Positions 1 to 49,497 of a stretch of DNA of 49,497 nt are shown piece by piece. Made by a program: the position numbers and the translations under genes. Under the pieces are notes generated by a model. That model was not told where the DNA came from, searched no databases, and was given only the letters and a program-made list of their open reading frames with translations. Each line of letters opens with the position of its first letter. The first letter of the stretch is position 1. The DNA is from a virus, in IMG/VR virus record IMGVR_UViG_3300020417_001503, positions 1 through 49,497 of that record; one strand, written 5' to 3'.

Positions 1-1955
1 GCAGCATCTCCCTTGGCGGTGTTTCTGTTTCTTTGGGTGGTTCTAACGCTACTCCGGCATTTGATCTTTCGGATGCTACTGATTACCCCACTAGCAGTCT
101 GGTTGGTACTATTACTAACGCACAGTTGGCAGGAGGTATTGCTGCCTCTAAACTTGCTGGTAGTATTGGCAACTCTTTGCTGTCAAACAGCAGCGTATCT
201 TATGGTGGTGTAAGTCTTGCTTTGGGTGCTTCTGATGCTACCCCAGCATTTGATCTGTCGGATGCTACTAACTATCCTACTAGTTCACTGTCTGGTACGA
301 TTACCAATGCTCAGTTGGCAGGTAGTATTGCTAACAGCAAACTTGCCACCTCTGGTGTAAGTGCTGGTACTTATGGTTCTAGTTCTGCTATTCCCATCAT
401 CACGGTAAACAACCGTGGTATTGTTACTAGTGCAAGTACCACCTCTATTGATACTACTTCGATTGCGGATGGTGATACTAGTGTTACCGCAAGTGATGCT
501 GGCAGCAGTGGTTCAACTGTTGATGTTACTATTGATAACAGCATAGTTTCTTCCTTCCTTGGGAGTGGATTTGATGTTACTGGCAATATCACCGTAAGTG
601 GTACAGTTGATGGTCGCGATGTTGCATCTGACGGTTCCAAACTGGATAGTATTGAATCTGGTGCTGATGTAACCGATGCTACCAATGTGAATGCTGCTGG
701 CGCTGTGATGAACAGTGATACTAGCACTGCTTCGATGAGTTTTGTTACCGATCAAGACAATATGTCTGGTAACAGTTCCACCAAGGTTCCTACTCAACAG
801 TCGGTCAAAGCATACGTTGATACTTCTATCAATAACCTTGTCAACGGTGCTCCTGGTGCACTTGACACTCTGAATGAGTTGGCAGCGGCACTGGGTGATG
901 ATAGTGATTTCTCTACCACTATCACCAGCAGCATTGCTACCAAACTGCCTCTTGCTGGTGGTACGATGACTGGTAACATCGTCATGTCTGGTTCTCAGAC
1001 TGTCGATGGGCGTGATGTTTCGGTTGATGGTGCTAAACTAGATGGTATTGAGTCTGGTGCTACTGCCGATCAAAGTGCTGCCGAGATCCTGACACTGATC
1101 AAGACCGTGGATGGTTCTGGTTCAGGTCTGGATGCTGATACGCTTGATGGCGTTTCTAGCGGTTCATTCTTGCGTAGTGATACTGGAGACACAAAGACCT
1201 CTGGTAATCTCACATTCAATGACGACGTAAAGGCAAGGTTTGGTTCAGGTGGCGATCTCCATGTGTACCATGATGGATCAAATTCAATCCTTCATAATGA
1301 CACTGGCAATCTAAAAGTTGAGATTGATAGTTCTAATGGTAATGATATTCAAATTCTCAATAACAACACAACAACAATATCAAACCATTCATTCTCTTAC
1401 TCTGCTAAGTTTATTTCTGGTGGTTCGGTAGAATTGTATGAAAATGGAAGCAAGAAATTTGAAACCACAACCAGTGGTGTTTCAGTATCAGGTAATATCG
1501 CGGTCTCTGGAACTGTTGATGGTCGTGATGTTGCATCTGATGGTTCTAAACTAGATGGTATTGAGTCTGGTGCTACTGCTGATCAGACTGCTAGTGAAAT
1601 CTTGACACTTCTCAAGACAGTTGATGGTGCTGGTTCAGGTCTGGATGCTGACACTTTGGATGGTATTACTTCTGGTAATTTCTTGAGGTCTAATACATCT
1701 GACACATTCTCCGGCACACTAACAATGTCCGGGAACATTATTCCTAATGCAAATGGCACTAGGGATCTGGGTTCATCCAGCACCCGTTGGGCAAATGTCT
1801 ACAGTTCTGACTTGGATCTGAGCAACGAAGCAAAAGGTCCTAACAGCATTGATGGCACTTGGGGTTCTTACTTGATTGAAGAAGGTGAAGAGCATCTATA
1901 TATTACTAACCGTCGCAGTGGCAAGAAATTCCGATTCCTGATGGAAGAAGTCTAA
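1..1955 (+). CDS. Tail fibre protein, C-terminal part (5' partial)
   Basis: The frame is open from the left edge (first full codon at 3), so the start lies outside. The protein is built of repeats: two copies of a module containing ATPAFDLSDAT followed by SGTITNAQLAG, then three copies of a module with VDGRDV and KLDGIESGA; two of those continue into LDADTLDG. One section (KAYVDTSINN to LPLAGGTMTG) is the fibre repeat seen in many tailed phages. The tail end (RWANVYSS, EEGEEHLYITNRRSGKK) is a C-terminal motif common on cyanophage fibres. It should form a trimeric fibre for receptor contact. A CTAAATA late box and an AGGAG site follow before the next gene. The identity as a fibre is secure; the receptor is unknown. 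Confidence 0.88.
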   Translation, partial: SISLGGVSVSLGGSNATPAFDLSDATDYPTSSLVGTITNAQLAGGIAASKLAGSIGNSLLSNSSVSYGGVSLALGASDATPAFDLSDATNYPTSSLSGTITNAQLAGSIANSKLATSGVSAGTYGSSSAIPIITVNNRGIVTSASTTSIDTTSIADGDTSVTASDAGSSGSTVDVTIDNSIVSSFLGSGFDVTGNITVSGTVDGRDVASDGSKLDSIESGADVTDATNVNAAGAVMNSDTSTASMSFVTDQDNMSGNSSTKVPTQQSVKAYVDTSINNLVNGAPGALDTLNELAAALGDDSDFSTTITSSIATKLPLAGGTMTGNIVMSGSQTVDGRDVSVDGAKLDGIESGATADQSAAEILTLIKTVDGSGSGLDADTLDGVSSGSFLRSDTGDTKTSGNLTFNDDVKARFGSGGDLHVYHDGSNSILHNDTGNLKVEIDSSNGNDIQILNNNTTTISNHSFSYSAKFISGGSVELYENGSKKFETTTSGVSVSGNIAVSGTVDGRDVASDGSKLDGIESGATADQTASEILTLLKTVDGAGSGLDADTLDGITSGNFLRSNTSDTFSGTLTMSGNIIPNANGTRDLGSSSTRWANVYSSDLDLSNEAKGPNSIDGTWGSYLIEEGEEHLYITNRRSGKKFRFLMEEV

Positions 1956-1981
1956 TTCTTATTGCTCATTCCTCTGTTCAC

Positions 1982-1988
1982 CTAAATA
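1982..1988 (+). promoter_or_regulatory. T4-type late promoter box (CTAAATA)
   Basis: CTAAATA lies 28 nt before the ATG at 2016, in the short gap after the fibre gene. Cyanophage late genes use a single -10-like box related to T4 TATAAATA, read with the phage late sigma factor. Position and sequence fit; the start site was not measured. Confidence 0.55.
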
Positions 1989-2015
1989 ACTTTACGATAG
2001 GAGACCGATAAATCA

Positions 2016-2825
2016 ATGGCTCTATACGGTACTGGGTCAAACGTAAACCAAACAACAGACGTATCTGCTGGTACATACGGTGGATCATCTGCTGTCCCCG
2101 TTATTACGGTTGACTCTGATAAGAGGATTAGTGCCATCAACACGGCATCAATTACTCTGACTGCTGCTATCAACGCTAACGCTTCTGTTGGTGATGTTGG
2201 CACATATGCCTTCATGCAGCAGTCGTCAGGTAATACACAATATGATCCTGGTGATACACTGGCAGGTTCCTCGTTACGTTATTCCGACGCCACTGGTCGA
2301 GTATCTAACACAACACCGTCTGGTTCTTGGCGGTGTATGGGTTATGACTCGGGTGCTGCCCTAGTCAACTCTGGTAGTGGTACTGGTTCCGGTAGTGGTT
2401 CTGGTAACGTCCAGGCAAACCCAAGTGGTAACCTGTCACTGTCTGGTGGTAATGTTCAAGGCAATACTTCATTGTCTGGCGGTAACATCCAGGGTAACTT
2501 GAGTGGTAACCTTTCAGGTGGTAACATCCAGGGTAACACCAACGTGAATGTTTCTGGTAACATTCAAGGTGGTAAAGGTGGATCCTATAACGTGAACCGA
2601 GGTGTTCCTACTGATAACTTGAGTGTTGGTGGTTCTGTCAACGTGGGTGGAGATAACACTGGCGTTGCAGGTAACGTTCCTACTGATAACCTGAGCGTTG
2701 CTGGTAACATCCCGACTGATAATATGACTATCAACGGCACAGCATCAGTCAACGTTACTGTGAACTCTGTGACCGTAAACACTACGGTTGCATACTCTGC
2801 AACTCTATGGTTGCGCTATTCCTGA
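2016..2825 (+). CDS. Glycine-rich tail fibre-associated / adhesin-like protein
   Basis: 269 residues; the ATG follows ATAGGAG at a normal distance. The N-terminus (SAGTYGGSSAVPVITV) copies a module in the upstream fibre (SAGTYGSSSAIPIITV), which suggests it packs with, or derives from, the fibre. From about residue 120 it becomes low-complexity: a GSGSGSG run, then repeats of SGGN(I/V)QGN, then three PTDN(L/M) repeats, then a Thr/Val-rich end. Such Gly/Asn/Ser repeats suggest a beta-helix or polyglycine-type sandwich. T-even phages carry a glycine-rich adhesin, gp38, directly after the long fibre gene; the location and composition here are similar, but no homology to gp38 is claimed. Confidence 0.65.
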   Translation: MALYGTGSNVNQTTDVSAGTYGGSSAVPVITVDSDKRISAINTASITLTAAINANASVGDVGTYAFMQQSSGNTQYDPGDTLAGSSLRYSDATGRVSNTTPSGSWRCMGYDSGAALVNSGSGTGSGSGSGNVQANPSGNLSLSGGNVQGNTSLSGGNIQGNLSGNLSGGNIQGNTNVNVSGNIQGGKGGSYNVNRGVPTDNLSVGGSVNVGGDNTGVAGNVPTDNLSVAGNIPTDNMTINGTASVNVTVNSVTVNTTVAYSATLWLRYS

Positions 2826-2850
2826 TCAATCATAGGAGATACACAAAGAC

Positions 2851-3255
2851 ATGGCTACTAATTACGAAGTCGCAGCAGCACGCAATCCCAAGTGGGCAAA
2901 TCCTGAGAAGAATATGATCAACCTTGAGGTTGATTTTACTCCTCTTGATGAAGAATGGTTGCCCTATACTTGCTCTCCTACTGATGTTGTAGAGCACTCA
3001 CGTCTTCTTTATAACCGTGCACTTGCCGGAGAATTTGGTGTAGTTGAAGAATATGCTCACCATGAACTGTGGTCACCATATTATAGTGACTCCATTGAAG
3101 TATCAACTGAAGGTCTTGTTCAGTTGTTGCTTGAGAAAGGTATGTTGACTGATGATGAAGTTGACTCTATCCTGATTGAAAAGACTGAGCACGTTGGTTA
3201 TTATCGTTCTACTACAGATGGTGTTGACCGACAGTTCGGTGGTGGAATGGCATAG
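2851..3255 (+). CDS. Small tail-associated protein, function unknown
   Basis: 134 residues, start supported by AGGAG (ATAGGAGATAC) upstream. Acidic, soluble, no membrane segment. It opens with NPKWANPEKNMINLEVDF and holds YNRALAGEFG, a phrase resembling small proteins encoded beside tail fibre genes in other tailed phages (fibre accessory or assembly proteins). It is the last gene before a strong terminator, so it probably belongs to the late fibre operon. I do not recognise a named family; a structural or chaperone role is an inference from position. Confidence 0.6.
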   Translation: MATNYEVAAARNPKWANPEKNMINLEVDFTPLDEEWLPYTCSPTDVVEHSRLLYNRALAGEFGVVEEYAHHELWSPYYSDSIEVSTEGLVQLLLEKGMLTDDEVDSILIEKTEHVGYYRSTTDGVDRQFGGGMA

Positions 3256-3301
3256 TCTAAATGGCACAACAGTCTGATAAGTGGCATCATAGTATGGCAC
3301 G

Positions 3302-3332
3302 GTATCTGGGTCAACGCCCAGATACTTTTTTT
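3302..3332 (+). terminator. Rho-independent terminator closing the tail fibre operon
   Basis: A perfect 9-bp stem (GTATCTGGG / CCCAGATAC, 6-nt loop) is followed at once by seven T residues (3326-3332). It lies 47 nt after the stop at 3255 and inside the only frame that would extend the next gene upstream to an ATG at 3261. Confidence 0.85.
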
Positions 3333-4238
3333 ATGTTTGGAATTCAACCGGGTGTGTGTCGAGAAGCAATAGGAAGAACAGATTTATTATATACTAAGAA
3401 GGATACATTTGACAGTGATCTAATGTATTCCTGGTCTAGATTTCATTATGATAAGATTCGTCGTAACAAATTTGCTACTGTCAAACCATACTATGGAACA
3501 TGCCCATTTATGTGGGAACTTGGTGTAATTGCTGTTACAGAGGAGTTTGATCCTAAGGGTTCTTTATTCTATCTACCCCGCGATGATCAAGTTACAATTA
3601 GAGACGCTGAATATAGTAATGTGCAGGATGCTATTGATGCTGCACCTAAACCTATCACTTTCCTTGTACCTTTCAGGTCGTGTGATGTATGGAAAGACTG
3701 GACTAAACTCAGAATACCGGAAGGATCAAGGTTAGTATCACTAACAGATCCAGAGATGAGACAATATACTCTGGCACGATTGTTACATCAACATGAGCAC
3801 ATTTATATTCCATGGCCTGGAACAGATTTATATTACGCTGCTTTCTTAGGTAAAGAGATTCATCTGTACGATAAGATTATAAACTATAGAACCAAGAATG
3901 CTAATGAGATGGAACGCACTTATGAGCGTGTATTATTTCATCTCAAGTGGGGATATGATTTCCTCACAGATAAACAAAAGACATTCTTCCACTGGACAGA
4001 ACGATGGAATGATATTGACATCCATGATAGAGCATGGTTAGTCAATAACTTCTTAGGTTTAGATGCACTCAAACCTCCACATGAATTGCATAAGGATATG
4101 TTGGAGAAGGGATACTTACATCATTTGCAGATGTTCACACCAATCAAGAAATACTATGATGCATATGAGTGGATTGATCATCAGATGTTAGAGGCAACAC
4201 CTACATCGGAGGGTTATAAGAAGTTTAGTTTACTCTAG
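3333..4238 (+). CDS. Unrecognised protein, possibly surface-glycan related
   Basis: 302 residues from ATG 3333 (MFGIQPGVCREAIG). The frame is open back to an in-frame ATG at 3261 (325 residues), but those codons run through a near-perfect terminator, so I prefer 3333; neither start has a Shine-Dalgarno sequence. The sequence is rich in Tyr, Trp and His, with no signal peptide. IYIPWPGTDLYYAAFLGKEI near residues 180-200 recalls acceptor/donor loops of polysaccharide-synthesis proteins, but this is weak. The stop overlaps by 9 bp with the stop of the convergent SIS-HAD gene. Sugar-activation neighbours suggest a glycan role. Confidence 0.5.
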   Translation: MFGIQPGVCREAIGRTDLLYTKKDTFDSDLMYSWSRFHYDKIRRNKFATVKPYYGTCPFMWELGVIAVTEEFDPKGSLFYLPRDDQVTIRDAEYSNVQDAIDAAPKPITFLVPFRSCDVWKDWTKLRIPEGSRLVSLTDPEMRQYTLARLLHQHEHIYIPWPGTDLYYAAFLGKEIHLYDKIINYRTKNANEMERTYERVLFHLKWGYDFLTDKQKTFFHWTERWNDIDIHDRAWLVNNFLGLDALKPPHELHKDMLEKGYLHHLQMFTPIKKYYDAYEWIDHQMLEATPTSEGYKKFSLL

Positions 4239-5093
4239 TAAAGCAAAGAACTCACTATCATGTGATCCACGATCGTCAACATAAACTGATGCTCGTGGTT
4301 TACCAAAGAATAGTTTGTGATACTTTACTCCCCATTCTTTCAACTGTGCTTCAGTCCTGCTGCGACAAAGGTAGTCAGCATTACGTTGCTGTGCTTGTGG
4401 GTCATCAGGGTATCTCTGTGCACTAACGATAAATCCACGTGCAGTTTGTAGATATATCGTAGCACCGTTATCATACATTTTATTGATCTTATCAATGCGA
4501 TCCATTCGTGGTACTGCGTTCCATGGATCACCATCATGTGGTTCAGTCAGTGTGCCATCAATATCAACACAATATACATCACATCGTGAACTAATATCTT
4601 TTGTAGGTGCATGACGTGGTAGTGCTGGTAACTCAACACCACACTCTTCCATCATGTTATAGATGGACATCATTGCAAATACTTCAAATTCGTGATAGAA
4701 ATTAGATTCAACCACCAATGTAGGAAGATATTCGTGTTTCTCTGGTGCAATAATAAGCACATGAGTTCTGAATGGTGGTGATCTACGCCATTCTTTTTCT
4801 AGTGCTTCAACAGCATATACAGCAGGTGATTGTATCCTGCAAGTGATAAGAATGATGAGATCTGCTGACTTAGCAGCATAATCTAACCAGGGAATCTTCC
4901 AATCATAATCACCACCCAGTGCAGTCTGATTCACACTGTCTGGTGCAAAGCAGAACTTATTCATGTGACGGTAAATGTCACTTGCCATGTGTTGTGCAAT
5001 GGCAAGATTACCACCAGTGCCCAGCAATGCCACGTTGGTAGCACTGCTGAGCATATCTGCTGCAACTCTTAGTTCTTCAGGTTCAACAACCAT
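4230..5093 (-). CDS. SIS-domain sugar isomerase fused to HAD phosphatase
   Basis: 287 residues, two domains. Residues 1-150: a SIS fold with LLGTGGNLAIAQHMASDI (23-40), close to the phosphosugar-binding segment of GmhA-type sedoheptulose-7-phosphate isomerases. Residues 170-287: a HAD phosphatase with motif I DIDGTL (D177, D179), motif II around T217 (LQTARG), Lys in FGKP (about 265) and motif IV YVDDRG (D273, D274); the end resembles capsule-biosynthesis phosphatases of the EcbF/BcbF type. All HAD catalytic residues are present. The gene starts within the end of the cytidylyltransferase gene (25-bp overlap), so the two are co-translated. Inference: it makes and dephosphorylates an unusual sugar for nucleotide activation. 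Confidence 0.8.
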   Translation of the reverse strand: MVVEPEELRVAADMLSSATNVALLGTGGNLAIAQHMASDIYRHMNKFCFAPDSVNQTALGGDYDWKIPWLDYAAKSADLIILITCRIQSPAVYAVEALEKEWRRSPPFRTHVLIIAPEKHEYLPTLVVESNFYHEFEVFAMMSIYNMMEECGVELPALPRHAPTKDISSRCDVYCVDIDGTLTEPHDGDPWNAVPRMDRIDKINKMYDNGATIYLQTARGFIVSAQRYPDDPQAQQRNADYLCRSRTEAQLKEWGVKYHKLFFGKPRASVYVDDRGSHDSEFFALLE

Positions 5094-5782
5094 TCTACCT
5101 CTTGGATGTGCCAGGCACGGTCAACTGCTCTGATTTTACCACACTTTAGATCGTATGGTATTACATCATATTTACCAATAAATCCAATAGTATCAAGACC
5201 CTTCCAATACTTGACAAAGGTCATGTCACAATTAGGGAAATCAACAATAACACTTCGTCTATAAAAATATAATCCTAATTGCACCGTGATATTATCACAC
5301 ACCACATCAGGTGAGCGTTGCATATGAATAACCTTACCGTTATTCTCTATCATTTTGACAACATCTTCGTCTTCAATCTCTCCATCCTCTAATCTTCGTG
5401 AACTCTGCAATACATCAACATCGTTATCAATACCATAGGCAATCATTTCGTCTATCCACTCAGGTTGAGTGAGTGGTTCATCACCCTGTAGATTGAAGAT
5501 GTAATCGTATGGTTGATGTTCTGCTACCTCAGCAACACGATGTGTGCAAGTGTAGTGCTTACTTGTCAGCAAAGCATCATAACCTGCCTCCCAGCACAGA
5601 TCTACGATAGAATCGTCCTCAGTGGCGATTACAACGTTGTCAACATACTTTGACCTAGATGCAATTTCTGCCACTCTCAGGACCATCTGGGTGCCATTGA
5701 TGAGCGCCATGGGTTTGCCAGGGAATCTACCTGACGACATCCGTGCCGGAATGACACATAACGTGCTTTTTCCCTTATACAT
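5069..5782 (-). CDS. KdsB-like sugar cytidylyltransferase
   Basis: 237 residues, similar in length to KdsB (about 250). N-terminal nucleotide-binding motif IPARMSSGRFPGKPM (11-25), metal-binding FNLQGDEPL, and a C-terminal VDRAWHIQEVEWLL matching the VDTPEDL-type end of KDO cytidylyltransferases. KdsB joins CTP to KDO to give CMP-KDO for lipopolysaccharide; NeuA and SpsF relatives activate other acids or sugars. The usual SGTDR segment is CTHR here, so the substrate may differ. It is the first gene of a two-gene minus-strand operon with the SIS-HAD fusion. No kdsA-like synthase is visible in this window, so the pathway would need host or off-window enzymes. Confidence 0.82.
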   Translation of the reverse strand: MYKGKSTLCVIPARMSSGRFPGKPMALINGTQMVLRVAEIASRSKYVDNVVIATEDDSIVDLCWEAGYDALLTSKHYTCTHRVAEVAEHQPYDYIFNLQGDEPLTQPEWIDEMIAYGIDNDVDVLQSSRRLEDGEIEDEDVVKMIENNGKVIHMQRSPDVVCDNITVQLGLYFYRRSVIVDFPNCDMTFVKYWKGLDTIGFIGKYDVIPYDLKCGKIRAVDRAWHIQEVEWLLNLKN

Positions 5783-5784
5783 GA

Positions 5785-5790
5785 TATAAT
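5785..5790. promoter_or_regulatory. Possible divergent promoter (TATAAT-like)
   Basis: The 34-nt gap between the divergent cytidylyltransferase and VOC genes holds an AT block with TATAAT on the + strand and TATTATA on the minus strand. No clear -35 hexamer is seen, so the direction is uncertain. Confidence 0.35.
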
Positions 5791-5816
5791 AAATTAGTGA
5801 CAGATGTAGTTAGTCG

Positions 5817-6332
5817 ATGACAATCCTCGCTGACAGTCATACCAAAACGATATGGCACATGGCGTTCACTATTCCTGACATTGAGGAAGGAATCAGATGG
5901 TATTGTGATGTGCTTGGTTGTAGATTCTGTCAAAGATTTGCTATCAATGTTGAAGATGGGTCACACAATCCTGGGTTCATCTTTTCATTTGCTGGTCACC
6001 ACATAAGTGTACTGCAAGGAGAAACATCTGTACCTCAGCAACATTCAAGGTTGCCAAGACATAATGGTCCTGTCTTCTTGGATAAGAAAGAATACTTTGA
6101 GGTTGTGAATCATTGCAAGGATCATCCTGAGATCAATGTAATTGATAGTAAGTACAACTTCTTGGTACCTAAAAAGATAGATCCAAGTGAGGCACATTTA
6201 CATGGGCAAAATGTTAGGTGTCATCGCACCACAATAAAAGATCCATGGGATAATTGGATTGAGTTCAAATACTATTCCTATCCAGAGGAAATTCATGCAC
6301 AGAAACTTGATCAAATACGGAGAAGAGATTGA
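5817..6332 (+). CDS. VOC/glyoxalase-fold protein
   Basis: 171 residues from ATG 5817. The N-terminus IWHMAFTIPDIEEGIRWYCD (12-31) is the first beta-alpha unit of the vicinal oxygen chelate fold, with His14 in the usual metal-ligand place; HHISVLQG and the C-terminal DPWDNWIEFKYY supply a likely His and Glu. Members include glyoxalase I, ring-cleaving dioxygenases, epimerases and antibiotic-binding proteins, so the reaction cannot be named. The stop overlaps the next ATG (TGATG), implying coupling. Its place beside the sugar genes could mean a sugar or small-metabolite role, but it is transcribed divergently from them. Confidence 0.7.
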   Translation: MTILADSHTKTIWHMAFTIPDIEEGIRWYCDVLGCRFCQRFAINVEDGSHNPGFIFSFAGHHISVLQGETSVPQQHSRLPRHNGPVFLDKKEYFEVVNHCKDHPEINVIDSKYNFLVPKKIDPSEAHLHGQNVRCHRTTIKDPWDNWIEFKYYSYPEEIHAQKLDQIRRRD

Positions 6333-6703
6333 TGCCTGAGTGGAACTCTATCAAAGAAATCTATGAAGAAAATGAATGGAGTGTTGGTGATGTAGTGCAG
6401 GTTGGTGGACACTATGGCATTGTTACATTCTTCTCAACATATGGCATGACAGTGTGTGTATGTAGAGGTACTGGCACAGTGCCACCTGTGAGAGATGTAA
6501 ATATATGTGTGAGAGTAGATCAGGAGGTATTGCCGCATGATGGTTCCAAACTGGCAGCATCACTCAAGAAAGAATCTAAAGAATCCATTAGAACCGGATC
6601 AATCGAACTCACCCCAGCACCCTACACCAACATCTCTAAACAGATCGTCAAGCGTGTACCAGTTTCAGAAGCGTCATCGCCGGGAGAGCATCCGGCACCC
6701 TGA
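6332..6703 (+). CDS. Small beta-rich protein of unknown function
   Basis: 123 residues, start ATG 6332 overlapping the previous stop. Residues 15-60 (SVGDVVQVGGHYGIVTFFS) read like a small SH3/KOW-type barrel; the second half is Lys/Ser/Pro-rich and probably disordered. A second open frame over the 3' end (6537-6725) encodes a basic peptide ending RRESIRHPEDYTDF, which also looks protein-like, so a frameshift or overlapping gene near 6540-6620 cannot be excluded. The promoter for the next gene starts immediately after the stop. Confidence 0.5.
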   Translation: MPEWNSIKEIYEENEWSVGDVVQVGGHYGIVTFFSTYGMTVCVCRGTGTVPPVRDVNICVRVDQEVLPHDGSKLAASLKKESKESIRTGSIELTPAPYTNISKQIVKRVPVSEASSPGEHPAP

Positions 6704-6707
6704 GGAC

Positions 6708-6713
6708 TATACT
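6708..6713 (+). promoter_or_regulatory. Promoter -10 (TATACT) with shared 21-nt leader
   Basis: TATACT is followed by a 21-nt leader containing ACTTCAGTTGAAACA, then ATG 6735. The same -10 and nearly the same leader precede the AAA+ gene at 8924. No consensus -35 is seen. The pairing of both copies with the two partner genes supports a real regulatory unit. Confidence 0.6.
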
Positions 6714-6734
6714 GACTTCAGTTGAAACACAGAC

Positions 6735-8846
6735 ATGGCGACCACTGAAATTCAAGGGATGCTTGCCAGACTCCTGGCAACTGAGAATCTTATCGTAGAA
6801 CACCGCCAGGTGTCAACAGCATCTTTTGACATTGATGGTCGCGTCTTGACTCTACCTATTTGGGACAATGTTCCAGCATATGTTTATGACATGCTGGTTG
6901 CTCATGAGGTAGGACATGCATTGTTTACAGAATTGCGTGACTGGAAACGTGAAGACAAATACAGGAAAGTTCCTGGTGATTATGTCAACGTGGTAGAAGA
7001 TGCTCGCATCGAGAAGTTGATGAAGAAGCGGTATCCTGGCATGAACAGGGATTTCTTCAAAGGATACCGTTATCTGAATGATAAGGACTTCTTCGAGATT
7101 TCACAGAAAGATGTGAATCAACTGTCATTCATCGACCGTGTGAATCTATACTTCAAGGTCGGTACATTCTATGACATTGATTTCAATGATCGTGAGAATG
7201 AACTGGTCACCAGTATCAGCAACGCTGAAACATTTGAAGAAGTTCTTGATCTCTCCCTAGCATGTTATCTGCTGAGTAAGGAACAGCAGCAAGAATCTAC
7301 ACCTATGCCACAACCACCACAGAACAGTGCACCTGGTGATGGTGAAACAACTATGGATCAGTCTCCTGAAGATGAGCAGGAACCTGGTGATAGTGATGCC
7401 TTCAGTGATGTTGAGTCTGAAGAATATGATGACGATGATACTGAAGCATGTAATGATGGCAACGTTGAGGAGAATGATGATGAATCTGCAACCCAGAAAG
7501 CATATGATAAGAACCTAGAAGATCTTCGCAATCAACATGCCAAGCGTCCTGTTTATGTGACGATGCCTGATGTTGTGCTTGAGAATGTTATCGTTCCTGT
7601 TGATAAGATCAAGGCGCATGTAGAGGACCATTTTGGTAGAGTTCTCGCACAAAAGTATAGTGATCGCGAGGATGTTATCCAACAGTGGAATGAGCAGAAG
7701 CGCACTGAGTTCAAACAATTCAAGACAAGTGCACAACGTGATGTGAATTTGTTGGTAAAAGAGTTTGAAATGCGTAAGTCTGCTGATGCATATGCAAGGA
7801 CCACAGTCTCTCGCACTGGTGTACTTGACACTGGTAAACTTCATTCATACAAATACAATGAAGATGTGTTCCGTAAAGTAGCAACAACTACTGATGGTAA
7901 GAATCACTCCCTGTTGTTTGTACTTGACTGGAGTGGATCTATGGCAGATGAAATGTTGCCTACTATCAAACAACTGTTTCAACTGGTGTGGTTCTGCCGT
8001 AAGGTAAACATTCCCTTTGAAGTTTATGCTTTCACTAATGAAGCATGGAAGATGCAGGAAGATTATGAGTCACGCAAACCAGTAAAAGAATGGAAGTTGC
8101 ATGACATCAAGATTCAAGATACCTTCCGGTTGATGAATCTTATCAGCAGCAATATGAAGACAAAAGACTTTGAAGATCAACTGCTGAATGTATGGAAGGT
8201 TGTGCATACTTTGAGGAACATGTTGTCACCTTTGGGCATGGAATTGTCTGGCACACCTATCAATGAGTCCCTGGTGTGTATGAATCAAATTGTGAAGAAG
8301 TTCCAACAGCAGACTAAGACTCAGAAATGTAATGTTGTGTACCTGACTGATGGTGAGGGTAATGAATTGGGATACAATGTGATTCGTATGGGATACGATG
8401 ATCGCGAGCGTAAGTGTCACATTCCCGTGCGCCATAATACTGTTATTCGCCACAAAAGCAAGACTTTCAATATCGATGGCATGGGTCCGTCCGTTACCGA
8501 CGCGCTCGTTCGCGCAATAAAGCGTGATAACAACAACTGCAACATAGTTTCATTCAGAATCTTGCACGGATCTGAGATGAGTAACTTCTATCGTTGGTAT
8601 GCAACAGATAGTTATGAGAACTACGATCAAATGCGTTCTGAATTGAAGAAGCATGGCAGTGTATCTTTCACATCTAATGGTTTCGACAAGTGGTTTGGTA
8701 TTCCTAACAGGAACTTGTGCGAAGATGACACACTAGATGTTACTAGCAGTGAGAAGAAAGATGTTAGTAAAGCATTTCGTAAAATGTTCAAAAACAAGAA
8801 AAGTAACAAGTATATCACCAAACAGTTTGTAGAAATGGTCGCCTGA
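6735..8846 (+). CDS. CobT-like VWA protein with metallopeptidase-like N-terminus
   Basis: 703 residues. N-terminal HEVGH (57-61), the zinc site of gluzincin-type peptidases, with a possible third ligand in VEDARIE (around E88). Residues 187-255 form a very acidic, Pro/Gln-rich linker as in CobT. From about 390 a von Willebrand A domain carries the MIDAS motif DWSGS (D398, S400, S402), with a later Thr-Asp in YLTDGEG. CobT pairs with the AAA+ protein CobS in cobaltochelatase; many phages and bacteria keep MoxR-VWA pairs as metal-insertion or remodelling machines. Its likely partner is the ATPase at 8924. Whether it cleaves proteins or only binds metal is unknown. The leader has no Shine-Dalgarno sequence. 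Confidence 0.8.
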   Translation: MATTEIQGMLARLLATENLIVEHRQVSTASFDIDGRVLTLPIWDNVPAYVYDMLVAHEVGHALFTELRDWKREDKYRKVPGDYVNVVEDARIEKLMKKRYPGMNRDFFKGYRYLNDKDFFEISQKDVNQLSFIDRVNLYFKVGTFYDIDFNDRENELVTSISNAETFEEVLDLSLACYLLSKEQQQESTPMPQPPQNSAPGDGETTMDQSPEDEQEPGDSDAFSDVESEEYDDDDTEACNDGNVEENDDESATQKAYDKNLEDLRNQHAKRPVYVTMPDVVLENVIVPVDKIKAHVEDHFGRVLAQKYSDREDVIQQWNEQKRTEFKQFKTSAQRDVNLLVKEFEMRKSADAYARTTVSRTGVLDTGKLHSYKYNEDVFRKVATTTDGKNHSLLFVLDWSGSMADEMLPTIKQLFQLVWFCRKVNIPFEVYAFTNEAWKMQEDYESRKPVKEWKLHDIKIQDTFRLMNLISSNMKTKDFEDQLLNVWKVVHTLRNMLSPLGMELSGTPINESLVCMNQIVKKFQQQTKTQKCNVVYLTDGEGNELGYNVIRMGYDDRERKCHIPVRHNTVIRHKSKTFNIDGMGPSVTDALVRAIKRDNNNCNIVSFRILHGSEMSNFYRWYATDSYENYDQMRSELKKHGSVSFTSNGFDKWFGIPNRNLCEDDTLDVTSSEKKDVSKAFRKMFKNKKSNKYITKQFVEMVA

Positions 8847-8855
8847 CCACTTATA

Positions 8856-8877
8856 GAGGTGGCACAATCGCCACCTC
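8856..8877 (+). other. Perfect 8-bp hairpin without U-tract
   Basis: GAGGTGGC, loop ACAATC, GCCACCTC, 9 nt after the VWA gene stop. The run after the stem is C/A-rich, so it is not a normal intrinsic terminator. It could protect or process the 3' end between two separately promoted genes. Confidence 0.55.
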
Positions 8878-8896
8878 ACCCCACCCATTCATCCCT

Positions 8897-8902
8897 TATA
8901 CT
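8897..8902 (+). promoter_or_regulatory. Promoter -10 (TATACT), second copy of shared leader
   Basis: TATACT and a 21-nt leader (AACTTCAGTTCAAACAAAG) end at ATG 8924. This matches the site before the VWA gene in hexamer, spacing and leader length, which points to co-regulation. Confidence 0.6.
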
Positions 8903-8923
8903 AACTTCAGTTCAAACAAAGCA

Positions 8924-10027
8924 ATGCCACGGACTATCAACGGTGACCACCACATTCAGCAACTGCGTGACACTTATGGCAATGCTATTGATGCCACGAT
9001 TGTTAGGCAATACTGCGAATCTCATGACGTTGGTTATCAGACACTCACCAAGTATCTGAACAAGTATAAAACCAAGCGAGGGCAGTGGACTCTAACATCT
9101 ACCGCTAATCCTGATGGTAGTGTTCAGTATGATGTAAAAGAGACACCAGTTCAGACTAAAACTAAAGAGTCGCTGATTCCTACCAAAGATAATACTTTTG
9201 TTACCTTTGGTGGATTTACTGACCTGAAGAAAGTTGTTCAATCTCACCAGTTCTATCCAGTGTTTATTACTGGCATGTCTGGTAATGGTAAAACATTTGG
9301 TGTTGAGCAAGCATGTGCACAACTTGGCAGAGAATGTATCCGTGTGAATATCACTATTGAGACGGATGAAGATGATCTTATCGGTGGTTTCCGCCTGGTA
9401 AATGGTGAGACTGTCTGGCATAATGGTCCTGTTGTTGATGCAATGGAACGTGGAGCATTGTTGCTGCTAGATGAGATTGACCTGGCATCAAATAAGATTT
9501 TGTGTCTGCAATCTATTCTCGAAGGTAATGGTGTCTTCCTGAAAAAGATTGGTGAGCATGTCAAACCAGCATCTGGTTTCAATATCATTGCCACTGCTAA
9601 TACTAAAGGCAAAGGATCTGATGATGGTAGATTCATTGGCACAAATGTTCTCAATGAAGCATTTCTTGAGCGATTCCCTATCACCTTCGAGCAACAGTAT
9701 CCAACACCAGCAGTAGAGAAGAAGATTCTCGCTAATGTTGCTGAATCTCTCAACATTCCTGCTACTGGTGATCATACTGACTTCTACAAGCATCTTGTAG
9801 ATTGGGCAGACATTGTACGCAAAACATTCAATGATGGTGGCATCGATGAAATTATTTCAACTCGTCGCCTGGTGCATATTGTGCGAGCATATAGCATCTT
9901 TGGTGACAAGATGAAAGCAATCGAAATGTGCTTGAATCGTTTCGATGATGATACCAAACTGTCATTCATGCAGTTGTATACTAAACTGGATGAACATGTG
10001 GACATTGTTGAAGATGAGTCTATCTAA
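8924..10027 (+). CDS. cobS: CobS/MoxR-type AAA+ ATPase
   Basis: 367 residues. Walker A GMSGNGKT (117-124), Walker B LLLLDEID (179-186), sensor-1 region IIATANT (about 226), and a putative arginine finger region NEAFLERF (about 243). The first 90 residues form a separate DNA-binding-like or substrate region (IQQLRDTYGN). CobS is the AAA+ subunit of aerobic cobaltochelatase and a cobS-like gene is common in T4-like cyanophages; the adjacent CobT-like VWA protein is its expected partner. A real role in cobalamin synthesis is unproven: no CobN-type subunit is in the window, and MoxR-VWA chaperone function fits equally. Translation starts from a leader without Shine-Dalgarno. Confidence 0.82.
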   Translation: MPRTINGDHHIQQLRDTYGNAIDATIVRQYCESHDVGYQTLTKYLNKYKTKRGQWTLTSTANPDGSVQYDVKETPVQTKTKESLIPTKDNTFVTFGGFTDLKKVVQSHQFYPVFITGMSGNGKTFGVEQACAQLGRECIRVNITIETDEDDLIGGFRLVNGETVWHNGPVVDAMERGALLLLDEIDLASNKILCLQSILEGNGVFLKKIGEHVKPASGFNIIATANTKGKGSDDGRFIGTNVLNEAFLERFPITFEQQYPTPAVEKKILANVAESLNIPATGDHTDFYKHLVDWADIVRKTFNDGGIDEIISTRRLVHIVRAYSIFGDKMKAIEMCLNRFDDDTKLSFMQLYTKLDEHVDIVEDESI

Positions 10028-10036
10028 ATAACATAC

Positions 10037-10087
10037 GCCTCAGTGTTATGAGGCAAACAGAATAAGGGTTGAGAAATGTCTCAACCC
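10037..10087 (+). other. Tandem hairpins in the gap after cobS-like gene
   Basis: Hairpin 1: GCCTCA, loop GTGTTA, TGAGGC (10037-10054). Hairpin 2: GGGTTGAGA, loop AATG, TCTCAACCC (10066-10087), perfect over 9 bp. Neither has a U-tract. They fill most of the 92-nt gap before ATG 10120 and may act as a leader structure or mRNA processing/protection site. Confidence 0.6.
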
Positions 10088-10119
10088 GTGCTAAGATTAC
10101 TGTCTGCCTCATTGCTTCC

Positions 10120-10305
10120 ATGGATCTCTCCGATTACCTTGCACTGCAACGAGAACTGCGCTGTCACAATGACTACGAAGAACTCGCCCGCTACATCGGC
10201 ATCGACTATGACACCTACTACGAATCCATGATTGGAGTCAACGAGGATGTGCCAGATGACGAACTGTCACCCATCCAAGAGCGCCAGGTTGATCAGGCGC
10301 TATAA
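10120..10305 (+). CDS. Small acidic protein, unknown function
   Basis: 61 residues from ATG 10120 (MDLSDYLALQRELRC). A longer frame opens with TTG at 10069 but runs through a perfect hairpin, so the ATG is preferred. Acidic (many Asp/Glu), Tyr-rich, no Cys pair or membrane segment. Like the next gene, it favours C-ending codons (GAC, CGC, TAC), unlike later small genes. No family recognised. Confidence 0.6.
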   Translation: MDLSDYLALQRELRCHNDYEELARYIGIDYDTYYESMIGVNEDVPDDELSPIQERQVDQAL

Positions 10306-10306
10306 T
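10301..10306 (+). promoter_or_regulatory. Promoter -10 (TATAAT) for the KTSC-like gene
   Basis: A consensus TATAAT overlaps the stop of the previous gene and is followed by a 74-nt leader to ATG 10381. No good -35 is visible at 17 nt. Confidence 0.5.
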
Positions 10307-10380
10307 TAGGACAACAAGGGGAGAGACGCCGCCCCACCAAAAGATCGTCACTGCTCCAACTTACATTTCACTTTTTCATC

Positions 10381-10602
10381 ATGAACATCACTGGTTCTTC
10401 CGCAATCGCTGCTATCGACTTCGGTACCGACAACGCTGTGTCTGTCCAGTTCACCTCTAAGGACACCGCTTATGACTTCGTTGCTAAGGATGCTTCCGTC
10501 CTTCGCTCCGACCTTGAGACCACCATCGCCAAAGGCGAGTCGGTTGGTCGCCTGATTGCTAAGTACCGCCGTGAGGGCAACCTCCAGCAGGTTGCTGTCT
10601 GA
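10381..10602 (+). CDS. KTSC-domain-like small protein, probably highly expressed
   Basis: 73 residues. The pattern SSAIAAIDF, VSVQFTSKDTAYDFV, then LETTIAKGESVGRLIAKYRR resembles the KTSC domain (named for the lysyl-tRNA synthetase C-terminus), a short beta-beta-beta-alpha unit common in phage proteins of unknown role. Codon choice is strikingly biased to C-ending and preferred codons (GAC over GAT, TTC, ACC), as in highly expressed genes. It has its own TATAAT box and strong terminator, so it looks like a single-gene unit. The leader ends TTTTTCATC directly before the ATG and has no Shine-Dalgarno. Confidence 0.65.
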   Translation: MNITGSSAIAAIDFGTDNAVSVQFTSKDTAYDFVAKDASVLRSDLETTIAKGESVGRLIAKYRREGNLQQVAV

Positions 10603-10623
10603 TCACTCTCTGATCAGGTTCAT

Positions 10624-10652
10624 AATGCCACCACACCGGTGGCATTTTTTTT
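10624..10652 (+). terminator. Rho-independent terminator after KTSC-like gene
   Basis: AATGCCACC, loop ACACC, GGTGGCATT, with a run of eight T ending at 10652. A smaller perfect hairpin (CTGATCA, 5-nt loop, TGATCAG, 10599-10617) spans the stop codon just upstream. Confidence 0.9.
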
Positions 10653-10671
10653 CTCTTATTTTATCTTTATC

Positions 10672-11004
10672 ATGTCATTAGATTACGAACAGGTGTGGAC
10701 CGTGATGAATGACGTGGATGAAGTCATCACACAACTGAAGATCGTTGAGCAAATGCTTCACGAATTGAACGAAAAACTGTGTGATGAGTGTGATTCAGAT
10801 GAAATTCTGAATTCTGCCATGTGCATTGAAGGTGTTGCATCGTATATGCAACAAAAACTGGAAAATTCTCACATCAAAGCATGGAATAGTGTGGTGGTGC
10901 CACTGCACAAACAAGAATTTTCGTCCAAGGAAACGGGTAAGGGTGCCACGGTCGCTTTCCCGTTTAGAAATGACGAAAAAACAGGTGTTATCGATCTGTC
11001 CTGA
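10672..11004 (+). CDS. Small acidic helical protein, unknown function
   Basis: 110 residues from ATG 10672; an upstream extension would run into the terminator T-tract. Residues 1-65 are predicted helical with regular hydrophobics (VDEVITQLKIVEQMLHELNE), possibly a coiled coil; Cys residues at about 39, 42 and 52 are unpaired by any clear zinc motif. The second half is basic/polar. No family recognised. It is followed 20 nt later by the endonuclease-like gene and may share its transcript. Confidence 0.6.
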   Translation: MSLDYEQVWTVMNDVDEVITQLKIVEQMLHELNEKLCDECDSDEILNSAMCIEGVASYMQQKLENSHIKAWNSVVVPLHKQEFSSKETGKGATVAFPFRNDEKTGVIDLS

Positions 11005-11024
11005 ACATTCCTAAGTAAAGTATC

Positions 11025-11555
11025 ATGATTGACACCACGATTCCTGCTCAGTTCATTGAAAGTTATCAGACTCACGATGATGCATTGAATGATCGTGATG
11101 CTGATCTCTACATTGATTCTCCCTTTCGTGTCTACAAAGAAATGAGTAGCAAACGCAAGGGAAAGTTCTTTGAGCAACTTGTTAGTGAATACTGCAAACA
11201 TCTTGGGTTCGCAGTTACTCGTCCAAAACAAAGTGAATACGATCGTATCATCAACGGTCGTCGATGTGAAATCAAAGGATCGATGTTGTGGGGTGGTGGT
11301 GATCAGTTTCGTTGGCAACAAATTCGCACTAGTCAAGACTATGATGTGATTATCTTCCTGGCAATGTATCCTGATCGTGTTGAGATGTATTCATCAACCA
11401 AACAAGAAGTTGATGAGTTCGTGTCAGCACAAGATGAGAATGGGTTCTGGAAGTACAACCAACATGGTGGTAAAACCGTGAACTCAGGTACATTTTTCCT
11501 TGATGGATTCCCCCAAGACTTTCCCTTCATGAAGTCATTGTATGCCAACTTATGA
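11025..11555 (+). CDS. PD-(D/E)XK restriction endonuclease-like protein
   Basis: 176 residues. Residues 44-84 fit the nuclease core: a helix with Glu50 (GKFFEQLVSEYCKHLG), then Asp73 in SEYDRIING, then E82-x-K84 in RCEIKGSM, the classic D...ExK arrangement. The following WQQIRTSQDYDVIIFLAMYPD is typical of the next strand-helix unit of such nucleases. The stop overlaps the methyltransferase start (ATGA), so the two are translationally coupled like a compact type II restriction-modification pair. A phage could use this against rival phage or host DNA. Specificity cannot be read, and a nicking or homing role is possible. Confidence 0.68.
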   Translation: MIDTTIPAQFIESYQTHDDALNDRDADLYIDSPFRVYKEMSSKRKGKFFEQLVSEYCKHLGFAVTRPKQSEYDRIINGRRCEIKGSMLWGGGDQFRWQQIRTSQDYDVIIFLAMYPDRVEMYSSTKQEVDEFVSAQDENGFWKYNQHGGKTVNSGTFFLDGFPQDFPFMKSLYANL

Positions 11556-12175
11556 ATAAATTACAGCACAAGGATTGTTTACAGTTTCTCAGTAAATTGA
11601 AGGACAATTCTGTTGATCTCGTCCTCACTGAACCTCCACCTGGTGGAGGTAAAAAGTATCTCAGTTGGTGTATGAAATGGACCACAGAATGTGTGCGTGT
11701 ATTGAAACCCAATGGGATGATGATTGTGTGGGGAACACTCAAGAATGAATCGTTCTTAGTGTATAAGTATGCTCTGAATCGTAACAAACAACTAACAGAG
11801 CAGAATGAGATCGTGTTTGAGTGTAGAACTGGTCGTCGTAGTAAGAAGAACTTTGCACACAAACATCAACATGCTTGGTGTTACTCAAAGGGCAAGGATT
11901 TCACTTACAAAAATGATAGTGATCACTACACTTGCGTCCATTCATCTACATCTCGTCAATCTCTTGATGAACTACTAATCAACGCATATACTATCCCTGG
12001 TGATACTGTGCTTGATATATTCATGGGAGATGGTGATACTGCTGTGAGTGCAAAACGTCTCGGTCGTCATTACTGGGGATGTGAAAGTGATCAAGCATTG
12101 TATCAACGAGCAAAACAACGAGTTAGTAAGAAAGACGCTTCGCAAAGTGTCACAGGAGTCTTACAATTTATCTAA
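11552..12175 (+). CDS. Beta-class DNA methyltransferase-like protein with altered motif IV
   Basis: 207 residues. The catalytic region comes first and the SAM-binding region last (beta-class order): VDLVLTEPPPGGG (21-33) is motif IV, VLKPNGMMIVWG follows, and DIFMGDGDTAVSAKRLGRHYWGC spans motif I (F157 to G161) and motif II. The fold is typical of N6-adenine/N4-cytosine enzymes. Two key motifs are off consensus: motif IV is EPPP rather than (D/N/S)PP(Y/F/W), and the usual HPTQKP before motif I reads SSTSRQS. Catalysis may therefore be lost or changed. The gene overlaps the endonuclease-like gene by 4 bp, suggesting one RM-like unit. DNA at motif IV forms a palindrome. Confidence 0.75.
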   Translation: MNKLQHKDCLQFLSKLKDNSVDLVLTEPPPGGGKKYLSWCMKWTTECVRVLKPNGMMIVWGTLKNESFLVYKYALNRNKQLTEQNEIVFECRTGRRSKKNFAHKHQHAWCYSKGKDFTYKNDSDHYTCVHSSTSRQSLDELLINAYTIPGDTVLDIFMGDGDTAVSAKRLGRHYWGCESDQALYQRAKQRVSKKDASQSVTGVLQFI

Positions 12176-12211
12176 GACTCTGATATATTGTCATTGTACT
12201 CAAATTTCACC

Positions 12212-12367
12212 ATGAATGATGTAATCACCGTTGAAACTGAACATTTCGTTGTTGAAATGGATCAGGAAAGTTATGATTCAGTGAAGTTTCTTTGCGAAAA
12301 GTTCGGTATCACTGAAGACTACTATTTTCACGAATTTCAAGAGTTTTTACCAGGAGATCTAGAATGA
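12212..12367 (+). CDS. Small acidic protein (51 aa), unknown
   Basis: 51 residues (MNDVITVETEHFVVEMDQES). Very acidic, one helix predicted, no known motif. The stop overlaps the next ATG by 4 bp (ATGA), supporting translation of both. Lies 36 nt after the methyltransferase. Confidence 0.55.
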   Translation: MNDVITVETEHFVVEMDQESYDSVKFLCEKFGITEDYYFHEFQEFLPGDLE

Positions 12368-12501
12368 GACAATTCATCGTAAGTGCTCTCGTTGAGGGTT
12401 ACCGAATCGAAGAAAGTTTCACCGCTGTGAGTATTCATCACGCCATCAAATTGATGGAAGCAAAGTATACCAATGCGAGGAACATCTACGTCACAAACTA
12501 A
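12364..12501 (+). CDS. Small protein (45 aa), unknown
   Basis: 45 residues (MRQFIVSALVEGYRIEESF), start overlapping the previous stop. Beta-strand then helix (AVSIHHAIKLMEAKY), a pattern seen in many small phage proteins. Followed after 14 nt by the first copy of a repeated hairpin. Confidence 0.5.
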   Translation: MRQFIVSALVEGYRIEESFTAVSIHHAIKLMEAKYTNARNIYVTN

Positions 12502-12511
12502 CACCGTGTGC

Positions 12512-12587
12512 CAATAGTTCTAGTGTCACAATAAACGTGCACTAGAACTTATTTCATGTATTGTATCAACAGTTGAGAAACTTCAAT
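12512..12587 (+). repeat. 76-nt leader repeat, copy 1 (hairpin plus conserved leader)
   Basis: 71 of 76 positions match copy 2 at 12871-12946. The first half is a 13-bp hairpin with one bulged base (12516-12549), loop AATAAAC. The second half is an almost invariant leader (TTATTTCATGTATTGTATCA, then CAGTTGAGAAACTTCAAT) that ends just before ATG 12589. Confidence 0.85.
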
Positions 12588-12588
12588 C

Positions 12589-12870
12589 ATGCCTACTGAA
12601 TTCGTTTGTGCTTATTTTGGTGGTGATCAATTTGGCATTACATGGACAATAACTGCTCGCGGGTTTTGTAGTCTAAAAGAAGCAGAAAAGCATGGTCTTT
12701 ATATGATGCCAATGGCAGGATGTTTCGGTTTCGCTGTTATCGTACAGGGTGACGGTTTCTGGCAACTACGGGAAGATTTTAGCGTTCTTCCTAATAACGT
12801 GTCAGTAAGTATGAGCGACTATAATAACTTCTCCGTGACAAATGCCAAGAAATTAGAGTATGTGAAGTGA
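12589..12870 (+). CDS. Small protein (93 aa), unknown
   Basis: 93 residues from ATG 12589, placed one nucleotide after the end of the leader repeat. Aromatic and Gly-rich start (FVCAYFGGDQFGITWTITAR), one predicted helix (SLKEAEKHGLYMM), probably a small alpha/beta fold. No family recognised. Shares its 5' leader with the gene at 12945, which is otherwise unrelated in sequence, so the leader was duplicated or kept for shared control. Confidence 0.6.
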   Translation: MPTEFVCAYFGGDQFGITWTITARGFCSLKEAEKHGLYMMPMAGCFGFAVIVQGDGFWQLREDFSVLPNNVSVSMSDYNNFSVTNAKKLEYVK

Positions 12871-12946
12871 CAATAGTTTTAGTGGCACAATAAACGTGCA
12901 CTGAGACTTATTTCATGTATTGTATCAACAGTTGAGAAACTTCAAT
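12871..12946 (+). repeat. 76-nt leader repeat, copy 2
   Basis: Second copy, beginning right after the TGA at 12868-12870 and ending over ATG 12945. Its hairpin (12875-12908) keeps 13 bp and the same bulge; differences from copy 1 fall in the stem but stay pairable as G-U or A-U. Confidence 0.85.
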
Positions 12947-13388
12947 GAAAACTGACTTCGCCGATTTCGTTGCACAACAGGATGCAAAGAACACAATTCA
13001 GTTGAATGTTCGTAAGTACACTTTGATGCTCTGCGAAACACTCAAAATGAACTATATTGAGCGTTGCATAAAGCATCACAAGCGTGCAATTTCTGAAGGT
13101 AATGAGATCGGCAGTTATCATAAAGATACCATTGAAGAACTGAAGAATGGCATTTGTGATTATGATTTTTATATTGAAGAAGGTGGGCGAAAGTATCACA
13201 AAATTGTAATGAACACTGGCAATCAACTTTCTGTTCATGCTTTTGTTGATAAAAAGACTGGTGAAGTATACAAACCAGCATCATTCAAATCACCTGCAAA
13301 GATTGTGCGTTTCAATCTTCTGAACATTGCATCCCGTGAAGAATGTTTTGCCCGTGCAGATTGGTCGGGCGGTTATCTCTATCTCTGA
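12945..13388 (+). CDS. Conserved-looking phage protein (147 aa), unknown
   Basis: 147 residues. N-terminal half helical with many Lys and Glu; C-terminal part holds HAFVDKKTGEVYKPASF and KSPAKIVRFNLL, a phrase I associate with small proteins of unknown function in unrelated tailed phages. Two-layer alpha/beta fold likely; no catalytic motif visible. Its ATG is embedded in the end of the leader repeat; no Shine-Dalgarno sequence. Confidence 0.65.
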   Translation: MKTDFADFVAQQDAKNTIQLNVRKYTLMLCETLKMNYIERCIKHHKRAISEGNEIGSYHKDTIEELKNGICDYDFYIEEGGRKYHKIVMNTGNQLSVHAFVDKKTGEVYKPASFKSPAKIVRFNLLNIASREECFARADWSGGYLYL

Positions 13389-13397
13389 GGAAAGTTT

Positions 13398-13679
13398 ATG
13401 TCTATTATTCAAAAACAACCACGTTTTCACGCACTCAAAGGTAAAACAATTATGACCGAAACTTACGATGGAATGGATCTCGACACTGTGATGATTCGCC
13501 TTGCATTGATTGATAAACAGATCGACAAAATGCAGCAACGTAAGGATGAATTAGAGCAGATGAAAGATGCGATTATGTATGCATCAGACTGGTATGATCC
13601 TGGCATTGATGATATGCCTATGCCCGAAGATGTTGCTGATTTCGATGATACCGATGTGCCAGATGTTTTAGTGGCATAA
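13398..13679 (+). CDS. Small coiled-coil acidic protein (93 aa)
   Basis: 93 residues; GAGGAAAG precedes ATG 13398. An alternative start is the internal ATG at 13452. Residues 25-55 (LIDKQIDKMQQRKDELEQMK) form a heptad-like helix; the last 30 residues are Asp/Pro-rich. The final codons and the stop lie inside the third copy of the bulged hairpin, so the hairpin sequence is coding here. Confidence 0.6.
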   Translation: MSIIQKQPRFHALKGKTIMTETYDGMDLDTVMIRLALIDKQIDKMQQRKDELEQMKDAIMYASDWYDPGIDDMPMPEDVADFDDTDVPDVLVA

Positions 13680-13698
13680 TAAACGTGCACAGCATCTG
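13660..13698 (+). repeat. Bulged hairpin, copy 3
   Basis: Keeps the core of copies 1 and 2: GTG, a bulged G, CA(T), loop AATAAAC, then GTG and CAC. The outer stem differs completely but still pairs (CAGATG at 13660-13665 with CATCTG at 13693-13698), with small bulges between. Confidence 0.7.
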
Positions 13699-13700
13699 AA

Positions 13701-13740
13701 ATCGGTTATTGTTGGTACAACAAACAAACACAGGAGTTCA
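13701..13740 (+). repeat. 40-nt leader repeat, copy 1
   Basis: Matches 15286-15325 at 39 of 40 positions. Contains the inverted repeat TTGTTG-GTA-CAACAA (13709-13723) and ends in CAGGAGTTCA, giving a strong Shine-Dalgarno for ATG 13745. Confidence 0.85.
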
Positions 13741-13744
13741 ATCA

Positions 13745-13915
13745 ATGGCATTTGTTTCTTGGTCAGTGTACCCTAAGGGCGAACAATTCGATGCTGAGTA
13801 TTTCACCAGCGAACATCATGCCGTAGATGTTGCTTACACTTGGAGTGTTGAAGAGCATGGAAAAACAATGATTGTTGCTCGTAATGATATTGAATGGATG
13901 GAAGTTTCCTGCTAA
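13745..13915 (+). CDS. Small protein (56 aa), unknown
   Basis: 56 residues from ATG 13745, with AGGAG 8 nt upstream in the 40-nt repeat. MAFVSWSVYPKGEQFDAEYF, helix, then TMIVARNDIEWMEV: a small beta-alpha-beta unit. No known family. The identical leader at 15286 suggests strong, shared translation control. Confidence 0.6.
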   Translation: MAFVSWSVYPKGEQFDAEYFTSEHHAVDVAYTWSVEEHGKTMIVARNDIEWMEVSC

Positions 13916-13948
13916 TTCTTTACAGTCAACCATCACTCTTTTTTCATC

Positions 13949-14164
13949 ATGTTTACTCTTCAACGTGTCACCGGTAATGATTATGCAACGGACCTAATCA
14001 ATGCTCGAAAGTATTATGGTCAGGCGCTTGATGCTTATGCGAAAGTAGAGAATCCTGATGACGAATATCTGCTGAAATTGTCTGAAACTGTGGGTGAAAT
14101 TGAAATACTTTGGCAGAAATATGTTGACATGCTTGATGCTCGTCACCAAGGATGTTTCTGGTAA
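13949..14164 (+). CDS. Small helical protein (71 aa), unknown
   Basis: 71 residues. Two or three amphipathic helices (ATDLINARKYYGQALDAYAK and LKLSETVGEIEILWQKYVDM). The leader (CACTCTTTTTTCATC) ends in ATC directly before ATG and has no Shine-Dalgarno, like the leader at 10381. No family recognised. Confidence 0.55.
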   Translation: MFTLQRVTGNDYATDLINARKYYGQALDAYAKVENPDDEYLLKLSETVGEIEILWQKYVDMLDARHQGCFW

Positions 14165-14202
14165 ACTAACACTAACTCCCACCCAATTCTTTTCACAAAA
14201 TC

Positions 14203-14370
14203 ATGATTACTTCAAAGGCAATTATCATCCAAACCATCAAAGAATGTGCTGATGGTAAAGCATTGAGCAAAGTAGAAAAGTTTCAAGTTTTCTGCAATGT
14301 TTGCGATAACTTGTTAGCGGAGGGAAATATCACTGAAGCAAAGCATCACAAATGGACCAATGTCTTTTGA
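14203..14370 (+). CDS. Small helical protein (55 aa), unknown
   Basis: 55 residues (MITSKAIIIQTIKECADGKA). Helical, Lys-rich, two Cys in FCNVC without partners. Leader AAAATC before ATG, no Shine-Dalgarno. The frame is uninterrupted and fits between neighbours with short gaps. No family recognised. Confidence 0.5.
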   Translation: MITSKAIIIQTIKECADGKALSKVEKFQVFCNVCDNLLAEGNITEAKHHKWTNVF

Positions 14371-14385
14371 TGTATCATTTGATAC

Positions 14386-14414
14386 TTGACAGCATCCTGC
14401 GTCTCCTGTAATTT
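14386..14414 (+). promoter_or_regulatory. Sigma-70-like promoter
   Basis: A perfect -35 TTGACA (14386-14391) is followed by TGTAAT (15-nt spacer) or TAATTT (17-nt spacer). It sits in a 74-nt gap before ATG 14445. Confidence 0.5.
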
Positions 14415-14444
14415 AGAAGAGTCAAAAGCAACGGAGTTCAATTC

Positions 14445-14711
14445 ATGCAAGTGACCAATTCTGCCACCATTGTTGATTACTTTCCCGAAGCATTTATTGC
14501 TGAGGCAGATGAGAACAAAGGTATGAAAGTTGTGGTGAAACGTTTCATCCGTCGCGTTCATTTCCGTGCTACTGGTCAGAAATCTTATAGCGTTGTTTTA
14601 GGTATTGAAGCAAAATATGATTGGCAAGCAAGAATTGCTAAGGGTGCAACAGTTACACACTTCAACACCGACAAAATGCCTCGCGCTGAGTATATGCCTT
14701 GTTTCTGCTGA
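14445..14711 (+). CDS. Small basic protein (88 aa), unknown
   Basis: 88 residues; ACGGAGTTCA gives a Shine-Dalgarno close to ATG 14445 and resembles the end of the 40-nt leader repeats. Mixed beta-strands with a basic centre (KVVVKRFIRRVHFRATGQKS), which might bind nucleic acid. C-terminal CFC. No family recognised. Confidence 0.55.
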   Translation: MQVTNSATIVDYFPEAFIAEADENKGMKVVVKRFIRRVHFRATGQKSYSVVLGIEAKYDWQARIAKGATVTHFNTDKMPRAEYMPCFC

Positions 14712-14744
14712 TTATCACTAACTGTTCTTTTCTTATCTAACATC

Positions 14745-14942
14745 ATGTCTATTGCTGCTGTTTACAACAATCCAAAATTCTTGGATGCACTCGAAGGATT
14801 GCAATCTTTCATTCTTGATAATAATGCCGACATTGATATGGCATATGATTGGGTTAGTGATCAAGCAGAAATTAGTTCTTTTGTGAGTGATCTAAAAGCA
14901 TGGAATATGTTCTATGAAATCTATGACGAGGCAGCAGAATGA
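14745..14942 (+). CDS. Small acidic helical protein (65 aa), unknown
   Basis: 65 residues, acidic helices (FLDALEGLQSFILDN, AEISSFVSDLKAWNMFYEIY). ATC before ATG, no Shine-Dalgarno. The stop overlaps the next start by 4 bp, so it is the first gene of a coupled set of three. Confidence 0.55.
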   Translation: MSIAAVYNNPKFLDALEGLQSFILDNNADIDMAYDWVSDQAEISSFVSDLKAWNMFYEIYDEAAE

Positions 14943-15142
14943 ATAAGGATAATATCATCGATCGGGATCAACTACAAGATGACATGATCAACCAAATTTT
15001 GGACGACATGGACATCAAAACTATGATGGCAATTCTTTATGACAACATGAGCAACAGTTATGATAGTTATTCGGTCGATGAATTGATCGAAGAAGTGAAA
15101 GAATACTATCCACATTTGTTGGAGCAAAATGAACAGAAATGA
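14939..15142 (+). CDS. Small acidic protein (67 aa), unknown
   Basis: 67 residues, strongly acidic, with repeated Asp/Met (LDDMDIKTMMAILYDNM) and a helix at the end. Start overlaps the previous stop (ATGA); the end overlaps the next gene by 14 nt. No family recognised. Confidence 0.55.
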   Translation: MNKDNIIDRDQLQDDMINQILDDMDIKTMMAILYDNMSNSYDSYSVDELIEEVKEYYPHLLEQNEQK

Positions 15143-15272
15143 TCCGTTATATGATCAACTTTCTATAGTTGATCACATCAAGAATCTAGAACGCTCGATA
15201 GAGAATCTAGAACAGAAAATTGCTCGTTTGGAGGAATTAGTGGTCACCTATAAAAGTGGCACATGGAAATGA
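15129..15272 (+). CDS. Short coiled-coil protein (47 aa)
   Basis: 47 residues. Residues 17-38 (HIKNLERSIENLEQKIARLE, shown in part) have a clear heptad with Leu/Ile at a/d positions, so a dimeric coiled coil is likely. Starts within the previous gene. Confidence 0.5.
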   Translation: MNRNDPLYDQLSIVDHIKNLERSIENLEQKIARLEELVVTYKSGTWK

Positions 15273-15285
15273 TTTAGGGTCCAAA

Positions 15286-15325
15286 ATCGATTATTGTTGG
15301 TACAACAAACAAACACAGGAGTTCA
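15286..15325 (+). repeat. 40-nt leader repeat, copy 2
   Basis: Identical to 13701-13740 except one base (A for G at the fifth position). Holds the same inverted repeat (15294-15308) and the CAGGAGTTCA ribosome site, here for ATG 15331. Confidence 0.85.
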
Positions 15326-15330
15326 CCACC

Positions 15331-15678
15331 ATGCGTAAGATCGAAAAGCAAATGTGTGCCGCCATCAAGAACAACGAAACTTGGAAATCTGGCAACACTA
15401 GTGTTCACTTCAATGCAGAATACGGCACCACTACTGTTTATCTGCATGACAATCTTATCGCCATTGTTTCTGATAATGATGTAGAAATCTTCGATGGTGG
15501 ATGGCAAACTAACACCACAAAATCTCGCCTCAATGCTATCTGTGAAGAATTCTGCATGTCTGGTGAAGGTGTATTCCAGAAAGATTTCACCTGGTATGTG
15601 AGACAGTTTGTTGGCACAATCAACGGCGAAGATGTATTCCAAAACAATCTTTTCCGCACTGGTTATACTTTCGCCTGA
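15331..15678 (+). CDS. Small protein (115 aa), unknown, conserved-looking
   Basis: 115 residues from ATG 15331, with AGGAG 11 nt upstream. MRKIEKQMCAAIKNNETWKS, then Thr/Asn-rich strands (VHFNAEYGTTTVYLHDNLIA) and Cys in CEEFCMSG. I believe this type recurs in T4-like cyanophages without a known role. Mostly beta structure. An upstream extension is possible but would include the leader repeat, so the ATG after it is preferred. Confidence 0.65.
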   Translation: MRKIEKQMCAAIKNNETWKSGNTSVHFNAEYGTTTVYLHDNLIAIVSDNDVEIFDGGWQTNTTKSRLNAICEEFCMSGEGVFQKDFTWYVRQFVGTINGEDVFQNNLFRTGYTFA

Positions 15679-15686
15679 TCATTCAA

Positions 15687-15824
15687 ATGTATATTACCAA
15701 CGAAGAACGTGCTCTAATCTATTATTGCATGGAGCAAATGTTCTCTGACTTCACTGATGATGAAATGGAGTTATTTGACTCTATTCAAACAAAACTAGAC
15801 AACCAACTTTCTTCTGATTCATGA
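15687..15824 (+). CDS. Small acidic protein (45 aa), unknown
   Basis: 45 residues (MYITNEERALIYYCMEQMF), helical and acidic; the stop overlaps the next ATG by 4 bp. Good gene packing supports it; no family recognised. Confidence 0.5.
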   Translation: MYITNEERALIYYCMEQMFSDFTDDEMELFDSIQTKLDNQLSSDS

Positions 15825-16036
15825 CACAAAATCGCTACGTTGTTGACTCCATTCAGTTTGATTTTGTAGATGGTGATTTCGAGTTGCCAGTGCAATTTCA
15901 ACAAGGCATAATCAATGCCACATTAGCAACAGTTTATTTCGCAGAAGATGAGGATGAAGTAGTTGATCAAATCACAGAATCTGCTGGGTTCTGTGTATCA
16001 TCTATCGACCTCAATCGTATCCCCTCTCGCTATTGA
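15821..16036 (+). CDS. Small acidic protein (71 aa), unknown
   Basis: 71 residues, start overlapping the previous stop. Beta-rich N-terminus (YVVDSIQFDFVDGDFELP), then an acidic helix (EDEDEVVDQITES). No catalytic motif seen. Part of a run of coupled small genes. Confidence 0.55.
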   Translation: MTQNRYVVDSIQFDFVDGDFELPVQFQQGIINATLATVYFAEDEDEVVDQITESAGFCVSSIDLNRIPSRY

Positions 16037-16041
16037 TTATC

Positions 16042-16215
16042 ATGAACGATTTCAACGCACAAACTAACATCAACGATGCATGGGATGAGTATGAAAATGA
16101 CTTCCAATATGATCAGTCAAACTATCATGAACCACATTTCCTAGATGTACTCGAAGAAAATAATCTTCAAGAGAATCTAGATAGTAACGTGATCAAATTG
16201 TTGGAGAATGTATGA
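16042..16215 (+). CDS. Small acidic protein (57 aa), unknown
   Basis: 57 residues from ATG 16042 (MNDFNAQTNINDAWDEYEND); a TTG three codons earlier is less likely. Very acidic, Asn-rich, probably partly disordered. The stop overlaps the next ATG. Confidence 0.5.
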   Translation: MNDFNAQTNINDAWDEYENDFQYDQSNYHEPHFLDVLEENNLQENLDSNVIKLLENV

Positions 16216-16379
16216 AACGCGCACACCATCAGTTAGCATCAACTAAGGTACACAAAACCATTGGTAAAACTAATAGTTTGCTAACAATGAAGGTGTATAA
16301 AAGTCTACTAAATATGCACCCCGTTGATGCACTTCAATGGGGTATATTTCTAAAATTGAATGATAATAAAAATGTGTGA
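16212..16379 (+). CDS. Small basic protein (55 aa), unknown
   Basis: 55 residues (MKRAHHQLASTKVHKTIGKT), Lys/His-rich, unlike its acidic neighbours; may bind nucleic acid. Start overlaps the previous stop by 4 bp. No family recognised. Confidence 0.45.
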   Translation: MKRAHHQLASTKVHKTIGKTNSLLTMKVYKSLLNMHPVDALQWGIFLKLNDNKNV

Positions 16380-16387
16380 ATAAATAT

Positions 16388-16492
16388 ATGTCTTTTTCGT
16401 ATAAGGATCGTGAGTGTTACTTAGTCGTCCATTATCCTCGTGGTTGTTGTTACCTTAGCGGTCGCACTATGAGACACCGTGAAACACTATGA
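16388..16492 (+). CDS. Possible tiny protein (34 aa)
   Basis: 34 codons from ATG 16388 (MSFSYKDRECYLVVHYPRGC). It starts 8 nt after the previous stop with no ribosome site, and one arm of a 15-bp inverted repeat lies inside it. It may be coding or chance. Confidence 0.3.
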   Translation: MSFSYKDRECYLVVHYPRGCCYLSGRTMRHRETL

Positions 16493-16512
16493 GACCCACT
16501 AAGTAACACTCA
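16411..16512 (+). repeat. 15-bp perfect inverted repeat, 72-nt spacer
   Basis: TGAGTGTTACTTAGT (16411-16425) and its exact reverse complement (16498-16512). The spacer contains CACTATGAGAC twice (16465, 16485). A T6 run follows at 16515-16530. Confidence 0.75.
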
Positions 16513-16700
16513 GACCCTCACACTTTTTTCTCCCATTCTATCACAGTTCCACACAGATTACAACCCCAAAGTTCACACACTTGCGAAACAGTTAGTGTTA
16601 GTGACGGTCTACAAAGTGGCACAAACAGTCACACAGACCCCGTGAAAATCGCTTATACTCGTTGTAACGAACACAGGGGGAATCACACAGCACTCAGTGA

Positions 16701-16757
16701 TAGATAAGGGGCACACAGTTCCTCACACCAACTGCCAACAATCGTGCCCCCTATCTA
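16701..16757 (+). repeat. 14-bp inverted repeat (one mismatch), 29-nt loop
   Basis: TAGATAAGGGGCAC (16701-16714) faces GTGCCCCCTATCTA (16744-16757). The inner 10 nt ATAAGGGGCA can instead pair perfectly with TGCCCCTTAT at 16802-16811, so two exclusive structures are possible. Confidence 0.65.
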
Positions 16758-16944
16758 ACACAAACTCCGTGAACAGTTAGTAACACTTAGGGACAGTTAT
16801 TTGCCCCTTATTGTTGTGGCGGGCGGAGCCCGTTGCAAAAAAGTACCTTCTTTCTAACCTACAAACGTTTCCCAGAGCACGAAAGATATCAATATCAAAA
16901 TTTTTTTCCCACCCCTAAAAGTGCCCTTAGAAAAATTTTGCCCA

Positions 16945-16977
16945 TAAAAAAATCCCCCCGTACCTTTCGAGGGGGGA
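16945..16977 (-). terminator. Rho-independent terminator for the minus-strand cluster
   Basis: Read on the minus strand: TCCCCCC, 11-nt loop, GGGGGGA, followed by seven T. It lies 25 nt past the stop of the last minus-strand gene (17002). Confidence 0.85.
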
Positions 16978-17001
16978 GAAGTGTTCAACTATCCAGTCAT
17001 A

Positions 17002-17169
17002 TCAAGGGTAGAAGATTTCTATGAGTTGGGCGTTTTGAGTGACTCTGAACTTCTTACCGGACTGTACGGAACGGATTTTTGCGGTATTGGAAGCAGATGT
17101 CACGTTATGGGACTCGCCATAGCGATGCCACTTGAAGAATTGATCCTGGTATTCAATGATATATTTCAT
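17002..17169 (-). CDS. Small protein (55 aa), unknown
   Basis: 55 residues (MKYIIEYQDQFFKWHRYGES). Short beta-rich basic protein: strand, loop, then a helix or strand with SASNTAKIRSVQSGKKFRV. Its ATG overlaps the stop of the zinc-ribbon-like gene (ATGA), and it is followed directly by the terminator, so it is the last gene of the minus-strand operon. The opposite-strand frame over it appears to be a shadow. Confidence 0.65.
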   Translation of the reverse strand: MKYIIEYQDQFFKWHRYGESHNVTSASNTAKIRSVQSGKKFRVTQNAQLIEIFYP

Positions 17170-17435
17170 AAGTCACCGAAGCGATCACGAAGATCTTCTT
17201 TTTCTTTTTTGAGTGTTGAGAGAGCACCATCTACGAAACCACGACGGTAATCCCAAGTATCTCCTCCGAGTTGACCACGGGAAGGGTTGATACATTTATC
17301 GGAGTCAGGGTCATCTTGTCTGATGTTATTGCAGACAAGACCAGCGAGGTCTATATCTTTACCAGGTTTGCCAGTACCTTGCCAATAGAGTTGACCCTCC
17401 ATCCAGGTAGCACCACATTTCTCACATTTCTTCAT
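17166..17435 (-). CDS. Zinc-ribbon-like small protein (89 aa)
   Basis: 89 residues beginning MKKCEKCGATW. Cys4 and Cys7 form a CxxC knuckle; Cys35 and Cys48 (LVCNNI, DKCINP) could complete a Cys4 zinc site. The C-terminal 35 residues form a Lys/Glu-rich helix. Such ribbons often bind nucleic acid or proteins. The type appears in T4-like cyanophages without known function. Overlaps the following gene by 4 bp. Confidence 0.65.
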   Translation of the reverse strand: MKKCEKCGATWMEGQLYWQGTGKPGKDIDLAGLVCNNIRQDDPDSDKCINPSRGQLGGDTWDYRRGFVDGALSTLKKEKEDLRDRFGDL

Positions 17436-17474
17436 GGGGAGAACAGCAGTTGATCAAAGTATTTAGATCTTAGT

Positions 17475-17705
17475 CTAGCGATTTCTGGACTGAGATGCAA
17501 GTAATATTGCTTTTTCAATATACACTTGTGCTTTACGGAGGTCATCCATTTGGGATTCATGAGGTTTATGACCTGCCCGACAGATGTACTTTACGACATT
17601 ACCACAGAAGAAGTCTAAGTTCTGATCAGCGATGAAGTCCCATACTTGAATATTACCTTGTTGATAGTGTGCAGGACTATATTTACTCTCTGTGGTTTCA
17701 GACAT
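17475..17705 (-). CDS. DUF3310-like protein (76 aa)
   Basis: 76 residues. HYQQGNIQVWDFIADQNLDF, GNVVKYICRAGHK and DDLRKAQVYIEKAI are the hallmark steps of DUF3310, a small phage family of unknown role often described as nucleotide-kinase-related. The whole length fits one domain. It is co-directional with the SGNH-like genes, 22 nt after them. Confidence 0.8.
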   Translation of the reverse strand: MSETTESKYSPAHYQQGNIQVWDFIADQNLDFFCGNVVKYICRAGHKPHESQMDDLRKAQVYIEKAILLASQSRNR

Positions 17706-17727
17706 GGCAATCAGTGATGTGATAAGA

Positions 17728-18510
17728 TTATAGCATAGATGCTACATGTTGGTCAAGGAGGTTGGCGATAACTATAGAACCTTCTTGAGAGGGGTGGAGA
17801 GAGTGTGGGTTGACTACGTTATGGTCTAGGAGTTTTTGTATTCTTGAAGAGTCTACGAGCCAATTAGAGAAGTGCATTTGATCTCCATGACATGGTTCAC
17901 CGGAAACCTCTGCGGTCATTTGGGACATCAGGTCGGGCATCCCCTCATGTGGGAATACTATGGCGTTCTTATGGATGGTGTTTGTGGGGTTTAGAGTATC
18001 GAACCATTTATGGCGGATGCCCCTCAGGTCAAAGTACTTCTGCCAATGTTTGATATTTTCTGCAAGTTGGTAGTATTCATTCTTTTCATTGAAGTGTCTT
18101 TCAAAGTGGTTGATGACGTTGAACCTGGATCTTCTCTCCCACGGTTCTTGACGTTTAGTATGGCGATTGAAAATGAATGCTCTATACTTATCGATATTAT
18201 TGAAGAAGAGTTCGTCTCTATGGATAGATGTGATACCCCATAGGACGATAATGTCTTCTGGATTTTCTACTGTATTGAAGTATTCTGTTGCAAGACGGAA
18301 CTGTGTTTTATTAGCAGAACCACCTTTTGCGAGGTTATGTTGTTCTAAGTTATACTTCTTTGCTAAAAGTGTTCGCCAGGCATAGGGGGCATTATGGGGC
18401 GTTATGCCTCGATAACTCTGATAGGTGTCTTTATCATCTGGGTTCTTGCAGGAATATGCTGCACCAACACCTTTGACCCATGAGCAACCAATCGTGACTA
18501 ATGTTGTCAT
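17728..18510 (-). CDS. SGNH/GDSL-hydrolase-like paralogue 1
   Basis: 260 residues. Block I TIGCSWVKG (nucleophile Ser10), block III-like KGGSANKTQFR (Gly64, Asn67), a conserved VLWGITSIHRDELFF strand, and block V NPHSLHPSQEG with His239 in the catalytic place. The usual Asp three residues before the His is His236, so a full D-x-x-H is lacking. SGNH enzymes cut or move acyl groups on sugars. It starts within the stop of paralogue 2 (ATGA overlap). The cluster with sulfotransferases suggests glycan ester chemistry; the substrate is unknown. Confidence 0.68.
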   Translation of the reverse strand: MTTLVTIGCSWVKGVGAAYSCKNPDDKDTYQSYRGITPHNAPYAWRTLLAKKYNLEQHNLAKGGSANKTQFRLATEYFNTVENPEDIIVLWGITSIHRDELFFNNIDKYRAFIFNRHTKRQEPWERRSRFNVINHFERHFNEKNEYYQLAENIKHWQKYFDLRGIRHKWFDTLNPTNTIHKNAIVFPHEGMPDLMSQMTAEVSGEPCHGDQMHFSNWLVDSSRIQKLLDHNVVNPHSLHPSQEGSIVIANLLDQHVASML

Positions 18511-19223
18511 AAGATATCTTTCAGTGCTTTTTCAAATAGTATAGCAATTTCGTTATGACCATCCTGTGTTGGGAGGAGTGCATCATCAACTAGACCACCT
18601 AAGCGTAAATCACCAATACGGTCACAATCGACGTAACCAGTAGCGAAATGATGTCGATCTTGCTCATAAACTTTTCTAGATGCAATGGTTTGTGATACTA
18701 AGTCTTGCATTCCTTGATGGGGGAATACAACTTTATTAGCAGTGATGGTATTGGTTTCGTTATGGATATCATACCACAGATTACGGATACCAGACATGTC
18801 AAAATACTTTTGCCACAATCGGATATTGTCTCTAGTCCTTTCTTCTATGATATCAATATCAAAATGATCTTCATAGTGCCTGGTGATTGAATAATCATAG
18901 TTATTATGCCGGAACTTACGATCTGCTCTAGGATTCATTGTATGAGCAGAGAATCGCATTTGAGTGTAAGCATTCCTACCATTCATGTAGATCTCATCTG
19001 AGTATAGAGTATTGATACCCCATAGGACGATGACTTCTTTTGGATCGATGTTCTGATTGAAGTACTGGGTTGCCTTACGAAATTGATTCCAGTTTGACGC
19101 ACCCTTTTCTGATAAGTCGTTACACTTGAAATTATAATGCTCACCAAGAATTCTCATCCAATTCTTTTGTTTGAGTGGATAACGACCTCGTACCCAACTA
19201 TCTCCTAATGTAACTAGAATCAT
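18507..19223 (-). CDS. SGNH/GDSL-like paralogue 2
   Basis: 238 residues, the shortest of the four, missing the insert after block I. It alone has the canonical GDSW (Ser9). KGASNWNQFR gives Gly41 and Asn44. Block V reads VDDALLPTQDG: Asp214 is in the acid position, but Leu217 replaces the catalytic His. It matches paralogue 1 through VIVLWGINTLYSDEIYMN and KYFDMSGIRNLWYD. It may be a binding or regulatory partner rather than an enzyme. Overlaps both neighbours by 4 bp. Confidence 0.66.
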   Translation of the reverse strand: MILVTLGDSWVRGRYPLKQKNWMRILGEHYNFKCNDLSEKGASNWNQFRKATQYFNQNIDPKEVIVLWGINTLYSDEIYMNGRNAYTQMRFSAHTMNPRADRKFRHNNYDYSITRHYEDHFDIDIIEERTRDNIRLWQKYFDMSGIRNLWYDIHNETNTITANKVVFPHQGMQDLVSQTIASRKVYEQDRHHFATGYVDCDRIGDLRLGGLVDDALLPTQDGHNEIAILFEKALKDIL

Positions 19224-20011
19224 AATGCAATTTGCCGATTGATGAGTTCTGCAATCAGATAATGACCCGCTTTGGTCGGATGATAAGAATATGGATTGAC
19301 AAGACCTAATCGGACAGCAGTATCGATCCTTTTAGAATCTCTAGTGTATTGTGAGATATGATAGGAATCATTTTGTATAGAGATTCCCCTAGCATTTAGC
19401 ATTTGATAGAGTACATCCCTTTGAGGTTCCTTATCGAATAACAACCGAGGAATCTCTGCTCCATAGTCATGATGATTGAATGTATCGATCCAATAGTTCT
19501 CAATACCACGACCTTCAAAGTATCGATTCCAATGGAGCATTTCAAATCTCAGTCGTCTCACCTGCTCTTCGTGGTTATAATGATCTTTGACGTATTGCTT
19601 TGAATCAAAGTTGCACTTTCTCATCATGTGCTCATGAGCGGTGCCTCCGTTGCCGTACAGCACGTTACTATACCCTGCGTTGCCCTCTTTCCCCCAACGA
19701 TTCGTACAATAGACCTCATGGCGTGCTGTGGAGGTGATAAACCACAACACAATTACTTTATCTTCTGCTAGTTCATTCGTAGCAAAATATTTTCTGGCAT
19801 GACGAAACTGTCTCTGGTTTGACGAACCCTGGACAGAATAATTGACGTTCTTATATTGGTAGTGCTCAGCAAGGATTGTACGGAAAGCATTCTGACGGCA
19901 TAGTTCCTTATCCGCAGAGATGTTCCTGTACTCCATCTTGGTCATGCCGTTCTCAAAGGCAGAACCCGTCCCGAAGGTCCATGAGCAACCAAAGGTAACT
20001 AATTTTTTCAT
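19220..20011 (-). CDS. SGNH/GDSL-like paralogue 3
   Basis: 263 residues. TFGCSWTFGTGSA (Ser10), QGSSNQRQFR (Gly/Asn), VLWFITSTARHEVYC, RYFEGRGIENYWID and block V NPYSYHPTKAGH with His244. The acid before the His is Tyr241. Block I is followed by GMTKMEYRNIS, an insert shared with paralogue 4 but not 2. So Ser and His are kept, Asp is not in its usual place. The start overlaps nothing upstream (17-nt gap to paralogue 4) and the stop overlaps paralogue 2. Confidence 0.66.
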   Translation of the reverse strand: MKKLVTFGCSWTFGTGSAFENGMTKMEYRNISADKELCRQNAFRTILAEHYQYKNVNYSVQGSSNQRQFRHARKYFATNELAEDKVIVLWFITSTARHEVYCTNRWGKEGNAGYSNVLYGNGGTAHEHMMRKCNFDSKQYVKDHYNHEEQVRRLRFEMLHWNRYFEGRGIENYWIDTFNHHDYGAEIPRLLFDKEPQRDVLYQMLNARGISIQNDSYHISQYTRDSKRIDTAVRLGLVNPYSYHPTKAGHYLIAELINRQIAL

Positions 20012-20028
20012 AACAAAGTCAGATCAAT

Positions 20029-20847
20029 TTAGAGTTTTGCTTTGATTGCAGCGTCCATCCAATCTGCGATCTTTGCTTGAGATGCTGCGGTAGGCAGAAT
20101 AGCGTGAGGGTTGACTGCCTTCTTCTCTACCAGATACTTTGCCCGCTTACAATCTTGATGCATGGACTGACCAGAGTGATCATTATCTTCTTCAGGAGTC
20201 CAACCTGCATCTACAGCAAGCATGGTCATCAGAGAACGATCGTCCTTTTCAGTGAACAGATAGTTGTCGGGTACCGTTGTATACTTGATCTGGTTGAGTT
20301 CATCATACCAGAAGACCTTGTATCCAAGGTTATTCAGATAACGATTCCAGTGAGCAATGTTATATTGCAGTTGCTCGGTTTCGTTCTGTTCGTTATAGTG
20401 ATTCTTGACATACTGGAACATGTCAAAATCTTTGGTCTTGAAGATATTAGCGTTGTTACCATATCCGTTGGCATACAGCACACCAACATATCCTTTGCCA
20501 GAGGCATTGAATCCTACTGAGTCATCGTTCATAAAGAGTTCATGACGGGCAAGATGAGGAATACCGACCAAAACAATGGTCTCAGCAGCATCAGTACCAT
20601 CAAGAACTTCCGTCATCTTACGGAAGTTTCTCATGTTGCTACTACCAACACGAGCATGTGTAGTCAGTTCCCACCCATTCTTCTCAGCAAGAAGGTTCTT
20701 CCAGGTTAGGGGGTTATTTCGATCCTTGTCGTAAGTAGTTTCGCCTGCAATGCAAATTGCGGACTTATACTCTGCCAAGGTCATACCATCAGTGTAACTA
20801 GCCCCTGTTCCTTGGGTCCAAGAAGATCCAAACGTAAGGAGTTTCAT
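20029..20847 (-). CDS. SGNH/GDSL-like paralogue 4
   Basis: 272 residues, the longest. TFGSSWTQGTGAS (Ser9), VGSSNMRNFR, VLVGIPHLARHELFMN, RYLNNLGYKVFWYD. Block V is NPHAILPTAAS: Leu251 replaces the catalytic His, as in paralogue 2. Residues 20-30 carry the GMTLAEYKSA insert. The ATG directly follows the stop of the 40-residue ORF. Good coverage of the family frame, but the missing His argues against ordinary hydrolysis. Confidence 0.66.
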   Translation of the reverse strand: MKLLTFGSSWTQGTGASYTDGMTLAEYKSAICIAGETTYDKDRNNPLTWKNLLAEKNGWELTTHARVGSSNMRNFRKMTEVLDGTDAAETIVLVGIPHLARHELFMNDDSVGFNASGKGYVGVLYANGYGNNANIFKTKDFDMFQYVKNHYNEQNETEQLQYNIAHWNRYLNNLGYKVFWYDELNQIKYTTVPDNYLFTEKDDRSLMTMLAVDAGWTPEEDNDHSGQSMHQDCKRAKYLVEKKAVNPHAILPTAASQAKIADWMDAAIKAKL

Positions 20848-20970
20848 CTATGCTTCGTGCGATGGTATTGTGAGCATGATTTTCCATGCCCTCTGGTATT
20901 TATCTGATACGAGCTTCCTAAACATCAGCAATGACATCAAAGTCGTTTGGTACGCGATTATTTCTTCCAT
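20848..20970 (-). CDS. Small protein (40 aa), unknown
   Basis: 40 residues (MEEIIAYQTTLMSLLMFRKL). Its ATG lies inside the last codons of the sulfotransferase in another frame, and its stop abuts the next ATG, so it fills the gap exactly. Amphipathic helix, then a basic stretch. The tight packing is the main support. Confidence 0.5.
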   Translation of the reverse strand: MEEIIAYQTTLMSLLMFRKLVSDKYQRAWKIMLTIPSHEA

Positions 20971-21938
20971 GAACTTGGTATATACCCGAAGGTATTTTCA
21001 AAATCGGTATAATATCTAGACATAATGTGAACTGCCCTCCGATATTCCTCGTCAGTCAACTCTTCAATGTCACTTGACCACTGATCTTTGAGGAATTCAT
21101 ACTGTGGAGCGTTCTTTCCCATGAAGGGAACGTAGGCATTTTCATGAATTTTCTCAACTTTATATGACAAGAAGTCAGAAATTTGTTGTAATTGGTTTTT
21201 TTCTTGTTTTTTATCCCAAAAATCTTCCATTATAACAGTATAAACGTTCTCTTTACCAAAAACATCGACGTATTTGGCATAACCTTCCCGAAAATTAGAA
21301 TTATTTGAGTACCAACCTTGAGAAAGATGGTAAAAAAACGTCTTTGTCTGCTTTTTTCGCCGAATTAGCGACTTGACTTTGAAATCGTGGTGATCTTTTG
21401 ACCCAAAATCAAGAGTTTTGGTGAAAAGACTGCCAATTTCCGAATAAAAACGCCTTACTGGGTCGCGAAATTCCATCATGACCTTGATTTCAAAGTGATC
21501 AAGCAGTTTTGGAGCGATCATCTTCAAAAATCCGTAATCTAAACCCCAATTTCCGTTGCAAAAGTCACAGACAGCAGCGTAATCGTGTTTTATATTGTCC
21601 CAGTGCGTCAAATAGTACTCAATGTAGTCATCGATTTTGATTTTTTCCCGAAAAAAGATGTCCATCGGGGTATCCTTGGCAATTTCGTTGCGAGATGATA
21701 GAATTTTACCCCAAGGATGGTCATGTGGGCGCTTGCCCTTTGATCCCTTCAATGCAGGAGAGTTTGCTTTCTTGAAAACCTCATTGAAAGAGTCATCATT
21801 CTTCTGTAGTTTCACCAGAAACCAATTTTCTTTATAATGTCCCTGATGAGCGTACTTATTATCCAACGCAAGGGTGTAAAACATGGGCGTGGTTGCCGAC
21901 CACCCAGTGCCAGGATTTATTAGTAGCGTTGGTTTCAT
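20958..21938 (-). CDS. Sulfotransferase-like protein 1
   Basis: 326 residues. LINPGTGWSATTPMF (6-20) matches the 5'-phosphosulfate loop of PAPS-dependent sulfotransferases; MEFRDPVRRFYSE (155-167) is the 3'-phosphate motif with Arg158 and Ser166. The enzyme would move sulfate from PAPS to a hydroxyl, probably on a sugar. Closely related to the gene at 22128 (shared WDNIK-DY-AV-DF and an NAYVP-AP motif), which is read in the opposite direction from a shared 34-nt gap. It heads the minus-strand operon of SGNH-like genes. Acceptor unknown. Confidence 0.75.
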   Translation of the reverse strand: MKPTLLINPGTGWSATTPMFYTLALDNKYAHQGHYKENWFLVKLQKNDDSFNEVFKKANSPALKGSKGKRPHDHPWGKILSSRNEIAKDTPMDIFFREKIKIDDYIEYYLTHWDNIKHDYAAVCDFCNGNWGLDYGFLKMIAPKLLDHFEIKVMMEFRDPVRRFYSEIGSLFTKTLDFGSKDHHDFKVKSLIRRKKQTKTFFYHLSQGWYSNNSNFREGYAKYVDVFGKENVYTVIMEDFWDKKQEKNQLQQISDFLSYKVEKIHENAYVPFMGKNAPQYEFLKDQWSSDIEELTDEEYRRAVHIMSRYYTDFENTFGYIPSSWKK

Positions 21939-21972
21939 AAACCTATATATTGTACAAAATTGGAGGTCACTT

Positions 21973-22131
21973 ATGCCTTATGATGTCTATCTAGACAAAA
22001 AAATTATTTTTACAGAGTTGACTAAAGAGCAAGCAGAAGATATTCAGATCACAATGCAAAGAATGATCATGGCGGGTATAAAAACCGACTATACCGTCGA
22101 ACAAATTAGAGTTGAATTGTCCAAATCATGA
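21973..22131 (+). CDS. Small protein (52 aa), unknown
   Basis: 52 residues from ATG 21973, preceded by TGGAGG. MPYDVYLDKKIIFTELTKEQ, helix, then DYTVEQIRVELSKS: looks like a small beta-alpha domain. The stop overlaps the sulfotransferase ATG (ATGA), so translation is coupled. Confidence 0.6.
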   Translation: MPYDVYLDKKIIFTELTKEQAEDIQITMQRMIMAGIKTDYTVEQIRVELSKS

Positions 22132-23021
22132 AACCCACCTTATTTTTGAATGTTGGCACCGGATGGTCTGGTACAACTCCATTATATTACACTTTAGGTT
22201 GGTATAACAAGTATTGCCATGCTGGGCATCGGAAAGAGAAGGGATATTTGTGGTTGATGAACCTGGCGGCAGAAAAAAAGACCTTTGAGCGTGTCAGATT
22301 TTACAAAGAGTTTTTTGGACCGTCAAAACAATCAACGTCAACGAGAAAACCAAAGATATTTACTCATGAGTCTCCTTATGTTGCAGGAAAGTGGACTGAG
22401 GAGGAAATAAAGTATTTTTGGTCTCCTCCGTTTACTCTACAAAAGTATATTGAGTACTACGAACGGCATTGGGACAATATCAAAGACGATTATAAGGCAG
22501 TAGCAGATTTTAGCAACCCAAACGGGTATTGTGATGAAAATTTCATCATGTCGATTGCTCCTGACCTAAAAAAACACTTTGATGTAAAAATTAGCATCGT
22601 TTTCCGAGATCCAATTCGCAGATTGTGGTCTGTGCGTCAAAAACAAAATCCTAATGACCCAGTTCGCCATTTTATGAAATCTGGCGTCGATTTTGGGTAT
22701 GCAGAAATGTTTTTGAAGTGGGCAATGGCGTTTGGGTCGGAAAATTGTCATATTACGATTATGGAGGATTTCTGGAATGGAGAAACCAAACCATTGTCGG
22801 ATTTTATCGGATATGAAATCAAAGAAGTCCACAAAAACGCATATGTGCCGGATTTGGGTCCAGCAGCACCCCATATACAGTATTTGAACGATCAGTGGGA
22901 ATCTGACGTGATGCATATGCCAAAAGAAACTATGGAGTATGCAAAACAAATGTGTAAACCAATATATGACAATTTTAGAATGTATTTCGGTTATCTCCCC
23001 GAAAGATGGGAAATAAAGTAA
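22128..23021 (+). CDS. Sulfotransferase-like protein 2
   Basis: 297 residues. LNVGTGWSGTTPLYYTLGW (7-25) as PAPS loop and VFRDPIRRLWSVRQ (158-171) as the 3'-phosphate site (Arg160, Ser168). Paralogue of the protein at 20958, about 30 residues shorter through the middle. NAYVPDLGPAAP and LNDQWESDV near the end match its sister. Likely PAPS-dependent O-sulfation of a glycan. The pair may act at two positions or on two acceptors. Confidence 0.75.
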   Translation: MKPTLFLNVGTGWSGTTPLYYTLGWYNKYCHAGHRKEKGYLWLMNLAAEKKTFERVRFYKEFFGPSKQSTSTRKPKIFTHESPYVAGKWTEEEIKYFWSPPFTLQKYIEYYERHWDNIKDDYKAVADFSNPNGYCDENFIMSIAPDLKKHFDVKISIVFRDPIRRLWSVRQKQNPNDPVRHFMKSGVDFGYAEMFLKWAMAFGSENCHITIMEDFWNGETKPLSDFIGYEIKEVHKNAYVPDLGPAAPHIQYLNDQWESDVMHMPKETMEYAKQMCKPIYDNFRMYFGYLPERWEIK

Positions 23022-23048
23022 TATACATAGAACGCACTACTCATTCAT

Positions 23049-23168
23049 ATGTTCAATCCGTTCTCTTGGTTGATACTACAGTGGCGGTTACGTCAGATTC
23101 GTCGAATGGACCCGTTCATTTACGAAGATGACGATGATATGGATGAGGAACCAAATCCTGAAGAATGA
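23049..23168 (+). CDS. Small membrane-like/acidic-tail protein (39 aa)
   Basis: 39 residues: MFNPFSWLILQWRLRQIRRM, then an acidic tail (EDDDDMDEEP). A short hydrophobic/basic amphipathic N-terminus could touch a membrane. The stop overlaps the carbamoyltransferase ATG, so the two may be coupled. Confidence 0.5.
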   Translation: MFNPFSWLILQWRLRQIRRMDPFIYEDDDDMDEEPNPEE

Positions 23169-24550
23169 TTGGTTTTTCCGAAGGTTTTCATGACTCAGCA
23201 GTTGCAGTAGTTCATGAAGACAGAATTATCTTTGCCACACACGGCGAAAGGTACTCAAAGAAGAAACATGACAAATATCTTTGTGATGAAGCTGCATTTA
23301 TGGCGGAAGCACTGAATACCTATGATGGTGTCTATGCTTTCTATGAAAAACCTTTTCCTAAACGGATGAGGCAGTTTTTTGCTGGACAGAAGCATTGGAA
23401 CAAACCTAGGGAACTAAGATTTCGTCCTACGGTAGATTTTACCCATCATTTGTCTCATGCTGCCGCAGCATTCCAAACTTCGGTGTTTGAGCAGGCAGCA
23501 TGTGTTGTTGTAGACAGTATTGGCGAATTTGACTGTAGTTCAGTCTGGGTTGCCAATATGATTGACGGAAGAGCGAAATATACGAAAGTCTGGTCTAAGA
23601 AGTATCCAAAGTCGATTGGTCTTTGGTATTCTGCTCTAACGAAGTATGCTGGTCTTCGTCCTTTGGATGAAGAGTATATTTTTATGGGTATGGCGGCATT
23701 TGGTGAAAATAAGCACGAAAACCAACTCAGACAACTCCTAACAGAAAATAATCACCGGGGAATCAATATTGACTTCTCCAACTCAACTTTTGACTTGGCA
23801 AAGAGTGCTCAAGTTGTTTTGGAAGAAGAACTGACCAAAATCTTCAAGATAGCACTTGAGTACAGCAATAACGTTTGTTATGGTGGTGGGGTTGCTCTAA
23901 ACTGCGTTGCTAACACCAAACTGCGGGAAATGTGCAATCTATGGATTATGCCTAACCCAGGAGATGCTGGAGCGGCGTTAGGTGCTGCATTGTTGGTATC
24001 TGGCAAGAAAGTGCAGTGGACGCCTTACTGTGGACATAATATTGAACGTAAGGTTGATCCTAAGGATGTTGTTCAGTGTTTGCTTGAAAATGGCGTTGTG
24101 GGTGTTGCAAATGGCAGAGCAGAGTATGGTCCCCGTGCTTTAGGCAACAGATCACTTCTAGCGGATCCTAGGAAAGCCGAGAACAAGGAAAAAGTAAATC
24201 GCATCAAAAAACGCCAGGAATTCCGGCCTTTTGCTCCTGCAATCCTAGAAGAGCATTGTCGGGATTATTTTGACATGAATCATTCGCATTCTAGGTATAT
24301 GTCATATGTCTATAATTGTTTGCGTCCTGAGGAGATTCCTGCTGCTGTACACGTCGATAATAGTGCACGAGTACAAACTGTACCTGAGACCTCTAGCAGC
24401 ATCCTAAGACCTATCCTAGAGGAGTGGTATCGTGTCACAGGTTGTCCTGTACTACTCAACACTTCATTGAACATAAGGGGCAAACCCATGGTCAACGATT
24501 GGGGTGATGCACTGGATTTTCAGGCAAAGTATAACGTAAAAGTGTTCTAA
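23165..24550 (+). CDS. NodU/CmcH-family carbamoyltransferase
   Basis: 461 residues (family usually 500-600). HHLSH (94-98) is the metal-binding motif of the Kae1-like domain; GGGVALNCVAN (241-251), NGRAEYGPRALGNRS (317-331) and FRPFAPA (354-360) are the family signatures, ending with LLNTSLNIRGKP. These enzymes attach carbamoyl from carbamoyl phosphate (through carbamoyl-AMP) to hydroxyls of Nod factors, antibiotics or sugars. All motifs are intact. It follows a sulfotransferase and precedes a glycosyltransferase, so the acceptor is probably a sugar. Slightly short, but no deletion of a signature is seen. Confidence 0.88.
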   Translation: MIGFSEGFHDSAVAVVHEDRIIFATHGERYSKKKHDKYLCDEAAFMAEALNTYDGVYAFYEKPFPKRMRQFFAGQKHWNKPRELRFRPTVDFTHHLSHAAAAFQTSVFEQAACVVVDSIGEFDCSSVWVANMIDGRAKYTKVWSKKYPKSIGLWYSALTKYAGLRPLDEEYIFMGMAAFGENKHENQLRQLLTENNHRGINIDFSNSTFDLAKSAQVVLEEELTKIFKIALEYSNNVCYGGGVALNCVANTKLREMCNLWIMPNPGDAGAALGAALLVSGKKVQWTPYCGHNIERKVDPKDVVQCLLENGVVGVANGRAEYGPRALGNRSLLADPRKAENKEKVNRIKKRQEFRPFAPAILEEHCRDYFDMNHSHSRYMSYVYNCLRPEEIPAAVHVDNSARVQTVPETSSSILRPILEEWYRVTGCPVLLNTSLNIRGKPMVNDWGDALDFQAKYNVKVF

Positions 24551-24579
24551 TTGTGCTAACCTATATAAGGTGGTATAAT
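24551..24579 (+). promoter_or_regulatory. Sigma-70-like promoter for glycosyltransferase
   Basis: TTGTGC (-35), 17-nt spacer, TATAAT (-10), ending 23 nt before ATG 24603. It starts right after the carbamoyltransferase stop. Confidence 0.7.
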
Positions 24580-24602
24580 TGAATTGACAAACCTTTCATT
24601 TC

Positions 24603-25370
24603 ATGGCAAAAGGATTCAAGGTGGTTACGACTCCACCCGAAAGCGAGGACGCTGCAAAAAAGTCTGATGAGTTTAGTATTGAAGCTGCCCGCGAACTGGT
24701 AAAGGGAAAAACGTTTGTTTTCTGTCTTCCCGGTCGTACGGTTTCATATATCTACCTGAAGAATTTTGTGCAACTCGCTTTTGAGATTGTGCAACGTGGA
24801 GGTTCTTTGCAGATCTCCCAAGACTATTCGTCCATGGTCAATTTTGCCCGATGTAAATGTCTGGGCGCTAATGTTCTCCAAGGTCCAGATCAGAAACCTT
24901 GGCAGGGCAACCTGAAGTATGATTATCAGTTGTGGATTGATAGTGATATTGTTTTCGGTCTAGAGCAGTTCTACCGTCTCCTTTGGATGGATAAAGATAT
25001 TGCTGGTGGTTGGTATGTGACTGAAGACGGACAGACTACCTCTGTTGCTCACTGGTTGGAAGAAGAAGATTTCAAAAACAACGGTGGTGTGATGAACCAT
25101 GAGATGCTGGATGGCATCCAGAAGCGTCGTAAACCGTTCACTGTGGACTATACCGGTTTTGGTTGGTTGCTGATCAAGCACGGAGTCTTCGAGCACGAGA
25201 AGATGAAGTATCCTTGGTTTGCTCCACAGATGCAGGTCTTTGAATCTGGTGAAGTGCAAGACATGTGTGGCGAAGATGTGTCATTCTGTCTTGAAGCACA
25301 GAAGGCAGGTTTTGAAATTTGGTGTGATCCTAAGTGTCGAGTTGGACACGAAAAAACTCGAATTATCTGA
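24603..25370 (+). CDS. GT2-like glycosyltransferase (GT-A fold)
   Basis: 255 residues. The metal/nucleotide-sugar motif is WIDSDIVF (D113-x-D115); CGEDVSFCLEAQKAGFEIWC near 227-246 is the usual C-terminal GED...acceptor/base region, followed by DPKCRVGHE. Single domain without membrane segment; it acts in the cytoplasm. Donor and acceptor are not readable. Its own promoter lies right after the carbamoyltransferase gene. This would build the sugar that the neighbouring sulfo- and carbamoyltransferases modify, or glycosylate a virion protein or base. Confidence 0.8.
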   Translation: MAKGFKVVTTPPESEDAAKKSDEFSIEAARELVKGKTFVFCLPGRTVSYIYLKNFVQLAFEIVQRGGSLQISQDYSSMVNFARCKCLGANVLQGPDQKPWQGNLKYDYQLWIDSDIVFGLEQFYRLLWMDKDIAGGWYVTEDGQTTSVAHWLEEEDFKNNGGVMNHEMLDGIQKRRKPFTVDYTGFGWLLIKHGVFEHEKMKYPWFAPQMQVFESGEVQDMCGEDVSFCLEAQKAGFEIWCDPKCRVGHEKTRII

Positions 25371-25404
25371 TACGCCTATATAATTGAGTCTGTGCCATAG
25401 ATAT

Positions 25405-25569
25405 ATGGATCTATATGATATTTGGGTTTGTGGGAAGAAAGTTTACGCTTCCATCACAGAAGCGGAAATGGAAGAATATTCTCAAGATCTTGCTGACGAA
25501 TACTATGCAAATGGATATCCACACCCAGATGATGTAGAGATTTGTTACTTAGGACATGAGGGGGTCTGA
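25405..25569 (+). CDS. Small acidic protein (54 aa), unknown
   Basis: 54 residues (MDLYDIWVCGKKVYASITEA). Tyr/Glu-rich helix in the middle (EMEEYSQDLADEYYANGYPH). A TATAAT-like box lies at 25379. The stop lies in the terminator stem. No family recognised. Confidence 0.55.
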   Translation: MDLYDIWVCGKKVYASITEAEMEEYSQDLADEYYANGYPHPDDVEICYLGHEGV

Positions 25570-25585
25570 AAGGACCTCCTTTTTT
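25560..25585 (+). terminator. Rho-independent terminator before gp25
   Basis: GGGGGTC, loop TGAAAG, GACCTCC (one G-U pair), followed by six T. It separates the glycan-type genes from the late baseplate operon. Confidence 0.85.
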
Positions 25586-25591
25586 GTGCCT

Positions 25592-25606
25592 CTAAATAGA
25601 TAAATA
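25592..25606 (+). promoter_or_regulatory. Tandem late promoter boxes before gp25
   Basis: CTAAATA (25592-25598) is followed at once by GATAAATA (25599-25606), about 21 nt before GTG 25627. Both resemble T4 late boxes; together they suggest a strong start for the baseplate operon. Confidence 0.7.
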
Positions 25607-25626
25607 TACGAGATATTAGGGTCACA

Positions 25627-26031
25627 GTGCCGATTCAGAGAACGTCGGAGGGTTTCAAGGATATTTCCTTATCCATGAAAACTCATCCAGTTACTAAAGA
25701 CATAATTCCTCTGAAGAACGAAGATGCTATCAAGCGTTCCGTTCAAAACTTGGTCCGTATCCGATTAGGCGAAGTATTTTTCAATACACTTCTGGGAACA
25801 AGAATTACCGCTTCGTTATTTGAGTTAGCGAACGATGATTACATTGATCCCATTCGAGGAGAGATTGAGACTACAATAACCAACTTTGAACCAAGGGTTG
25901 ACCTGACAGACATCCAGGTTATTAGCAGACCCGATGATAATGCACTTGCGGTGACTATTAGTTACGACATTGTGGGACTGACTAGACCTGCTCAGTCGGT
26001 ATCATTCGTACTTGAACCTACTAGGCTATAA
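25627..26031 (+). CDS. 25: Baseplate wedge protein gp25
   Basis: 134 residues (T4 gp25 is 132), starting at GTG 25627 with TTAGGG upstream. SVQNLVRIRLGEVFFNTLLG (38-57) and LFELANDDYIDPIRGEIETT are the core of the gp25/lysozyme-like wedge family; the stretch after it ends in strand IQVISRPDDNALAVTI. It links baseplate wedges to the sheath. First gene of the operon; the stop overlaps the gp6 start (TAATG). Confidence 0.92.
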   Translation: MPIQRTSEGFKDISLSMKTHPVTKDIIPLKNEDAIKRSVQNLVRIRLGEVFFNTLLGTRITASLFELANDDYIDPIRGEIETTITNFEPRVDLTDIQVISRPDDNALAVTISYDIVGLTRPAQSVSFVLEPTRL

Positions 26032-27941
26032 TGGCACTCACCCAATTTACCAATCTGAATTTTGAGGACATCAAGAGGTCCATCAAAGACTATCTGAGGG
26101 AGAACAGTAACTTCACAGATATGGACTTTGAGGGGTCTAACCTCAGCATCCTAATCAATATTTTAGCGTATAATGCTTATAGCACCGCCTATAACACCAA
26201 CATGGCGGTCAATGAGACTTTCATTGACTCTGCAACGCTGAGGGAGAACGTTGTATCCCTGGCACGAAACATTGGATATGTTCCTCGTTCAGCAAGAGCA
26301 GCGCGTGCTCTGGTTGCCATTGACCTTTCTAATCTAGCATCTGATACTGAGACTGTAAGTATCCAACCTGGCATTGTTGCCAATGGTTCTACTAATGATA
26401 CCAGTTTCTTGTTCTCCATTCCTGAGGAGATCACTTTCCCAGCAGACAGTGGTGAAGCTGGAGCAAACATTGAGATTTATCAAGGACAATATATCAAGAA
26501 TACTTTTACCGTAGATCAGTCACAACCCAATCAAAGGTTTGTGATCCCCAACAACAATGTTGACACCTCTACGATCAAAGTCAAGATCAAAAATAGTGCT
26601 TCTGACAATACTAGCGTTGATTATAATCTAGTTGACACTATTGTTGGTGTCACCTCTACGTCCAACATTTATTTGCTCCAAGAAACTTCTGACGAGAAGT
26701 ATGAGGTCTTGTTTGGTGATGATATCTTTGGTAAAAAGTTGTCATCCGGTAATGTCATCGAAATTGGTTACATCAAGACCAATGGTAAGGTGGGTAATGG
26801 TGTCAAGCAGTTCAATTTCTCAGGCACCCTAAAAGATCAGGATGGTGCTACTGAGTCTGGGTTTAGTGCTGCTCTAGTTGCCCTAGAAGCGTCTCAGAAC
26901 GGCGATAGCATTGAACCGTTGGAGAGTGTCAAGTATTACGCTCCCCGCCTCTATGCGTCCCAATACAGGGCAGTGACGGCAAATGACTATGAAGCAATCC
27001 TCCCGGCAATCTTCCCTAACATTGAGTCTGTTAGTGCCTATGGTGGTGAGGAGTTAGATCCTCCCCAGTTTGGTCGGGTTTACATTGCTGCCAAACCCAA
27101 GAATGGTTCTTTCCTGTCAAACTTGACTAAGAAGAATCTTTTGAATGACTTGAAGAGTTATTCTATTGCTGGAATTGTTCCTACGTTCATTGATCTCAAG
27201 TTCCTGTATGTTGAGATTGACTCATATGTTTACTACAACTCCAACTTTGTTGGAGATATTGACAACTTGAAGACTAATGTTATCAAAGCTCTTTCTACTT
27301 TTGGGTCTGGCAAGGAACTCAACAAATTCGGCGGCAGGTTCAAGTACAGTAAGATTCTATCTACGATTGACAATGTTGATACTTCTATCACTTCAAATAT
27401 CACCCTAGTGAGAATGAGAAGGGATTTGATTGCCAAAGTCAATCAGTTTGCCCAGTATGAGATTTGTTTCCTCAATACCATGTATGCACCTGATGAGCAG
27501 TATAACATCCGGTCTACCGGATTTACTGCGTCTGGTGTTGTTGGAACTTGTTACTTCAGTGACCAAAAGGTGAGTGAAGATAAGGGTACGATCTTTATGT
27601 TCCAGATTCTTCAGGATGATAGCGTCAAAGTTATCACCAAGAACCTTGGTCGAATTGATTATGCTAAAGGTGAGATTGTTCTTGATACCATCAACATCAC
27701 ATCCACTCTTGTGGGCGACAATATTATTGAGGTTGAGGCAATTCCTCAATCGAACGATGTTCTTGCAAAGAACGAACTGTACTTGCAGTTTGATGTCTCT
27801 AAGAGCAACTTCTACATGAGGAAGGATAGTATTGCAACCGGTGCCAATACTTCTGGATCACAATTCGTCCCACAGTCCAGTTACTTTGCTGACAAGAAGG
27901 TCCGTGGAACTGTTATAACTAGCACTGGTGCATCTAACTAG
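26031..27941 (+). CDS. 6: Baseplate wedge protein gp6
   Basis: 636 residues (T4 gp6 is 660). N-terminal NFEDIKRSIKDYLRENSNFT and GSNLSILINILAYNAYSTAY (40-59), ATLRENVVSLARNIGYVPRS and the rest match the baseplate J-like fold of gp6, which forms the inner ring of the wedge. It follows gp25 directly, as in T4. No break or missing section is seen. Confidence 0.93.
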   Translation: MALTQFTNLNFEDIKRSIKDYLRENSNFTDMDFEGSNLSILINILAYNAYSTAYNTNMAVNETFIDSATLRENVVSLARNIGYVPRSARAARALVAIDLSNLASDTETVSIQPGIVANGSTNDTSFLFSIPEEITFPADSGEAGANIEIYQGQYIKNTFTVDQSQPNQRFVIPNNNVDTSTIKVKIKNSASDNTSVDYNLVDTIVGVTSTSNIYLLQETSDEKYEVLFGDDIFGKKLSSGNVIEIGYIKTNGKVGNGVKQFNFSGTLKDQDGATESGFSAALVALEASQNGDSIEPLESVKYYAPRLYASQYRAVTANDYEAILPAIFPNIESVSAYGGEELDPPQFGRVYIAAKPKNGSFLSNLTKKNLLNDLKSYSIAGIVPTFIDLKFLYVEIDSYVYYNSNFVGDIDNLKTNVIKALSTFGSGKELNKFGGRFKYSKILSTIDNVDTSITSNITLVRMRRDLIAKVNQFAQYEICFLNTMYAPDEQYNIRSTGFTASGVVGTCYFSDQKVSEDKGTIFMFQILQDDSVKVITKNLGRIDYAKGEIVLDTINITSTLVGDNIIEVEAIPQSNDVLAKNELYLQFDVSKSNFYMRKDSIATGANTSGSQFVPQSSYFADKKVRGTVITSTGASN

Positions 27942-27958
27942 AAATAGTATCGGAATAA

Positions 27959-30900
27959 ATGATAGAGACCTCTCTTAGCCGAGTAAAAATACACGAGGTT
28001 GTTCAAAGTCAAATTCCTGCGTCTATAGATGCTGAGAATCCTGATTTTGGAGAGTTTCTAAAGCAGTATTATATCTCCCAGGAATTCCAAGGGGGATCGA
28101 TTGATATTGCGGAAAACCTAGTTGAATACAAGGGTCTCGACTTTCTCAACAATGAGAACCTGATTGGTTTTACATCACTCACGTCTTATCGTGATGGTGG
28201 ACAAAAAACCATTGAAGTTGTGTCAACAAAAGGTTGGCCTAATAGGTATGGTCTGCTGAAGATCAACAATGAGATCATTACCTATACTGGTATCACCACA
28301 AACTCTTTCACTGGTTGCACCCGTGGATTCAGTGGCATTGAAAATAACGCCAAAACCAACCAACCTGAGTATCTGACCTTCAGCACCAGTGGTGTAGGCA
28401 CTCATGATGTTGGTGCAAGGGTAGAAAACCTTAGTAATGTTTTCTTGACCCAGTTCCTGAAGAAACTGAAAAAGCAGGTGCTGCCTGGTTTCTCGGAGCG
28501 TCCGTTGCACGGTAGAGTTGATCAATCCAACTTTATCCGTCAAGCAAAAGATTTTTATCGTTCCAAAGGAACAGAAGAAGCATTCAAGATTCTGTTTGGT
28601 GCTTTGTATGGCGAACCGGTTGAAATGATTCAACCTGCCAAGTTTATGATTCGTCCTTCTTCGGCGGATTATGTCACTAATGATGTCATCATTGCTAAAG
28701 GTATTAGTGGTGATGCCCTGAAAATTGCTGGAGAATCTTTAGAGCAGGACACTTCTCCTACTAAGACTGAAGGATCGATCTACAATGTCGAGTCTGTTAT
28801 TGTTGGTCTCACAACATATTACAGCATTGCTATTTCTGAGAACACCACTTTCGGTGAGTTCCAACAAACAAACAAGTCATTCACAACTATTGAAGCACCC
28901 CTTGGTGCTACTTCCATCTTTGTCGATTCTACCGTTGGTTTTAGCACTAGTGGCAATATCAAAGTAGATAATAGAGTCCTTAGATATAATAACAAAAGTT
29001 ATACTAAATTTGATCTTGATGTTGCTTGTCCGGTTGCTATTTCTATTGGGTCAACAGTAACTCAAGGAATCAATGCAAAGTCTTATGAAAATGGAGACTT
29101 GCAACGCCCAGTTGAACTGGAGATTGTTGGATCTCTCTCCAAATTCAATGGCGAGGCAGTCAATCAACAGAAAGGCAGTGACATCAATGTCAAGACTCTG
29201 GGTATAGAGCAGAATGATCGTCGATGGTCTAGTTGGATCTACAATACCGCTGTATCTTATGGTATTCTAGAATTTACCGCAAACGGTTCTAACAACTACA
29301 ATATCAAACTTGACACCGATCATGTTTTTATTGCTGGTGACACAGTTGACATCATTGATGTTGATAATGTCGTAATTCCTGGCACTATCACTGCATCTAT
29401 CTCTGATGATAGCATCACAGTTGCTTGTTCAACTCTCACTCCACAAAAACGCTATAAAGTCCGTCGTAATCTGAAACTCAACCAGCAAGTTATTGCTGAC
29501 GTTCAGAATACTTATTCTGATCCAGACGATAGTGTCTTTGTTGCATCAAATAGCATTCCTCACTGGGCGATCAATCCTTCCAAGAGGGATCGTGCTTTCT
29601 TCACTCCAAACAGTGCCACTAATCTGATCGACATTAGCGATCACCACCTCTATGATGGCGATCAGGTTGTTTATCAGAACGTTCTTGGCACTGTACTGAC
29701 CAACCTTACTGAGGGTGAGTCTTACTTTGTCAAGAGGATCAGTGATAGTCAGATTGCTCTGGCATTTACTCCCGAGAACGTTCGTAGTGGTCAGTATATT
29801 GATGTATTCACCGCAGCAGATATCGGTACCTCCCAGTCTGGGTTACTGACTCCTACAATTTTCTACAACACCGACTTAGGTGCTCAGAAACTGCTGCGTA
29901 AATTCAACAAACCAGAATTTTCTCCAACTGGTCCAGTCAAAACTGTACAAGGTGGCGTTGGTCTGTTTGTCAACGGTGTTGAGATCTATTCATATAAAGC
30001 AACTGACAAGATTTTCTATGGTTCCCTGCAATCTGTCACTGTCCTGAATAGTGGTGATGGATATGATGTCATCAATCCTCCCCGTCTATCGGTTGCACAG
30101 GCAGGACACACCGGAGTGGGTGCATCTTGCATTGCACAGATGAAAGGCACCTTACAGGAGGTCCTGGTGGACGATGACGACACTGTGGGACTTGACTACG
30201 AGGAAGTTCCTACAGTATCCATCCTTGGCGGCAACCATAAGGATGTTGTGGCACGGGCAAAGATGAAAACTGTACCCCGAGTCATTGATTTTGACAGTAC
30301 AACAACTGGTGGTGTGGTAAACACCTCAACAGATACCTTCCTGTTTGCCAAACCTCATGGATTTACAAATGGTGAGGAGATCATCTATACCACGAATGGC
30401 ACAAGCAATATTGGTATTGGCACGACACCAGGAACCCTTATTGATTCTGCATCGTATTTTGTAAGGAAGATTGATGACTTCTCATTCCGTCTTTCTGAGA
30501 CCAAAGCAAATTCTTTGGCGACAAATGTTGAGGTTATTATTCCTATCACTGGTAGTGGTGGAGGTATTCAAAGATTCACCTCTGTTAGGAGACGTAGCAG
30601 AATTGATGAGATCCTGATTGAAGGAACCGGTTCTTTCCATAATAGGGAAATCACCACTATTGCTGGTATCAATACATTTACTAACAGCATTGAAATCAAC
30701 AACCACGGATTCAACAGTGGAGATGTTGTTGTCTATAGTTCTGATATTGCAAACATTCAAGGTTTGGTTGATGACAGTCAATACTTTGTATCCAAAGTCT
30801 CTGATGACATTTTCCAACTGACTACTGACAAAAATAATCAAAATCTTATTGCACTGAACGGTCCTGGGTCAGGAACGCATACCTTCAAAGATCCTGCGAT

Positions 30901-33900
30901 TCAGGTTCTTGTTAGTGGTCGTCAGGGCATTACAACTTCTAACACCACGGCAACTCCTATTGTACGAGGTTCTGTTCAGAACGTCTTTGTTACCGTTCCT
31001 GGTGATAACTTCGGTTCTACCGTAATCAATGATAACTTCAGACCAGAAATCAACACGGTTATTGGCAAAGAAGCATTCTTGCAACCGTTCATCGTCAATG
31101 GTCGAGTAGATCAAATTATCATCAAGTCTGGTGGTAAAGATTTCTTCAGCACCCCAGATATTGTCATCACTGGTGACGGTGTGGGTGCAAAGGCGAAAGC
31201 AGTTGTTTCTAATGGTCAGATTGTTGCCATTGAGATGATTGAAAAGGGTGGTAACTACACCCAGTCCCAAACTACTGTTGCAGCAAAGACTCCTGGTGGT
31301 CATGCAATCTACTCTGCTAATCTGAATGAGTGGACTATCAACCAGGTGAATCGATATGCACGTTTTGGTGATGTATCTACGGATGATGGTTATTACGAAG
31401 TTGCCAAGGACAGCAATCTTGGCAACCCTTACGTAAATTACTATGCACCACGTAACTTGAGGGATTATCTCCAAGATTCTGGCGGTGACCACTCACCCAT
31501 CCTCGGTTGGGCGTATGACGGCAACCCCATTTATGGACCCGTAGGATTCAAGAATCCCAACGGTAGCGGTCTTCTTGGATATATGCAATCCAGTTATGTG
31601 AAATTGTCTGGTCAGCGTACTAACGGTCCTAGTATCGTAAACTATCCTGCTGGATTCTTTGTTGAGGATTACACATACAGACCTGGTTTTGGTGACCTTG
31701 ATGAACATAATGGTAGATTTACTGTCACTCCAGATTATCCAAACGGAGTGTATGCATACTTTACTACGGTAACTAGTAACCAGATTTCTAACTCTGGAAG
31801 TCCTTTCAACAATGGCAGAGAACCCATTTTCCCATATGTTGTGGGAGATTCTTATAGATCTCAACCAGAGGTATTGAACCTAGGATTCGGATTTGACCAA
31901 CAGCATGATCCCTTGAAGTACAATCTGGTCAGGAATACTAGAAACTACAACATCAATTCATATGATTTCGTCTCGAACTCACAGAAAAATACATTCGTCC
32001 AATCCCGAATCGTCTCGACAAACACTGGTGGAATTACTTCACTGGACATTATTGATGGTGGTAATGAGTACGGTGTTGGTGACAACGTGGTATTTGATAA
32101 CAGTGAAACCAACGGATTTGGCGCAATCGCCCACGTTTCAAAAATTAGTGGCCCGATCATTAGTTCTTTCACATCGACTGTAAACAGTTTCCCTGATACT
32201 ACGTTTGTATATACCGGTGGCAGTGTCACTGGTATTACCACTGTTCCTCATAACCTAGTTACTGGAACTTCGCTTAGGGTAGATGATGTCTCTTCTACCC
32301 TGCATGACGAACTTGAAGGTCGTCATACTGTTACGGTAAGTTCTGTCAAATCTGGTCTGTCTACCACAATCAATGCCCTAGGCGTCAATGGTGGTATTAC
32401 TACCAGTGTCAAGATCAGTGATGATCCATCTAAATTTGAAATTGATGACATCATCCGCATCAATAGTGAGCAGTTCCGTATTTACAGAATTGATACTGCA
32501 AGAAATGAACTTGACCTGCTGCGTGCCCAAAATGGCACTGCTGGTGTCGCTCATACTAACGGTTCACGTATTGATCGTCTTGAGCGTAAGTTTACCTTCG
32601 GTCTTCCGAGTTGCGACTCCACCCCACTAGACGAACGTGTCTATTTTGATGCCACTTCCCAGTTGGGTATTGGTGCATCTATTGGTCAAGGAGAAACCCA
32701 TACTATCACCAACCAAAGAATCCTAGGCACTGGTGGTACTCGTGACATTCCCAAGGGCACTATTTTCCTACCCAACCATCCGTTCAAGAACGGTGAAAAA
32801 ATTACTTACAACTATGATGACGGCACTGCCATCCAATATTTGACTGCTGGTGTTGGCACTGCTTCTGGTTGGTCTGCTCCTCTGCCCGAAACTCTGTTCG
32901 TTCAAGTTGTTGACAACAGCACTGTTGGTGTTGTCACCATGCAGAACCAGATCAATTCTCCTAATAGTCGGGCACTGTTCTACAGCAACATTGGTGTTGG
33001 CAATACCCACTCCTTCAAAACAGTTAGAGGAGAAATCACTGCCACAATTCAAATCACTGATGTAACTGCTACCACCAAGAATCCCCATACTCTGCGTCCT
33101 GGGGATGAGATTGATATGAACATTGTTTCCATGGGAACTAGTTCTATCGCTCTTACCTACAATCCTGGCAACAGGTTTGTGAGTATTGGTAACTCAGCAA
33201 ATCCCAAAGTCACCGTTGTTGATGGTGATCTGCTTGAGTTTGACATGTCTGATTCGTCTTTGTCAAACACTAAACTCGGATTCTATCTAGATTCAACGTA
33301 CCAGAAGTCTTTTGTTGGTTCCGGTAAATCTACTATCGAAGTTAGTTATAGTGGTGCCCCTGGTTCTAGTGGTTCTAAGGCATCTGTACACTTCACTCCA
33401 GAAGTTCCTAGAACTCTATTCTACAAGTTAGAATCACTTGATACTTCTAAGATTATTGAAGTCGATGACTCTATTGACGATTACGGTAAGATCGTAGTCA
33501 CACAAAGTGATTTTACGACCAAAGCATCTATTAGTTCTGTTACTAGCGACACATTCAAGTTCAACATTTTTGAGAACCCAGAACGTGTTGGATATACTTC
33601 AGTAACAGCAGACATCAATTATACCACGACTTCTCTTACTGAGAAAGGTCCAATCGCTGATCTGCTCTTGGTTTCTAAGGGTACTCGTTATAGAGATCTT
33701 CCGCAAGTAACTGTTGGGTCAACAACTGGTACATCTGCATTGCTGCGTGCTTCTGGTTCAAACGTTGGCAAGTTGGATACTGTAGAAATCATCCAGTCTG
33801 GTTATGATTATCCATCAGATAAGACTCTGCGTCCAGAAGCAGAGATGCCTCAGGTTCTCTTCCTGAAGGACAACTTCACCGTCTCTAACGTTGCTATTAC

Positions 33901-36199
33901 CAGCACTGGCAAGAAATATCTGACTGGTCCAGACTTGGTAATCTATAACACGAAGAAGAATGAAGTCAATGCTGGCACTGAATTCAAAGTAGAACTTCTT
34001 GGTTCTAGTGTATCTAATGTTCGCATTGTCCAGGGAGGTAACAACCTGAGCAGTGGTGACAATAAACTGGTTGCTATCAACAACAGCAATGGAGTTGGTA
34101 TTGTAACTGTCACATATAGTGCTCCTAATGTCACTCTAACTCTGAAGACCCCAGAGACTGGATTTGATGCAACTAACATGCCATTCGCAGTTGGCGATAA
34201 AGTGTTCGTTGAGAACGTTGGTGTGACATCCGGCCATGGATATAACTCATCCACATTTGGATTTGATACCTTTACTCTAACAGCAGTCAATCCGGCTGTT
34301 GGTCTTATCAACAAAGCAACGATTACTTATGAGGTCCCCGTTGATCCTGGCGTCTATGATCTGGGAACCTTTGGCACTGTTAGCAACGATAAGGACATTG
34401 CCAAGTTTGATGTGACTCTTGATGAAGGTAGATTCTTCAAAGGTGAGCGAATTATCAATATGCGTAATTCTGAGACATCTAGAATTGTCTCGGGCGAAGG
34501 TAAAGTAAGAAATGTTATTCGTGTCAACAATGTTGACGAATTCCAAGTTGGAGACAGCATTACTGCTGAACTCTCCGGTTCAGGCGGAACTATCGAGAGG
34601 ATAGAAACTTTCAAAGGAAACTTTGATGTTGGTGTTGTATTCAAGAAACGTTTTGGATGGGAAAATGATGTCGGACAACTGTCTAACTTCTATCAGCGCA
34701 TCCAAGACAGTGATTACTATCAATCGTTTGCATACTCTCTGAAGAGTAACGTTGGAATTGCTTCTTGGAGTGAACCAGTTGATGCACTGGCACATATTGC
34801 CGGATTCAAAAAGCATTCAGACATGCTGATTCCGTCGCAACCCACTGGTGTTGGTAAAACCTCTACTACTGGTGTTGGCGTAGGAACTATCTCCAAGTCT
34901 GTGGTCCTGATTGACAGTGAAGATTCCCTGTCCAATATCCATAACTTCGACTTGGTTTATGAAGAACCAAATGCAACCAACACTGTAAGTGACAAGATTA
35001 TTTTCAATGCACAACGTTTTGGTTCTTCTCTGATCTGTAAGTCTAACCGCGTTTTGGAGATTGATGACATCAGTCCCCAGTTCTATGATGATCCTAACCT
35101 CATCCGAACAGTTGCTATTGACTCTTTTGACACCACTTCTGCCAACAGTCCTGTTTGTGTCAAGTATTATGCTCAGGTTGTCCTAGATTCTTCTCTGGGA
35201 ATTTCCTACAATGCTACTCAGTATTGTGAGTTCGCTGTATTCACAGACGGAACTGACGCATATATCAACCAGTATTCTGATCTGTCAGATGCATTTGATT
35301 TGGGCGAGTTTGTTGTACAACAGAACGGAAATGTTGTTGAGGTTTCTTTTGAACCCTACAACAACACTTTCACTTACGACATCACGTTCTATAAAGAAGC
35401 AGTTCTCAAATCTCTTGGTGTAGGAAGCACTTCTTATTCCAACATCGAGAAGATTGGTATTGCTTCTGCTTTCTCTGCAACTGGTTCTCCCGCAACACAT
35501 ACTATTCAAGATATTGATGCTTCTGACTTCAAGTCAGGAACAATTTTGGTTGTTCACTCTAGCAATACAGAAACTGATCTTGAGGAATATAACTTCTTGG
35601 CAGATGGCACTGGTGGAGTCCTGTTCTCAGATTATGGCAACATGAATTCTGGTAGCACCTTGGGAGATTTTGACGTTGTTCAAAATAGCGGAGTTCTCAA
35701 ACTCCAATATACTCCCGCAGCAAACCAGGCAGTTACCATTAGAACTTTGACAACCTCTGTTGGTGTTGCCACCACTGCTGGACTGAATGTTTCGGAGATT
35801 CCTAAAATTGAGGTGGGTGATGCTGAGTTGAATGCTACTCGCACAGAGATTGCTGCTACTGGATCTCCTTCCGCAGTTATTGTTTCTTCCAAGGATTACA
35901 CTAACTACACCTCTGTGAAGTATTTGATTCAAGTGCATAACACCACTGATGATGAATACTCCGTGTTCAACGTATCCGCAAATGCGTTTGCTGGATATTC
36001 AAATTATAACGTATACAATAACCTGTCTAACGCTACTCAACAGAAGCGTGATATTCGAGCCATAGATATAAACATCAGTGGCAATAATATGCGTTTGAGG
36101 TTTACGCCACTAGCAAACAAGGACTATGTTGTCCGGGTTTCTGAAATCCGAATTGACAAACCCGATAACGTCGCAAACGACACAACCATAACACTCTAA
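27959..36199 (+). CDS. Giant baseplate/tail structural protein at the gp7 position
   Basis: 2746 residues, open without interruption. It sits between gp6 and the gp8 gene, where T4 has gp7 (1032 residues), so it probably fills the wedge initiator place, but with much more repeat sequence. The N-terminus (SRVKIHEVVQSQIPASIDAE, FGEFLKQYYISQEFQGG) is typical of the cyanophage version. The middle holds several copies of a module of the form HGF..GD.V.Y ... YFV ... F.L. Around residues 1175-1185, ILGWAYDGNPIYGPVGF matches the YHYH-domain signature. Near 2230 is FKKRFGWENDVGQLSNFYQR. It is co-transcribed with gp6 and its stop is joined to the next ATG (TAATG). Confidence 0.82.
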   Translation: MIETSLSRVKIHEVVQSQIPASIDAENPDFGEFLKQYYISQEFQGGSIDIAENLVEYKGLDFLNNENLIGFTSLTSYRDGGQKTIEVVSTKGWPNRYGLLKINNEIITYTGITTNSFTGCTRGFSGIENNAKTNQPEYLTFSTSGVGTHDVGARVENLSNVFLTQFLKKLKKQVLPGFSERPLHGRVDQSNFIRQAKDFYRSKGTEEAFKILFGALYGEPVEMIQPAKFMIRPSSADYVTNDVIIAKGISGDALKIAGESLEQDTSPTKTEGSIYNVESVIVGLTTYYSIAISENTTFGEFQQTNKSFTTIEAPLGATSIFVDSTVGFSTSGNIKVDNRVLRYNNKSYTKFDLDVACPVAISIGSTVTQGINAKSYENGDLQRPVELEIVGSLSKFNGEAVNQQKGSDINVKTLGIEQNDRRWSSWIYNTAVSYGILEFTANGSNNYNIKLDTDHVFIAGDTVDIIDVDNVVIPGTITASISDDSITVACSTLTPQKRYKVRRNLKLNQQVIADVQNTYSDPDDSVFVASNSIPHWAINPSKRDRAFFTPNSATNLIDISDHHLYDGDQVVYQNVLGTVLTNLTEGESYFVKRISDSQIALAFTPENVRSGQYIDVFTAADIGTSQSGLLTPTIFYNTDLGAQKLLRKFNKPEFSPTGPVKTVQGGVGLFVNGVEIYSYKATDKIFYGSLQSVTVLNSGDGYDVINPPRLSVAQAGHTGVGASCIAQMKGTLQEVLVDDDDTVGLDYEEVPTVSILGGNHKDVVARAKMKTVPRVIDFDSTTTGGVVNTSTDTFLFAKPHGFTNGEEIIYTTNGTSNIGIGTTPGTLIDSASYFVRKIDDFSFRLSETKANSLATNVEVIIPITGSGGGIQRFTSVRRRSRIDEILIEGTGSFHNREITTIAGINTFTNSIEINNHGFNSGDVVVYSSDIANIQGLVDDSQYFVSKVSDDIFQLTTDKNNQNLIALNGPGSGTHTFKDPAIQVLVSGRQGITTSNTTATPIVRGSVQNVFVTVPGDNFGSTVINDNFRPEINTVIGKEAFLQPFIVNGRVDQIIIKSGGKDFFSTPDIVITGDGVGAKAKAVVSNGQIVAIEMIEKGGNYTQSQTTVAAKTPGGHAIYSANLNEWTINQVNRYARFGDVSTDDGYYEVAKDSNLGNPYVNYYAPRNLRDYLQDSGGDHSPILGWAYDGNPIYGPVGFKNPNGSGLLGYMQSSYVKLSGQRTNGPSIVNYPAGFFVEDYTYRPGFGDLDEHNGRFTVTPDYPNGVYAYFTTVTSNQISNSGSPFNNGREPIFPYVVGDSYRSQPEVLNLGFGFDQQHDPLKYNLVRNTRNYNINSYDFVSNSQKNTFVQSRIVSTNTGGITSLDIIDGGNEYGVGDNVVFDNSETNGFGAIAHVSKISGPIISSFTSTVNSFPDTTFVYTGGSVTGITTVPHNLVTGTSLRVDDVSSTLHDELEGRHTVTVSSVKSGLSTTINALGVNGGITTSVKISDDPSKFEIDDIIRINSEQFRIYRIDTARNELDLLRAQNGTAGVAHTNGSRIDRLERKFTFGLPSCDSTPLDERVYFDATSQLGIGASIGQGETHTITNQRILGTGGTRDIPKGTIFLPNHPFKNGEKITYNYDDGTAIQYLTAGVGTASGWSAPLPETLFVQVVDNSTVGVVTMQNQINSPNSRALFYSNIGVGNTHSFKTVRGEITATIQITDVTATTKNPHTLRPGDEIDMNIVSMGTSSIALTYNPGNRFVSIGNSANPKVTVVDGDLLEFDMSDSSLSNTKLGFYLDSTYQKSFVGSGKSTIEVSYSGAPGSSGSKASVHFTPEVPRTLFYKLESLDTSKIIEVDDSIDDYGKIVVTQSDFTTKASISSVTSDTFKFNIFENPERVGYTSVTADINYTTTSLTEKGPIADLLLVSKGTRYRDLPQVTVGSTTGTSALLRASGSNVGKLDTVEIIQSGYDYPSDKTLRPEAEMPQVLFLKDNFTVSNVAITSTGKKYLTGPDLVIYNTKKNEVNAGTEFKVELLGSSVSNVRIVQGGNNLSSGDNKLVAINNSNGVGIVTVTYSAPNVTLTLKTPETGFDATNMPFAVGDKVFVENVGVTSGHGYNSSTFGFDTFTLTAVNPAVGLINKATITYEVPVDPGVYDLGTFGTVSNDKDIAKFDVTLDEGRFFKGERIINMRNSETSRIVSGEGKVRNVIRVNNVDEFQVGDSITAELSGSGGTIERIETFKGNFDVGVVFKKRFGWENDVGQLSNFYQRIQDSDYYQSFAYSLKSNVGIASWSEPVDALAHIAGFKKHSDMLIPSQPTGVGKTSTTGVGVGTISKSVVLIDSEDSLSNIHNFDLVYEEPNATNTVSDKIIFNAQRFGSSLICKSNRVLEIDDISPQFYDDPNLIRTVAIDSFDTTSANSPVCVKYYAQVVLDSSLGISYNATQYCEFAVFTDGTDAYINQYSDLSDAFDLGEFVVQQNGNVVEVSFEPYNNTFTYDITFYKEAVLKSLGVGSTSYSNIEKIGIASAFSATGSPATHTIQDIDASDFKSGTILVVHSSNTETDLEEYNFLADGTGGVLFSDYGNMNSGSTLGDFDVVQNSGVLKLQYTPAANQAVTIRTLTTSVGVATTAGLNVSEIPKIEVGDAELNATRTEIAATGSPSAVIVSSKDYTNYTSVKYLIQVHNTTDDEYSVFNVSANAFAGYSNYNVYNNLSNATQQKRDIRAIDINISGNNMRLRFTPLANKDYVVRVSEIRIDKPDNVANDTTITL

Positions 36200-39096
36200 T
36201 GGGATTTCAAATAGGATCCGTCAACAAAAAATTCAACGCTGAGCAAGAGACCTTCCTCAATCAGTTTACTCTGAGACATGAGGGAGATCCTCTGTTCAAG
36301 AAAGAATTTGTTGGGGATAGTACAACCGATATTCTTTTAGGTGATGATTCGATTGTCATCCCGAACCATTTCTATCGGACTGGTGAAGAACTGGTATATG
36401 ATTCCCATCCCAATGTAGATTTTACCGGATCTACTTTTCCTATTGGCATTCAGCATGGGCAGAACGGCACTGGTGCTGGAACCACCTTGCCCAAGAGTGT
36501 ATTTGCAATCAAAGTTGACGAGAATAAGATCCGGCTTGCAGCAACAAAAGCATTAGCGTTACAGAATTCTCCCATTGGTCTCACAACTGTTGGTGTGGGT
36601 GCCACTCACGCTTTTACTGCAAAGAAACTAAACACCAAGTGTATTATCCTGATTGACAATATTGTTCAGTCACCGGTTTATCCACGTCAGAATACTACTG
36701 CATCATTGGTCTCTATCTCTAACAATACACTTGTTCTAGATGATGCTAGTATGTTTGAAGCAGGTAGTCTCATCAAAATCAATGATGAGATCATGGTGGT
36801 TGAAGTTACCAACAGTGGTGGCAATGCTAACACCCTTCTGGTAAAGAGAAGTTGGTTGGGAACTAGATTACAAACCCATACTGCTGGCGACACCGCCATG
36901 CTGGTGTTTGGTGATTACAACATTATTGGCGATAAGATTACTTTTGTAGACGTTCCTTTTGGTGGCAATCGTAGACAAGTTGGTATCAATTCAAGTAATA
37001 TTGTTGGTCTAGGAACAGATCATAATTTTACTATTCTTACTGAGAGTCTTGAGACTGGAAGTGCCGTCAAACTTCGTTCATTGACACCACCTTCTCCACT
37101 TGTTTCTAACAGGGAATACTACATTATCCAATCTGAACCAAACACATTCAAGTTTGCAGATACTAAAGATGATGCTGTAACCAATCAACCCATTGCACTA
37201 ACCTCTGCTGGTATTGGAACTCATACCCTGGTCTTTGCTGATGACATTGTTGGTAGTTCTTTCCAAGGCAGAGCATTTACTCGTAGTGACTACGACGGCA
37301 ATGTTGTCATGGATGATGTTGCCCAGAACTTTACTGGTATTGGCAAAACCTTTACCCTGACTTCTGGCGGCAGCAATACTGTAGGCATCACCAGTGATTT
37401 TGGTGCAATTCTGATCAATAATATTTTCCAGAAACCTTCCGAAGACTACACTTTTATTGGTGGTTCTACAACAGGTATTACTTCTGTTAGGTTTACTGGA
37501 ACACAAACTCCTGGTGGAGTAGATGTTCTCAGCACCGTTGATGTCAATGCTAACAAACTGCCTAGAAAGGGTATCATTGTTTCTATTGGCAATAGTCAAG
37601 GTTTTGGATATGAACCCGGATTGTATGATGATGTCAAATTAGAAAGCGCCAACACTGGTGTAGGTGCCAGCATCTCTGTTGAAATTGGTATTGGAAAGAG
37701 TCTGGGTGAGTTTACAATCACCAACCCTGGTTATGGATATACTGTTGGCGAGACCCTGAATGTAGTTGGTATTCCTACAGTTAGCAGCATTGGAGCAAAT
37801 TTCCAGAACGCTATCTTTACTGTAGAAGACACCGCAGACGATGAGTTTGCTGGTTGGGTGTTTGGTAAGTTGCAAATCCTAGATGACATTAGTGATCAAT
37901 TCAATGGTCGTAAGACTACGTTCCAACTGAAGAATAACAATGTCGTTCTTAGTATTGAAAAGCAGGAAGGTAGTCCGATTAGTCTTGACGATGTTCTACT
38001 AATCTTCATCAATGATGTCCTGCAAAAACCAGGTGTTGCATATAACTTCTCTGGTGGAACTAGGATCGAATTTACTGAACCTCCTGTAGCAGGTTCTAGT
38101 TGCCAAATTCTATTCTACCGGGGAACCGACTCTGACATTGATACTGCTTCTGCACTTGAGTCTATCAAGAAAGGTGATGGTGTCAAGATTATTGATCAGG
38201 ATTCCAGAGTTGCTCGTGACATCCTGACTCGTGACACCCTTCTTACTACAAACTACAAGGGTCCCGGTATCACTGACGTGGTAGATCCACTGCGTCCTTT
38301 GCGGTGGACCAAGCAGAGAGATGATCTCTTTGTGGAGGGTGTAAAGGTTAGTAAGTCCCGTGCCGAACTTGCTGGCAATGTCTTCCCATCTTCCCGAGCA
38401 ATCAAAAGCATCGCTAGTAGCGACAGCGTTATTTACATGCAGGGTGGTGCTCTTGGATTCCGATTCAGTGAGGGAAATACCTTCAATCCAACATCAGACT
38501 TCCCGATCAGGATTGTAGATACTGCCAGACCTACCACTGGATTTGGTCTTACTACCTATCAGACGCCTGTTGTCAGTATTGAAAGTGCCAACATTGCAGG
38601 TGACCAAGGTACTATCTGTGGGGTGGGTGTGAGTGCTCAAGCACTGCAACTACATTTACACATCCCATTGAATGCCCAAGCGCGGGTCAATAAATATGGA
38701 GGTATATCCAAGACCGGTATTGGTACAGGTGACTACTTTGTCATCTCTAGATCTAATGTTGGTACTGGTGTAACCGCACTTACTCAAGACAGAACTGGAA
38801 CAGTTGGCATTGCTACAGAGTTCCTAGATGGTGTATACGAAGTATCGCACATCGAAGATCTTGCCTCTCAAGTTGTGAGAGTTCATGTCAATATCCAAAC
38901 TAATCATGGTCTAGCACCAGGATTTGTTGGTCTGAGTAGTGATGTGGGTAACAACTACGGCACATTTAGTTGGGCGAAAGTTACCTGCGGAAACATAGGA
39001 ACCTCATTTGCTGTCAACTCTACAGAAGGTCTGGTGGGTCTATCCACTGCACCCGAAGTGGTGAGAACTAGCAGATTGCTCTTGGATCTCCCATAA
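36199..39096 (+). CDS. Large baseplate/tail structural protein (965 aa)
   Basis: 965 residues. N-terminus VNKKFNAEQETFLNQFTLRH. It carries the same beta module as the giant protein (NHFYRTGEELVYDS ... KVDENKIRLA; HNFTILTESLETGSAV ... YYIIQSEPNTFKF). A later part reads PLRPLRWTKQRDDLFVEGVK. Starts directly on the previous stop (TAATG), ends before a late-promoter box and the gp8 gene. A wedge or fibre-attachment role is inferred from position and shared modules; it is not a named T4 homologue I can assign. Confidence 0.7.
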   Translation: MGFQIGSVNKKFNAEQETFLNQFTLRHEGDPLFKKEFVGDSTTDILLGDDSIVIPNHFYRTGEELVYDSHPNVDFTGSTFPIGIQHGQNGTGAGTTLPKSVFAIKVDENKIRLAATKALALQNSPIGLTTVGVGATHAFTAKKLNTKCIILIDNIVQSPVYPRQNTTASLVSISNNTLVLDDASMFEAGSLIKINDEIMVVEVTNSGGNANTLLVKRSWLGTRLQTHTAGDTAMLVFGDYNIIGDKITFVDVPFGGNRRQVGINSSNIVGLGTDHNFTILTESLETGSAVKLRSLTPPSPLVSNREYYIIQSEPNTFKFADTKDDAVTNQPIALTSAGIGTHTLVFADDIVGSSFQGRAFTRSDYDGNVVMDDVAQNFTGIGKTFTLTSGGSNTVGITSDFGAILINNIFQKPSEDYTFIGGSTTGITSVRFTGTQTPGGVDVLSTVDVNANKLPRKGIIVSIGNSQGFGYEPGLYDDVKLESANTGVGASISVEIGIGKSLGEFTITNPGYGYTVGETLNVVGIPTVSSIGANFQNAIFTVEDTADDEFAGWVFGKLQILDDISDQFNGRKTTFQLKNNNVVLSIEKQEGSPISLDDVLLIFINDVLQKPGVAYNFSGGTRIEFTEPPVAGSSCQILFYRGTDSDIDTASALESIKKGDGVKIIDQDSRVARDILTRDTLLTTNYKGPGITDVVDPLRPLRWTKQRDDLFVEGVKVSKSRAELAGNVFPSSRAIKSIASSDSVIYMQGGALGFRFSEGNTFNPTSDFPIRIVDTARPTTGFGLTTYQTPVVSIESANIAGDQGTICGVGVSAQALQLHLHIPLNAQARVNKYGGISKTGIGTGDYFVISRSNVGTGVTALTQDRTGTVGIATEFLDGVYEVSHIEDLASQVVRVHVNIQTNHGLAPGFVGLSSDVGNNYGTFSWAKVTCGNIGTSFAVNSTEGLVGLSTAPEVVRTSRLLLDLP

Positions 39097-39099
39097 ATA
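39092..39099 (+). promoter_or_regulatory. Late promoter box before gp8
   Basis: CATAAATA overlaps the stop of the 965-residue gene and lies 24 nt before ATG 39123. One base from T4 TATAAATA. Confidence 0.6.
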
Positions 39100-39122
39100 A
39101 AACGATAAAGTTCAATAGCGTA

Positions 39123-40652
39123 ATGCCAGCCATTATAACTGACCAAATCAGGGTGTTGAACGCATCTAACTTTGTCAGCGGAATCTCAACCACTGATAAC
39201 AGTTATTATGTTTTTATTGGCTTGCCGAACGCCACTGATGTTGCATCTGATTGGAACACCAACACCCCGTCGCCCATCGATAACTTTGATGAGCACGATA
39301 AGATCTATGATACGTTGATTTCTGCAAAGAAAATCAATTCGTCTGATGTCCTTCGAGTTATTCGTAAGAATAACTGGACGAGTGGTTCCATCTATGAGAT
39401 GTACCGTCACGACTACAGTATTGACAACCTGAGTCCTAATACTAGTTCTACTAGTCTCTATAATTCCAACTATTACATCATCAACTCGGACTTCCGGGTT
39501 TATGAGTGTATCTACAATGGTGCTGCACCATCAAACAGTGGTAAGGGGATTATTTCTCTCCAAGAACCTGTGCACACTGATCTCCAACCTCGTTTGGAAA
39601 GTGATGGATATATTTGGAAGTATCTGTATACAATCAAACCCAGCGACATTATCAAGTTTGATAGTGCTGACTACATTCCTGTCCCCCGCGACTGGGGAAC
39701 TAGCACGGATGTACAAGATGTTCGGAACGCTGCTGTTGACGGAAAGATTGAAGTCATTGTCATTGAGAACGTTGCTAGTGCATCATACCAATTCTCTGGT
39801 ACAAAGAATGGCGTCCCCATTCGTGGAGATGGTCAAGACGGCGTAGCGTCTGTCACTTTCGTCAATGGCAAACCTACCAATGTGCAGGTCACAAACGGGG
39901 GCACCGGGTACACTTTTGCAACTCTTGACCTCGATTCCGTCGTCAATGGTTCTGGTGCATCCTTCTCAGTAATCATTCCTCCTCCAGGTGGACATGGTGC
40001 TGACGTTTATCGTGAGTTGGGTTCTAACAAAGTTCTCGTTTATTCACGTATCGAGAACTCTGACGTTACCAATCCTGACTTCCCCACCGGTAACCAGTTT
40101 GCTCGTATCGGCGTTATCAAGAATCCTCTTGTTAGTGGTAGCACTAACCTGTTGGACGCCCCCACCGCATCAGGTCTTTACGGTATCCGTTTGACTGGTG
40201 CTGCCTCTACGACTATGGCGGTCCAGACTGACGGTGAGGTTTCTCAGACAGTAGGTGTTGGTTCTACTGCTATTGGTAAAATTATCGGTTACGACACTGT
40301 AACTCAGGTCCTACAGTATTGGCAAGATCGTAGTGTTGCCAATGGAGATGCAGCGTCCATGCATCAATACCGTCTAAATAGGTTTACGAAAACCCCTGGT
40401 ACAGGCGGATCTTTGAACGTTGTGGTCCAAACAACCACTGGCACAGAGACACTTGCTATCGATAGTGGGTTCACGGGAGTATCAACAACTGTGAACAACC
40501 GTACTTATTACTTCGGACAAACTTTCAATTCTGGTATTGCTTCTCCTGAAATCCAAAAGTATTCTGGCGACATTATCTACTTAGATAATCGTCCTGAAGT
40601 TACTAGAGCGACAAACCAAAGAGAAGATATCAAAATTATCTTAGAATTCTGA
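39123..40652 (+). CDS. 8: Baseplate wedge protein gp8
   Basis: 509 residues, longer than T4 gp8 (334). The N-terminus (NASNFVSGISTTDNSYYVFI) and the middle (RPLESDGYIWKYLY-like: LESDGYIWKYLYTIKPSD) follow gp8. The C-terminal YSGDIIYLDNRPEVTRATNQ plus EDIKIILEF matches the T4 gp8 end (SGEMIYMENRPPI...EEINILF). The insert between about 225 and 400 includes Gly-rich beta repeats (TNGGTGYTFATLDL). gp8 holds the wedge arms together. Stop is followed 4 nt later by the next ATG. Confidence 0.88.
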   Translation: MPAIITDQIRVLNASNFVSGISTTDNSYYVFIGLPNATDVASDWNTNTPSPIDNFDEHDKIYDTLISAKKINSSDVLRVIRKNNWTSGSIYEMYRHDYSIDNLSPNTSSTSLYNSNYYIINSDFRVYECIYNGAAPSNSGKGIISLQEPVHTDLQPRLESDGYIWKYLYTIKPSDIIKFDSADYIPVPRDWGTSTDVQDVRNAAVDGKIEVIVIENVASASYQFSGTKNGVPIRGDGQDGVASVTFVNGKPTNVQVTNGGTGYTFATLDLDSVVNGSGASFSVIIPPPGGHGADVYRELGSNKVLVYSRIENSDVTNPDFPTGNQFARIGVIKNPLVSGSTNLLDAPTASGLYGIRLTGAASTTMAVQTDGEVSQTVGVGSTAIGKIIGYDTVTQVLQYWQDRSVANGDAASMHQYRLNRFTKTPGTGGSLNVVVQTTTGTETLAIDSGFTGVSTTVNNRTYYFGQTFNSGIASPEIQKYSGDIIYLDNRPEVTRATNQREDIKIILEF

Positions 40653-40656
40653 TACG

Positions 40657-43600
40657 ATGCCACAGAACACCAACCTAAACGTCAGTCCATATTTTGACGA
40701 CTTTGATTCTGAAAAGAATTTCAACAAAGTTCTGTTCAAACCAGGATCTCCTGTCCAAGCGAGAGAACTAACAACTCTGCAATCTATCCTACAGGGACAG
40801 ATTGAGAAGTTTGGTAAACATATTTTCAAAGAGGGATCTGTTGTAATCCCTGGTAAGTTCAACTATGACTTTGACTACACGTATGTCAAAGTAGAGTCTA
40901 CGTTCTTTGGTGTTCCGGTAGAACTCTACTACGACAAACTGGTTGGTCTCCGTATCAAGGGCAAGACTTCAGGTGTCATTGCTCAGGTTGTTCTTGTTCT
41001 GTCGTCTGAAGAGTCTACTGATAACTGTACTACAATCTATCTGAAGTACGAGACCAATTCTGACGACCTCTCAACATCCACTATGTTGGATGGTGAGAAC
41101 TTGGTTACCCTGAGTGACTTCACTTATGGTGTGACGACTATTACTGAGGGTTCTGACTTCGCCACTGCTCTCAATTCTAACGCAACTGGTTCTGGTTCTG
41201 CGTTCACTCTGGTCCGTGGTGTCTTCTTTGCACGTGGTGCTTTCGTTGAAGTACCCACTCAGACCCTCCTGCTGGACCAGTACAACAACAAACCCTCCTT
41301 CCGGGTAGGATTCCAGGTAGTAGAGGAAATCATCACTGCTGTAGAGGATCCTACGCTGTATGACAATGCAGCAGGTTTCTCTAACTTTACTGCTCCGGGT
41401 GCTGATCGACTGAAGATCAGTCTTGCTCTGACCCGTAAGCGTCTGGATGACTTCAATGATGAGAACTTCATTGAACTTCTTCGCACAGATGAGGGTGAAG
41501 TCAAGCAGTTAGTTGACCGTACCGTCTATAGTGAGATTGCTAAGGAATTTGCTCGTCGTACGTTTGACGAGAGTGGCAACTACTATGTCAATAAGTTCGA
41601 CCTTGAAGCAAAAGAGTGTCTGAACGATCGCTATTCTAACTTTGGTCAATTCAGTCAAAACAGACTGACCGAAGATGGCAACAAACCATCTAAAGATTTG
41701 ATGTGTATCCGGATTGGTCCCGGTAAAGCATACGTTCAAGGTTTTGAAACACGAGTTATTGGTACTCGGTTCCTTGATGTCAAAAAACCTCGTACTACCA
41801 AGACTGTAACTGATCGTGCAATCCCGTTTGAGGCAGGTAATCGCCTCCGGGTCAACAACACTTTGAGTGCAGCCCAGATTTCTATTGCCGCGGCCAATAG
41901 CGATTTTGTTGATCTCCGTAGCGAGCGTCTTGATAGCAATAAATCAACCGCTTCCGGTGAAAGCATCGGTCGTGCTCGCGTCTACGATTATAAACTCCAG
42001 AACTCGGCCTACACTGATAATACTTCAGTTTTTGAACTCTTCCTGTTTGATATCGTCACCGACACTAAGGTGACTGTCAACCAAGCAATTACATTGAACG
42101 CACCTGCTCTGGTTGAGGGTGCTCGTTCTGGTGCTCGCGGTATGCTCCGTAGCAATACCACTAGTGACGAACTTATTCTCTGTGAAACTGCTGGTAAGTT
42201 CTTGGTCGATGAACCCATTCGTGTGAATGGAGAAGATCAAGGTCGTATCATCATCGAGGTGCGTGAGTATGGTATGGCAGATGTCAAGTCTGTCCGCTCT
42301 ACTGGTGGTGGTCGTACATTCGCTGCTGACACTGTTCTTGAGGAGCAGTTCAACTTCGGCGCACAAGAATTCTTCCTGACCTCTGGTGGTGCATTGACTT
42401 CCGGTTCTACTGGGTGGGCAAAACGCCTGAAAGTTGGTGACATCGTTGCTTATAACGTCTCTGGACAAAGCGATACTGTTTATAACCAGGTCTCTGCTGT
42501 TGCAGGATCTAATCAAAGTGCAACCTTGGTAGCAAGTGCTAATGCAGCAGTTGCTGGTGTTGCATATCATGATCTGCCCGGTAGTGGCACGATTACAATT
42601 ACTGGTCTGAAAGTCGTCTCCCCCAAACTGATTGGTTCTGACACTGGTTTCCTGTATGCGGAGATGCCCAACACTAATGTTGAAAGTGTTGATCTGACGA
42701 ATGCAGTGATTTCTACTCGTCAAGAACTGACAAGTCAATCCACTGATGGTAGTGGTCAGTTGACCCTGCCGTCACTGGTTGGTACTGACTTCGTATATTC
42801 TGCGTTCGACGAAGAACGTTATACTGTCATTTACAACAACGGTACCATTGAAGATCTGTCTGAAGACCAAGTTGTCTTCACTGGCGGCAGTAAGTCTGGT
42901 ACTATTTCTGGATTGACTGCTAGTCAGTCTGGAAACGTTGTTGTTCACGTCACAAAACAAAAAGGCAACGTGTCTTCTAAACTGAAGACACTGACAAAAG
43001 CTACCGCTTTGACGGTAGACGGTTCAAGTAACTCTAGCAGTGCAGGTCTTGCCGATGGTCTTACCGCTAACTCCATCTACGGAAAACGAGTCCAAGATAG
43101 GGAAATCTCACTTGACTACCCTGATATTGTTCAGGTTCATGCTGTATTTGAGTCTTCTGGGTCTGGCGATCCAACTATACCATCCATAACTCTTTCATCT
43201 TTCACTGGACCCAACAACGACAACAGTGACCTCATCCTGGGTGAGGTTGGTATTGGTCAATCCTCTGGTTGTGCCGCTTATATTCTTGCCCGTAGTGGCA
43301 GCACTGCGATTGAAATTTGCACGAAGAACTCCCGCAACTTTATTGAGACTGAGGAGATCTTGTTTGAGACCAGTGGTGTCAAAGCAAATGTTTCTGTTAT
43401 CACTCCTGGCGATCCTAACATCCGCAAGAACTTTGTTCTGGACAATGGTCAGCGTGATGAATATTATGACTTCGGACGTTTGGTTCGTAAGCAAAATGCA
43501 GGTGAACCTCAAGGTCGTTTGAAGATTTACTTCGATCACTATGAGGTCAATGCTCAAGATGCTGGTGATGTTGTTACTGCATCTAGTTACGAGAAAGCAG

Positions 43601-46600
43601 AGTATGACAGGATCCCCGCATACGGCAATATCCGTAACAGTGACATCATTGACTTGCGTCCTAGGGTAGCACCTTACTCCGGTAGTCGTTCTCCCTTTGA
43701 ATTTGACTCTCGTAGTTTTGCCTCTGGAGGACAGTCTGTCCCCAATGTTCTTGAGTCTAACGAGAACATTCTCTTCAACTATAGCTACTATCAGGGAAGG
43801 AAAGATCGCCTGTATCTCAACCCCGATAACTCCTTCAATATTGTAGAAGGTATTCCTTCCGACAACCCAGTTCTCCCCGATGTCGTGGGTGGTGCTTTTG
43901 AACTGGCAACTATTGAATACGCCCCATACATTTACGATGCTCGTCTAGAGACTACTATCCGGTTCAAGGCAAACCGTCGATATACCATGAAGGATATCGG
44001 CAAACTGGAGAATCGTATTGAAGATCTTGAAGAGATCACATCACTGTCTCTCCTAGAAGCTAAGACCGAAAGTCTGACTATCAAGGATCCTGATACTGGT
44101 CTTGATCGTTTCAAGAATGGTTTTGTTGTTGATCCATTCAACTCATTTGATGTTGCAGACAAGACGCAGACAGAAATCAAATATGAAATTGATGGTGGCA
44201 AACTGACACCTAAGAAGACACGTGACTCTATCGATCTCTTGATCGGTTCTAACAGTGTTGTTGGTCTGACTGGTGCTCCAGATCCTACTGTGGATCCCCG
44301 TTTTGCCGAAGACCTTGGTTCACCTAACATCCAGAAGACTGGAGACATGGTGACTCTTGCATACGAGGAAGTTGAAGATCGTAACCAACCCTACGCTACC
44401 CGTTTGGAGAGTGTCAACCCCTACATGTACCGTGACTGGAACGGTGTGCTTCAATTGGTTCCCGATTCTGATGTGTATGTCGATCGTGTCCAACAGACTA
44501 TCACTGAGGGTGAAGGATTTGCAAACGACTTCATCTCTGAGACTGAACCAGTTCCGTTCATGCGTGAGCAGAACATCGAGTTCAATGCGACTGTTCTGAA
44601 ACCCCACACTCGTCACTATTCATATTGGTCTGGCACCGATATGATTGATGATAACTTCTACACTATTCCTAAACTGATTGAGGTTACTCCTCAAAGTGGA
44701 TCCTTCCAGACTGGTGAGACCGTCATCGGTTACATGTTCACAATGCAGAATGCTACTACTTCTGCTGACATCCGTTTCCGACTGGCAGCACCTAACCACA
44801 AGGCAGGTCCTTTCGCCAACCCACAAATCACTTACGGTGACAACCCATACTCCTCTACGGTTGGATTGTCTTCTTCTTACTCAGAGACAACAACTGTTTT
44901 GAACGTTGATTGTTCGTCCCTGAACCAAAAGTCCGACTCTAACTTCTTCGGAGTCCTGACTCCGGGCATGCTTCTGGTTGGTGAAACTAGTGGCGCACAA
45001 GCAACGGTCAATGACATCCGTCTGGTGTCTGACTCTACTGGTTGTGTTCAAGGTTGCTATTACATTCCCCCGAACACTTTCCAAGACGGAGAGAATACTT
45101 CCCAGTTAGTTGAGATCAAACCAGAAGATCAAATCCCTGGTAAGAACTTCAGTAACGCTACACAGAACTTCTTCTCTGAAGGATTTGAAATTACAGAGAC
45201 TACTGTTATCCGCACGGAACCTGCTCTTCCCGAACCGGTTGTTATCAACGTCACGAACGTTGTGAACAACGTCACCAATGTTATCCAACCGCCGCCGGAG
45301 CAAGATAACAATGACGATCCCCTGGCACAGTCCTTTGAAGTTACCGATGATCCTGGTATCTTCATGACCTCTGTTGACATGTTCTTCCAGAGCAAGGCAG
45401 CAGAAGTTCCCCTCAAGGTCCGTATCGTTCCTCTGGAGAATGGTTATCCATCTGCCAAGGTGATGAAGAACAGTGAAGTGTTCTTGAACCCAGACCAGGT
45501 GTCGATTTCTAACGACGGAACTGTACCGACAAACTTCCGTTTCCGTGCTCCGGTGTATCTGCCCAAAGGCAACTATGCCTTCTACCTGGGTTCAGCATCT
45601 GGCGATTACGATGCCTGGATTTCTCAAGTTGGCGAAGCAGACATTACTACTGCTGATCTGAGTCAGTTCCAGCAAGTCATTGTCGCTAAGCAACCGTCTC
45701 AAGGTTCTCTGTTCAAAGCACAGAGCAACTTCACCTGGACTGCATCTCAGTTGGAAGACTTGAAGTATAGGTCCTACAAAGCAAAGTTCATCACAGAACC
45801 CGGTACAGTGCGTCTGTACAACCCTCAGTTGAACTTGCTCAACCAACGTAACAAGTTGCCGGATAATCCGATTGAGACCTTCTCCAAGCGCGTGTACGTG
45901 GGTCTGGCGTCGGGTACTGATAGTCCCCATATCCTTGAGGGTGTGGTTGTTTCTCAAGAGAACAATACTACTGCCCGTGGCACGATTGCCTCACGTTTGT
46001 CTCACCTCAGTCAGGCAGCAAACACTCTGGCCATCACCAACGCTGGTACCGACTATGAAGATGGTACCTATAACACAGTGAACTTTATCACCTCCACTGG
46101 TCGGGGTCAAAACGCAGTTGGTGTTGTGACCGTCTCTAGTGGCAGTATTACTGGTGCAACTGTCAAACTTGATAACACAGGCGAAGGTTACTCTGTTGGT
46201 GATACCCTGACTGCTAACCTGGGAACAAAGGGACTTGGTAAGAATTTGGTACTGACTGTTGGCGTTACTACCAGCACTAGTGCACTTGTACTGACTAACG
46301 TCTCTGGTGCCGATTTCAATACCACTGACTCTATCTCCTACATCCCTGCTGTTGGTCCCCAAGCAGGTATTGCATCTGTCCAAACTAACATCATTCCTAA
46401 GGTTGTTACTGTCAACTCTGATCAGTACGATGGTCGCCACTTCAAGGTCAACCATCCTAATCATGGTAACCACTCCAACAACTCTGTAGTCAGTCTGACT
46501 GGTGTTGGTGGTGATAGCGTCCCAACCCGTCTGACTGTTGGTTATGCCGCAAGTCTGACCTCTGTGGTCAGTGTTGCAAGTACCATCGGATTCAACTTCT

Positions 46601-47730
46601 TTGAGGGTGCACAAGTTACTGCAAGCAATCCTGGATTTGCCAAGATTGGTGACGAAGTTATCTCCTACACCAGCGTTGGTACAAATGCACTCTCAGGAAC
46701 TATCACCCGTTCTGTTGACGATACCATCGCTATTGATCACGCTATTGACACTCCGATTCAAAAGTACGAACTCTCTGGAATGTCCCTCCGCAAGATCAAT
46801 ACCGATCATGACCTGATTGATGTTACCAACAACATCGAAGGTAAGATTGCTCTTGATAGTTATTTCGTAAAAGTTGGTGGTGGTGTTCTGTTCGCCAAAG
46901 ATAAAGTTGGTGGTGGTGACGGTGCACGTGGTTCTAGTAACATCGTGTTCGATACCGTCAATCCTAACATTGCCCACAGCACACCTATTGGAACCAAACT
47001 GACTGGTAAGATTCGTACCACCAGTGGAACCAGTGTTGATGGTAATGAGACTTCTTTCTCCGACCAAGGATTTGAGGACATCTCCCTCTTTGGTCGTACT
47101 CAGTTGAACTCTACTCGTATCATTGCTTCTCGCAAAAACGAGCAGGCAAAGTCTTCTATCCTTGCCCTGCCTGGTGCTAAATCGTTCACCTTTGAGGGAA
47201 CTCTCAGCACCGACAATGAGAACGTGTCACCTGTCATTGACGTGTTCAAGAGTTCTATTCTTACTGAGTCTAACCGAATCAACAAACCCATCGATAACTT
47301 CCTGACAGACCGTCGTTCTAACGTTATTGACGATCCTCATAGCATGATCTATCAGACTAAGGAAATTGGTCTTGAGAATCCTTCTACATCGCTGAAAGTT
47401 CTCTTTGCTGCTAACCGTCCTGCTGAATGTGAGATGCGTGTCTTCTATCGCCTCAAGCGGGAAGACTCTTCCGAGTTCGATCAGGTTTTTGAACCTATGC
47501 CTGGATTCAATAACTTGGATGCATCTGGTGACGTTATCAACGAAAACAACAACAGCGGTTTGCCAGATAGAAACATTTCGCCAAGTTTGACAAACTCGTT
47601 CAACGAGTATGAGTACACTGCTGATGACCTGCCACAGTTTACTTCCTTCCAAGTCAAGGTTGTATTCAACTCTAGCACTCAGTCTGAGGCACCAGAACTG
47701 CTCGACTTCCGTACCATTGCTGTCGCATAA
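40657..47730 (+). CDS. Giant tail/baseplate structural protein with DUF4815-like N-terminus
   Basis: 2357 residues. The N-terminus (YFDDFDSEKNFNKVLFKPGS, QARELTTLQSILQGQIEKFG) matches DUF4815, found at the start of large phage tail proteins. Around residue 1535 an NVTNVVNNVTNVIQPPP linker precedes DPLAQSFEVTDDPGIFMTSV and FRFRAPVYLPKGNYAFYLGS, a receptor-facing beta module known from many giant tail proteins. Later parts repeat Gly/Thr-rich beta motifs (AITNAGTDYEDGTY). Starts 4 nt after gp8. Its place suggests the outer baseplate or fibre-carrying rim, possibly the gp10 zone, but a T4 homologue cannot be named. Confidence 0.78.
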   Translation: MPQNTNLNVSPYFDDFDSEKNFNKVLFKPGSPVQARELTTLQSILQGQIEKFGKHIFKEGSVVIPGKFNYDFDYTYVKVESTFFGVPVELYYDKLVGLRIKGKTSGVIAQVVLVLSSEESTDNCTTIYLKYETNSDDLSTSTMLDGENLVTLSDFTYGVTTITEGSDFATALNSNATGSGSAFTLVRGVFFARGAFVEVPTQTLLLDQYNNKPSFRVGFQVVEEIITAVEDPTLYDNAAGFSNFTAPGADRLKISLALTRKRLDDFNDENFIELLRTDEGEVKQLVDRTVYSEIAKEFARRTFDESGNYYVNKFDLEAKECLNDRYSNFGQFSQNRLTEDGNKPSKDLMCIRIGPGKAYVQGFETRVIGTRFLDVKKPRTTKTVTDRAIPFEAGNRLRVNNTLSAAQISIAAANSDFVDLRSERLDSNKSTASGESIGRARVYDYKLQNSAYTDNTSVFELFLFDIVTDTKVTVNQAITLNAPALVEGARSGARGMLRSNTTSDELILCETAGKFLVDEPIRVNGEDQGRIIIEVREYGMADVKSVRSTGGGRTFAADTVLEEQFNFGAQEFFLTSGGALTSGSTGWAKRLKVGDIVAYNVSGQSDTVYNQVSAVAGSNQSATLVASANAAVAGVAYHDLPGSGTITITGLKVVSPKLIGSDTGFLYAEMPNTNVESVDLTNAVISTRQELTSQSTDGSGQLTLPSLVGTDFVYSAFDEERYTVIYNNGTIEDLSEDQVVFTGGSKSGTISGLTASQSGNVVVHVTKQKGNVSSKLKTLTKATALTVDGSSNSSSAGLADGLTANSIYGKRVQDREISLDYPDIVQVHAVFESSGSGDPTIPSITLSSFTGPNNDNSDLILGEVGIGQSSGCAAYILARSGSTAIEICTKNSRNFIETEEILFETSGVKANVSVITPGDPNIRKNFVLDNGQRDEYYDFGRLVRKQNAGEPQGRLKIYFDHYEVNAQDAGDVVTASSYEKAEYDRIPAYGNIRNSDIIDLRPRVAPYSGSRSPFEFDSRSFASGGQSVPNVLESNENILFNYSYYQGRKDRLYLNPDNSFNIVEGIPSDNPVLPDVVGGAFELATIEYAPYIYDARLETTIRFKANRRYTMKDIGKLENRIEDLEEITSLSLLEAKTESLTIKDPDTGLDRFKNGFVVDPFNSFDVADKTQTEIKYEIDGGKLTPKKTRDSIDLLIGSNSVVGLTGAPDPTVDPRFAEDLGSPNIQKTGDMVTLAYEEVEDRNQPYATRLESVNPYMYRDWNGVLQLVPDSDVYVDRVQQTITEGEGFANDFISETEPVPFMREQNIEFNATVLKPHTRHYSYWSGTDMIDDNFYTIPKLIEVTPQSGSFQTGETVIGYMFTMQNATTSADIRFRLAAPNHKAGPFANPQITYGDNPYSSTVGLSSSYSETTTVLNVDCSSLNQKSDSNFFGVLTPGMLLVGETSGAQATVNDIRLVSDSTGCVQGCYYIPPNTFQDGENTSQLVEIKPEDQIPGKNFSNATQNFFSEGFEITETTVIRTEPALPEPVVINVTNVVNNVTNVIQPPPEQDNNDDPLAQSFEVTDDPGIFMTSVDMFFQSKAAEVPLKVRIVPLENGYPSAKVMKNSEVFLNPDQVSISNDGTVPTNFRFRAPVYLPKGNYAFYLGSASGDYDAWISQVGEADITTADLSQFQQVIVAKQPSQGSLFKAQSNFTWTASQLEDLKYRSYKAKFITEPGTVRLYNPQLNLLNQRNKLPDNPIETFSKRVYVGLASGTDSPHILEGVVVSQENNTTARGTIASRLSHLSQAANTLAITNAGTDYEDGTYNTVNFITSTGRGQNAVGVVTVSSGSITGATVKLDNTGEGYSVGDTLTANLGTKGLGKNLVLTVGVTTSTSALVLTNVSGADFNTTDSISYIPAVGPQAGIASVQTNIIPKVVTVNSDQYDGRHFKVNHPNHGNHSNNSVVSLTGVGGDSVPTRLTVGYAASLTSVVSVASTIGFNFFEGAQVTASNPGFAKIGDEVISYTSVGTNALSGTITRSVDDTIAIDHAIDTPIQKYELSGMSLRKINTDHDLIDVTNNIEGKIALDSYFVKVGGGVLFAKDKVGGGDGARGSSNIVFDTVNPNIAHSTPIGTKLTGKIRTTSGTSVDGNETSFSDQGFEDISLFGRTQLNSTRIIASRKNEQAKSSILALPGAKSFTFEGTLSTDNENVSPVIDVFKSSILTESNRINKPIDNFLTDRRSNVIDDPHSMIYQTKEIGLENPSTSLKVLFAANRPAECEMRVFYRLKREDSSEFDQVFEPMPGFNNLDASGDVINENNNSGLPDRNISPSLTNSFNEYEYTADDLPQFTSFQVKVVFNSSTQSEAPELLDFRTIAVA

Positions 47731-47870
47731 TGAGAAACAAAGAAGATCGAAAGATCGCTAAAAAGATCTTGAAGATTGCCAAAAAGCATCCCGAGATGTA
47801 TACCCCAGCAGAACTTTCCTATGCTAGGATGATCAAACGTATCAATAAAAAGAGACCGTTAGACGAATGA
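47730..47870 (+). CDS. Small basic protein (46 aa)
   Basis: 46 residues (MRNKEDRKIAKKILKIAKKH), very Lys/Arg-rich and helical, suggesting nucleic-acid or protein binding. The ATG overlaps the preceding TAA by one base; the stop overlaps the ATG of a 30-residue frame. No family recognised. Confidence 0.55.
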   Translation: MRNKEDRKIAKKILKIAKKHPEMYTPAELSYARMIKRINKKRPLDE

Positions 47871-47959
47871 GTTGGGGATTTTTATGGGAGTTGCTGTATG
47901 AAAGCGAAGAGAGCGAAAGTGGAGGATCATCCTCATCTAGAGAGGGATCTGACGACTAG
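47867..47959 (+). CDS. Possible 30-aa peptide
   Basis: MSWGFLWELLYESEESESGG and an Ser/Asp tail. The start overlaps the previous stop (ATGA), which favours translation, but it overlaps most of the start of the next gene. Low confidence. Confidence 0.3.
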   Translation: MSWGFLWELLYESEESESGGSSSSREGSDD

Positions 47960-48104
47960 TGCGGTGGTGTCAACTGACACCACAGGATACAAAAAATATA
48001 TTGCCGATCGCGATTCCCGACGATTGCAGAACAGTAGAATCAGTGATCTGGAAGACGAGATCAAGGAACTCAAAGATCTGATTCGCAATCATTTGAATAA
48101 ATAA
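47898..48104 (+). CDS. Small coiled-coil protein (68 aa)
   Basis: 68 residues; GGGAG lies 8 nt before ATG 47898. The C-terminal half (SRISDLEDEIKELKDLIRNH) has heptads and should form a coiled coil; the first half is polar. Such short coiled coils can be structural in tails. Followed by an AATAAATA late box inside the stop region. Confidence 0.6.
   Translation: MKAKRAKVEDHPHLERDLTTSAVVSTDTTGYKKYIADRDSRRLQNSRISDLEDEIKELKDLIRNHLNK
48096..48103 (+). promoter_or_regulatory. Late promoter box (AATAAATA)
   Basis: AATAAATA lies 24 nt before ATG 48127 and overlaps the previous stop. The position is like the box before gp8. Confidence 0.55.
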
Positions 48105-48126
48105 TACAGTGACATTCTAGGCAGAG

Positions 48127-48468
48127 ATGGCAGTACCAGTTGTAAATATTCAAATTGAACAGGGTACTGACTTCACTGCTACCTATTCAGTAACAGCAGC
48201 CACTGGATTACCTCTAAATCTGACAAATCACAGCATCACCGCAAGGATGAGCAAGCACTCAGGTGTTGATGCTGGTTTTATTGGTTTTGGAGTAACTTTT
48301 GGTGCAGCGCCAACCGAAGGTAAAATTACTATTACTCTAACAAACTCTCAAACCGGTATCATTACCGCCGGTCGTTATAATTACGATGTCTTGGTCACGA
48401 ATGATGTTACTAGTAAAGTAACAAAGGTCATTCAAGGTCAGTCACAAGTCAATGGGACGATTGCATGA
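48127..48468 (+). CDS. Small beta-rich tail protein (113 aa)
   Basis: 113 residues. IEQGTDFTATYSVTAATGLP, then ITARMSKHSG and GRYNYDVLVTNDVTSKVTKV read as an immunoglobulin-like or BppU-type beta domain found in baseplate upper proteins. No catalytic motif. The stop overlaps the next ATG (GCATGA). Placed between giant tail proteins and the fibre gene, it is probably a fibre or baseplate adaptor. Confidence 0.6.
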   Translation: MAVPVVNIQIEQGTDFTATYSVTAATGLPLNLTNHSITARMSKHSGVDAGFIGFGVTFGAAPTEGKITITLTNSQTGIITAGRYNYDVLVTNDVTSKVTKVIQGQSQVNGTIA

Positions 48469-48839
48469 AAGTACAATTAGAGAATAATCAGTTTTCAGTT
48501 CGCCTTGTTTCTCCAGGACAATCTGAAAATTTTACTGTAAATTTGCAAGGAGCAGGTGGTTCTGCCGGAGGAGGAAGCGACGTGGATCGACTGACACAAC
48601 TTACGGATGTGAATACATCCAATCTTACAAGTGCAGATCAAAACAGATTTGTTTTGATTTATGATGCATCATCATCTTCTTTCAAATTTGTAAACCCTGA
48701 TGAAGTAGTCGATGCTGCAACTGGAGCATCTACTGTTCCTGGCGGTGCTCCCCCAAGTGGTGGCATATCCAGCGAAGCACTTCAATACTTGGATGACGCC
48801 CTGGATGATCGTATCGATCTTGACGCAGGGTCGTTTTAG
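48465..48839 (+). CDS. Small tail protein with Gly-rich linker (124 aa)
   Basis: 124 residues, start overlapping the previous stop. A beta N-terminus (FSVRLVSPGQSENFTVNLQG) is followed by a GGSAGGGS linker and a fibre-like section (LTQLTDVNTSNLTSADQNRF, FVLIYDASSSSFKFV). The last part is acidic helix (LQYLDDALDDRIDLD). It looks like a fibre-attachment protein. A TAG stop precedes a late box. Confidence 0.62.
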   Translation: MKVQLENNQFSVRLVSPGQSENFTVNLQGAGGSAGGGSDVDRLTQLTDVNTSNLTSADQNRFVLIYDASSSSFKFVNPDEVVDAATGASTVPGGAPPSGGISSEALQYLDDALDDRIDLDAGSF

Positions 48840-48840
48840 A

Positions 48841-48848
48841 AATAAATA
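48841..48848 (+). promoter_or_regulatory. Late promoter box (AATAAATA)
   Basis: AATAAATA two bases after the previous stop, 64 nt before ATG 48912 of the fibre gene. Confidence 0.5.
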
Positions 48849-48911
48849 TTACTATAAAAATCTTTATTATTTGCAGTGACTAATGGCATAACAATTACTG
48901 AATAGTAAAAA

Positions 48912-49497
48912 ATGGCAGCGCCTGTCTTACAGTTCAAGCGGGGTAACTTTTCAGCTCTTCCGGGTCTCCAAGCAGGTGAACCGGGATGGGTTGTAGATGA
49001 GTTTGACCTATTTGTTGGTATTGATTCTACAACTAACAATAATAAGATTGTTGGTTCTGCCCGTTATTGGGAAAGAGAAACAGCAACAACCGGATCCGCT
49101 GTTCGCCTCGTAGAAGGTGCGAATAATGGTGACCACTATGTTGCCCTGAAGTCACCGGCAGCACTTACTGGAAATCAAGATTACATTCTACCTGCCTCTG
49201 CTACAGCAGGTGGTTATCTGAAGGTAGACGGATCAGGCAACATGTCCTGGTCTACAGAAGTTGATATTGATACCCCTCTCTCGGTGTTGGACATCGACGG
49301 TGGTACTGATATTGGCGCAGATATTACTGATGCTGACCTCTTCATCGTAGATGACGGTGGTGGCGGAACGAATAGGAAGACTGCTGCCTCACGACTCAAG
49401 ACTTATGTTCTTGGTGGTGGTAGTGGTGCTAGTTTTGCTGCTATCAGTGTTAGCGGTATTGGTACTGTAACGTTTGCCGACACCACGACCCTGAAGG
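48912..49497 (+). CDS. Tail fibre protein, N-terminal part (3' partial)
   Basis: The ATG at 48912 (preceded by AGTAAAAA, no strong ribosome site) opens a frame that runs off the right edge. MAAPVLQFKRGNFSALPGLQ, GEPGWVVDEFDLFVGI and LKSPAALTGNQDYILPASAT are standard for the baseplate-anchoring end of cyanophage fibres; repeats follow (LDIDGGTDIGADITDADLFI, GGTNRKTAASRL). At the edge (DTTTLKG) the frame matches that of the partial fibre gene at the left edge. Confidence 0.82.
   Translation, partial: MAAPVLQFKRGNFSALPGLQAGEPGWVVDEFDLFVGIDSTTNNNKIVGSARYWERETATTGSAVRLVEGANNGDHYVALKSPAALTGNQDYILPASATAGGYLKVDGSGNMSWSTEVDIDTPLSVLDIDGGTDIGADITDADLFIVDDGGGGTNRKTAASRLKTYVLGGGSGASFAAISVSGIGTVTFADTTTLK

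What the first reader, a model, noticed from the sequence alone, without database searches (positions are those of the whole stretch)
20958..25370. A phage-encoded glycan-decoration cluster: two sulfotransferases, carbamoyltransferase, glycosyltransferase and four SGNH-like genes
Within about 8 kb (17728-25370) the window holds every step needed to build and decorate a sugar: glycosyl transfer (24603), sulfation (20958, 22128), carbamoylation (23165) and possible ester chemistry (17728-20847). The cytidylyltransferase/SIS-HAD pair at 4230-5782 could supply an activated sugar. The cluster adjoins baseplate genes and ends with its own terminators. I infer a system that decorates a virion glycoprotein, host surface glycan or DNA; sulfation plus carbamoylation in one phage locus is unusual as far as I know.
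Basis: partly seen in the sequence, partly recalled or inferred. Interest (0 to 1): 0.85.

Follow-up and report, generated by a model that had tools for sequence, protein, structure and literature searches.

The report
Phage island for decorating sugars
Uncultured ocean viruses of photosynthetic bacteria carry, in front of their tail-base genes, a fixed pair of sugar-modifying enzymes beside swappable sets of enzymes that probably add sulfate or acyl groups, and some relatives have eight sulfate-adding enzymes side by side.

Summary
The window is a T4-like cyanophage fragment. 20958-21938 (-) and 22128-23021 (+) encode two diverged paralogs with a PAPS-sulfotransferase fold. 23165-24550 is a NodU/TobZ-type carbamoyltransferase, 24603-25370 a conserved cyanophage glycosyltransferase (weakest name), 17728-20847 four SGNH/GDSL proteins. 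Linkage is conserved: of 48 relatives of this carbamoyltransferase with at least 3 kb upstream, 43 have sulfotransferases (up to 8) and 48 have SGNH-type genes; 73 of 73 with enough downstream sequence have the glycosyltransferase and gp25. Contigs with few or no sulfotransferases carry more SGNH genes.

A terminator-like hairpin and late promoter motif separate the cluster from gp25, and sulfotransferase/carbamoyltransferase genes lack that motif. I favour tailoring of a host-surface or small intracellular glycan over virion decoration. Phage carbamoyltransferases and single phage sulfotransferases were known; I found no report of such arrays in the papers searched. The acceptor is unknown.

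The parts
17728..18510 (-). SGNH/GDSL protein 1 (GCSW nucleophile block, LHP block V)
   Evidence: alignment A2; family hits among relatives
18507..19223 (-). SGNH/GDSL-like protein 2; GDSW kept, block-V His replaced (LLP), likely not a standard hydrolase
   Evidence: alignment A2
19220..20011 (-). SGNH/GDSL protein 3 (GCSW, YHP...GH)
   Evidence: AF2 model pLDDT 90.5; Z 14.6 to carbohydrate esterase 7TOH/7TOG, about 14 to TesA
20029..20847 (-). SGNH/GDSL-like protein 4; block-V His replaced (ILP)
   Evidence: alignment A2
20897..20903 (-). ATAAATA late-promoter-like motif 49 nt upstream of the SGNH run
   Evidence: 16 of 43 first-in-run SGNH genes in relatives have the motif
20958..21938 (-). 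Sulfotransferase-family protein ST1 (not modelled)
   Evidence: 35% identical to ST2; member of the profiles that hit 3RNL
21973..22131 (+). 52-aa ORF overlapping the ST2 start, matched in 30 of 31 loci; no family
22128..23021 (+). Sulfotransferase-fold protein ST2
   Evidence: AF2 model; Foldseek and VIA-align
23165..24550 (+). NodU/TobZ-type O-carbamoyltransferase (CT)
24603..25370 (+). Cyanophage-conserved probable glycosyltransferase (GT; phrog_1574; invariant DSD and ED)
25558..25581 (+). Terminator-like hairpin after the ST2-CT-GT strand
25592..25606 (+). Tandem CTAAATA/ATAAATA late-promoter motifs in front of gp25
   Evidence: motif in 48 of 48 gp25 upstreams
25627..26031 (+). gp25 baseplate wedge subunit (neighbour, anchor)
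   Evidence: matches the annotated baseplate gene in L037 and L274; same place in P-SSM2 and S-SSM7
26031..27941 (+). gp6 baseplate wedge subunit (neighbour)
5069..5782 (-). KdsB-like CMP-sugar cytidylyltransferase; possible sugar supply
   Evidence: a sulfotransferase ORF overlaps its relative in AG-345-D19
4230..5093 (-). HAD-type phosphatase domain (C-terminal half) with an unassigned, possibly SIS-like N-terminal half
   Evidence: split into two ORFs in AG-345-D19

Best explanation
This is a glycan-tailoring island of an uncultured cyanophage lineage. Fixed core (shown by linkage): one carbamoyltransferase, one glycosyltransferase, and at least one SGNH-type protein. Variable part (shown): 0-8 diverged sulfotransferase-family genes and/or 1-7 SGNH genes just upstream. 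Inferred mechanism: the enzymes are soluble and work in the cytosol of the infected cyanobacterium on one acceptor, using host PAPS (sulfate), carbamoyl phosphate plus ATP (carbamoyl), an acyl donor or an ester bond (SGNH), and a nucleotide sugar (glycosyltransferase). The acceptor is most likely a host-made or lipid-linked surface glycan, or a small sugar compound. The likely use is to change the infected cell's surface or chemistry against rival phages or grazers. The promoter pattern suggests that sulfotransferases and carbamoyltransferase are expressed outside the late programme. Differing sets of tailoring enzymes would give each phage its own decoration pattern. The acceptor and the benefit are not shown.
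For: Linkage: of 48 carbamoyltransferase relatives with at least 3 kb upstream, 43 have ST and 48 have a gene labelled SGNH by profile; after grouping carbamoyltransferases at 90% identity, 15 of 17 eligible groups have ST. GT and gp25 are in 73 of 73 with at least 2.5 kb downstream. The same island is in AG-345-D19, amplified from one sorted particle: ST, two SGNH and CT on one 8-kb contig, GT-gp25-gp6 on another; this argues against a metagenome chimera. Interchange: of the contigs without ST, the three that I listed with five or six SGNH genes upstream of CT are L147, L176 and L181; ST and SGNH counts oppose each other (30 loci, rho -0.75). Diversified, not freshly duplicated: best within-contig ST identity has a median of 34%, best other-contig identity 89%. 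Timing: late motif within 100 nt of the start in 48/48 gp25, 5/5 w48127, 6/7 w33, but 1/46 CT and 5/174 ST. Among genes that are first in their run: gp25 40/40, ST 0/84, CT 1/29. In the window no such motif stands on the + strand between 16900 and 25591. Cytosolic: highest 19-residue hydropathy 1.37. Precedent: cyanophage LPS and carbamoyltransferase clusters are proposed to decorate capsular sugars or make a metabolite (PMC7824862, section 22 read).
Against: The acceptor is inferred only. The ST 5'-phosphosulfate loop has W, F, Y or H in 58 of 58 aligned members where Lys/Arg is expected (the expectation is recalled), so catalysis is not assured. Two of four window SGNH proteins lack the block-V His. 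15 of 47 GT upstreams, 16 of 43 first SGNH genes and the window's SGNH run do carry a late motif, so part of the set may be late. A missing motif is weak evidence for genes inside a run: gp6 has it in only 1 of 47 and the next gene in 0 of 39 although both follow gp25. Second ST sites lie in the tail-fibre region, which fits virion decoration. The ST-SGNH anticorrelation partly follows from counting in a fixed 8 kb and from shared ancestry; near-identical contigs raise the other-contig identity. No APS kinase in 8 of 8 contigs, all possibly fragments, so PAPS must come from the host.
Confidence: 0.45

Rival explanations
1. Virion decoration: the enzymes glycosylate, sulfate and carbamoylate a baseplate or tail-fibre protein, tuning adsorption or shielding the virion.
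For: The anchor position beside gp25 is conserved in 73 of 73. Further sulfotransferases lie in the tail-fibre region of relatives: in G001 after a tail-fibre-like ORF, in L111 and L114 before one. The SGNH run in the window has a late motif.
Against: A terminator-like hairpin plus late motif splits the cluster from gp25. ST and CT genes lack the late motif, also when first in their run (0 of 84 and 1 of 29). In P-SSM2, S-SSM7 and S-SCSM2R the glycosyltransferase sits at the end of a tract of small unknown genes, not inside the structural module.
Confidence: 0.25
2. Metabolite synthesis (the small-compound branch of the best explanation, taken alone): the island makes a small sulfated, carbamoylated sugar compound that acts on the host or on competitors, as proposed for cyanophage carbamoyltransferase/halogenase clusters.
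For: Carbamoyltransferase relatives of known structure are antibiotic-pathway enzymes (TobZ, GdmN, a novobiocin enzyme). Neighbours in relatives include a radical SAM enzyme, an HpaI-type aldolase, an epimerase and a methyltransferase. Iyer et al. propose this for other cyanophages.
Against: No core biosynthetic enzyme is constant beside the island; the extra enzymes are in a minority of loci (radical SAM 11, aldolase 8).
Confidence: 0.2
3. DNA or nucleotide hypermodification by glycosyl and sulfo groups.
For: PMC10829341 (passage) cites Iyer 2013 (not held) for glycosyl- and sulfotransferase systems acting on nucleotides in phages.
Against: PMC2984593 (passage) reports no evidence of modified nucleotides or glycosylated DNA in cyanomyoviruses. 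No base-modifying family was hit convincingly by the cluster proteins.
Confidence: 0.06
4. The sulfotransferase-fold proteins are no longer sulfotransferases (not exclusive of the above): the catalytic Lys/Arg is lost, and they bind PAP or a glycan or use another donor.
For: Aromatic residue or His at the loop position in 58 of 58; most members have no Pfam sulfotransferase hit.
Against: The 3'-phosphate motif residues R160 and S168 are each kept in 56 of 58, E213 in 58, K36 in 53 and E37 in 51, which is more than a mere scaffold needs.
Confidence: 0.15

Closest known systems
Cyanophage LPS clusters (P-SSM2 and others) and 'second' carbamoyltransferase clusters (S-SSM6a; Iyer 2021, PMC7824862)
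   Same: T4-like cyanophage, glycosyltransferase or carbamoyltransferase, sugar enzymes, clustered and variable
   Different: LPS clusters are reported near hli03 or phoH (PMC3037559 passage); the second kind features 2OG oxygenases and a halogenase; 'sulfotransferase' occurs 0 times in the main text of PMC7824862; no sulfotransferase or SGNH array before gp25 is described in the section read
Heparan-sulfate 3-O/N-sulfotransferases and 3RNL
   Same: Predicted fold over the whole chain (Z 15.5-13.6), RDPxxRxxS 3'-phosphate motif, Glu about 24 residues after the loop (role recalled)
   Different: 10-16% identity; aromatic instead of Lys/Arg in the 5' loop; phage-borne, in arrays
NodU/NolO, TobZ, GdmN carbamoyltransferases
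   Same: Both domains, HHxSHA and GPRALGNRS motifs
   Different: 461 aa, shorter than TobZ (576); acceptor unknown; 27-38% identical to the phage copies in 59 of the 60 records listed
Nod-factor decoration genes (NodH/NoeE sulfation, NodU/NolO carbamoylation, NodL acetylation; recalled)
   Same: Same set of chemistries applied to one sugar backbone
   Different: No chitin-oligomer synthesis recognised here; analogy only, not tested
Prophage O-antigen conversion modules (gtr, oac; recalled)
   Same: Phage genes that alter host surface sugar
   Different: Membrane enzymes in temperate phages; here soluble enzymes in a presumably lytic phage

Membership tests
PAPS-dependent sulfotransferase | Sulfotransferase fold over the full chain | tested here: met
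   ST2 model Z 15.5 to 3RNL (220 aligned, 3.7 A); the 50 entries shown are sulfotransferases; 11 of 11 Foldseek hits with E<=0.001 are sulfotransferases. ST1 not modelled
PAPS-dependent sulfotransferase | 3'-phosphate-binding Arg...Ser (RxPxxRxxS; roles recalled) | tested here: met
   R160 in 56 of 58, S168 in 56 of 58
PAPS-dependent sulfotransferase | Lys/Arg in the 5'-phosphosulfate loop (recalled as K/R-S-G-T-T) | tested here: not met
   W35, F14, Y6, H3 of 58; position inferred from the loop pattern and the helix start in the model, not from a residue-level structural alignment
PAPS-dependent sulfotransferase | Sulfate transfer from PAPS | not testable with these tools
   -
NodU/TobZ O-carbamoyltransferase | Carbam_trans_N and _C domains above Pfam cut-off | tested here: met
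   115.5 and 176.6 bits against cut-offs 24 and 27
NodU/TobZ O-carbamoyltransferase | Metal-site His pair and Asp, GPRALGNRS motif | tested here: met
   H94, H95, H98, D267 and G322-S330 invariant in 17 of 17; catalytic roles recalled
SGNH/GDSL hydrolase | SGNH fold | tested here: met
   only SGNH3 modelled: Z 14.6, 174 aligned, 3.0 A
SGNH/GDSL hydrolase | Block I Ser, block II Gly, block III Asn, block V His | tested here: inconclusive
   Ser 29, Gly 28, Asn 32, His 25 of 32; window SGNH1 and 3 keep Ser and His, SGNH2 and 4 lack His; the block-V DxxH Asp (recalled) is not seen
Glycosyltransferase (GT-A) | DxD and fold | tested here: inconclusive
   D113-S114-D115 and E224-D225 invariant in 12 of 12; PHROG GT 1.3e-5; no PDB hit; not modelled
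Cyanophage LPS/glycan cluster | Several sugar-nucleotide and glycosyltransferase genes together | tested here: not met
   One GT and no sugar-nucleotide enzyme recognised within 17728-25370; the KdsB-like gene is more than 11 kb away
Anti-phage defence system | Match to PADLOC models | tested here: not met
   8 of 9 proteins no hit; ST1 one weak DndD hit 3e-4 over 72 residues, taken as chance

The most novel reading that the evidence does not exclude
The island is a viral 'sulfation code': a phage-only sulfotransferase family with a non-canonical active-site loop, expanded into arrays of up to eight old, diverged members that trade places with SGNH acyl enzymes beside an invariant carbamoyl-/glycosyl-transferase core, so that each phage lineage writes a different sulfate/acyl pattern on the same carbamoylated glycan, much as heparan-sulfate enzymes do in animals.
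Probability: 0.3. Interest if true: 0.88.

Novelty: new variant of a known kind. Interest (0 to 1): 0.62.

Why it matters
[quoted passage not shown] A fixed core next to swappable arrays turns that into a testable question: one acceptor, many decoration patterns. If confirmed, it would show ocean viruses rewriting sulfated sugars of cyanobacteria or of themselves. It would also add a sulfotransferase family with an unusual catalytic loop, for which one pattern-limited scan of 84,980 species genomes found no cellular relative.

Tried and rejected

The CMP-sugar pair as part of the island: kept only as a possible supply. 0 of 19 KdsB loci have ST within the fetched flank of up to 6 kb (some flanks are cut by contig ends); of 14 further KdsB contigs 2 have any ST (all possibly fragments); 5 of 9 ST contigs tested have KdsB; one case of direct adjacency, AG-345-D19.

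Phage PAPS supply: APS kinase 0 of 8 contigs. Defence-system reading: nothing convincing. Pfam PF13469 in five named phages (P-SSM2, S-B05, S-SCSM2R, S-SSM7, C48C1): 0 of 5, although S-SCSM2R has a 147-aa protein annotated sulfotransferase. PF13469 in 7 long contigs: 2 of 7 weak matches under the cut-off. The 32 kb of S-T4 around its carbamoyltransferase shows no annotated sulfotransferase. SGNH and ST profiles are unrelated. The listing returned a saxitoxin paper because that pathway also uses these two enzyme kinds (recalled); nothing else points that way and it was not followed. Late-motif counts over the whole window are not above chance (6 found, 5.3 expected; 7 found, 7.5 expected; 0 of TTAAATA, 7.5 expected); only the position in relatives carries weight. 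Promoter and terminator scans are at chance level overall.

Rows dropped: one search kept the best 80 of 119 relatives (75 distinct loci), another the best 80 of 144, another the best 80 of 427 (its 57 new loci were labelled but not counted in any result). In one search, 32 of 80 CT loci had under 3 kb upstream and 7 under 2.5 kb downstream and were set aside. The 5 without ST by the cut-off are L147, L166, L176, L177 and L181; L166 has two adjacent ORFs with ST matches, probably a broken copy. The 'SGNH' label in relatives rests on profile A2 or on a second profile built from one ORF cluster, E<=1e-5; of three such proteins scanned with Pfam, two hit DUF6071 (best 6e-7) and one hit nothing.

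Full report
NAMES. ST1, ST2: sulfotransferase-family proteins; CT: carbamoyltransferase; GT: glycosyltransferase; w33, w2016, w17166, w48127 and so on: window genes starting at those positions.

WHAT THE WINDOW IS. G000 is a 49,497-base virus record. gp6 and other baseplate proteins match PHROG baseplate families, and the gene before gp25 is the conserved phrog_1574 protein found in 103 phage records, 95 of them named Synechococcus phage, Prochlorococcus phage or cyanophage. psbA was not sought in the window itself. Of 16 related contigs tested in two calls, two carry photosystem reaction-centre genes: G001, 192 kb, with two copies (1 of 8), and G010, 122 kb (1 of 8). So the lineage infects cyanobacteria, by inference.

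THE PROTEINS. CT: certain at family level. ST: profile and structure agree, while single sequences are too far from the family models (of 23 members 2 hit Sulfotransfer_3; of 58 members 3 hit Sulfotransfer_1 and 1 Sulfotransfer_3). The 3'-phosphate motif is kept (R160 56/58, S168 56/58), but the loop position where I recall Lys or Arg is W, F, Y or H in 58 of 58. SGNH: fold clear for the one modelled; the nucleophile Ser is kept in 29 of 32 and the His in 25 of 32. In the window SGNH2 and SGNH4 lack the His. The GT name rests on PHROG similarity, on annotation in S-SCSM2R and Sf-FS3 and on an invariant DSD.

LINKAGE. Close relatives of ST2: 31 loci. CT follows in 30 of 31 (in one, L026, as two ORFs), GT in 29, ST1 in 29, SGNH genes in 25, the 52-aa ORF in 30; the missing ones lie at contig ends as far as the coordinates show. 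Reaching further with a profile gives 75 loci, and the arrays appear: L087 and L093 show eight ORFs matching the sulfotransferase profile, L099 eight and L101 nine, the first of each of the last two being cut by the contig end. Starting from CT instead: 80 loci; of 48 with at least 3 kb upstream 43 have ST, count 0-8, median 2; 73 of 73 with at least 2.5 kb downstream have GT and gp25; SGNH-type genes 48 of 48; 17 groups at 90% CT identity, 15 with ST. These contigs are related and the best matches were kept, so the counts describe this lineage, not all phages.

SWAPPING. L147, L176, L177 and L181 lack ST; the three of these that I listed (L147, L176, L181) have five or six SGNH genes in the same slot. 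L166 has a probably broken ST. Over 30 loci with at least 6 kb upstream, ST and SGNH numbers within 8 kb oppose each other (rho -0.75). A fixed 8-kb frame forces some of this, and the contigs are not independent. STs within one contig are old relatives (best match median 34%, 2 of 134 at 60% or more), while the best match elsewhere has median 89%, partly because some contigs are nearly identical. At 60% identity 72 groups were found among 212 STs of at least 260 aa.

OUTSIDE THE LINEAGE. In 50,697 phage records the ST queries hit only three records, all of Marine virus AG-345-D19, and SGNH3 hits none at E<=0.001. AG-345 is an extracellular-particle sort plate (PMC6122165 passages) from the Pacific. 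Its contigs repeat the island (ST, SGNH, SGNH, CT) and the GT-gp25-gp6 order, and it has a further ST overlapping KdsB-like and HAD-like genes. Other cyanophages have more distant carbamoyltransferases (134 records; 59 of 60 listed at 27-38% identity) and the GT without the rest beside it (P-SSM2, S-B05, S-SCSM2R, S-SSM7, S-SRM01). A scan of 84,980 species genomes found no cellular relative of ST (28 pattern matches, none confirmed); it is limited by its peptide patterns. Other phage sulfotransferases exist: S-T4 and uncultured marine phages in BFVD, S-SRM01 and two OM43-phage genomes (PMC10580990 passage), and viral-metagenome reports (PMC10829341, PMC8290583, PMC12285232 passages). PMC13079714, a further one, was seen only in the listing.

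TIMING. The cyanophage late promoter NATAAATA is reported in PMC2984593 (passage). Counting [ACT]TAAATA within 100 nt upstream of distinct copies: gp25 48/48, w17166 9/9, w48127 5/5, w33 6/7, w2016 2/2; CT 1/46, ST 5/174, KdsB 0/2; GT 15/47, first SGNH genes 16/43, inner SGNH genes 1/55; shuffled background 8%. Genes inside a late run also lack it (gp6 1/47, the next gene 0/39), so I recounted genes that are first in their run: gp25 40/40, ST 0/84, CT 1/29, GT 2/7. A terminator-like hairpin stands between GT and gp25. So ST and CT look early/middle and gp25 late. The SGNH run of the window may be late.

MECHANISM. Shown: gene content, predicted fold of ST2 and SGNH3, CT family, linkage, promoter pattern. 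Inferred: soluble cytosolic action (hydropathy only), host PAPS (no APS kinase in 8 contigs), one shared acceptor. I commit to tailoring of a host-surface or lipid-linked glycan or small sugar compound (0.45), with virion decoration next (0.25).

LITERATURE. Searches for sulfotransferase with cyanophage, with phage and carbamoyltransferase, with tail fiber and glycosyltransferase, 'phage-encoded sulfotransferase', with auxiliary metabolic gene and sulfation and with DNA modification listed no paper whose title or shown abstract describes such an array; the library holds only open-licence papers, and I opened only some of the listed ones. Iyer 2021 (section 22 read) is the nearest: cyanophage carbamoyltransferase clusters that decorate capsular sugars or make a metabolite. 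In PMC3037559 (passages) carbamoyltransferase is listed among sporadic cyanophage genes and LPS clusters are noted; sulfotransferase occurs 0 times.

VERDICT. New variant of a known kind.

Noticed in passing
window 21973-22131 (+): A 52-aa ORF overlapping the ST2 start is matched in 30 of 31 close loci and hits no Pfam, NCBIfam or PADLOC family.
   Followed up: partly
window 17166-17435 (-): An 89-aa protein with paired cysteines has the late motif upstream in 9 of 9 distinct copies and no Pfam or NCBIfam family.
   Followed up: partly
L117:4052-5332, L031:10536-11789 and nine other loci: A radical SAM protein (NCBIfam N_Twi_rSAM, 6e-68 for the L117 copy) lies between CT and GT or close by in 11 loci.
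   Followed up: partly
L087:538-1437 and 7 other loci: HpcH/HpaI-type aldolase (HpaI 6e-25 for the L087 copy) near the arrays in 8 loci; such aldolases act on 2-keto-3-deoxy acids, which could fit a Kdo-like sugar.
   Followed up: no
L166:2490-3274 (-): Two adjacent ORFs both match the sulfotransferase profile, probably a broken gene.
   Followed up: no
L071, L075, L111, L112, L114, L119: A second sulfotransferase site lies in the tail-fibre region downstream of w48465, with pairs or triplets of ST genes.
   Followed up: partly
L271 (S-SCSM2R 201921-222613): A cultured cyanophage has KdsB, KdsA, an amidinotransferase, 2OG-Fe(II) oxygenases and a short annotated sulfotransferase in one region near psbA/psbD.
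   Followed up: no
window, whole: TTAAATA occurs 0 times on either strand where shuffles expect 7.5.
   Followed up: no
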